Below are positions 1-33,247 of a stretch of DNA of 33,247 bases, piece by piece. This stretch comes from a virus. The translations under genes and the position numbers were made by a program. Under the pieces are notes generated by a model. It did no database searches and was not told the origin of the DNA. It saw only the letters and a list, made by a program, of their open reading frames with translations. How positions within the stretch are numbered: the stretch's first letter is position 1; every line of letters starts with the position of its first letter. The stretch spans positions 1 to 33,247 of IMG/VR virus record IMGVR_UViG_3300032220_000857; one strand, written 5' to 3'.

Positions 1-522
1 GAGGTCCTGCCGCCCGCGAAGGTGCAGCTTGAGTTCCGCGAGCCCGTCATGCCGGCGGACCCGCTCCACGATGCGCAGGCGCTTGAGCTTCAGCAGACGC
101 TGGGCCTTATCGGCAAGGTCCGGGCGCGCGCGAAGATGGACGGCATCAGCGTCGACGAGGCACTTCAGCGCATGATGGCGGATGCCGAGATGGACGCGCG
201 TCTTGAGCCGCAGGTGGTCGAGACCATGCCTGGCGAAGTGGTCGAGATTGACGCGGTGACGCCGGCCGCTGACGTCGCAGCGGCGCCGGTTGAAGACGTG
301 GCGCAGACGGCTTTGAACGGCGCGCAGGTCGCGTCCATGCAAGAGATTATCATCGCGGTGTCGTCGCGCCAGTTGCCCGAAGAGGCGGCCATCATCCTGC
401 TTCGCTCGGCGTTCCCGATGGTGCCAGACGCAGACATCCGCGCGATGGTTGGCTCGGCTGCGTCGTTCACGCCAACGGCACCCGCAACGCCTGCGACAGG
501 GGTCGCCGATGTTGGGCTATGA
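1..522 (+). CDS. Phage portal protein, C-terminal part (partial at left edge)
   Basis: The frame is open from base 1 and stops at 520-522, so the gene begins outside the window; the internal GTG at 22 is not a believable start. The visible C-terminus resembles the tail of Mu gp29/DUF935-type and related portal proteins. It has a short beta strand followed by a Pro-Ala-Asp-rich turn, then a helical stretch with GLIGKVRARAKMDG and DEALQRM. A conserved-looking end segment follows (NGAQVASMQEIIIAV, then LPEEAAIILLRSAFP). In that family this segment lies in the clip/wing side of the dodecameric ring through which DNA is packaged. It sits just upstream of the head genes, as expected. The final 25 residues are Ala/Thr/Pro-rich and probably disordered. 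Assignment to portal is family pattern recognition, not alignment. Confidence 0.6.
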   Translation, partial: EVLPPAKVQLEFREPVMPADPLHDAQALELQQTLGLIGKVRARAKMDGISVDEALQRMMADAEMDARLEPQVVETMPGEVVEIDAVTPAADVAAAPVEDVAQTALNGAQVASMQEIIIAVSSRQLPEEAAIILLRSAFPMVPDADIRAMVGSAASFTPTAPATPATGVADVGL

Positions 523-1162
523 CGTCCAGCTGAAGGGATTCAACCGGCTCGACGAGTTGTCGGCTCGGTTGATCGTGCCGCTGCGTGATGCGGCCGTGGT
601 GCTGGCCAACGCGATCAAGACGCGCGTGCGCAACGGCGTGTCGCCGACGGGTGGCCAGTGGACGCCGCTAGGCGAGTACTCGACGACCGGGCGAAGCAAG
701 GACGACAAGAACCGCTGGTGGGTCGCGCCTGGACAACCGCAGCCGGCGGGCTATGAACGCAAGGTGCAACAGGGCCAGTGGCAAGGCTGGGTCGTCTACG
801 AGAACTACGGGCGGTATCTTGAGCTGCTGCCGAACGGCAAGCGTCGCGACTGGGACAAGACCGGGCGTCTTTGGGCCTCGCTCGGCGTGCGCGCCATGGC
901 TGTCAACCGGGTCAAGATTAGCTTCTACGGGTCGCGCGGCAAGGGCAACCCGCAAGCCTCTATCGCCTACCTCGCCGGTCGGAACGAGCGCGTCAGCGTT
1001 TTGCAATACAACGAGCCGGAGCGCGCGGCCTTTGTCGAGGCCATCAAGGCGGACATCGACGACGAGTTCGCCAAGCGCATCGGCGAGCAGGTCGAAGCGG
1101 GTCGGGTGGCACGTCGGGCGCGCAGTGCAGCCCGTCGGTCCTCGCGGTTGTTGGGAGGTTAA
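509..1162 (+). CDS. Putative virion morphogenesis / tail completion-like protein
   Basis: A 217-residue basic protein; ATG 509 overlaps the end of the portal frame by 14 nt. A longer reading upstream to 449 is possible but would overlap the portal gene more deeply. The layout has an N-terminal helical region, a motif SPTGGQWTPLGEY, and later RDWDKTGRLWASLGVRA followed by a strand-rich KISFYGSRGKG. This resembles phage virion morphogenesis/gpG-gpS type proteins, which carry a G-x-x-W-x-P-L element and a downstream TG-L-x-x-S element. Those proteins complete the head or tail connection. The C-terminus is strongly Arg-rich, suggesting contact with DNA or with acidic partners; the next gene is very acidic. 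It could instead be a minor capsid protein specific to this phage group. Confidence 0.4.
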   Translation: MLGYDVQLKGFNRLDELSARLIVPLRDAAVVLANAIKTRVRNGVSPTGGQWTPLGEYSTTGRSKDDKNRWWVAPGQPQPAGYERKVQQGQWQGWVVYENYGRYLELLPNGKRRDWDKTGRLWASLGVRAMAVNRVKISFYGSRGKGNPQASIAYLAGRNERVSVLQYNEPERAAFVEAIKADIDDEFAKRIGEQVEAGRVARRARSAARRSSRLLGG

Positions 1163-1164
1163 CT

Positions 1165-1392
1165 GTGGACGAGTTCCAGGAAAACGTTGATAAGCTTGGC
1201 ATCCTCTCGGATGAAATCATTGCCTTGATGCCGGCCGAGCCCGGGTCGGAGCTCGAGGCCAAGGTGGCCGAGCTGCTCGCGCGGCTGGTCCAGCATCTCG
1301 AGTACATGGACGAGACGGGCGACGAAGACGTTGAAGAAGAGGCGCCGGAGCTCGAAGTGGAGCTTGAGGCGGAAGCGGCTGACGAAGCCTGA
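1165..1392 (+). CDS. Small acidic hypothetical protein
   Basis: A 75-residue protein with a GTG start at 1165, two bases after the previous stop, and a GGGAGG ribosome site at 1153-1158. It is extremely acidic: the last 30 residues are mostly Glu, Asp and Ala. The first 50 residues are predicted amphipathic helix (LGILSDEIIALMP, then KVAELLARLVQHLEYM). No family was recognised. The position between a basic morphogenesis protein and a scaffold candidate suggests an assembly accessory role, perhaps masking the Arg-rich tail of the upstream product; this is inference. Codon use matches its neighbours and the start is well supported, so the gene is likely real. Confidence 0.6.
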   Translation: MDEFQENVDKLGILSDEIIALMPAEPGSELEAKVAELLARLVQHLEYMDETGDEDVEEEAPELEVELEAEAADEA

Positions 1393-1409
1393 CAAGAGGA
1401 GGGGAGACG

Positions 1410-1952
1410 ATGGGACTCAAGGACCAGCTCGCTGCATTGCGGGCACAGCAGAAGGCAAAGCAGGCGCAGCGGGCCGCGAACCCGCCGGCGCCTGCCAAGC
1501 CTGTCGCGAAGGCGGCGACCAGTAAGGGGCCAAGCGAGGCAGAGCTGCGCGCGGCCGAACTTGAGCGCCAGATGGCAGAGCTAAGGTCACAGCAGAGCGC
1601 GTGGCTTGACCAGCAGCGACAGGCGCTGGCGGTTGCGCAGCGCGAAGAGGTCGTCGGGTACCTGACGAGGGCAGGCGCGCGCGTCAACCCGTCGCTCCTG
1701 GCGCAGGTCGCGCCGGCGGTTGACCCGCGAACGCCTGAGGGTCGCAAGGCGCTCGAAGAGTTCCGGTCGCAGAACGCGGACATCTTCGCGGCGGCGCCTC
1801 GTCCTGCAGGCGACATCACGGCCGGCGTGGTGGACCGCATCGACAAGACGGCTAAGGGCAAGGGCCAGAAGGGCATGGAAACGCGGAAGGTGTTTGACAC
1901 TGACCTTGTGCGCAAGACCATCGCCAAGAACCTTGGAGGGGAGCCCGTATGA
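1410..1952 (+). CDS. Putative capsid scaffolding protein (coiled-coil)
   Basis: A 180-residue protein with a strong ribosome site (GAGGAGGGGAG) before ATG 1410. The N-terminal half is Gln/Ala/Lys-rich and predicted coiled coil (about residues 1-90, e.g. LRAAELERQMAELRSQQSAW). A less regular middle follows, then a basic C-terminus with KGKGQKGMETRKVF. Highly helical, charged proteins encoded shortly before the major capsid gene are typically scaffolds: they guide procapsid assembly and leave before maturation, often binding the shell through a basic C-terminal end. No protease motif is visible. The stop overlaps the next ATG (ATGA at 1949-1952). The scaffold role rests on composition and position. 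Confidence 0.45.
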   Translation: MGLKDQLAALRAQQKAKQAQRAANPPAPAKPVAKAATSKGPSEAELRAAELERQMAELRSQQSAWLDQQRQALAVAQREEVVGYLTRAGARVNPSLLAQVAPAVDPRTPEGRKALEEFRSQNADIFAAAPRPAGDITAGVVDRIDKTAKGKGQKGMETRKVFDTDLVRKTIAKNLGGEPV

Positions 1953-2404
1953 GTTACGACCTCGAGAAGCTGGTCGCGGAGCAGCGGGCAACGGCCGAGC
2001 GGTTCATGCGCGACCTTGAAGACATCAGCCGCGCGGATGAAATCGGCATGTGGTTCGCGCCTCCCGGGCTTGAAACCATGCACTGGTTCCGCTGCGGCGC
2101 GCGTCACGGTGACGGCTCGATGCCTCCGCACGTGGCGCGGCTGTATCACAAGCACAAGGCCATGGGCGCGCAAGACGTGCCGACGGGCGTCGAGATGCGT
2201 CCTCCGCTCGGGTTCGAGCGCGACGGCAAGCTCGGCGTCTACGTGTGGTATCATCCGGACACGTGGCACACCATCCAGACCGTCAAGCGTCGCATGGCGC
2301 AGAAGAAGCCAAGCACGGCGGACTTGCTTCAGCGGGACCTCGGACCGGGTGTGGAACTGACGGTCCAGAAGGGATACGATAAGCCAAGGCGCGGAAGTCG
2401 TTGA
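1949..2404 (+). CDS. Hypothetical head-region protein
   Basis: A 151-residue protein translationally coupled to the scaffold candidate by an ATGA overlap. The N-terminus is a short acidic amphipathic helix. A Trp/His/Tyr-rich core follows (MWFAPPGLETMHWFRCGARHG, then YVWYHPDTWHTIQTVKRRM), and the C-terminus is basic. The density of His and aromatic residues is unusual for a small structural protein and could mean metal binding, but no spaced ligand motif is convincing. No family was recognised. Its place just before the decoration-protein candidate and capsid genes makes a head-assembly accessory role likely. Confidence 0.5.
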   Translation: MSYDLEKLVAEQRATAERFMRDLEDISRADEIGMWFAPPGLETMHWFRCGARHGDGSMPPHVARLYHKHKAMGAQDVPTGVEMRPPLGFERDGKLGVYVWYHPDTWHTIQTVKRRMAQKKPSTADLLQRDLGPGVELTVQKGYDKPRRGSR

Positions 2405-2496
2405 CGATTCCGCGCGGCATTTGCGCGCGTCACAGACTTTTGCCGTAATGCACGGGCACCGGCGCTGGCCGGGGTTCACTTCACGGAGGACACTCA
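2405..2496 (+). terminator. Intergenic hairpin before the capsid genes (weak attenuator candidate)
   Basis: A gap of 92 bases in an otherwise packed region. A 6-bp stem CGCGCG (2411-2416) pairs with CGCGCG (2424-2429) around a 7-nt loop, and a short T run (CTTTT) follows about nine bases later. The spacing is poor for a strong intrinsic terminator. A partial attenuator or processing site that raises capsid mRNA relative to upstream genes is possible. No convincing -35/-10 pair was found. A good ribosome site (CGGAGGA) ends the gap before ATG 2497. Confidence 0.25.
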
Positions 2497-2967
2497 ATGG
2501 CCAAGCCTGCAAATCTCTTTGTGCCGGCGTCGTTCACGGCCTGCACCAACTCGACCTCTGAGGTCGTGATGGGCACCGTGACGATTCCGGCTTTCTTCCT
2601 GCGCTCGCCGTACAAGCTCGGAATCAGCTACTCGGTCCAGACGCCGTCGACCAACTCGACCGACACCTTCGTTCCGAAGGTTAAGGTCAACGCCATCGTC
2701 GCGGCCTCGCTGCCAGCGCACGACGTCGTCAACAACGAGGTCATCGACGGACAGGCCGAAGGCATGTTCAAGGACGGCAAGCTGCACGTGCGCTCGCTGT
2801 CGGCGACTTCGGCTGGCGCGACTCTCGGCGGCGTTCACCTTGTCGACCAGACGGTGGACACCAACGCCGACGTCGTGATCACGCTCACTGGCCAGTGGTC
2901 GGTTGCCAACGCCGGCAACAACGCTGTCGCCAAAGAGTTCATCGTCTCGCTCCAGCCGCTCGACTGA
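2497..2967 (+). CDS. Putative head decoration / minor capsid protein
   Basis: A 156-residue, Ser/Thr/Val/Ala/Asn-rich protein with an all-beta look and no catalytic-looking residues. Alternating hydrophobic strands (VVMGTVTIPAFFL, TFVPKVKVNAIVAASLP, DVVITLTGQW) suggest a beta-sandwich or beta-tulip fold. It lies directly upstream of the major capsid gene (15-nt gap, own ribosome site). Small beta proteins at this position usually stabilise the shell at 3-fold axes or act as head decoration. A vertex or fibre-anchoring protein is the alternative. The family was not recognised by sequence; the role is positional inference. Confidence 0.45.
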   Translation: MAKPANLFVPASFTACTNSTSEVVMGTVTIPAFFLRSPYKLGISYSVQTPSTNSTDTFVPKVKVNAIVAASLPAHDVVNNEVIDGQAEGMFKDGKLHVRSLSATSAGATLGGVHLVDQTVDTNADVVITLTGQWSVANAGNNAVAKEFIVSLQPLD

Positions 2968-2982
2968 TAGGAGGGCATCCAC

Positions 2983-3861
2983 ATGGCGACCAACTTCAAC
3001 AATACCAACGTCAAGCAGACTGTCGTTGAGCGGTTCTTTGAGGGCCTGTTCAGCGTGTCGGAGCAGTGGGCGCAGGCTTACGACTACCGTCGCAACGACA
3101 TCGCGGACCTTCGCATCTCGCCGATTACGGGCGTGTCGTCCATCCCGAACTGGAACGGCGGCGACCTTCCCGTTCAGGAGCTCGAGGCTTTGACGCCGCA
3201 GCTCGTTCAGTACGAGAAGTTCGGCCTTCAGGTGCGCGTCGACAAGTACGATGCCAAGGACGTCCCTGAGTCGACCACGACCCTCCCGCAGCGCATCGGC
3301 GTGGCCACGGCCTCGACCTACGCGGCGAAGGCTGCCGAGGTTCTCGCGGGCGCGTTCTCGACCTCGACCACCTCGGTTGACGGGCTGGCGCTCTGCGCCA
3401 ACAACCACGTCACCAAGATTGGCACGCGCTCGAACAAGCTGACGACCGGCCTCGACTCTGCGGCCATCATGGCGGCTATCGCGATGTTCCGTCGCTGGCG
3501 GGATTATCAGGGTCTTCCTCGCGACGTTGTCGCCGAGGGTGGGTTCTACCTCATCATTCCGCCCGACCTCGAGGAGGCAGCCGGTCAGGCTCTCGGCTCG
3601 TCGGTCACGTCGGACCAGATGCAGGTGAACATGGCCGGGTCTTACGGCATCGACACCATCGTGTGGAACCACCTTACCGACGCGGACAACTGGTTCCTTG
3701 TCAGCAAGGCTGGTAGCCCGCTTATCTTCTGGGAGCGTTCGGCGCCTGACCTTCAGGTGCAGATTGACGAGGACAGCAAGGCGGGCAAGTACTCGCTCGA
3801 CTTCGCTATCAGCTCGGCCGTGTCGGCTCTGCCTGACGGCATCGTCGGTTCCGAGGTCTGA
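2983..3861 (+). CDS. Major capsid protein, Mu gpT-like
   Basis: A 292-residue protein with a GGAGG ribosome site before ATG 2983. It is shaped like the Mu major head subunit family (gpT, HK97 fold). The N-terminal arm ends in the RISPITGVSSIPNW segment. The mid-region has NKLTTGLDSAAIMAAIAMFR, followed by the telling FYLIIPPDLEEAAGQAL element, which matches the gpT-family VVPPDLE-type motif. The C-terminal portion has IVWNHLTDADNWFLVSKAG, then PLIFWERSAPDLQV and a final acidic strand. In the family this makes the icosahedral shell. Position after scaffold and decoration candidates agrees. There is no sign of truncation: length is close to that of gpT-type proteins. No cleaved pro-domain is obvious, consistent with a separate scaffold. 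Confidence 0.8.
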   Translation: MATNFNNTNVKQTVVERFFEGLFSVSEQWAQAYDYRRNDIADLRISPITGVSSIPNWNGGDLPVQELEALTPQLVQYEKFGLQVRVDKYDAKDVPESTTTLPQRIGVATASTYAAKAAEVLAGAFSTSTTSVDGLALCANNHVTKIGTRSNKLTTGLDSAAIMAAIAMFRRWRDYQGLPRDVVAEGGFYLIIPPDLEEAAGQALGSSVTSDQMQVNMAGSYGIDTIVWNHLTDADNWFLVSKAGSPLIFWERSAPDLQVQIDEDSKAGKYSLDFAISSAVSALPDGIVGSEV

Positions 3862-3886
3862 AGCCTGGCGCGTGTAAGGAGACGGC

Positions 3887-4759
3887 ATGCGCTTTCTTCA
3901 GCAAGGTCAGAATGCCGCGGTTGAGTTCGCTCCACCGCGGCGCCCCGTGTCTGCGACGCTGGCTTTCGTGTCGCCGGCGGGTGTCTCGCTTTCGTCTCCA
4001 GCGGTGACGCTCGACCCGGCTTCGCGCACGATTGCCAGCGTCGGAGATTTCTCTTTGACGGTCGCGGCCGGTGCAGGCTCGATCGTCGCTGGGCGGTCCT
4101 ATTGGATCGTCAACCCGGCGGAGGGAGCGGCGTTGCTGCGGCCTTCGTCGGTGGTCGGCAACGTTATCGGGTACTCCGATGCGCTTGCCGTCGCCGTCAC
4201 GACGAGCAGCACGCTGGCGCCTGCGCGTCTGACGGCAACCATTCCTTCGAGCGCGCTGACGGTTCTCGGCCAGTGGTATCAACTTCGCTGGTCGGTGACG
4301 ATGGCCGACGGTGAGGTCGTCAGCTACCTCGAGCCGGCGTGCGTTTGCCGCACGGTGTTCTTGCCACCGATGTCGCCGAGCATCGCGGCTCGCCATGCTG
4401 GCTATGCCTTCCCTGGCGTGGCTGCGGCGAAGCGCGCGGAGTACTGGGAAGGCGTGTCGGACAGGGCCTCGCGTCGCGTCATCCAGCGCGTGCTGTCGTC
4501 GGGCCGCATGCCGTACCTTGTCGGCGACCAGTCGCTGCTTGCCGACGCCGGCATGGCGGCTCTGCGTATCGAGCTCGCGCGCGACGGCCTTATCCCGCCC
4601 GGCTTCGATGGGACGACGTTCCTCGACCGGATGGAGCAGGAGCTGAAAGACCAGCTTGAGTTTTCGCTGGCGGGCACGTGGCACGATGACAACGACGACG
4701 GCAAGGTTGACGTCGCGGAGTTCGTCGGGCCCAAGACCATCAGGTTGAACCGGTCATGA
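3887..4759 (+). CDS. Putative head-tail connector/adaptor protein with EF-hand-like loop
   Basis: A 290-residue protein with two parts. Residues 1-140 are beta-rich, with repeated Val/Ser/Ala strands (SATLAFVSPAGVSL). Residues 150-290 are helical, with R/W/L-rich helices (EYWEGVSDRASRRVIQRVL) of the kind seen in head-tail adaptor proteins. Near the C-terminus, D267 to E278 forms a textbook EF-hand or dockerin-type calcium loop (D-D-N-D-D-G-K-V-D-V-A-E), satisfying positions 1, 3, 5, 6, 8, 9 and 12. Ribosome site AAGGAG; the stop overlaps the next ATG (ATGA). The position between capsid and tail tube genes supports a neck role. Family not firmly recognised. Confidence 0.5.
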   Translation: MRFLQQGQNAAVEFAPPRRPVSATLAFVSPAGVSLSSPAVTLDPASRTIASVGDFSLTVAAGAGSIVAGRSYWIVNPAEGAALLRPSSVVGNVIGYSDALAVAVTTSSTLAPARLTATIPSSALTVLGQWYQLRWSVTMADGEVVSYLEPACVCRTVFLPPMSPSIAARHAGYAFPGVAAAKRAEYWEGVSDRASRRVIQRVLSSGRMPYLVGDQSLLADAGMAALRIELARDGLIPPGFDGTTFLDRMEQELKDQLEFSLAGTWHDDNDDGKVDVAEFVGPKTIRLNRS

Positions 4760-5196
4760 CGCGCGCGGCAACCATCAGGCGCGCCCTGGCTACGGCCATT
4801 GAGAGCGCCATTCCGGACGTTCGCGCGCACGCGGACGACCGGTTCCGTCACCTTGACGCGGGCAGCATCGACCCGGACTCGGCACCAGACCGCGTGTTCA
4901 CCTTGACGCTGGCGGCACAGCCGGCGCGTATCGAGGTCAACAACTGCGACACGTGGCGCGTGGAGTACACGGTCACGTTCTTCTATGCGGCCATGCAGGC
5001 CGGCGTGGAAGACCGTATCGCGGCGGACGCCGAGCGGTTTTGGTCCAAGGCCGAGCGCTTGTTCGAGACCGCTGCCGGTGTCATGCGTGTCGACGTGGCG
5101 CCGGTCGGCTTGACCGAGGCTTCCCCGAGCGCGGTCACTTCGTCGTTCTCGGTCATCGTGATTTACAAGCTAGACGCGGCCGTCATCACGGCCTGA
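4756..5196 (+). CDS. Putative tail terminator / neck protein
   Basis: A 146-residue protein translationally coupled to the connector gene by ATGA. It starts with a basic helix (MTRAATIRRALATAIESAIP). Strands and a central amphipathic helix follow (DRIAADAERFWSKAERLFETA), and it ends with a strand VIVIYKLDA. This alpha/beta outline, about 140 residues, encoded just before the tail tube gene, fits tail terminator or tail completion proteins such as lambda gpU-type hexamers, which cap the tail and join it to the head. No diagnostic motif is visible, so this is by size, outline and synteny. Confidence 0.45.
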   Translation: MTRAATIRRALATAIESAIPDVRAHADDRFRHLDAGSIDPDSAPDRVFTLTLAAQPARIEVNNCDTWRVEYTVTFFYAAMQAGVEDRIAADAERFWSKAERLFETAAGVMRVDVAPVGLTEASPSAVTSSFSVIVIYKLDAAVITA

Positions 5197-5205
5197 GGAG
5201 TTGTC

Positions 5206-6423
5206 ATGTCGTACGGACCTACCAAGCTCGGGCGGATTTGGGTCAAGCAACAGGGCGCATGGGGGACGCACGCGACCTCGTTCGCCGACACGGACGCGAT
5301 CGACGCGCAGGGCATGTTCATGCCTTCGGGCGTGTATGAGGCGCTCGGTCAGCCGACTCAGCGCCCTGTCTTCGGTGCCAGCGACAAGAAGGCCGGAAGC
5401 AAGGCCGGCGCGACTGCGCAGCTCACGTTCGTCCTGACCGACTGCGGCAACGCCAGTGCGGCGACGATCGAGCACAAGCTTATCGGCGACGCGCTTGGCA
5501 CGCTTCAGACAATCACGGGCCTCGGGACGGCGCTGGCGGCCAGCAACGACACGACCATCAGCGTGACGGCGGCAAGCGGCACGGCAAATCAGATTGGCCA
5601 AGGCGCGCTTGCGACGCTCGCTATCGGCGGCCGTCGCATGACGTTCGTCAAGAACTTCGCGACCGGCGGTCCGACGGATGATTACACCGTCGTCGACCTT
5701 GGCACGGACCCGGATGGCGCGGTCTCGCGGACGGTCACTGCGGCCTTCACAACTGGCGGCCTTGCCAATCTTCCGTTCACGATGGAGTTCGCGACGGCTG
5801 GCGCCAACGGCGGGTTCCGCGCATGGGACGGTCGGGTCACGGCGTGCAACATCACGGCCAACGCCAAGGCGCAGGTCCTTGTCGCGGTGACGCTCCAGTT
5901 CCTGGACTGGGAATACGTCGACGCGCTGTCGGCTCCGGCGTTCAGTTTCCCGCGCACGCAGCTCGGGCCGGTGCTCAATAGCCACAGTTTCGACGAGACC
6001 AGCGGCGATTCGTTCTGCTTCGCAGAGCTTGCGGTGAACATCACGCAGACGCTGTCGGAAGCGCTGTGCTCAAGCTCTGAGCAGGGCGTGGCGCAGCTCG
6101 TGACGACTGACCGTCAGGTGGTCATCACGGAGCGGATGTTGACTTCTGACATTTACGCGGACCTTATCACGAACGGGACAATCGAGCCGGGGCAGGAACT
6201 GGCGCGCATGTGGGGTCTGAGCTCTAGCGGCTCCGCTGCCGGCTATCACGTGGCCTGCTACGGCCCGGCCATCCAGCTTCAGAGCACGTCGAAGCCGGTT
6301 GACCTTGGCGGCGTGTGGGGCCTTGAGCGCGTGTACGAGGTGCGCAACGTGGTCGCGGCTAGCGATGGCACGGCGGGCTCGTCTACGGTCAAGGGAACGG
6401 CCTTCCGTATCGCCTTCGGATAA
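5206..6423 (+). CDS. Major tail tube protein (putative)
   Basis: A 405-residue protein with a GAGGAG ribosome site. It is rich in Gly, Ala, Ser and Thr with many short strands and no enzymatic motif. The N-terminus (SYGPTKLGRIWVKQQGAW) and the QPTQRPVFGASDKKAGSKAG segment resemble tail tube proteins that start with a strand then a loop carrying a beta hairpin. The middle (QIGQGALATLAIGGRRMTFVKNFATGG) looks like an inserted Ig-like or mini-domain, making it larger than minimal tube proteins (150-250 residues). It lies directly before the frameshifted chaperone pair and the tape measure, where a siphovirus tube gene belongs. No sheath gene is adjacent, arguing for a non-contractile tail. Confidence 0.6.
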   Translation: MSYGPTKLGRIWVKQQGAWGTHATSFADTDAIDAQGMFMPSGVYEALGQPTQRPVFGASDKKAGSKAGATAQLTFVLTDCGNASAATIEHKLIGDALGTLQTITGLGTALAASNDTTISVTAASGTANQIGQGALATLAIGGRRMTFVKNFATGGPTDDYTVVDLGTDPDGAVSRTVTAAFTTGGLANLPFTMEFATAGANGGFRAWDGRVTACNITANAKAQVLVAVTLQFLDWEYVDALSAPAFSFPRTQLGPVLNSHSFDETSGDSFCFAELAVNITQTLSEALCSSSEQGVAQLVTTDRQVVITERMLTSDIYADLITNGTIEPGQELARMWGLSSSGSAAGYHVACYGPAIQLQSTSKPVDLGGVWGLERVYEVRNVVAASDGTAGSSTVKGTAFRIAFG

Positions 6424-6460
6424 GGTAGGCTGACCGCCTTCCCCAGGAGAGGAGACGCAA

Positions 6461-6808
6461 ATGGGGCTTCAGCGGGTCAATACAGCTTATTTTGAGGTCG
6501 TGAACACGTCGGACCCTGACGTTTCGGGGTCCGACGGTCACGGCGAAAACGAATGGGTCGCGGTTTCTGACGCCATCGTGGGTCCGGACGCGACCCGTTT
6601 GCGCATCCGAGCCTTGACGCGGCGAGAAATCGACGGCGTTCCCTTCGGCGAGGACGGGAAGCTGCTTGGAATGCTGGTCGACTTGGGCGTTCACCCGGAC
6701 GACAAGGCCATTGTCAGCGGTGCCGAGCCCATTCCGTGGCATTTTCAGCGCACATTGGGCGCCCTCATCTACCGGGTGTCAACCAACCCTTTCGGCCCGA
6801 CGAAATAG
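6461..6808 (+). CDS. Tail assembly chaperone, short form (gpG-like)
   Basis: A 115-residue protein, start at ATG 6461 after a strong GGAGAGGAG ribosome site. It is acidic, alpha/beta and soluble-looking (RIRALTRREIDGVPF, KLLGMLVDLGVHPDDKAIV). Position between tail tube and tape measure is that of lambda gpG-type tail assembly chaperones, which bind the tape measure and recruit tube protein. Its last codons contain a canonical slippery heptamer, and a second frame follows at -1, giving the extended form listed separately. The family is named on synteny and frameshift architecture. Confidence 0.7.
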   Translation: MGLQRVNTAYFEVVNTSDPDVSGSDGHGENEWVAVSDAIVGPDATRLRIRALTRREIDGVPFGEDGKLLGMLVDLGVHPDDKAIVSGAEPIPWHFQRTLGALIYRVSTNPFGPTK

Positions 6809-7107
6809 CCGTCCTTCGGGTGGCTGCGGGCATCCATGAGCTCGCGCGGTGGGGTTATCACTGCGCCGGCCGGGGTGCGTGCGACGACATGTGCTCAGGC
6901 GGTAGGCTGTTCGACGTGGACTGGCCCTCGTGCCCTATCGGAATAGCGCGAAGTTCCCCACGTGTAAGGGTTTTACGGGCGGTGCAAGCGGAGAAGCGCG
7001 TCTGTGGTACCCTCCGGGCGGAGGATTTGCCGGCTTGGGTGCTGCGCGACCTCGACGACCTAGCAGCTTGGGAGCGACACCATGGCACTGACGGCAGCAC
7101 GCACTGA
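6461..7107 (+). CDS. Tail assembly chaperone, -1 frameshifted long form (gpGT-like)
   Basis: Slippage at C-CCT-TTC (6787-6793) joins the first 111 residues of the short chaperone to 104 residues read in the -1 frame to the TGA at 7105-7107. The product is about 215 residues. The downstream frame has no good ribosome site or start (only a GTG at 6736 inside the first gene). It exactly fills the 273-base gap before the tape measure and overlaps the tape measure start by 26 bases. The T-like extension contains cysteines at about 135, 141, 145, 158 and 182, an unusual cluster that may bind metal, and a hydrophobic helix AEDLPAWVLRDLDDLAAW. By analogy with lambda gpGT, the extension would bind tail tube subunits. 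Frameshifting is inferred from sequence only. Confidence 0.7.
6787..6793 (+). promoter_or_regulatory. Programmed -1 ribosomal frameshift heptamer CCCTTTC
   Basis: In the zero frame the bases read C-CCT-TTC, the canonical X-XXY-YYZ pattern with X=C, Y=T, Z=C. It lies five codons before the zero-frame stop at 6806. After slippage the ribosome re-pairs on CCC-TTT and reads on in the -1 frame for 104 codons. A possible stimulatory hairpin lies at 6808-6824, with a very stable UUCG tetraloop closed by C-G; its 14-nt spacer is longer than usual. A pyrimidine-rich slippery site is less common than the A/G-rich lambda type. Confidence 0.7.
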
Positions 7108-9115
7108 GCTGAACGTCTCGCTGGTCGGCGAAGACGAGACCATCCGCATGCTCGAGGACGCGAAGAAGCGGATGGCCGAGCTTGAGGCCAAAACGCGCTC
7201 GCTGACGGGTGCGACGCAGGCTCAGACGCAGGCGGCAAAGGCTCAAGAGGCTGCGACCACTAGCGTCAACGGCACGCTTGGACGCATGGCTGGCGCTATC
7301 TCTGGCCCGCTCGAGGGCATCGGCAAACTGAAGGAGTCCATCAACAAGGGCATCGAGATTTTCGGCTTTCTTGGCTCGGGTGTGACTGCGGTCATCACGG
7401 CGTTCAACTTCCTTTCCGATGCCTTTGACGACAGCGACGAGAAGGCCGCTGCGCTCGAGGCGCAGATGAAGAAGAACAAGGCCGAAACGGACCGGCTTAA
7501 AGCTTCGACGGACGCCCTGTCGTCGTCTTTGGCGCGCATGCAGGCGGCAACGGGTGCCTCGGCCGCAACGCTGGCAGCTTCGCGCGCAGAGCTGGCCGAG
7601 CTTCGGGGCGATACCGAGACGGCAAGGTTCGAGCGCGAAGGCGTCGCAGTCGAGCAGCTGAAGGGCAAGATTGGAGAGCTTCGCAACGAAGAGGCCAAGC
7701 GAGAAGGCGAGCGCAAGAACGCGGTGTCAGAGGCCATCAAGGCGCAAAGCGAGCTTGGCGCGCTCGAGTCCAAACAACAGCAGCTGTTGCGCGACGCAAG
7801 GCGTGAGGACAACAAGGCTCTGAGGGACTTCAACAAGGTTGAAGCGCGGGAGCGGGCGGCAGCGCTTCGAGCCGAGGCACTTGTCGTCGGCGCCAGTGTC
7901 GTCACGCAGCGCGCCAAGCTGGACTTGGCGCTAAAGAATCGGGACGCCATCGACGAGGCAAACGTCGGGCTTCAAGAAGAAATCAAACTGACCAAGGAAA
8001 TCACCAATCAACGGTTGATTAACCTCGGCAAGCCCGACATGCCTGAGGCTCGCGGCGCCGGTGGCGGTCGCGCGGCTCAAGGCCCGAGTCCGGAAGACAT
8101 TGCGCGCCAGTTGGCCGAAGAGGAAGCGCTCCGACAGGAGCGACGCGATAGGGCTAACGACTTCCGGATTGAAGAGCTGGACGAGGAGCGCAAGCACCAG
8201 CGGCGCCTCGCGCTGGCGGGCGTCGGCGAGGAGAATCTGGCAACGTTGCGCGAGACCCGCGACAAGGTTGCGGCAGAGCTTGCCAGCCTTCCGCAGGGCG
8301 CCATGGCTGCGGCCTTTGCGCCTCTCAAGACAGAGCTTGAGAAGCGACTTGTCGAGCTTGACGCGCTGGCAAAGCAGCATGCGCAGATGGGCATTGCTGA
8401 GTACTTCGACCAGGAGGCGGCGGATAAGGTGCTGTCGACTTGGGAAGCGGAGCAGAAGGCCGTCGAGGGTGTCAACGCTGCCTTGTCTGCGCTCGGCGAG
8501 ACTCGGCTGAAGGCGGCTGAGGATGCGGCGAAGATGCGCGAGCAGCTCGACCGGGAGAACCTTGCCGGCTACGTCACGAACTTCAGCGACGCGTTGCAGA
8601 CGCTTGGGCAAGTCCAAGCGCCGGCATTCGAGGTCGTGAGCGAAAGCTTGGCCGGCATCAACGCGCAGATGGGCAAGTTCAAGGACGGACAGCAGAGCTT
8701 GACGACGGCCATCGTCGGCAGTGCCGGGGCCATCGCGGGCGCGGTCGGAAAGAAGATTGACAGCGTCAAAGTGGAGGCCGGCATCCGCGCGCTTTTTGAA
8801 ACGGCCATGGGCTTTGCGACGTTGGGAAACCCGGCCGAGAGCGCGGGCCACTTCACTGCGGCGCTCATGTTTGGCCTTGTCGCTGGCGGTGCTATCAAGG
8901 CGACGCCTCGTGCAAGCGACGGCGGCGGAAGCAAGGCGCCCGCAAAGGCTGCGGCCTCGACGCGTGACAGCACGATGGGCGGCGGAGGCGGCACCATCAC
9001 GAACGTCTACAACCTGCAAACGGGCATTGTCGACGGGCAGAGCACGGCCATGGCATTCCGTCGCGCTGAGATGACGGCGCGGAACACGGGCATGGCGAGC
9101 GCGGGAGGCTGGTGA
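7082..9115 (+). CDS. Tail tape measure protein
   Basis: A 677-residue protein beginning at ATG 7082 with GGGAG ahead. Long coiled coils dominate (about residues 10-60, 120-260 and 330-470), rich in Ala, Glu, Lys and Arg. Hydrophobic Gly/Ala segments occur near residues 92-115 (GFLGSGVTAVITAFNFL), near 540-560 (AIVGSAGAIAGAVG) and near 600 (ALMFGLVAGGAI). The C-terminus is Gly-rich. This helix-plus-membrane-active layout, immediately after the frameshifted chaperones, is the standard tape measure signature: it sets tail length and may help the DNA cross the inner membrane. At roughly 0.15 nm per residue it would predict a tail near 100 nm. No lytic domain is visible inside it. Confidence 0.85.
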   Translation: MALTAARTELNVSLVGEDETIRMLEDAKKRMAELEAKTRSLTGATQAQTQAAKAQEAATTSVNGTLGRMAGAISGPLEGIGKLKESINKGIEIFGFLGSGVTAVITAFNFLSDAFDDSDEKAAALEAQMKKNKAETDRLKASTDALSSSLARMQAATGASAATLAASRAELAELRGDTETARFEREGVAVEQLKGKIGELRNEEAKREGERKNAVSEAIKAQSELGALESKQQQLLRDARREDNKALRDFNKVEARERAAALRAEALVVGASVVTQRAKLDLALKNRDAIDEANVGLQEEIKLTKEITNQRLINLGKPDMPEARGAGGGRAAQGPSPEDIARQLAEEEALRQERRDRANDFRIEELDEERKHQRRLALAGVGEENLATLRETRDKVAAELASLPQGAMAAAFAPLKTELEKRLVELDALAKQHAQMGIAEYFDQEAADKVLSTWEAEQKAVEGVNAALSALGETRLKAAEDAAKMREQLDRENLAGYVTNFSDALQTLGQVQAPAFEVVSESLAGINAQMGKFKDGQQSLTTAIVGSAGAIAGAVGKKIDSVKVEAGIRALFETAMGFATLGNPAESAGHFTAALMFGLVAGGAIKATPRASDGGGSKAPAKAAASTRDSTMGGGGGTITNVYNLQTGIVDGQSTAMAFRRAEMTARNTGMASAGGW

Positions 9116-9723
9116 TGGCGGCTCTGTTCCCGGTCATCGAGACGCGGGCGACATTTGAGACCTTCGCGCTCTCGGGTTTCGGGGGCGTGACGCGGGCGGA
9201 TGAGCGTGAAAGCGCGTGGTCTCTGACGGCGCGCGTGACGCAGGCTCTGTCGCAGGCGAACGCGTCGTTCGGCCTGGCCTTTAACGAGGCGACGAAGCAG
9301 TTGACTATGAGCGGGCCTAGCATCTTCAACATGCTGTTGACGCTTGGCGCGGACACGCTGACGGGGCTCCCGGCTACGTGCTCTGGCGCGTCTAGCTACA
9401 CGGGCTCGGCGCTGTCGTCGGTGGTCACTGTGGACGGGTTGCGCATGGCTCCGCCCGGATGGTCGACGACGGCCGGCAAACCGTCGGCGGATGGGTCGAT
9501 GGTGTCGACACCAAGGTGGACGGCGGGGTCCGTGTCGCTGGCCATGTCTGTCATCTACGCGGACGCGTTCCAAGTCTTGAAGACTTTGCGAATCGGTGTC
9601 TGGGACGTGGTCAATGAGGGCATCTGGCTCGGGCGTATCCGCGTCACGGGCTCAAGCCTAGAGCCGCAGGGGCGGTTGCCCGGCATCGTCGAGGCGCGAA
9701 TCAACGGAGTCGCCATCCCATGA
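9115..9723 (+). CDS. Putative distal tail protein
   Basis: A 202-residue protein. The ATG at 9115 overlaps the tape measure stop (TGATG) and has GGGAGG seven bases upstream; a GTG one codon earlier is less likely. It is strand-rich, with Ser/Thr/Gly loops (RATFETFALSGFGGVTRADERES, SWSLTARVTQALSQAN-like region, then IWLGRIRVTGSSLEPQGRLPG). The first gene after the tape measure usually encodes the distal tail or an M-type minor tail protein that starts the tail tip. Nothing here identifies the family by sequence, so the name is positional. Confidence 0.4.
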   Translation: MAALFPVIETRATFETFALSGFGGVTRADERESAWSLTARVTQALSQANASFGLAFNEATKQLTMSGPSIFNMLLTLGADTLTGLPATCSGASSYTGSALSSVVTVDGLRMAPPGWSTTAGKPSADGSMVSTPRWTAGSVSLAMSVIYADAFQVLKTLRIGVWDVVNEGIWLGRIRVTGSSLEPQGRLPGIVEARINGVAIP

Positions 9724-10412
9724 GGTCACTGAGTCAGGCGCTGCAACACACTCTTCCGGCGCAGCTGCCGCCTGCTGGTGCCATGCTCTACGGCTACGTC
9801 GACGCAAGCGAGACGGGCTACCGTCGGTTGCGCGCGGGTGCGACAACGTACCAGCTTGCGTCCGGCATCTATCGAGGCGACGCGCTGGCGGCTGCACTGA
9901 CTTCCTCGGGCCTTCCTACGACGCACGCAGAGGGCCGTTTTACGGTCACTCCGGCGTCATCCACATGGTTGGTCGGGCCGGACCGGCTAGGTGTCTTGCT
10001 GGGCCTTGTAGCGCGCGCAGACGGGGGCGTGCCGGCGGCGTCGTCGTTCACCTCGTCGCGCCTGTCGCCGGTCGCCATCCCGCTGGCGGGCTACCACGTC
10101 GAGGCGCAGCGGATTGACTCCGATGACGAGCAGGTTCCGGACCGGCTGGAACGCGACATGGGTTTCGCCTGGGGAGGCGCACGGGTCGTCACGGTGCTGT
10201 TGACCATGCACAAGTGGGCGCTGGACGCGTGGCTGTTTGGCTGGTGTCAGCGCGGGCGCATTACGCTTGAGGGCGGCAACGCTTCCCCGTTCGGGGCCTC
10301 GCAACCGGGCGGGGCCATCACGGGGCGCGTGATGTCGACGGCATCGCCTCGGTGGCTGGGTGACGCGCAGCTCTGGGCTGAGGTTCGGGTCACGCTCGCG
10401 GTGGAGGACTGA
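9720..10412 (+). CDS. Tail tip protein of unknown family
   Basis: A 230-residue protein coupled to the previous gene by ATGA. It is mostly beta, with Gly/Ala/Ser loops and a late Trp-rich stretch (MHKWALDAWLFGWCQRGRITLEGG). The sequence does not resemble a known enzyme. It is likely another component of the tail tip or baseplate-like complex, sitting between the distal tail candidate and the large hub protein. In lambda-type order this slot can hold an L-type or peptidase protein, but no Cys/His peptidase motif or Fe-S cysteine set is visible. Confidence 0.4.
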   Translation: MRSLSQALQHTLPAQLPPAGAMLYGYVDASETGYRRLRAGATTYQLASGIYRGDALAAALTSSGLPTTHAEGRFTVTPASSTWLVGPDRLGVLLGLVARADGGVPAASSFTSSRLSPVAIPLAGYHVEAQRIDSDDEQVPDRLERDMGFAWGGARVVTVLLTMHKWALDAWLFGWCQRGRITLEGGNASPFGASQPGGAITGRVMSTASPRWLGDAQLWAEVRVTLAVED

Positions 10413-10414
10413 CG

Positions 10415-12946
10415 ATGTCGACATGGTCGGAGCTCATCGACGCGGGCTACTCGCGCATGTTCGGGGTGGCCATCGAAGGCATACCGTATGCCTTTCTCGA
10501 GACGCAGCTATTGACCACGCTGGATGAGCCTGTCGCGGTGCCGTCGGGCTACACCTCTGCGCCAGCGTCGCTTCGCGTGCGTGAGAGCGACCGAATCAGC
10601 CGGGAGCTCGACCGTGTTACCGGGCTCGGGCGTGGCCGGTCGCTTGACCTAGTCTTTGCCCTAGACGCGCTCGCCGTCGTTGGGGCTGAACTGTTCCAGA
10701 CGCCGAGCCTCCGCGCGCAACTGACAGCGGACGCAGACGGAACGCAGACAACCTTCGCCGTGAACAGCACGACGGGCTTTCCGGCGTCGGGCTCGTTTTA
10801 CCTCGGGCGTGAGTTCTGCACCTACAGCGGCACGACGGGCACCAGCTTTACGGGCGTCACGCGGGCGGTCGCGGGCCTGAACTACCTGCACCCGTCAAGC
10901 ACGGCGAGCGGTTACAGGTTCTGCACGGACCGGCCGCAGTACTGGCGCGGCAGGTTCGTGACAGTCTACGAGCACCTCGTTGGGCCAGACGGGCGCGCTT
11001 TGGCAGGGACGGCCTGCTCTGTCGGCAGCTATTGCCGGGAGTTCTGGAAGGGCTACGTCGACGCGCAGCCGCAGATTGACGGGCGGCAGATGCTCTTGCG
11101 GTGCCTTCCCATCGAACGCCTGTTGGCGCAGGACCTTGGCGGCACGGCCAAGGGCAAGGTCGTGTTCCATCCGCTCGAGGATGCGACAGCGCCGGTGGAT
11201 GCCTTCGGGCGCTATCCCATCGTCGTCACGCCGTCGGACACGGTCTACGTCGAGAACCTAGACACCAACGACAACGCGACGCTGAGCCTTGCGACCTCGG
11301 CTCCGACCATCGTGAACCTCGACAGCGTGGCGCTAAGCGTTGAGGGTGGCGTGCGAAACTCCGCAGTGTTCTCGCCGCGGCTGGTCGCAGCGTCTGCCAG
11401 CGTTTGGACAGAGGGCGAAACGCCGCGCATGCGGTTCCGCCTGTGCTCGGAGGACCCGGCGACCAACGCGCGCGAGGTCATGACGCTGCGTGCCAACGTG
11501 TGGTTCCTGTCGCAGTTCGAGCGGCCGACTACGTACACGGAGCGCATTGATGTTCTGTCCTCTGGCGGCGGGTTCTCGGGCGACCGACAAGTGACCGGCG
11601 ACGACTTCAAGTTCGAGGTCAAGCCGAATGAGGCGTTGAATCCGTGGGTCGTCGTCAAGCCTGACCTCGAGGCCGACGGCGAGCCTACAACGTGGCCGAG
11701 CTCGGGCTACATCATGCTCGAAAACGACGAGGGCCTTGAGCTTGCGCGGTTCGCCAACGTCATTGCGGCGCCGTCGTGGGCGCAAGGGCAGCTCGTCGCG
11801 TTTCAGTTGACGGAACGAGCGTTGCAAGGAACGACGCGCATCAACCCGTTCTTGGCGTCGACGCTGGCAACGGCCGTGCCTGGAGAGCGCGGGACGCTTG
11901 AAGAAGTCATCGAGACGCTTGCGACCTCAAGCGGGACGGGCGGGCGCGGTGTGTACGACACCCTCGGCTACGGGCTGGGCCTTGGCATCCCGGGCTCGTG
12001 GTTCGACCTCGACGGCTGGCCGCTCTCGTCGCAGTACGTCGACGGCGCCAGCGACGACAAGGCAAGCGTGGAGAAGGTCGCGGGCGGGTGGCTGGCGTTG
12101 CTCGGACGATGCCTGACGCAGCGGCGTGGGACCGACGGTTACGTGCGAATCGAAGCCGTGCCGACGACGCTTGACGTCCCGGGTCTTGCGCTCACGGTCA
12201 CGCCGGCCTCCGTCATGGTCGGGTCAACTCAGGCCGAGCGTCTGTTTGAGTCGCCGAACGTCGTTCGCATCGAGGACACGCTGCGCCAGAAGCGTACCGT
12301 CAGCGTCATTCGCGACGTGCCGCGACAGCAGGCTGAGGGCGCGCGGACGGTTACGTTCATCGCGCCGGGAATCAACACGGCGTCGGCGCTCATCCTCGGA
12401 AGCAAGGTGCTGGCCCTGTCAGACGGGCAGCTTGTCGTGACGATGGGGGTGCGTCCCGGGCTCGAGCTTCAAGTCGGCGACCCGTGTCGCTTGGACCTTG
12501 ATCACCCGGCCATCTGGTCATGGGCTGACGGCGAGGTGGCGCAGTCCGTTCCGGCGCGCGTCATCGGCGAAACCATGAGCCTTGGCACGGGCGAGCGCAC
12601 GTTGACCTTCCTCGTCCCTGGACAGCAGCAGGTCGCGCGTCAGCTTTGCCCTGCGGCACGTGTCGACGGCTACCTTTCGACGGTGCTGCTCGAGGTCGAC
12701 GATATCACCGGCTTTGCGGCCGGCATGGAGGTCCGAATCTACCGGCGCGGCAACGCTGGGCTGTCGGCTACGCGGACGGTGGCAGCGGTTGATGCGACTT
12801 ACCAGACGATCGAGCTGACAACGCCGGTCGTGTCTGCCACCTATCCCGCCGACGGCGACACGTGGTTGACCTACGCGGATTTCGGCGCTGGTACGGCGGC
12901 GCAGGACGAGCACCTATACGTCTCGCGCGGGAGCTTTGAGGCATGA
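10415..12946 (+). CDS. Large tail hub / baseplate-type protein
   Basis: An 843-residue protein, the largest tail-tip gene before the fibre. The first 100 residues contain an extended segment SDRISRELDRVTGLGRGRSLDL. At about 105-150 there is a compact beta domain (TTFAVNSTTGFPASGSFYLG, then EFCTYSGTTGT) of a type used repeatedly in phage tail proteins to present a small fold. A similar module recurs near residues 745-800 (VLLEVDDITGFAAGMEVRIY). The central part is beta/alpha and looks like a hub (gp27-like) rather than an enzyme. The gene overlaps the next by ATGA. It likely forms the tip to which receptor-binding proteins attach. Confidence 0.45.
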   Translation: MSTWSELIDAGYSRMFGVAIEGIPYAFLETQLLTTLDEPVAVPSGYTSAPASLRVRESDRISRELDRVTGLGRGRSLDLVFALDALAVVGAELFQTPSLRAQLTADADGTQTTFAVNSTTGFPASGSFYLGREFCTYSGTTGTSFTGVTRAVAGLNYLHPSSTASGYRFCTDRPQYWRGRFVTVYEHLVGPDGRALAGTACSVGSYCREFWKGYVDAQPQIDGRQMLLRCLPIERLLAQDLGGTAKGKVVFHPLEDATAPVDAFGRYPIVVTPSDTVYVENLDTNDNATLSLATSAPTIVNLDSVALSVEGGVRNSAVFSPRLVAASASVWTEGETPRMRFRLCSEDPATNAREVMTLRANVWFLSQFERPTTYTERIDVLSSGGGFSGDRQVTGDDFKFEVKPNEALNPWVVVKPDLEADGEPTTWPSSGYIMLENDEGLELARFANVIAAPSWAQGQLVAFQLTERALQGTTRINPFLASTLATAVPGERGTLEEVIETLATSSGTGGRGVYDTLGYGLGLGIPGSWFDLDGWPLSSQYVDGASDDKASVEKVAGGWLALLGRCLTQRRGTDGYVRIEAVPTTLDVPGLALTVTPASVMVGSTQAERLFESPNVVRIEDTLRQKRTVSVIRDVPRQQAEGARTVTFIAPGINTASALILGSKVLALSDGQLVVTMGVRPGLELQVGDPCRLDLDHPAIWSWADGEVAQSVPARVIGETMSLGTGERTLTFLVPGQQQVARQLCPAARVDGYLSTVLLEVDDITGFAAGMEVRIYRRGNAGLSATRTVAAVDATYQTIELTTPVVSATYPADGDTWLTYADFGAGTAAQDEHLYVSRGSFEA

Positions 12947-13932
12947 CGTACACTCCGCAATACTTGAGCAACCTTGTTCCGCCCATCGCGACGACGACGG
13001 GCGCAGCATGGCAGCGGGCCCGCGCGAACCACGACCAAGTGTGGTCGACGTACGAGCCACCGGTCGCGCAGTGGGCAGGCATGCCGTTCTTCACGACGGT
13101 CACAGGCGCAGACGAGAACCTGTTCCGGTTCCGGTCGCGCAACGGCGACGACTTCGCGACTGGCGCTCCGTTGCGCGGCCTTCAGTTGCGCGTCGAGGTC
13201 TTTGCGCGTCGGACCAACGGCGCCGTTCTCGCTGGTCAAATCAGCCTGAAAGGCGGAGCGGCTACTGTGACGGCGAGCATCAGCGCCTTGACGTTTACGA
13301 AAGTCACGCTGACGGCGACGCCTGCGACTGCCGACGAGGAATGGACCGTCAGCGCCTTGGCTGCGGCTGGCGACATCGTGGAAATCTGCGCGCTTGTCGC
13401 CTATTGGCAGCCGACGTCAGTCCCTGGCGCAGTACTCTATCCCTCCGGCTTTCGCACGGCGGAGGCCAGTTGGGACTCAACGGACCGAGCTATTTCGACG
13501 GAGCTCGCGGCGCGACTGCTTGACGGCCCGGTATGCATCGCCAAGGACCGGCCGGCCTGCATCTTCTCGCACCTGTGGCGCGCCAACTCAGACGACTCCA
13601 GCTTTTCCAAAATGCCGTGGTTGTCTCAGGACTTGATTGTGTGGGGCGTGTCCGAGAACACGGAACGCGTCATGTGCGGGCGTGGCCGGATTCCGCGGGC
13701 GGATATCAGGTCTCGGCCCTACGTCGTGACCTACTACCTGCGCAGCTCCGTATCCGCGACGGGCTCGATTGCCATCGGAGCGTCAAGCTTCGCGGTCGGC
13801 GCGAACGCTTACGGCTCGTTCGAGCTAGAGCTAGGCCCGGTTGACGTTGACATCACGGCAAGCGTCGACGCTGTCGGTGTCGGCGAGTGGGCATACTTCG
13901 AGAGCGTGCAAGTCTGGAGGCAAGCGGAATGA
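12943..13932 (+). CDS. Tail-associated beta-sandwich protein
   Basis: A 329-residue protein starting in an ATGA overlap. It looks built from two beta-sandwich-like domains. The N-terminal one spans about residues 60-165 (LRGLQLRVEVFARRTNGAV, FTKVTLTATPATADEEW); the C-terminal one about 235-329 (SRPYVVTYYLRSSVSATGS, GSFELELGPVDVDITAS). Both resemble carbohydrate-binding or jelly-roll modules that describe amplitude and motion of strands, with a FESVQVWRQ ending typical of such modules. A role in host-surface contact or fibre attachment is likely. No enzymatic residues are recognised. Confidence 0.4.
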   Translation: MTYTPQYLSNLVPPIATTTGAAWQRARANHDQVWSTYEPPVAQWAGMPFFTTVTGADENLFRFRSRNGDDFATGAPLRGLQLRVEVFARRTNGAVLAGQISLKGGAATVTASISALTFTKVTLTATPATADEEWTVSALAAAGDIVEICALVAYWQPTSVPGAVLYPSGFRTAEASWDSTDRAISTELAARLLDGPVCIAKDRPACIFSHLWRANSDDSSFSKMPWLSQDLIVWGVSENTERVMCGRGRIPRADIRSRPYVVTYYLRSSVSATGSIAIGASSFAVGANAYGSFELELGPVDVDITASVDAVGVGEWAYFESVQVWRQAE

Positions 13933-14456
13933 CGACGGCGGCACGGCCCCCACAGTACGACATCAGCCTTGACACGCTTGAGCGCCAACGCAGCCTGCGC
14001 GACTACCAGCGCGCAGACGCGGCGCTTGTCCGGACCATTGAGGCGCAGCAGCACGCGCTAATATGCGGATGGGGAACGCCTCCGCAGTGCTTTAGCTTTT
14101 CCATCGGCTACGGCTACTCAACCTCAAGCACGTTCGACATGCTGCTCCGGGTTCCGCCGTTCTGCACCAAGTTTCGCGTCGCCATCCTCGCGACCGGAAA
14201 CTACAAGTACACGATCCAGTGCGGGGCGCTTCAGGCGACCATCCTTGAGCGCACGTCAGACCGATTGATGGGAGACCCTATCTGGCAAGACGGCGCAGCG
14301 ATGCCAAGTATTGGCAACGATACGGGATTTCTTGAGGTCCTAGCGACGCAGCAGGCGACGTGGCAAACTGTGGGCGCGCGTCTGACAGTGGCCAGCCCCG
14401 GATACGGCGCGCTCTACTCTTTCGCCTTTTACCCCTTGCTCGAACAGGCGGTCTGA
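13929..14456 (+). CDS. Tail-tip hypothetical protein
   Basis: A 175-residue protein. ATG 13929 overlaps the upstream stop (ATGA) and is preferred to an earlier in-frame start at 13887, which would lie inside the previous gene. The N-terminus is helical and charged (LDTLERQRSLRDYQRADAALVRTIEAQQHAL); the rest is beta with aromatic residues (FSFSIGYGYSTSSTF, FRVAILATGNYKYTIQ). No family was recognised. The helix-then-beta arrangement could be a collar that trimerises and holds the neighbouring beta proteins. Confidence 0.45.
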   Translation: MTTAARPPQYDISLDTLERQRSLRDYQRADAALVRTIEAQQHALICGWGTPPQCFSFSIGYGYSTSSTFDMLLRVPPFCTKFRVAILATGNYKYTIQCGALQATILERTSDRLMGDPIWQDGAAMPSIGNDTGFLEVLATQQATWQTVGARLTVASPGYGALYSFAFYPLLEQAV

Positions 14457-14458
14457 CG

Positions 14459-14812
14459 ATGCGACGCACCATGGCCCTCCGGGACTTCTTGCAGGTTACG
14501 CGTGTCTCGCTCTCGACTGCCAGCCCTAGCGCGACGATGCTGATGCCGCTCGCGAATGACTTCCGCCTTTTGCTCGTCGGCGACCCGTCCGGCCTGACGG
14601 TGCTGTTCCGCAACGTGCATGAGCTGTCGACTGGCAGCCCGGACGCTGGCGACACTGCGGCGCTCTCGGCGAGCGAGTGCTCGGAGCTGTCGGAATACCG
14701 TGCCGATAGCGGGTGGATTCCGGCGCAGCCCTCGGGCGTCAGGCTCGAGCTGACGCTCGGCTCCGCTGCCGACGTGATCGTGGAATACACCTCGCGGACC
14801 CGGCCGGCCTGA
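14459..14812 (+). CDS. Small tail-associated hypothetical protein
   Basis: A 117-residue protein from ATG 14459, two bases after the previous stop; a second ATG at 14471 is an alternative. The core is beta-strand rich (ATMLMPLANDFRLLLVGDP, SGVRLELTLGSAADVIVEY). A central Ser/Ala/Glu helix-like patch (DTAALSASECSELSEY) interrupts it. No family was recognised. It sits directly before the giant fibre gene, so it may be an adaptor linking the fibre to the tail tip or a folding helper for it. Confidence 0.45.
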   Translation: MRRTMALRDFLQVTRVSLSTASPSATMLMPLANDFRLLLVGDPSGLTVLFRNVHELSTGSPDAGDTAALSASECSELSEYRADSGWIPAQPSGVRLELTLGSAADVIVEYTSRTRPA

Positions 14813-14813
14813 C

Positions 14814-17800
14814 ATGCCGACGCAGCCACGCAAGCTCTACCAAGAGCACTGGCAGCAGTATTACAGCCAAGGCGGCAGGCGTCCAAAGCCTCCCGTCTTC
14901 GTGGACTGGATTGGCCCTGCCATGCTGCTCGCTGGCGGGACGTGGTCCGTCAACGAGGAGGCGTCCTGGGAAGGCCCGGCGCTTGACCTCGACGGCGGCA
15001 GCTTTAGCGCGGCCATGTCGGCGGACTACACCGGAGCGGAACTGACGCTCGACGCTGGCACGTTCAGCGCGTTCGCGACCGTCAGCTACACCGGCCCGGA
15101 CATGGCGCTTGACGGCGGCACCTTCGAGGCCATCACGCAGGCGGACTACCTCGGGCCAGACGTGGCGCTTGACGGTGGCACGTTCACCGTCAGCGGAGCT
15201 GTGAGCTACACCGGGCCCGAAATGCAGCTCGAGCCCGGCGCGTGGTCGGTAAACGAAGAGGCATCGTGGGAAGGGCCATCGCTGTCGCTTGACGGCGGGG
15301 CCTTCACGGCGCTGGCGGCTGTCGGCTACGTCGGACCCGAGCTCGCGCTTGACGGCGGCACGTGGTTTGCATCAGAGGCGGCGCTCTGGCAGGGCCCGGA
15401 CATGGCGCTTGACGGCGGGACGTTCACCGCGTTTGAAAGCGCGTCCTGGATTGGACCCGACGTGGCCCTTGACGCCGGCACGTTCGCGGCATCGGGCGCT
15501 GTCGACTACGCTGGCCCGGCGCTAGACCTTGACGGCGGCACCTTCAGCGTGACCGAGATTGCGCGGTGGCAAGGCCCGGAGCTGCTCGCGTATGCGGGCG
15601 ACTTCACGTCCATCGGCGTCGCCGACTACGCCGGTCCGGACATGGCGCTTGACCCGGGCGAATGGCAGGGCGCGGAGACCGCCTATTGGCAGGGGCCCGA
15701 CATGGCCCTTGATACGGGCGCATGGGCTGCGTTTGAGTCGGCCGACTACGTCGGGCCCGACGTGGCGCTCGACGCTGGCAGCTTCACGGCGCTGGCGGTC
15801 GTGGACTACGCTGGCCCAGAGGTTGACCTTGACGCCGGGACGTTCACGGCATCGGGCGAGTTCCGGTGGATTGGACCTGACATCGCGATTGACGGCGGCA
15901 CCTGGACGGCGCTTGAGTCGGCGGACTACGTCGGACCCGACTTCGAGCTCGACGGCGGCACGTGGTCCGGTCAAGAGCAAGCTGCGTGGCAGGGCCCCGA
16001 CATGGCGCTCGACGCTGGCACGTTCGCGGCGGCTGGCTTTGCCGACTACGCTGGCCCGGACATGGCACTTGATGCGGGCACGTTCGCGGCGCAAGAGGTC
16101 GGCATTTGGTCCGGTCCGGACCTCGCACTTGACGGCGGGACGTTTACGGCGCTCGCGACCGTCGACTACATCGGCCCGGCGCTTGACCTTGACCCGGGCT
16201 ACTTCACCGCCAACGAAGACGTCGACTGGCCGGGCGCGGCAATGAACCTCGACGCGGGCACGTTCACGGCGCTCGAGCTCGCGGACTACGTTGGCCCCGA
16301 CATGGCGCTTGACGGCGGGACGTTCGTCGCGCGCGTCGGCGTTTACTGGCAGGGCCCGGACCTCGCGCTTGACGGCGGCACCTTCACGGCGTCAGCGTCG
16401 GCGGATTACATCGGGCCCGACGTTGCCCTTGACGGCGGCACGTTCACGGCGCTTGAGCTGGCGGACTACGTCGGACCGGACATGGCCCTTGACGGCGGGA
16501 CGTTTGACGCTCGCGAGGTCCAGCTCTGGACCGGTCCCGAGCTTGCGCTTGACGCCGGCACGTTCACGGCAAACGAGGTCGGCACGTGGGAAGGGCCCGA
16601 CATGGCCCTCGACGGCGGCACCTTCGCGACGCGTCTCGGCGTTTACTGGCAAGGCCCGGACATGGCCCTTGATGCGGGCACGTTCACCGCGGCCTACGTG
16701 GCCACGTGGTTGGGCCCCGACATGGCGCTTGACGGCGGGACATTTGGCGCGTCGGAGTCTGCGGACTACATCGGGCCGGACCTCGCTCTCGCTGGCGGTA
16801 CGTGGTCGGCGACCGAATCTTCGGACTACGTCGGGCCCGACATGCAGCTGGACGGCGGCACGTTCACGGCGCAGCGCGTCGTCGCGTGGCAGGGCCCTGA
16901 CATGCAGCTGGACGCCGGCACGTTCACGGCGGACGAAGCGGCTGGCTGGGCCGGTCCGAACATGCAGCTTGACGCGGGCACGTTCAGCGCGCGTGACTCG
17001 GCATCGTGGACCGGTCCGGACATGGCCCTTGACGCGGGCACGTTCACCGCAAGAACGCTTGTCGCGATCGACTGGGCGGGTCCGGACATGCAGCTTGATT
17101 CCGGGACGTGGTCAAACACAAGCATCCAAAATCTTGTCACTGACGGAACCATCAACGCTTTTGCGGCTGATGCGACTGGCGGATACATTGCTGGCGGCTC
17201 GTTCACGAAAGCTTACCTAAGCAATGACGGGCGCGGCGGCGGCGACATCTTGGCCATCAGCAACGCGACGCGGTCCTTGCTGGCGCACGTCAACGGCCCA
17301 ATCAACGCGGTTGTGAGCGACGGCGCGGGCGGCGTCTACATCGGCGGCGACTTCTCTCAGGTTGGCGGAGTTGCTCGTCAGCGGCTTGCGCGAATCCTTA
17401 GCAACGGCACACTGTCGAGCTTTGATCCGGGCTGCAACGGTGTCGTTCACACACTGCTTTATAGCACTCTCGCCGTCAACGGCGCGGTGCTATACGTGGG
17501 CGGACGGTTCTCGGTTTGCGGCGGGCTCACGCGCTACAACTTGGCGCAGGTCGCGACGTCCACCGGTGCGGCAGTCTCAACGTGGTCGGCTGACGCTGCC
17601 GTGTCTGGGTCGTACACAGCAGCCACGGTGTATTGCTTGTCGCCTGGACGAAGCAGTCTTAACGCCGAAACTTCGGCCGTCCGTTTTGGCGGATACTTTG
17701 ACACCGTCGCCGTGCCTGGCTCAACGCTGACGCGTCAAAGTATGTGCCAGCTTACCGACGGCACGTCGCCAACTATCGGAGCCGCTGTCAATCTGACCAA

Positions 17801-19208
17801 GTCCGGAGCGCTCGGCACTTGTTTTTCCATCTACACCTACCGGCGAAGCCAGAACCTTGATGTTTACGCGGTAATCGGCGGAGACTTCACGGCAGTTAAC
17901 GGCACCACGCGCAGCAACGTTGCGCTCTGGAACGCAACGTCAAATGGGCTTGCGGCGCTATATCCCGGCAACTCTGGCGCTAACTTGCCTGTCCGAACCA
18001 TCATTGGCGATCACGTCAACGGTCACATCATCTACTTCGGCGGTGACTTCACGACCTTCGGCGGGCTTTCGCGCTCGCGCATCGCTGGGTGGAACAGCAA
18101 CAACAACACGTCGCCTTACACGCCGACGGGCTTCAACCCTTCAGCGAGCTCTACGGTTCGTGCGATTGCGCTTGATGGGTCGTTCCTTTACGCGGCCGGA
18201 GACTTCACGACCTTCGGCGGACGTGCAGCCAAGCAAATCGCCAAGATTGCAACTAGCTCAAACACTACTGCGGAAGACTGGAACACGATGCTGTCGGTGT
18301 TTGCCGCCTCGGTCAAGGCTGTCACGGCCGGCACTATCTTCGGCGCCTCCAACGTGGTCGCTGGCGGCGATGACATGACGACCACGTTTGTCAATCGCGC
18401 CGATTTGCTTAACGTTACGGGCGATGGGGTCTTTGGGCCTATTGCCAGCGCAGTGACAGGCACTGTGCATGCCTTGATTAGGCATGGGAACAGCATCTAC
18501 GTCGGCGGGCAGTTCTCTGAAGTTGGAGGCGTTACAGGATATAAAGGCCTTGCAAAGCTCAACATTGACACAGGTGCGCTTGATACCGGGTGGAAGCCTA
18601 CATCGGCAGCATCGTCGCCTATCTTTTACGCGCTTGCACACAACCAAGACCTGTTCGCCGGCGGCACAGAAATCAAGAAGGTTGACAGTGGCACTGGCGC
18701 GATTGATGCTGGCTGGACGCCGACGGTTAGCGGAACCGTGAACGCGCTTCACCTTCATGGCGGAAAGCTGGTCATCGGAGACAACGGCCTCCGTGCTGTC
18801 AACCTCACGACGGGGGCGGCGGCTACGTGGGCGGATTCCACTCCATCGGCAACGAATGCACTTGCGCGCGTCGACGATACGCTTTTCGCGGTCGGCACCT
18901 TTGGCATCCGTCGATTCGATTTTACGACTGGCGTCAACGACATTGGCTGGGCCCCCGTCGGGCTGGCTGGCGTCTCGCGTGCGGTAGTTGCTAACGCCCA
19001 GCATATCTACGTCGGCACCAACGCCTTGCCTTTCGCCTACAAGCTTAACGCTGACGGCACGAACGCGAACCTCGTCACGGGATTCAATGGGAGCGTCTTG
19101 GCGTTGCTTATCCTATCGGATACCTTGGTGCTGTTCGGCGGAGCCATGACGGCGAGCACACTCACATCCCGGCTCGTCGAGAGCATGGGATATGTCCTGG
19201 AGGCGTGA
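14814..19208 (+). CDS. Giant tail fibre/adhesin: 20-residue tandem repeats plus delta-60 beta-propeller-like region
   Basis: A 1464-residue protein. Residues 1-43 form a basic, aromatic anchor (KLYQEHWQQYYSQGGRR). Residues 44-765 are about 36 tandem 20-residue units with the pattern [FW]-[TS]-A-x5-[DS]-[YW]-x-G-P-[DE]-[MVL]-[AQ]-L-D-[GA]-G-[TS]; the last unit is 22 residues. Residues from about 770 to 1460 carry about 14 delta-60/DUF5122-like blades (IGGDFSQVGG, VGGRFSVCGG, FGGDFTTFGG, VGGQFSEVGG) that fade towards the end. This suggests a long rigid shaft carrying one or two beta propellers, which would bind the host surface. It is the last large tail gene, as receptor-binding fibres usually are. 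No intramolecular chaperone or autocleavage motif was recognised. Confidence 0.75.
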   Translation: MPTQPRKLYQEHWQQYYSQGGRRPKPPVFVDWIGPAMLLAGGTWSVNEEASWEGPALDLDGGSFSAAMSADYTGAELTLDAGTFSAFATVSYTGPDMALDGGTFEAITQADYLGPDVALDGGTFTVSGAVSYTGPEMQLEPGAWSVNEEASWEGPSLSLDGGAFTALAAVGYVGPELALDGGTWFASEAALWQGPDMALDGGTFTAFESASWIGPDVALDAGTFAASGAVDYAGPALDLDGGTFSVTEIARWQGPELLAYAGDFTSIGVADYAGPDMALDPGEWQGAETAYWQGPDMALDTGAWAAFESADYVGPDVALDAGSFTALAVVDYAGPEVDLDAGTFTASGEFRWIGPDIAIDGGTWTALESADYVGPDFELDGGTWSGQEQAAWQGPDMALDAGTFAAAGFADYAGPDMALDAGTFAAQEVGIWSGPDLALDGGTFTALATVDYIGPALDLDPGYFTANEDVDWPGAAMNLDAGTFTALELADYVGPDMALDGGTFVARVGVYWQGPDLALDGGTFTASASADYIGPDVALDGGTFTALELADYVGPDMALDGGTFDAREVQLWTGPELALDAGTFTANEVGTWEGPDMALDGGTFATRLGVYWQGPDMALDAGTFTAAYVATWLGPDMALDGGTFGASESADYIGPDLALAGGTWSATESSDYVGPDMQLDGGTFTAQRVVAWQGPDMQLDAGTFTADEAAGWAGPNMQLDAGTFSARDSASWTGPDMALDAGTFTARTLVAIDWAGPDMQLDSGTWSNTSIQNLVTDGTINAFAADATGGYIAGGSFTKAYLSNDGRGGGDILAISNATRSLLAHVNGPINAVVSDGAGGVYIGGDFSQVGGVARQRLARILSNGTLSSFDPGCNGVVHTLLYSTLAVNGAVLYVGGRFSVCGGLTRYNLAQVATSTGAAVSTWSADAAVSGSYTAATVYCLSPGRSSLNAETSAVRFGGYFDTVAVPGSTLTRQSMCQLTDGTSPTIGAAVNLTKSGALGTCFSIYTYRRSQNLDVYAVIGGDFTAVNGTTRSNVALWNATSNGLAALYPGNSGANLPVRTIIGDHVNGHIIYFGGDFTTFGGLSRSRIAGWNSNNNTSPYTPTGFNPSASSTVRAIALDGSFLYAAGDFTTFGGRAAKQIAKIATSSNTTAEDWNTMLSVFAASVKAVTAGTIFGASNVVAGGDDMTTTFVNRADLLNVTGDGVFGPIASAVTGTVHALIRHGNSIYVGGQFSEVGGVTGYKGLAKLNIDTGALDTGWKPTSAASSPIFYALAHNQDLFAGGTEIKKVDSGTGAIDAGWTPTVSGTVNALHLHGGKLVIGDNGLRAVNLTTGAAATWADSTPSATNALARVDDTLFAVGTFGIRRFDFTTGVNDIGWAPVGLAGVSRAVVANAQHIYVGTNALPFAYKLNADGTNANLVTGFNGSVLALLILSDTLVLFGGAMTASTLTSRLVESMGYVLEA
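14943..17108 (+). repeat. 36 tandem coding repeats of 60 bp (last one 66 bp)
   Basis: Thirty-five units keep an exact 60-base period; the final one (17043-17108) has two extra codons. A half unit precedes the array (DWIGPAMLLAGGT). Most divergence between copies is at third codon positions and in the five variable residues, while G-P, L-D and G-G stay fixed, so the array is old and under protein-level selection rather than freshly amplified. Some copies are identical in protein (16263 and 16443 units). The unit starting WSVNEEASWEGP recurs after 300 bases (14943 and 15243), traces of unit shuffling. Confidence 0.95.
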
Positions 19209-19504
19209 TGAGCGACGAAGCTCGTGAGTTTCCATTTGTGGCGCAAATCGTGTGGCAGAACTGGGCGCATCATGTCGGCGTGCCTTGGGAAGACCGCATC
19301 GGCGACTGGTGTGTGTTCCCGATGGGCACCGTGCCTTACGGCTGGCCGGGCGACGGTCATCGATTGGCGCTTGAGATGACGGCGGACGAAATGGAAGAGC
19401 TTCGTCTTTCCGCTCCGTCTGACGTGCCGCCTATCGACCCTCAGCCGTTGCCGGGACCGGTATCTCCGCCTGCTCCCATTCCTACCCCCGACGTCATGAG
19501 CTAA
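19208..19504 (+). CDS. Small protein downstream of the fibre (possible fibre accessory)
   Basis: A 98-residue protein. The ATG at 19208 overlaps the fibre stop (TGATG). The first 70 residues are Trp/Pro/His-rich (IVWQNWAHHVGVPWEDRIGDW, then VPYGWPGDGHRL). The last 30 residues are a Pro-rich tail (PIDPQPLPGPVSPPAP) likely to be extended. Genes in this spot often encode fibre assembly chaperones or small fibre-tip proteins, but the sequence is not recognisable as either. Confidence 0.5.
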   Translation: MSDEAREFPFVAQIVWQNWAHHVGVPWEDRIGDWCVFPMGTVPYGWPGDGHRLALEMTADEMEELRLSAPSDVPPIDPQPLPGPVSPPAPIPTPDVMS

Positions 19505-19639
19505 CTTAAGACTCTCGGAATATTAAGGCTTTTATGCTTGCGCGTGACGCAGCTTAACTTTTGCGGCACTCTGCGTTTGGCAAACTAACCCGCCCGCGGT
19601 CGGGCGTGACCACAGGCCCTGAGGGCCAAGGAGTGACAG
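19505..19639 (+). other. Intergenic region closing the tail operon, with hairpins
   Basis: A locally AT-rich gap (AATATTAAGG, CTTTTATG) inside a GC-rich genome. It holds a terminator-like hairpin at 19536-19553 (listed separately), then two GC-rich hairpins near the end: CGCCCG/CGGGCG around CGGT, and GGCCC/GGGCC around TGA. A ribosome site AAGGAG follows. Several -35/-10-like hexamers can be drawn but none is convincing. The region probably separates tail and lysis transcription units. Confidence 0.4.
19536..19559 (+). terminator. Possible intrinsic terminator after the tail fibre genes
   Basis: GCTTGCG (19536-19542) pairs with CGCAGC (19548-19553), leaving one bulged T, around loop CGTGA. 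The stem is followed by TTAACTTTTG. The T tract is broken, so efficiency would be partial. It follows the last tail gene. Confidence 0.4.
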
Positions 19640-20056
19640 ATGGCTATCACGGCGAAGTTTTATCCCTCGGCTGCGAAAGAGATGTTCAACGGAAACATCA
19701 ACAACGGCGACACGTTCAAGATGGCGCTGCTGTCTAGCGCTGGCACGTTTGCCGCTGCGGACACCGTTTTCTCGGACGTCAGCGGCGACCAGATTACCGG
19801 AACCGGCTACTCGACTGGCGGCGTTGCCGTGACTGTCGGGCCTGCGACTAGCGACAGCAGCAAGGCGGAGTTCCCGATTACGGCGGCTCTTTGGACCAGC
19901 GCTACGTTCGCCTTCCAGAACGCCGTCGTTTACGAGACCGCTGGCGGTAAGCTGCTGATGCATCTCGCGTTTGACGCCGAGCAGAACGTGGCCGGCCAGG
20001 ACTACCAGATTAACGCCCCGTCGCCTTCCCCGAAGGCTACGCCGGTCGGCATCTGA
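19640..20056 (+). CDS. Conserved phage structural-type protein
   Basis: A 138-residue protein with AAGGAG before ATG 19640. It has the signature layout of a widespread phage protein family: an N-terminal FYPSAAKEMFNGNINNGDTFKMALL, then a DVSGDQITGTGYSTGGVAVTVG segment, then a strand ALWTSATFAFQNAVVYET and an acidic final strand. In other phages relatives begin with MAITAKFY and carry the W-x-DVS and GTGYT-x-GG pattern. They are annotated as structural or tail-associated; the biochemical role is not established. Here it opens the unit that leads into lysis genes. Confidence 0.65.
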   Translation: MAITAKFYPSAAKEMFNGNINNGDTFKMALLSSAGTFAAADTVFSDVSGDQITGTGYSTGGVAVTVGPATSDSSKAEFPITAALWTSATFAFQNAVVYETAGGKLLMHLAFDAEQNVAGQDYQINAPSPSPKATPVGI

Positions 20057-20059
20057 TAG

Positions 20060-20350
20060 ATGGCTGGCAAGGTCACCTGCCCTGACTGCTCGGGCCTCGG
20101 GGTCGTTTTCGTCCTCGACGTCCACGGCAGGAAGGCGCAGGTGGCCTGCGGTCACAGTGTCTGCATGCAGGCGCGCGAGGACCAACTCCTTGCGCGCCTT
20201 GCTATTTTATCCGAGACCCGCGACAGCGCGCGCGGCCTCGGGTACGCTAACACCGACGACCTCGTGAGGCGCGTCGTCGCCGAAGTCTCGCGTCACCTGC
20301 CAAGGGCCAGCAATGTCCGACAACCTGATAAAGGCCCTCGAGGCAGCTGA
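20060..20350 (+). CDS. Small zinc-ribbon-like protein
   Basis: A 96-residue protein, starting three bases after the upstream gene's double stop (TGA TAG), with only a weak ribosome site. The N-terminal 35 residues hold a CPDCSGLG element, similar to a DnaJ-type CxxCxGxG zinc-binding box, and a matching ACGHSVC about 25 residues later. Together these give four Cys plus a His, plausibly one zinc site. The remainder is helical and basic and ends disordered. It overlaps the endolysin start by 38 bases. Function unknown; a regulatory or nucleic-acid-binding role is possible. Confidence 0.55.
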   Translation: MAGKVTCPDCSGLGVVFVLDVHGRKAQVACGHSVCMQAREDQLLARLAILSETRDSARGLGYANTDDLVRRVVAEVSRHLPRASNVRQPDKGPRGS

Positions 20351-21002
20351 CCGCGACTGGCGGAACAACGTCGGCGAGCATGACCGCGCGAGCCTCGACC
20401 GCATGTTCGTGGCCTCGGGCTTTGCGCGTCAGGCACCTCGAGCATGGGATGCCAAGGTGCCAGACTGGTGCGGGATGGCCGTCGGTCTGTGGCTTCAAGA
20501 TGGCGGGATGAATCACCCTTACGGGCGGTCGTTCCTGCACTGCCTAAACGTCGAGGCGTTCTTCACCTACGGGCGGCAACGCAACGTCAACCCAAAGCGG
20601 CTGGACACGCAGATTCAGCTCGACGGCAAGTGGACGCGCATCGATGCCGTGCAGGCTGGCGCCATGGCTCGGCGCTGGCTTGGGCGTTCCGACATCCTCG
20701 GGCGGCTGAACAACGACGCGCGCTTCCTTGACCTTGACCTGTTCAAGCCGGGCGACGTCGTCCTCTTGGACTGGGCGGGAGCCAACGACGCAGACCATAT
20801 CACGATGGTCAAGAGCTGGGACGGGTCCAAGCTGACGACCATGGAAGGCAACGCGTCCGGCCTCGGACCAGCGGGCGAGAAGCGGCGGGAGGCCGTCGTC
20901 ACTCGCACGCTCGACCTGTCCAAGTCTGCCAACGCTCGCCTCGTCTACGGCGTTGGGCGGCTGTCTCCCATGGATTTCAATATCAACCTCGTCAAGCCCT
21001 GA
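20313..21002 (+). CDS. Endolysin, CHAP/NlpC-P60-like cysteine peptidase or amidase
   Basis: A 229-residue protein read from ATG 20313. A nucleophile motif PDWCGMAVGLWL puts Cys53 at the start of a helix. His162 lies in ADHITMV and a third polar residue, Asn180, in MEGNAS; the spacing matches the Cys-His-Asn papain-like fold of CHAP/NlpC-P60 peptidoglycan hydrolases. Upstream of His162 is FKPGDVVLLDW, the usual strand before the catalytic His (PGDLVFF-like). No signal peptide is seen, so release would depend on the holin candidate downstream. The cassette that follows (membrane proteins and spanin-like genes) supports an endolysin role. The exact bond cleaved cannot be told. Confidence 0.7.
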   Translation: MSDNLIKALEAADRDWRNNVGEHDRASLDRMFVASGFARQAPRAWDAKVPDWCGMAVGLWLQDGGMNHPYGRSFLHCLNVEAFFTYGRQRNVNPKRLDTQIQLDGKWTRIDAVQAGAMARRWLGRSDILGRLNNDARFLDLDLFKPGDVVLLDWAGANDADHITMVKSWDGSKLTTMEGNASGLGPAGEKRREAVVTRTLDLSKSANARLVYGVGRLSPMDFNINLVKP

Positions 21003-21012
21003 CGGAGGACGT

Positions 21013-21261
21013 ATGGCGATCGAGCTCGGCAAGTGGTTCACGTGGGGACGGATGGCCTTTGCGGCTGTCGTCGGCGTTGCATGGTTCGCGACGTTCGTGG
21101 CCGGTCAAGTAGCGGGCGCGAACAGCCTCGAGCCGCGCGTCGCCGAGCTCGAGAAGCGGACCGAAGCTGTCGAGGTCAGGCTATCCAAGCAAGGCGAAGA
21201 CCTTGCGGAAATCAAGGGCTACGTGCGCGCCATCGCGGGCAAGATGGGAGTCACGCCGTGA
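21013..21261 (+). CDS. Membrane coiled-coil protein of the lysis cassette
   Basis: An 82-residue protein from ATG 21013 with GGAGGA just upstream. One membrane segment (AFAAVVGVAWFATFVAGQVAG, residues about 14-34) is followed by a coiled coil (LEPRVAELEKRTEAVEVRLSKQGEDLAEI). This N-in, C-out single-pass topology is found in small phage holin-accessory, XhlA-like and spanin-like proteins. Its position between endolysin and the two-helix holin candidate supports a lysis role, perhaps holin regulation or a second membrane lesion protein. Stop overlaps the next start (GTGA). Confidence 0.6.
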   Translation: MAIELGKWFTWGRMAFAAVVGVAWFATFVAGQVAGANSLEPRVAELEKRTEAVEVRLSKQGEDLAEIKGYVRAIAGKMGVTP

Positions 21262-21530
21262 CAAGTGAGACGTGGGTTATCGTCGGCGCTCTGTGTGCGC
21301 TGGCGGGCACGTCGCTTGCCGTGCGCCACCTGACGGCACAGACGACCACGGGCGCGCGCGTCGGCTTCCTCGCGGTGCTCGTCGTCGCTGGCGGCCTGGG
21401 CTATTGGGTCGCTGAAGACCTCGACAAGTCCGGGCCGCTTGGCCTCGCTGCCGGTCTCGCCATGACTGAGGCAGCCCCGTGGGTGTGGCGCCTGATTCAG
21501 CGCGTCGTTGAAAAGCGAGTGGCAAAGTGA
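21258..21530 (+). CDS. Holin candidate
   Basis: A 90-residue protein with GTG start at 21258 in a GTGA overlap with the upstream stop. Two clear membrane helices (about residues 6-24, WVIVGALCALAGTSLAV; 32-50, VGFLAVLVVAGGLGYWV) and a third hydrophobic stretch (PLGLAAGLAMTEAAPWVW) precede a basic tail RVVEKRVAK. Small size, two to three helices and charged C-terminus are holin hallmarks. Encoded next to an endolysin and before spanin-like genes. Holins share no sequence motif, so the call rests on topology and context. Confidence 0.6.
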   Translation: MTSETWVIVGALCALAGTSLAVRHLTAQTTTGARVGFLAVLVVAGGLGYWVAEDLDKSGPLGLAAGLAMTEAAPWVWRLIQRVVEKRVAK

Positions 21531-21853
21531 AGTGGCTAGCCCTCCTGCCGCGCGTCGTGTCTCTGCCGCTTGTCGCGTTGGGCGCTTTCCTGATTCTCCT
21601 GATTCGCGTCGTCTTCGACCGTCTGCGTGGCCGTGGCGCGCTTCCGAAGGGCCAGACGTGGATTGACACGGCCAAGCCTGTGCTACGCGCGGCAGAGGCC
21701 AAAGCGGAGGTCACAGCGCAGACGGCAGAAGCAGTCGCGCCTCACGTCGCAGAAGCTGAAGCGGTCAAGGCCGTCGTCGCGGAAGCAAAGACAGAGGACC
21801 GGGTCGCGCGTCGGAAGGCACTGCGGGCCATGGCCAAGAAGGTGGACCTATGA
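21527..21853 (+). CDS. Inner-membrane spanin-like protein (Rz-like)
   Basis: A 108-residue protein with GTG start at 21527, overlapping the upstream stop (GTGA). The first 30 residues are a membrane anchor (RVVSLPLVALGAFLILLIRVVF). The rest is a long Ala/Glu/Lys helix (AAEAKAEVTAQTAEAVAPHVAEAEAVKAVVAEAK) with basic ends. An N-terminal membrane segment followed by a periplasmic helix is the layout of i-spanins, which link to an outer-membrane partner. The exported partner candidate overlaps it at ATGA (21850-21853). Alternatively it is a phage membrane protein of another kind. Confidence 0.5.
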   Translation: MKWLALLPRVVSLPLVALGAFLILLIRVVFDRLRGRGALPKGQTWIDTAKPVLRAAEAKAEVTAQTAEAVAPHVAEAEAVKAVVAEAKTEDRVARRKALRAMAKKVDL

Positions 21854-22227
21854 GGCGCGCGCTTGCCGTCGCGCTCGCCCTCGCGTGCGTCCCTGGGCGA
21901 GCTCGCGCGGAGCTGTGCGAAGACACGGCCGAGCTGCTAATCGGCGAGCCTGCGCCGTGCGACGGCGTGCTTGTCGGGCCTCGTCGGTTAGGCGGGCTGC
22001 TCGAGGACCGCGAGCTGCGTCGTGCCTGCGGGCTGGAGCTCGACGCAGAGCGCAAGCGGTCGGCTATCGACGCGCGCACGTGCGACGAACGCGTGGCCAT
22101 CATGGCCGGCGCTGTCGACTTAGCAGACGCGCGAGCCAACCGATTTCCTTGGGGGCACGTGCTGACGTCGCTTGCGCTCGGAATGGTCGCGGGCGCCTTT
22201 GCCGTCGGCGCCCTCGTCGCGAGATAA
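21850..22227 (+). CDS. Exported, C-terminally anchored lysis-cassette protein
   Basis: A 125-residue protein. A signal peptide (RRALAVALALACVPGRARA) probably ends after Ala20. The mature N-terminus is Cys-containing (CEDTAELLIGEPAPCDGVLVG), and two more Cys follow (RACGLELD, RTCDERV). The C-terminal 25 residues form a second membrane segment (HVLTSLALGMVAGAFAVGALVA). The GEPAPCDGVL pattern recurs in small phage proteins next to holins and endolysins and may mark a periplasmic fold. A spanin partner or lysis regulator is plausible. There is no lipobox, so a standard outer-membrane lipoprotein spanin is unlikely. Confidence 0.55.
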   Translation: MRRALAVALALACVPGRARAELCEDTAELLIGEPAPCDGVLVGPRRLGGLLEDRELRRACGLELDAERKRSAIDARTCDERVAIMAGAVDLADARANRFPWGHVLTSLALGMVAGAFAVGALVAR

Positions 22228-22323
22228 GCAAACGGGCAAGGTCGGTTATTACTCCCAGCCGTGCCGGTTTCGTAGCGTCGTCTTGCCCGTCTGCGGCTTT
22301 CTAGTCCAGCGGCCTGCGCTGTG
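22228..22323. terminator. Convergent intergenic region with a 9-bp inverted repeat (putative bidirectional terminator)
   Basis: Between the rightward lysis cassette and the leftward genes lies ACGGGCAAG (22232-22240) matched by CTTGCCCGT (22282-22290), a perfect 9-bp stem around a 41-nt loop. Read leftward, the stem is followed by TTTGCTTAT, giving a terminator-like end. Inside the loop, AGCCG and CGGCT near 22257 and 22294 can also pair and are followed by TTTCT on the plus strand. A convergent junction is where transcript ends are expected. Confidence 0.45.
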
Positions 22324-22440
22324 TCAAGGCTGGCTTCCGGTTGCCTTTTCCCAAGCCCAGAAGGCAACGCCGGCAACGGTCACGGACCAGAAGGGCCACG
22401 CGACCCAGCTCGTAAATACGTCTATCGTGTGAGTGATCAT
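22324..22440 (-). CDS. 38-residue membrane micropeptide
   Basis: A leftward frame from ATG (22440-22438) to TGA (22326-22324). It has one of the strongest ribosome sites in the window (AGGAGG, four bases before the ATG). The start overlaps the stop of the previous leftward gene by ATGA, the coupling style used throughout. The peptide is MITHTIDVFTSWVAWPF, then WSVTVAGVAFWAWEKATG and a short tail: one Trp-rich membrane helix. Its role is unknown; a holin-like, anti-holin or host membrane-targeting peptide is possible. Confidence 0.55.
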   Translation of the reverse strand: MITHTIDVFTSWVAWPFWSVTVAGVAFWAWEKATGSQP

Positions 22441-22670
22441 CGTACCTCCTGCCGGGGCGGGGTCTTCTTGTGGTACCAGTCGAGCCACGAGCGCAGGGCG
22501 GCCTCATCGTTCTGGTGCACGGTGAAGGTCCAGCTTGGGTCGTAGGGGTCTGATACGAAAACTTGCTCATCAAGCGGGACGTTCGACAGCACGCACCGCG
22601 ACCAGTCACTGACTTGCATGCGCTGCCACATGATGCAGTCAGGGCGCGGTGGCTTGGTTGTCTCGTTCAT
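22437..22670 (-). CDS. Small hypothetical protein of the leftward operon
   Basis: A 77-residue protein, leftward from ATG 22670, with a G-rich ribosome site (AGGGGG) nine bases upstream. Trp, Asp and Pro-rich (DCIMWQRMQVSDWSRCVL, DPYDPSWTFTVHQNDE). It ends in a basic tail KKTPPRQEVR whose codons also contain the ribosome site of the following micropeptide gene. It reads as a small phage accessory protein; no family was recognised. An operator-like palindrome lies 20 bases upstream of its start. Confidence 0.6.
   Translation of the reverse strand: MNETTKPPRPDCIMWQRMQVSDWSRCVLSNVPLDEQVFVSDPYDPSWTFTVHQNDEAALRSWLDWYHKKTPPRQEVR
22447..22463 (-). repeat. 17-bp exact repeat, copy 1, at a translation start
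   Basis: On the minus strand ACCCCGCCCCGGCAGGA occurs here and again at 23028-23044. In this copy it overlaps the last codons of the 77-residue gene and includes the ribosome site of the 38-residue peptide. The exact match at two nearby start regions suggests duplication of a translation-initiation module or a shared regulatory target. Confidence 0.6.
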
Positions 22671-22690
22671 CGCTTACCCCCTGAAGGTCT

Positions 22691-22710
22691 AAGGTAAAAG
22701 TTTTTACCTT
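22691..22710. promoter_or_regulatory. Perfect 9-bp palindromic operator-like site
   Basis: AAGGTAAAA (22691-22699), GT, then TTTTACCTT (22702-22710): a perfect inverted repeat in an AT-rich stretch within a GC-rich genome. It lies 20 bases upstream of the leftward gene start at 22670. Read as RNA the A/T-rich stem is weak, and there is no T run where a terminator needs one. A repressor dimer site is therefore more likely. Confidence 0.5.
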
Positions 22711-22754
22711 GTAAGGGAGGGCGCCGGGATGGCGCGCTACCGGGCTGGCGGTCA

Positions 22755-23021
22755 TTAGTCGATGTAAGCAAGCGTCGGGCGAGTCGGGCCATGAACGCGC
22801 GCAAGCGACGTGCCCCGTGGATTGCCAAGGCAATCGTGCCAACCGAGCGCCTTCGCGACGCGCATGCCGAGCTCCTGATTAGCGTTGCAGTTTTCAAGCG
22901 TGGTTAAGTCAGGGTCAAAGCCAACGTCAACGCACGTTCTTGTCAGGTGCTGAAGCGCGCTAAGTTCAATCCCGGCCTTCTTGATACGGCTGCGAATCTG
23001 GCTGACGGTAAGAAGATTCAT
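22755..23021 (-). CDS. Small hypothetical protein of the leftward region
   Basis: An 88-residue protein, leftward from ATG 23021 with AGGA seven bases upstream. The first 20 residues are helical and look like a short HTH or adaptor helix (LLTVSQIRSRIKKAGIEL). A Cys-containing core follows (TRTCVDVGFDPDLTTLENCN), then QELGMRVAKALGWHDCLG. No family was recognised. A promoter-like pair lies upstream (23069-23097), so it may start its own transcript. It could be a small regulator because of the basic N-terminal helix. Confidence 0.6.
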   Translation of the reverse strand: MNLLTVSQIRSRIKKAGIELSALQHLTRTCVDVGFDPDLTTLENCNANQELGMRVAKALGWHDCLGNPRGTSLARVHGPTRPTLAYID

Positions 23022-23027
23022 CTCGAT

Positions 23028-23044
23028 TCCTGCCGGGGCGGGGT
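23028..23044 (-). repeat. 17-bp exact repeat, copy 2, at a translation start
   Basis: Same 17 bases as 22447-22463, here in the leader of the 88-residue gene and including its AGGA ribosome site. The flanks differ. Confidence 0.6.
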
Positions 23045-23068
23045 TGTTGTCGCCCTCGGGTGAGTCGA

Positions 23069-23097
23069 GATGTAAAGCCAGACGCTCGCGCGGTCAA
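23069..23097 (-). promoter_or_regulatory. Leftward sigma70-like promoter
   Basis: On the minus strand, -35 TTGACC (23097-23092) and -10-like TACATC (23074-23069) are separated by 17 bases. The -35 is strong, the -10 is weak. The start of transcription would fall near 23062, about 40 bases before the 88-residue gene's ATG. A similar TTGACA...TACATC arrangement occurs upstream of recT. Confidence 0.45.
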
Positions 23098-23100
23098 CGG

Positions 23101-23141
23101 GAAAAGTTGATGCCTTGTCACTTTTCTTGAAGCGGCTTCAA
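23101..23141. promoter_or_regulatory. Paired inverted repeats upstream of the leftward promoter (operator candidates)
   Basis: Two symmetric sites lie side by side just upstream of the promoter at 23069-23097. GAAAAGT (23101-23107) pairs with ACTTTTC (23120-23126), and TTGAAG (23127-23132), CGG, CTTCAA (23136-23141) is a perfect 15-bp palindrome. Their position at -40 to -80 suits activator or repressor binding. Confidence 0.4.
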
Positions 23142-23170
23142 CCTTCAAGTCTTTCTTGATAGTTGCCCGG

Positions 23171-23269
23171 TCAACGCAGCATCAAACCGACAGCGGCGAC
23201 GCAGGCTAAGGCGATGCACAGCCACTCGACGGCGTCGAGGTCGTCGGGTTCGTAGCCTCGGTTCCTCAC
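23171..23269 (-). CDS. 32-residue membrane micropeptide downstream of the transglycosylase
   Basis: A leftward frame from GTG (23269-23267), overlapping the stop of the transglycosylase gene (GTGA), to TGA at 23171. It has GAGG five bases upstream. The N-terminal dozen residues are polar and acidic (RNRGYEPDDLDAVEW); the rest is one membrane helix (LCIALACVAAVGLML). Pairing of a muralytic enzyme with a tiny membrane peptide resembles a compact lysis or pinholin pair, but the function is unproven. Confidence 0.5.
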   Translation of the reverse strand: MRNRGYEPDDLDAVEWLCIALACVAAVGLMLR

Positions 23270-23787
23270 TTCGACCTCGCTCCGTCCTCGCTCTTTCCTC
23301 CCGTCATGCGCTCGGCTAGCAGCCAATGCTTCGACGCAGCCGAGCAGCTCCACCGGTAGCGCGCGATGTTCGCGACGGCAGCCTCTGCGGTGCGCTCTGG
23401 CGCGCGCGGACACTTTGCGGCGGCCCGAGGCAGGACCCGCAGGATGCGCGCGGCGTAGCACCGTGCTGCGGCCTCGAGGTCTTGGGCGTCGCTGTCGGAC
23501 AAGCCGCACGCGCGACGATGGCCTTGCCAAAGCTGGAAGGGTCCGAGCGCCATGGCCTTGCCCTTGCGGTGGTCGCCATACAACGGCCCGTGCCTCATGC
23601 TGGCCTCAATACACCACGTCGCGACGAGCAGACGCGGGCGGTACGCGTCCACCCCTAGCTCGCGCTCTAGGCGTATCAGCCCGAGCAGGCCGAACAGGTC
23701 GACGTCGGGGCCTTCGCCAGGGCAGGCGTCGAGCGCCTCGACGATCGCAACTCGCTCTTCGTAGGTGGCTGGTTCTGTCGCATCCAT
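23266..23787 (-). CDS. Lytic-transglycosylase-like muralytic enzyme (second muralytic gene)
   Basis: A 173-residue protein, leftward from ATG 23787 with AGGAG five bases upstream; an upstream in-frame ATG (23826) has no ribosome site. Helical throughout. The motif WCIEASMRHG places a Glu (E61) at the end of a helix, then ALGPFQLWQGH (residues 80-90) matches the SLT/lysozyme-like G-x-x-Q motif that follows the catalytic Glu. This is the arrangement in SLT-family transglycosylases, which cleave the glycan strand to a 1,6-anhydro product. No signal peptide is visible. It is separated from the recombination operon by a strong terminator, and is on the opposite strand to the main lysis cassette. 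Confidence 0.6.
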   Translation of the reverse strand: MDATEPATYEERVAIVEALDACPGEGPDVDLFGLLGLIRLERELGVDAYRPRLLVATWCIEASMRHGPLYGDHRKGKAMALGPFQLWQGHRRACGLSDSDAQDLEAAARCYAARILRVLPRAAAKCPRAPERTAEAAVANIARYRWSCSAASKHWLLAERMTGGKSEDGARSK

Positions 23788-23805
23788 GTCTGCTCCTGAA
23801 GAAAA

Positions 23806-23847
23806 CCCGAGGCCCGGCTGCCGCACGGCTGACAGGCGGGCCTCGGG
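23806..23847 (-). terminator. Strong intrinsic terminator of the leftward recombination operon
   Basis: Read leftward: CCCGAGGCCCG (23847-23837), 20-nt loop, CGGGCCTCGGG (23816-23806), then TTTTC (23805-23801). An 11-bp perfect GC stem followed at once by four Ts is a classic intrinsic terminator. It ends the recT-to-exonuclease transcript just before the ribosome site of the transglycosylase gene, so that gene would need read-through or its own promoter. Confidence 0.75.
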
Positions 23848-23850
23848 GGC

Positions 23851-23895
23851 GCTGGCAACGTGCCAGCTACCGCGCCGGTTTCGGAGCGGCGCGGT
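23851..23895 (-). other. Two further tight hairpins between exonuclease and terminator
   Basis: Just after the exonuclease stop the leftward transcript holds ACCGCGCCG (23895-23887) with CGGCGCGGT (23877-23869), a perfect 9-bp stem around 9 nt. Next comes GCTGGCA (23867-23861) with TGCCAGC (23857-23851), a 7-bp stem on a 3-nt loop. Neither has a T run, so they are more likely RNA stabilising or processing elements in tandem with the terminator. Confidence 0.6.
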
Positions 23896-23898
23896 CTG

Positions 23899-24798
23899 TT
23901 ACGGCTCGGAGCCCTCGACGAGGCAACGGAACGTCCGGCCGCGGCTGGTCGCCTTCCAAGACGCGACGCCGTTGATGCCCGTGGCGTCCTTGATGCGCAC
24001 GGTTAACTTGTCCTTGCACGCGTCGCGCTCGGCCGTGAGCCGCTTGATGTCGGATGACAAGCGCGCGTACGTCGACCCAATGACGAGGTCCTCGGCGGTC
24101 GGCTCAAGCCACGTCTCGGGCTCGCGCGGGGCAGGCCAGACGAGGCCGGCGATGTCGGCGGTCATGTCCGTCGGCAGCTCGTCGCCGATGATGTGACGCA
24201 GGCGCCAGTCCTGGACGAGGCCAAAGATGCGCGACGCAAGCGCTGGATCATAGACCACAGTGTAGCTGCGTCGGCTGTCGTCGAAGGTGCAGAACGCTTC
24301 AAGGTGAGTCAGCTGCGTGTCTGTGACCAGCATCTGCCATTGCACTTGCACGACGTAGTGAGGCGGCAGGATAGGGTTACCGTCAGCGTCCTGCCAGTCG
24401 CGGAACGAGCGCGTCGTCTTCACCTCGACAAGGTGCCTCGTGCCGTCCTCCTGCAACACTATGGCGTCAGGACGGCAACCCGCCCAAGGATAGACCGGGT
24501 GAATCATCCGGCCTTGGTCGATGCCCGGACCACGGTACAGGCCAGCGCGGTACGGCGGACGCTGACGGTGCAGGTGACGATGCGACGTCTGCCAGCGGTA
24601 GGCCTTCAGCGCGTGGCGGTCGGCGTATTCCATCAGGATGCCGAGCTCGAGCGTGTGACCACGGCGCGTCGCGTCGCTGGGCTGGCTCTCGGTGAGACCC
24701 TTTAACCGTGCCCAGACTGCGGACGGCGACTGCCAAGGCGACAGGCCAAGGATGCCAGGGACGTCGCTCGCTCCGATAGTGATGTCGTGTGGGTTCAT
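23899..24798 (-). CDS. YqaJ-type viral recombinase exonuclease
   Basis: A 299-residue protein, leftward from ATG 24798 with GGGAGG four bases upstream; an in-frame ATG at 24810 lacks a ribosome site. It shows the lambda-exonuclease/YqaJ nuclease pattern: IGASDVPGILGLSPW (residues 8-22), a Glu after a Gly (GHTLELG, E51), RPDAIV (D111), LVEVKTT (E125, K127) and YVVQVQWQM (Q153 helix). These residues bind the metals used to resect one strand of dsDNA 5'-3'. The ATGA overlap couples it to the ThyX-like gene upstream. With RecT it would form a two-component recombination system. Confidence 0.85.
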   Translation of the reverse strand: MNPHDITIGASDVPGILGLSPWQSPSAVWARLKGLTESQPSDATRRGHTLELGILMEYADRHALKAYRWQTSHRHLHRQRPPYRAGLYRGPGIDQGRMIHPVYPWAGCRPDAIVLQEDGTRHLVEVKTTRSFRDWQDADGNPILPPHYVVQVQWQMLVTDTQLTHLEAFCTFDDSRRSYTVVYDPALASRIFGLVQDWRLRHIIGDELPTDMTADIAGLVWPAPREPETWLEPTAEDLVIGSTYARLSSDIKRLTAERDACKDKLTVRIKDATGINGVASWKATSRGRTFRCLVEGSEP

Positions 24799-25664
24799 CG
24801 TCCCTCCCATAGCAGCTGGCGAACCACGTCAAGGCCAAGGTGGCGAGCGGAGCGCCAGCCGTTCAGCAGCATCTCGTCGGCTAGGTCGTCGCCGTCGCAC
24901 GCGGACGGCAGGACGTAGGGACCGACGGCAAGGCCGGGCGCGTCAACGTCGTACCACGCGACGTGTTCAAACGGCCCGAGGTGACCTTCGGCGGCTAGCT
25001 TCTCGAGCCGGCCCATAAAGTCGGGGCTGACGTCGTCGCGACGATAGCTGTCGCGGGCGGCGCGGGCGATGGCATACAGGACGTCCTGATACGTCGGCTC
25101 GCGGTCCTGACAGTACGGTACGTGCCACTGGCGCTCAACGGGCTGGCTTGCAATCATGGCGTCGCGAACGCGGCAGGCCAGCTCGAACATCTCGGGTTGG
25201 ACCTCCACGTGCGCAGACGGACCGGCGCGCTGGGCTAGCAGGTGTTGCCATGCCTCGACGGCCCCAGTGATGGTGCAGCGGGTCATAAGCCACGGCTCGA
25301 GGTAGCGGTTGGCGTGCTGCTTATGGACGCCAAGCAGCTCGAGCAGATGAACGTAATGCCGAGCGAGGTTGTGAAGGCTGCGGATGATGCTGACTGCTTC
25401 CTTCTGTTCCTCAGGCGAAAGCCGAGCCTCGGCGCCCATGCCCGGCTGGTTCTTCGTCAGCGCGGCCGGGATGAATGGCTCGTCCTGGGATAGCTCGAGC
25501 TGACGCTTGACCGGGATGGCCCGGCTTGACGAGGTCGACTTGCGCAGCATCCCGTAGCTCATGACCTGCGGGTGGATAAAGCGCGGGTAATCACATACGA
25601 TGGTCAAAAGCCGGCGGTCTTCCCAGGTTGTGTCTGCGACGACGGTGGCGGTAATAGCGCTCAT
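24795..25664 (-). CDS. thyX: Flavin-dependent thymidylate synthase-like protein (ThyX family, divergent motif)
   Basis: A 289-residue protein, leftward from ATG 25664 with AGGAGG five bases upstream; earlier starts have no such site. Residues 20-60 hold YPRFIHPQVMSYGMLRKSTS then SSSRAIPVKRQLE. This corresponds to the ThyX substrate-binding signature (RHR-x2-S-x-N-E-x-S-x-R-Y) in the variant with S-S-S-R-A-I-P. Further on are KNQPGMGAEARLS and LLGVHKQHANRYLEPWLMTRCTIT, typical of the ThyX helix that binds dUMP and FAD, then ITGAVEAWQHLLAQR. ThyX makes dTMP from dUMP using FADH2 and methylene-folate. Phages use it to supply thymidine for replication. The classic His and Asn-Glu of the motif are not conserved, so activity needs checking. 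Confidence 0.75.
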   Translation of the reverse strand: MSAITATVVADTTWEDRRLLTIVCDYPRFIHPQVMSYGMLRKSTSSSRAIPVKRQLELSQDEPFIPAALTKNQPGMGAEARLSPEEQKEAVSIIRSLHNLARHYVHLLELLGVHKQHANRYLEPWLMTRCTITGAVEAWQHLLAQRAGPSAHVEVQPEMFELACRVRDAMIASQPVERQWHVPYCQDREPTYQDVLYAIARAARDSYRRDDVSPDFMGRLEKLAAEGHLGPFEHVAWYDVDAPGLAVGPYVLPSACDGDDLADEMLLNGWRSARHLGLDVVRQLLWEGR

Positions 25665-26065
25665 ATCGGCCTCCTGTTGTCGTCGCCGGCCTCGAGCTCT
25701 TCGGCCTCGGCGATGTCGTCGTGAAGGCCGAGCATGAGCGACCACATAACCTTCCAGTCGGCAAGCTCGCCCTTCTTCCAGTCGCTGGGCTGCCACTCGC
25801 GCGCGGCAAGCTTGCGCAGGTACGGCTCGCAGACCGTCAGCGCGGCCCGGTCGGCAAGGTCAAACTCCACTTCAAACGTGCGCTCGACTGCGGTCGTGGA
25901 AGCGTCCAGCCATCGCAGGGCGAAGCGGCACAGCCGGGCGAAGGCAATGGCCTCGGGCTCCGTCGTGCTGTCAACGATGTCCGTGGCCACATCCCGGATG
26001 TTTTGAGTGATGCGACCAAGCGCGGCCCGGTCGGGCATTGAGAGTGAAAGCGTGATGGCGTTCAC
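25661..26065 (-). CDS. Hypothetical protein between recT and thyX
   Basis: A 134-residue helical protein, leftward from GTG 26065 in a GTGA overlap with recT, with GGAGGTGGAG just upstream. The first half is strongly amphipathic helix (DRAALGRITQNIRDVATDIVDS, EAIAFARLCRFALRWLDAS). The second half has CEPYLRKLAAREW and a Trp/Lys patch (DWKKGELADWKVMWSLM). It is translationally coupled on both sides. No family recognised. Being inside the recombination operon suggests a helper or single-strand-binding accessory role. Confidence 0.6.
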   Translation of the reverse strand: MNAITLSLSMPDRAALGRITQNIRDVATDIVDSTTEPEAIAFARLCRFALRWLDASTTAVERTFEVEFDLADRAALTVCEPYLRKLAAREWQPSDWKKGELADWKVMWSLMLGLHDDIAEAEELEAGDDNRRPI

Positions 26066-26847
26066 GACTCCACCTCCACGCTCGAGGGCAGGGCAGGCAG
26101 GCTGTCGAGGACGCTGGCGGTGTCGACCGTGTGATGCGTCAGCGCGGCCCGCTCGGGCTGCCGGTTTTCGTAGGTGTTGGCCTCATGCTGGAGGACCAGC
26201 CCGATGTCGCTCTGGTCCTCAAGCGCTCCAAAGTGACCTCGGCTGATGGCGTAGGTCACGGCTGTCTTCTGGGCCATCTCGAGCGGCCATTCGGCCCAGA
26301 CGTTGCCGCTCTGGCTCTTCTTCTTGCGCGCGATGATGGCGCCAAGCGGCACGTCAACGCATACCTTGTAGCCGTCGCGATGCTGGCCTACGACGTAGAC
26401 GGCCCGGACCTCGTCGAGGTCGGTCGGGTACTTGCCGCAGGGCACGTGCTCGATACGGTCTTCGCTTCCCAGGACGACGCGATACTCGTCGTCGAGGTGG
26501 ACGACCTGCGCGACCATGCGGACCCAGCCAGCGCGGGCATAAAGCTTCTGGAGCCCGCGGGCGGACACCTGCCATTGAAGCTGCCGACCTCGAGGGATGA
26601 GGTAGACGTCGGGCTTGACGCCTCCGGGCTGCAGGCCCGTCAAGGCGCTCATGGCTACGGCCTGCGCGATGCTGGCGCGGTCGCATTCATAAATCTTCGG
26701 GTTCGCGACTGCGACCTGGCGCAGCGCAAGGGCAAGCCGACCGGTCGCTTCTGCGACGCGCTCGGCCGGAACGATTTGAGTCAGGAACTCAGTGGCCAAA
26801 TGACTAACGTCGTCCCTGAACTGAGCGGCTGGAAGCTTTGATGTCAT
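26062..26847 (-). CDS. recT: RecT-family single-strand annealing protein
   Basis: A 261-residue protein, leftward from ATG 26847 with AAGGAGAG four bases upstream. The RecT core is clear: NPKIYECDRASIAQAVAMSALTGLQPGG (about residues 48-76), then VYLIPRGRQLQWQVSARGLQKLYARAG and a strand VVHLDDEYRVVLG. The later DVPLGAIIARKKKSQSG and EMAQKTAVTYAISRG segments fit the C-terminal helices of the fold. RecT proteins anneal complementary strands and promote recombination of resected ends. Together with the YqaJ exonuclease two genes downstream it makes a complete annealing recombination system. First gene of the leftward operon. Confidence 0.85.
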   Translation of the reverse strand: MTSKLPAAQFRDDVSHLATEFLTQIVPAERVAEATGRLALALRQVAVANPKIYECDRASIAQAVAMSALTGLQPGGVKPDVYLIPRGRQLQWQVSARGLQKLYARAGWVRMVAQVVHLDDEYRVVLGSEDRIEHVPCGKYPTDLDEVRAVYVVGQHRDGYKVCVDVPLGAIIARKKKSQSGNVWAEWPLEMAQKTAVTYAISRGHFGALEDQSDIGLVLQHEANTYENRQPERAALTHHTVDTASVLDSLPALPSSVEVES

Positions 26848-26877
26848 GCGTCTCTCCTTCGGCGGGTTGCCTGTTGC

Positions 26878-26969
26878 GATGTAAGACACGGCGCGTTCGC
26901 GATGTCAACGCATCAAACAGCAACGCGTCGTTTTTTCTGTTGACATCGTAAGGCCGGCAGCGCTTTATC
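26878..26969. promoter_or_regulatory. Divergent promoter/operator region between recT and the winged-helix gene
   Basis: A perfect 10-bp inverted repeat, CGATGTCAAC (26900-26909) and GTTGACATCG (26939-26948), spans the divergent gap. Each half contains TTGACA, the consensus -35 hexamer, pointing outward. Leftward, TTGACA (26908-26903) is followed 17-19 bases later by a weak -10 (TTACATC); rightward, TTGACA (26940-26945) is followed 18 bases later by TTTATC (26964-26969). The symmetric TTGACA boxes could equally be a repressor's half-sites. A run of six Ts (26931-26936) sits between them. Confidence 0.55.
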
Positions 26970-26989
26970 GCCTTCGGAGGCAGACACAC

Positions 26990-27244
26990 ATGAGACTTTC
27001 AAAGACCCAGGCGCGCATCCTTGATGCGCTTCAGACCCCGATGTCAAGGCGCGACCTCGCGACGGCTATCAAGGCGCATCCAACCTACTGCGCTCGTGCG
27101 CTCAAGGAGATGGTTGACGCCGGCCTTGTCGAGCTCATCAACCCACAGCGGGCGTTCATCTATCGGGCGAAGGGCAAGATGGCCCTCGTGCCTTTTGACA
27201 GCACGGCGCCGGTCATGGACGGCGGCGCCCAGGGCGCGGGCTAA
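26990..27244 (+). CDS. Small winged-helix DNA-binding protein (switch regulator candidate)
   Basis: An 84-residue protein with CGGAGG upstream of ATG 26990. Residues 5-45 form a winged helix-turn-helix (TQARILDALQTPMSRRDLATAI, then AHPTYCARALKEMVDAGLVEL), with a wing strand FIYRAKGKM. The tail is disordered. Such proteins recognise operators by the second helix (YCARALKEM here). Transcribed away from recT across the shared promoter region, it is placed like a phage early regulator, perhaps binding the 10-bp inverted repeat. No dimerisation domain is visible. Confidence 0.6.
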   Translation: MRLSKTQARILDALQTPMSRRDLATAIKAHPTYCARALKEMVDAGLVELINPQRAFIYRAKGKMALVPFDSTAPVMDGGAQGAG

Positions 27245-27258
27245 CGGCACCCGCGCCT

Positions 27259-27340
27259 CGCCGGCGGGTTGTTGCTCGTTAGCCGGCGTCAGGCTCGTCC
27301 CTTCGGTCTGCTTTTCCCTGGGCAGCGGAGGGGCGAGCCT
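27259..27340 (+). terminator. Two consecutive hairpins before the helicase gene (attenuator candidate)
   Basis: The 119-base gap after the regulator holds CGCCGGC (27259-27265) with GCCGGCG (27282-27288), a perfect 7-bp stem on a 16-nt loop. It is followed by AGGCTCGTCCC (27291-27301) with GGGGCGAGCCT (27330-27340), an 11-bp stem with one G-U pair. The second stem is followed by TCTTCATCTC, a weak T tract. The helicase ribosome site (GGGAGG) comes right after. Together they look like an attenuator or anti-termination target controlling the replication genes. Confidence 0.5.
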
Positions 27341-27363
27341 TCTTCATCTCAGGGAGGTCACGC

Positions 27364-28758
27364 ATGAGCTGGGAAGCAGTGAATCAGTCGAGGTTCTGGG
27401 AGCTTGAGCCGATGCTTAACTTCCCGAACCCGGCCGCGGAGAGGCAGGACAAGCTAAAGCGGGCGGGCATTATCCGATGGGCGGGCCACGTTGAGCCGAT
27501 GGTCCACCTCTGGCAGCGTCAAGGGCAAGGCGTGGTCGTGCCGATGGGCGCGGCTTGGTCAGGCCAGCGAACCGACTGTGGGGGGATGGTGGAAGCCAGG
27601 GTGGGAAAGCAGCCCGGTTCCGGGATCCCTTCCCCCCATCCCCCAGCATATGAACGCGCGGTCAACGACTGCGAATGGCTAATGGACCACCAGAAGGAAG
27701 CGGTGAAGGCCGCCGGCAAGTGGCGGTCTGGCGTTATCGTCGCGCCCTGCGGCGCGGGCAAGACCCAGATGGGCGTCGCACTGCATCGGTTCGCGATGAC
27801 GGAGCGCCCGACGCTGGTGCTCGTTCACACGCGCGACCTCGCCACGCAGTGGGACCAGCGCGTGCGGCGGCTGCTGGGCACGGCGCCCGTCAGCCCGAGC
27901 GGCGCGGCGGCGTTCGTCAAGGCCGCAACGGCTGCGATGATTAACGTCAAGGGCATGGTCATTACGACGGTCCAGACGTTGGCCAAGGTTGACCCGTGGG
28001 ACCTGACGGGCATGCGGTTCGGCACGGTCATCCTCGACGAGGCACACCATGCGCCAGCCTCGACGTTTCAGGCCGTGCTCGGCAACATCGTCTGCGATAC
28101 CGTCTACGGCCTGACCGCTACGCCTAACCGGGACGACGGCTGGACTCCTGCGATGTATGCCTGGCTCGGTCCGAAGCGGTACGAGGTGCAGGCCCGAGAC
28201 CTTCAGCGGGTCGGGCTGACGATGGCGCCGACGGTCTGCGAGGTCGTGACGCCGTTCCATTCGTGGTCCGGCGACTTCACGACTATCGTCAATGACCTGA
28301 CCGACAGCGGGCCTAGGAACGCGCTCATCGCGCAGATGGTCGCCGAGCACGGGACGTTCCCGCAGCTGGTCTTGACGTCGCGTGTAGAGCACGCGGAGGC
28401 CCTTGCAGCGCTCATCCCGGACGCGGTGGCGGTCGTAGGTCGGACGCGCGACCGGGACGCGGCATTTGCGCGTGTGAGGGGCGGAGAGGCGAAGGTCCTG
28501 ATTGCGACCCAGCTCGCCGACGAGGGTCTCGACCTGCCCGAGCTCGTCGCGGTTCACCTCGTCGCGCCGTGCAGGGCAGGCAACCGCGTCATCCAGCGCA
28601 TCGGGCGCGTCATGCGTGCCAGCTCGGGCAAGGCGCGGCCGGTCGTCTACGACTACGTCGACAACATGTCGCTGCTTCAGTCGCAGTGGAGGTCACGGCG
28701 GAAGGCATGCCTTGAGCAGCTGCCCGGGGTCACGTTCACGCGGAAGGTGGTGGCATGA
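27364..28758 (+). CDS. SF2 DEAH-type DNA helicase
   Basis: A 464-residue protein; ATG 27364 with GGGAGG upstream. Motifs: Walker A VAPCGAGKTQM (about 126-136), motif II DEAHH (225-229), motif III TATP (251-254), and motif VI QRIGRVMR (411-418). These are the SF2 XPB/RAD25-like helicase and restriction-helicase pattern. The first 100 residues look like a small N-terminal domain with a GVVVPMGAAW element, then a Gly/Pro-rich linker. It would unwind DNA for replication or recombination. The stop overlaps the next gene's start (ATGA), and a large inverted repeat is embedded in its coding sequence at 27579-27645. Confidence 0.85.
   Translation: MSWEAVNQSRFWELEPMLNFPNPAAERQDKLKRAGIIRWAGHVEPMVHLWQRQGQGVVVPMGAAWSGQRTDCGGMVEARVGKQPGSGIPSPHPPAYERAVNDCEWLMDHQKEAVKAAGKWRSGVIVAPCGAGKTQMGVALHRFAMTERPTLVLVHTRDLATQWDQRVRRLLGTAPVSPSGAAAFVKAATAAMINVKGMVITTVQTLAKVDPWDLTGMRFGTVILDEAHHAPASTFQAVLGNIVCDTVYGLTATPNRDDGWTPAMYAWLGPKRYEVQARDLQRVGLTMAPTVCEVVTPFHSWSGDFTTIVNDLTDSGPRNALIAQMVAEHGTFPQLVLTSRVEHAEALAALIPDAVAVVGRTRDRDAAFARVRGGEAKVLIATQLADEGLDLPELVAVHLVAPCRAGNRVIQRIGRVMRASSGKARPVVYDYVDNMSLLQSQWRSRRKACLEQLPGVTFTRKVVA
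27579..27645 (+). repeat. Imperfect 17-bp inverted repeat inside the helicase gene
   Basis: TGGGGGG and downstream GATGG-type bases (27579-27595) pair with CTTCC, CCCCATC and CCCCA (27629-27645): about 15 of 17 pairs with one bulge and a small internal loop, on a 33-nt loop that has its own CCCG/CGGG stem. It encodes a Gly/Pro-rich linker (GSGIPSPHPPAY) between the N-terminal domain and the helicase core, and includes G and C runs. It may be an RNA stem that regulates expression, or a trace of an inserted small element. Confidence 0.45.
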
Positions 28759-31160
28759 CCGACAACATCACAGTGCTCCGGTGTCACGACAACGTCAGGC
28801 TGGCTAAGCTCATCACGCGGACGGCAACCGGCCTTGAGGTCAAGGGCTTCGATGACGCTCGGACGTTCGCATGGCGTCAGGTCACCGTCAGCGGGCTTGA
28901 CGACATTCAGCTGATGCTCGAGCAGCTGCGTGGCGACCCAAAGTCCTGCGTCATCCGGGGCGAGCCGATGGGGCACGTCGGGATGCAGTCCATCGTGAAT
29001 CGACGCCAGCACGTCGGAAGCGACGGCACGCGGCCCGACTGGGACCATCACGCGCTAGGCCGGCAGTGGGTGGCCTTCGACCTCGACAAGGTGGCGCAGG
29101 ACTCTTTCCGGGGCGACGTGCCGGTGCCGAACGAGGAGCAGGCGCGGGCAATCGTCTATCAGGTCAGGGCAGAGGTCATGCCTCCAGCGTTCGCGAAGGC
29201 CGCTTGCGTCTACAAGCTGTCGTCGTCGGCGGGGCTCAAGAGCTGGGACCGGGTGTCCATGCACCTCTGGTTCTGGCTTGACCGGCGCGTGCACGACCTG
29301 AGCCTGCGCGAATACTGCAAGGCGCACGGCTTTGACATCAGCTTTAGCAAGTGCGTTCAGCCTCACTACACGGCCGACCCTGTCTTTGAGGGCATGATGG
29401 ACCCGCTGGCTGGCGTCAGGCTCGGACGCTTGCCAGGGCGGGCCATCGTCGAGACACCGGCCGAGCTGCTCGACGGTGATGCGTGGCGAGCTCGAGACCA
29501 AGCCCGTAAGGACGCGGCACGAAAAGACCTCGAGAAGGCCGCGCGGGCGGTCATGGCCGATATCCCAACGTCTAGGGCAGCGACGCGGGCCTATGCCCTT
29601 CGAGCGCTTGCCGGGGGCTGTCAGGACGTCCTGAGCGCGGCGGAGGGCACGCGGCACGACCAGCTCATCAGGGTGGCCTACAACTTGGGCGGCTACTGCC
29701 AGCCGGGCTTCCTTGACGTCGGCGAGGTCATCCAGACGCTGACGCGGACGGTCGAGGCTGTCTTCCCAGCAGGCCGTCAGCGGGACGAGCTACGCACCGT
29801 AGCCGAGATGGTCGAAGGCGGCGCACGCAGCCCGCGCGACCTGAGCCACATCGGGCGCGCCAAGGGCAAGCTAAGCGTGGTCCGGCCCGAGCCGCCTGAG
29901 GAGGACGACGATGACGGCTTAGAGGTCATCGGAGCGACGGCGGTGCAGCCGGCGAGGAAGCCGAAGGCCAAGGGGCTCAAGTGGGCGCTGACGGACCGGG
30001 ACGGCAAGCCCGAGAACGTGTCCGAGAACGTCGAGGCGCTGCTTGAGTTTATGGGCGTCACGCTAAGGCGCAACCTCATGAACCACTCAACTGAGTGGGG
30101 CGGCGAGCTGACAAAGTCCATCCCGACGTCAGCGATGAACGCGGTCATGCTGGCGAACATCATCGATGCCGGTCAGCGGTTCGGCTTCACGCGGACGCAG
30201 CACCTTCAGGCGTACCTCGACAAGATTGAAGTCAAGCACGCCTACCACCCGGTCGCGGAGTGGGCGACAGGCACGCCCTGGGATGGCGAGGACCGCGTGC
30301 CGATGCTGCTGCACACCCTAGGTATCAGCCCGGACCTGATGGCTGAGCACGGAGCGTTACTGCATGAGCAGCTGTTGCGATGGTTCATCGCTGGCGGGAA
30401 GATGCTCGTCGGCGACCACGGCGTAGCGGCCGAAGGCGTCCTCGTCCTTCAGGGGCCACAAGGGACGGGGAAGACACGTTGGGTGAAGGCGCTGCTCGGA
30501 CCGAACCCGAACTGGATTGCCGAAGGCGTCATCCTCGACCCGGCGGACAAGGACAGCGTCATCCTAGCTACGTCGACGTTCATCGCAGAGCTAGGCGAGC
30601 TGGATGCTACCTACCGCAAGAGCGACATCGCGGCCCTAAAGGCTTTCCTGACGCGCGACAAAGACATCTACCGAAGTCCCTACGCCAAGCGCTCCGAGAC
30701 CTACCCTCGGCGGACCATCTTTGCGGCTACGGTCAACCCGTCGCAGTTCCTGGCCGATGACACCGGCAACCGTCGCTTCTGGGTCATGCCTGTCGGCCAG
30801 TGTCGAAGCCTTGACCCTTCGGCGTATCAGCAGGTCTGGGCGCAGGCCATAGCGCTAGGTAGGCGCGGAGAGCGGCACTGGCTCGACGATGCGTCAAGGC
30901 AAGATGCCGAACGCTTGCTTGAGCGGTTCCGGGACATCAGCCCGTGGGAAGACCTGTTCTTCGAGTGCTATCACCCGCCCGGACCGGAGACCGACAGTGT
31001 CGAGCGCGCGACGCGCTTCGGGGTCATCCGCGACGCGATGCGACCGGACAAGAGCTGGACCACGGCAGACGTCAAGCAGTTCGGCAAGTGGCTGCGCGGC
31101 CGGTACAAGTGCGCGAACCACAACGGGTCAGCCGCGTTCTACGTCCGGCGGAGGGACTGA
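28755..31160 (+). CDS. Bifunctional primase-helicase (N-terminal primase-like, C-terminal VirE-type SF3-like ATPase)
   Basis: An 801-residue protein starting in an ATGA overlap. The N-terminal half shows QWVAFDLDKV (D109, D111), as in archaeo-eukaryotic primase-type metal centres, with further WDRVSMHLWFWLD and a basic linker of about 100 residues. The acidic-to-basic linker at 375-415 is probably flexible. The C-terminal ATPase contains LQGPQGTGKTRW (Walker A, 566-576), AELGELD (Walker B, 611-617), then TIFAATVNPSQFL and GNRRFWVMPV (sensor and arginine region) typical of VirE/DUF5906-type helicases. It would be the replication initiator: unwinding and priming at the adjacent origin candidate. 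Large for a phage primase, and lacking a DnaB-type helicase in the window, it probably covers both roles. Confidence 0.8.
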   Translation: MTDNITVLRCHDNVRLAKLITRTATGLEVKGFDDARTFAWRQVTVSGLDDIQLMLEQLRGDPKSCVIRGEPMGHVGMQSIVNRRQHVGSDGTRPDWDHHALGRQWVAFDLDKVAQDSFRGDVPVPNEEQARAIVYQVRAEVMPPAFAKAACVYKLSSSAGLKSWDRVSMHLWFWLDRRVHDLSLREYCKAHGFDISFSKCVQPHYTADPVFEGMMDPLAGVRLGRLPGRAIVETPAELLDGDAWRARDQARKDAARKDLEKAARAVMADIPTSRAATRAYALRALAGGCQDVLSAAEGTRHDQLIRVAYNLGGYCQPGFLDVGEVIQTLTRTVEAVFPAGRQRDELRTVAEMVEGGARSPRDLSHIGRAKGKLSVVRPEPPEEDDDDGLEVIGATAVQPARKPKAKGLKWALTDRDGKPENVSENVEALLEFMGVTLRRNLMNHSTEWGGELTKSIPTSAMNAVMLANIIDAGQRFGFTRTQHLQAYLDKIEVKHAYHPVAEWATGTPWDGEDRVPMLLHTLGISPDLMAEHGALLHEQLLRWFIAGGKMLVGDHGVAAEGVLVLQGPQGTGKTRWVKALLGPNPNWIAEGVILDPADKDSVILATSTFIAELGELDATYRKSDIAALKAFLTRDKDIYRSPYAKRSETYPRRTIFAATVNPSQFLADDTGNRRFWVMPVGQCRSLDPSAYQQVWAQAIALGRRGERHWLDDASRQDAERLLERFRDISPWEDLFFECYHPPGPETDSVERATRFGVIRDAMRPDKSWTTADVKQFGKWLRGRYKCANHNGSAAFYVRRRD

Positions 31161-31164
31161 GGCC

Positions 31165-31398
31165 ATGTGGGCCATGTGGGTCTCGTGTGGGTCACGAATC
31201 GGCGGAGACCCACATGACTTGGGGCGCCTGCAAGGCGGGGTTGAGCACCCTATGTGGGTCATGTGGGTCTCTCTCTCTCTAAATATCTAATGTGTGTATA
31301 TGTATATATATAGGCGGCTTGGCTACTCCACCACACGCCCACATGCACCCACACGACCCACAAGGCCCACATGACCCACATGCCCCACATGCCCACAT
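31165..31398. other. Putative replication origin: 9-bp iterons flanking an AT-rich core
   Basis: Left arm, direct 9-mers ATGTGGGTC or close variants: 31165, 31174, 31185, 31252, 31261; one inverted copy at 31207. Right arm, inverted copies (GACCCACAT-type): 31337, 31347, 31355, 31364, 31373, 31382, 31391; the last five run head to tail at exact 9-base steps. Between the arms (31270-31312) lies an AT-rich core with alternating CT, TG and TATATATATA, the only such stretch in a GC-rich window. Iterons plus a low-melting core right after a primase-helicase gene are the standard phage or plasmid origin layout. The right-arm iterons run into the start of the next gene. Confidence 0.75.
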
Positions 31399-31718
31399 CA
31401 GAGGCGACCGAGCAGGCGAAGGTGGTCGCTTACCTACGCGGACGGGGCTGGCTGTTCACCGCGACGGCTAACGGGGTCGGAGCAGGCCGGATGCAGTGGG
31501 TCCAGCTCGCGCGGTCGGGAGTCGCTCCAGGCGTTCCGGATTTGCTGGTCTTTGAGGCGGTCGCGGGCTACCGTGGCGTGGCCATTGAGCTCAAGACAGC
31601 CCGGGGCAAGGTCAGCATTGAACAGGCGCGTTGGATTGAAGCCCTTCGCGATCGCGGCTGGTACGCCTTCGTCGCCTACGGAGCAGACGAGGCCATCGCA
31701 AAGCTGGAGGCGCTGTGA
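31371..31718 (+). CDS. VRR-NUC domain nuclease
   Basis: A 115-residue protein; from ATG 31371, but ATGs at 31380 and 31389 are also possible because the first seven codons (MTHMPHM) are made of iteron sequence and there is no ribosome site. The VRR-NUC pattern is clear: EATEQAKVVAYLRGRGW (residues about 12-28), APGVPDLLVFE (PD motif, about residue 54), GVAIELKTARGKVSIEQARW (E-x-K and Q residues, about 68-87). These nucleases are PD-(D/E)XK enzymes, many acting as Holliday-junction or flap resolvases in phages. It sits between the origin and ssb, so resolution of replication intermediates is likely. Confidence 0.8.
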   Translation: MTHMPHMPTSEATEQAKVVAYLRGRGWLFTATANGVGAGRMQWVQLARSGVAPGVPDLLVFEAVAGYRGVAIELKTARGKVSIEQARWIEALRDRGWYAFVAYGADEAIAKLEAL

Positions 31719-31912
31719 CGACGTGGAAGGGGCCTAGCCCTCGCGCGATGACCTTGGGGCTATGGGGAGAGCACCTTGCTACCGTCGAAGCGCTACAGAG
31801 GGCACTACAGGGGCAAGGCGTCGACATCACGCTGGCGGACGTGGTCCGGGACCTCGTGAAGGCGTACGGGCCAAAGTGGTTGGAAGAGATCGAAGGGGAG
31901 ATACAGGCATGA
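31715..31912 (+). CDS. Small protein between nuclease and SSB
   Basis: A 65-residue protein with GTG start at 31715 in a GTGA overlap, GGAGG nearby. Layout: helix MTLGLWGEHLATVEALQRALQ, short turn, helix ITLADVVRDLVKAYGPKWLEEI. This could be a small helical bundle or ribbon-like regulator. The strong coupling to ssb by ATGA suggests a replication accessory. Family not recognised. Confidence 0.55.
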   Translation: MTTWKGPSPRAMTLGLWGEHLATVEALQRALQGQGVDITLADVVRDLVKAYGPKWLEEIEGEIQA

Positions 31913-32283
31913 ACAAGGCGATACTGATGGGGCGGCTCGGCCGCGATCCTGAACTGAAGCGGACGCAGGCAGGCGGGGCTGTGGTCTCGGTCTCACTGGC
32001 GACCAACGAGCGCGAGAAGCAGGGCGACGCGTGGGTGGACGTGACCGAGTGGCACTACATTGTCGCCTTCGGCCGCACGGCGGAGCTCATGGCCGAGCGC
32101 TGCCGGAAGGGCGACCCGGTGCTAGTCGACGGGCGAATGAAGACACGCAAGTGGCAGGGTCAGGACGGGACTGAGCGCCAGCGTACTGAGGTCGTGGCCT
32201 CGGACGTCCGGTTCCTTGCCAAGATGCCATCAGAGCGCGGCGAGATGCCAGCGGGCGGCGGCGGCGGGGAGATGCCCTTCTGA
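31909..32283 (+). CDS. ssb: Single-stranded DNA-binding protein
   Basis: A 124-residue protein; ATG 31909 (GGGGAG upstream), coupled to its upstream gene by ATGA and to the downstream one by TGATG. OB-fold SSB features: NKAILMGRLGRDPELK (residues 2-17), VVSVSLATNEREKQG, WVDVTEWHYIVAFGRTAEL, GDPVLVDGRMKTRKWQ, and a final VASDVRFLAK. The C-terminus is a Gly-rich linker ending in EMPF, the form of the bacterial SSB tail (usually DDDIPF), which docks partner proteins. It would coat single-stranded DNA during replication and recombination. Confidence 0.9.
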   Translation: MNKAILMGRLGRDPELKRTQAGGAVVSVSLATNEREKQGDAWVDVTEWHYIVAFGRTAELMAERCRKGDPVLVDGRMKTRKWQGQDGTERQRTEVVASDVRFLAKMPSERGEMPAGGGGGEMPF

Positions 32284-33247
32284 TGCAAGGCGGGGTCAAG
32301 ATACTGCGCCGGGAGCGCGAGCAGGAGCGGTCGACCACGTGGCTACGCAACCGCGGGGTCGGGCGTGAGATGCTGCGTCTCATCCAGTCCAAGGGCGCGC
32401 CAGTTCGGCGCATCTTCCGTCAGCTGGCCGAGCTTGGCGTGCCGTGCTCGATGACTGAAGGCCTAGTCGGGCACAAGCTGGCCGATTGGGCCAGTGCAAA
32501 GCCTCGGCATGAGGCAGCGCTTCAAGCCCTGTGGCAACTGGCCGAGACCTATACCGACGTCGCCAACCGTGTCCCTGGCGCGCTCGAGGGCCTAGGCGAG
32601 GTGGTGCTAGAGGCGCAGGCGCTGGGTGTGTACTACGACCCGCCCGCGTGCGCGGACGACCTCATCCGTAAGCGTGCCCGGAAGGGTCGCGAGCGGTTCG
32701 TCGAGGCGGAGCAGTACACTGCGCGGCCGGGTCGGACCATCGTCCAAGAACAGCTGATGGCCATCGTCCGGCGCAGCCTGTCTGCCGAGCCGATGCCGCT
32801 TAGTCGGACGGTTCAGCAGGTGGTCGACCTCAGGCTTCAAGGCATGAACACGGCCGAGATATCGATGCATGTCACGCACTCGGAGCACTGGGTCGGCGAG
32901 GTTTTGAAGCGTCCCGAGGTCGTCGCTGCCATCGCGGCCGTGAAGCCGCTCGACGAGGTTGAGGCGCTGTGCCGGGCTCGGACCAACGCCAAGCGAGCGC
33001 AGACGCTGCGGGAGGCCAACGCGGCAGGCAAGGTGCCGAAGTCGGCAGGCCGTCCTAAGTCGGCGAAGCTAGACGATGCGTGGCTAATCGCGCGGCGTGA
33101 CGAGGGATGGACGCTCCAGCGAATCGCGGTCGCACTCGGGACCACGAAGCAGACCATCGCGTACCGGATGCGGCAGGCCGACGCCGCGCGTGCCAACGAC
33201 CTCCCCACCCCCTTAGAGCGGCCAGGCGAGCCGGGCGGCTTGCCCCC
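32283..33247 (+). CDS. Double helix-turn-helix DNA-binding protein (partial at right edge)
   Basis: A frame open from ATG 32283 (overlapping ssb's TGA) to the window end: 321 codons and two bases without a stop. The N-terminus is basic and helical (ILRREREQERSTTWLRNRGVG). Two HTH-like segments are visible: residues about 175-213 (RTVQQVVDLRLQGMNTAEIS, then HSEHWVGEVLKRPEVV) and about 267-300 (DEGWTLQRIAVALGTTKQTIAYRM). Terminase small subunits and DNA-binding regulators have such motifs, and the genes that should follow (terminase, portal) are missing from the window; a terminase small subunit or late-gene regulator is a candidate. Family not certain. Confidence 0.55.
   Translation, partial: MQGGVKILRREREQERSTTWLRNRGVGREMLRLIQSKGAPVRRIFRQLAELGVPCSMTEGLVGHKLADWASAKPRHEAALQALWQLAETYTDVANRVPGALEGLGEVVLEAQALGVYYDPPACADDLIRKRARKGRERFVEAEQYTARPGRTIVQEQLMAIVRRSLSAEPMPLSRTVQQVVDLRLQGMNTAEISMHVTHSEHWVGEVLKRPEVVAAIAAVKPLDEVEALCRARTNAKRAQTLREANAAGKVPKSAGRPKSAKLDDAWLIARRDEGWTLQRIAVALGTTKQTIAYRMRQADAARANDLPTPLERPGEPGGLP

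Follow-up and report, generated by a model that had tools for sequence, protein, structure and literature searches.

Results

Organization of the replication module

The DNA analyzed here, hereafter called the window, comprises one complete IMG/VR record (33,247 bases). Its replication module runs in the order SF2 helicase, primase-helicase with a VapE domain (PF05272), array of 9-bp repeats (iterons), VRR-NUC nuclease, single-strand DNA-binding protein (SSB), and HTH protein (Table 1); RecT, Thy1, and YqaJ genes are on the opposite strand at 23.9 to 26.9 kb. The primase-helicase gene (28755-31160) encodes 801 aa. With tblastn, no match to its N-terminal primase-like half (28755-29976) was found in 50,697 phage records, and judged by its sequence, this half is a putative divergent primase family. 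The helicase half (29977-31160) is a probable origin-binding initiator helicase. The closest PDB sequence to the helicase is 7pds (E 2.9e-27), deposited with six chains as "Similar to D. nodosus vapE," which we take to be a staphylococcal island replication helicase. AlphaFold2, run with a four-sequence alignment, gave no usable model of a DNA-binding domain (pLDDT 33).

Based on alignment with two relatives, L002 and L039, we infer that the conserved start of VRR-NUC is the ATG at 31389, as opposed to the ORF-finder start at 31371. The true start of the SSB gene is probably downstream of 31762. The last right-arm copies of the array overlap the VRR-NUC gene start. The right arm also fills the place of the VRR-NUC ribosome-binding site (31371-31389), and no Shine-Dalgarno-like sequence is visible there.

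Table 1. Replication genes and iteron array features in the window
Feature	Position	Strand	Evidence and remarks
SF2 (DEAD/ResIII) DNA helicase gene, 464 aa	27364..28758	+	phrog_16 DNA helicase, E 2.5e-59; PF04851, E 3.9e-20
Primase-helicase gene, N-terminal half, about 408 aa, probable primase half	28755..29976	+	residues 1-226 match phrog_16950 DNA primase
Primase-helicase gene, VapE-like AAA+/SF3-type helicase half plus C-terminal domain	29977..31160	+	PF05272, E 2.8e-46, aa 508-724
Left arm, outer group of three + iterons	31165..31193	+	starts 31165, 31174, 31185; spacing kept in L039 and L002 with other iterons
Single inverted iteron within left arm	31207..31215	-	start 31207; counterpart at +42 (L039) and +39 (L002) from first copy
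Left arm, inner doublet of two exact + iterons	31252..31269	+	starts 31252, 31261; kept at +87/+96 (L039) and +85/+94 (L002)
AT-rich core, presumed melting site, opening with a (TC)n tract	31270..31312	.	A+T content versus arms; one base change in L001
Right arm, seven inverted iterons	31336..31398	-	starts 31336, 31346, 31355, 31364, 31373, 31382, 31390; three clear inverted copies in L039 and three to four in L002, same place
VRR-NUC nuclease gene	31389..31718	+	PF08774, E 4.7e-9; phrog_824, phrog_5702
SSB gene, completing the replication module	31762..32283	+	PF00436, E 1.9e-32

The array is mirrored around an AT-rich core

The array follows the stop codon of the VapE-type primase-helicase gene and reaches into the first codons of VRR-NUC. 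Searching for ATGTGGGTC and its complement at ≤2 mismatches gives 13 copies within 31165-31398, in agreement with a first-pass annotation of this DNA that had reported at least 13 copies on both sides of a 43-base AT-rich core. That annotation had also described a mostly direct left arm and an entirely inverted right arm, and this holds: the left arm reads + + + - + + (five of six copies +), and seven of seven right-arm copies are inverted, giving a mirrored-order score of 12 against a shuffle maximum of 5. Likewise, five right-arm copies, from 31346 to 31382, are separated by steps of exactly 9 bases. The core is 43 bases long, with an A+T content of about 70 to 77% compared to 30 to 43% in the arms around it; a weak 14th match at 31290, within the TG run of the core, is probably incidental.

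Such clustering is far from chance expectation. Five exact copies are present in a 261-bp stretch, compared to a mean of 0.017 (maximum, 1) in 2,000 dinucleotide shuffles, and 10 copies at ≤1 mismatch, compared to a mean of 0.27 (maximum, 3). Outside the array, the 33-kb record has no exact copy and nowhere more than one one-mismatch copy per 240 bp, and 12 of the 21 TGTGGG/CCCACA hexamers of the record fall in 31166-31397.

The 31207 iteron plus its flanks pairs with 31173-31184 at 12 of 12 bases. Complementarity in this left-arm inverted pair (CATGTGGGTCTC and GAGACCCACATG, 31173-31216) runs past the iteron, with counterparts in L039 (13 nt, 92%) and L002 (13 nt, 100%), and the hairpin may matter as well. 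The inverted copy and the inner doublet are separated by a short CGCCTGCAAGGC-like sequence (31219-31240) that is not an iteron and that seems to be conserved in part in both L002 and L039.

A consensus scan, the only method used for these signals, found no promoter-like or terminator-like sites at the array. Rfam gave no match for the array region, the phage collection held no DNA similar to it, and no prophage relatives were found in genome contigs. A GC-skew switch at the array, as looked for after the first-pass annotation, is absent both from the window and from a 38.8-kb relative, G001, such that skew gives the origin reading no support.

Iterons are exchanged together with the helicase half

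Only three relatives carry the locus. In L001, the protein is 97% identical to that of the window and all iterons are kept, with one change in the core. L002 is more informative. Compared per 100 bases, its DNA has 83 to 98% identity with that of the window across the N-terminal primase half (about 92% over the half), 32 to 68% from about 29977 to 31376, and then 80 to 96% in VRR-NUC and SSB. The block exchanged as a unit comprises the VapE helicase half and the whole array, with iterons of the CATGACGCA type, and L002 looks like a natural recombinant. In alignment, the N-terminal halves of the window and L002 are nearly identical, and yet the L002 iterons differ entirely and lack GTGG.

In L039, the primase is a different protein encoded by a separate gene, and the VapE helicase stands alone, with the N-terminal half of the window protein absent. 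The helicase core has about 80 to 95% DNA identity with the window in most 60-bp bins, whereas the C-terminal part of the gene (45 to 68%) and the array (35 to 57%) have diverged jointly; in VRR-NUC, identity is back to about 95%. The L039 iteron, AAGTGGCCC, resembles that of the window, and both contain GTGG. The SF2 helicase DNA is about 92% identical in the window, L002, and L039.

Despite these sequence changes, the layout is retained. Counted from the first copy, with a minus sign for the single inverted left-arm copy, the first six copies are at 0, 9, 20, -42, 87, and 96 in the window, 0, 10, 21, -42, 87, and 96 in L039, and 0, 10, 20, -39, 85, and 94 in L002 (leaving out a weak extra L002 match at +73). 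The positions agree to within 3 bases, and the right arms are inverted in all three, with arm copy numbers of 6 and 7 in the window and 6 and 3 in L039. Spacing kept nearly to the base while the copies change sequence is as should be expected for the sites of one assembling protein complex.

As the helicase half and array of L002 were exchanged jointly with the primase half unchanged, iteron identity appears to track the helicase half and not the primase. Whereas the first-pass annotation named the primase-helicase or the SF2 helicase as initiator, the most likely reader of the iterons is the VapE helicase half, given the near identity of the N-terminal halves of the window and L002 and the conservation of the SF2 gene in the window, L002, and L039; the primase part and SF2, nearly unchanged in L002 despite its new iterons, are poor candidates. 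Among 13 VapE-iteron pairs, proteins with more similar C-terminal parts tend to have more similar iterons (Mantel P = 0.002), but this holds equally for the helicase core, and therefore an effect of the domain is not separable here from common descent.

Arrays follow VapE genes in other replicons

To place the locus in a wider setting, we use a sample hand-picked from 628 matching records, which is not a census. Significant iterons are present in the gap after VapE in most sampled Gram-positive phages, each set being different. Iterons follow VapE in Corynebacterium phages CL31 and Lederberg, Paenibacillus FutureBee, Staphylococcus phi2958PVL and QT1, Streptococcus Javan630 and phiARI0468-2, Lactococcus bIL312, Heliusvirales NatCom_18656, the satellite Javan608, Pseudomonas Pae_U5, Rhodobacter RcCWillis, and the 9.9-kb plasmid pPSEST02. 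CL31, Lederberg, FutureBee, phi2958PVL, and QT1 are like the window in having iterons on both strands between VapE and VRR-NUC, with an AT-rich part. In contrast to the window, their iterons are GGGACAAGC, ACTGCAACA, GATGCAACA, and CGTCCCTT, and their SF2 gene comes after VRR-NUC, not before VapE.

The mirrored order is less uniform than the presence of iterons. In several AT-rich Gram-positive gaps, including that of Streptococcus thermophilus phage Sfi21 (9 of 60 shuffles reach the score), the mirror score is not significant, whereas the orientation-free iteron count is. In phiARI0468-2, iterons flank an AT-rich region mostly in one orientation. No array is found directly after VapE in FoX3, Mica, Persinger, and ctype202 (Gram-negative or environmental) or in Bacteroides BKO1-1, and the count in NatCom_6392 is not significant; therefore, position beside VapE is by itself no proof of an origin. 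The Alux-21 array, significant in count, was not counted, its CAG-type repeat looking coding. In pPSEST02 (2925-3490), AlpA and VapE genes are accompanied by mirrored TGGTGGGAT iterons around an AT-rich stretch, and the plasmid is possibly a satellite-derived replicon.

The same 9-mer recurs in NrS-1-like PrimPol phages

We found the exact doublet ATGTGGGTCATGTGGGTC in 35 viral stretches, including the contig of L001, compared to 4 contigs, none with an array, for an 18-mer control built from the permuted 9-mer. There are 20 other doublet stretches with clusters in both orientations, and 18 of the doublet loci encode an NrS-1-like PrimPol, although many of these contigs are closely related to each other and represent few independent cases. 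Like the window, these IMG/VR phages have ATGTGGGTC arrays, many of them mirrored. Unlike it, they encode an unrelated primase-helicase (hhalign finds no convincing relationship of PrimPol to the window protein; probability, 5%), and a distance of about 2 to 2.5 kb or more separates the array, which is near terminase genes, from the primase gene. Mirrored ATGTGGGTC arrays near terminase/portal genes are seen in L003, L005, L006, L010, L017, L022, L033, and related loci. Either the 9-mer arose twice, or GTGGG may somehow suit such origins; an origin served by an adjacent VapE helicase leaves its presence in phages with an unrelated PrimPol unexplained. The L039-type doublet was rejected as an origin marker, as its 11 contigs look to be mostly collagen-like coding repeats or one recurring element.

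Genome ends

The window (at 33247), L001 (at 10483), and G001 share an end, with the window and G001 agreeing within 1 base. G001 starts and ends with GCTTGCCCC, beside the terminase gene. The shared end may be a natural genome end or reflect a circular record with a short overlap. About 3.1 kb (terminase and part of the portal region), found between the two ends in relatives, is missing from the window.

Discussion

A probable mirrored origin beside a VapE helicase

Taken together, the data make it very probable that this stretch is a SaPI/PICI-type replication origin of a tailed phage, at which the adjacent VapE helicase half would bind the iterons and load as two opposed hexamers. The origin reading is well supported because the position equals that of the Sfi21 origin, arrays recur after other VapE genes, helicase half and iterons are exchanged jointly, and the layout is conserved. 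An origin served by the adjacent primase-helicase, as the first-pass annotation proposed, is thus the likely interpretation. By analogy with the SaPI system, the helicase half of the VapE-type protein, probably via its C-terminal domain, would bind the 9-bp iterons, and the opposed arms would lead it to assemble as two oppositely facing hexamers flanking the AT-rich core. The hexamers would melt the core and set up two divergent forks, to be primed by the N-terminal primase half with the aid of the SSB encoded next door.

Could the 9-mers instead be primase recognition sites, with the primase half starting primers at GTGG, much as NrS-1 PrimPol does at GTGG or TTTGGTTA? NrS-1 PrimPol uses 5'-GTGG-3' efficiently (PMC8718748), GTGG is in the iterons of both the window and L039, and 9-mer arrays are also found in NrS-1-like PrimPol phages. 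However, one nearly identical primase half goes with entirely different, GTGG-free iterons in L002, a window-like iteron goes with an unrelated, separate primase in L039, and most other VapE origins lack GTGG, which together leave this explanation improbable. We give slightly less weight still to an array that is solely an operator, through which VapE or another regulator controls VRR-NUC, SSB, and later genes. Origin iterons can also act as autoregulatory sites, and for an array located within an operon, with a right arm that overlaps the VRR-NUC start, an operator role may exist in addition to origin function. As the main role it is very unlikely: the scan above found no promoter-like or terminator-like site, control rarely needs 13 copies around a melting core at conserved spacing, and the equivalent place in Sfi21 is annotated as an origin.

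The first-pass annotation also raised the possibility of a large RNA stem. Pairing of the arms, as RNA or single-stranded DNA, is thermodynamically possible (folding z, -5.4), and all three relatives have an inverted pair in the left arm, but good folding is a trivial consequence of inverted copies in any role, and a stem is not needed to account for the array. One long stem as the functional element is highly improbable, as the unequal arm copy numbers and irregular spacing misfit the required duplex, the direct repetition inside each arm goes unexplained, and Rfam has no match. Repeat arrays serve partition and packaging elsewhere, and the record does end about 1.85 kb beyond the array, at the point shared with L001 that is a possible genome end. 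We nonetheless consider a partition or packaging site barely credible: the array does not coincide with that end, beyond which the terminase and portal genes of G001 start, and the iterons were exchanged with the helicase half and not with packaging genes.

The mirrored design preferred here, an origin read by the VapE helicase half, is already known from phage satellites, and the most interesting part is the exchange of helicase half and iterons as a cassette. The helicase half and iterons may constitute an exchangeable origin-specificity cassette, swapped under selection, in which the spacing stays fixed and unrelated 9-mers can be accommodated; we put this forward tentatively, as somewhat short of an even chance. 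If true, swapping could offer, e.g., escape from titration by resident origin copies or from satellite parasitism. The window, L002, and L039 are natural chimaeras of fixed layout with different iterons and exchanged helicase halves, which makes the iteron-reading residues testable, as well as origin specificity as a phage incompatibility or immunity type. Since complete phages infecting several hosts, as well as a plasmid, combine VapE with mirrored iterons, the sample suggests that this layout may be a general origin form of VapE-type replicons.

Comparison with known origins

Two other assignments were considered and rejected. A classical iteron plasmid origin has direct iterons on one strand and a small winged-helix Rep acting with host DnaA, whereas the arms of the window are opposed and the adjacent gene is a primase-helicase. 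The window is also not taken to be a satellite element itself, as its relative G001 encodes terminase and portal, and the window has a weak tape-measure match in a block of large genes.

The closest match is to SaPI/PICI origins. SaPI Rep binds iterons just downstream of its own gene through its C-terminal domain, and for Cch2, a related helicase of SCCmec, binding of the isolated C-terminal domain to the putative Cch2 origin has been demonstrated (PMC7581432). PICI origins comprise an AT-rich region flanked by two iteron sets, an organization described in 2018 as common to no known bacterial replicon except PICIs (PMC6092414). In SaPIbov1, SaPI5, and EcCICFT073, the origin is directly 3' of the initiator helicase gene with opposed repeats, and primase and helicase initiator are sometimes fused, as in the window (PMC6092414, PMC7581432, PMC9894130). 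The window shares these features: its first iteron, at 31165, is immediately 3' of the VapE stop codon (31160), two iteron sets flank the AT-rich region, repeats on the two sides of the core are opposed, and the putative initiator belongs, by sequence family, to the VapE/D5-type helicases, a self-loading class (PF05272, 7pds). Thus, the mirrored orientation, which the first-pass annotation considered unusual, is a published arrangement, for which head-to-head hexamers have been proposed (PMC9894130, PMC6092414). The window differs from SaPI/PICI in being from a tailed phage with its own structural genes, in having VRR-NUC and SSB genes next, in its GC-rich iterons, and in being known here from sequence.

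For SaPI, the published interpretation is that the arrangement serves to load two hexamers head to head in the manner of SV40, whose origin it is said to mirror (PMC9894130). The SF3 initiator helicases of SV40 and papillomavirus likewise form two opposed hexamers at the origin, although these eukaryotic viruses, unlike the window, have N-terminal origin-binding domains (PMC7581432).

Among phages, the nearest parallel is the PER element of Sfi21. Its record labels the equivalent gap "origin of replication, 302 bp non-coding region, phage inhibitory sequence," and according to a later paper, the element is an independent origin that becomes active upon infection (PMC6356513). As in the window, a noncoding stretch directly follows an NTPase/primase gene, with SF2 helicase and SSB genes in the same module, and mirrored doublets surround an AT core, there as two TTAGTTAC copies on one side and two inverted copies on the other. 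The iteron and the next gene are different and the primase gene is separate, and origin activity is reported for Sfi21, whereas for the window it is predicted from the DNA.
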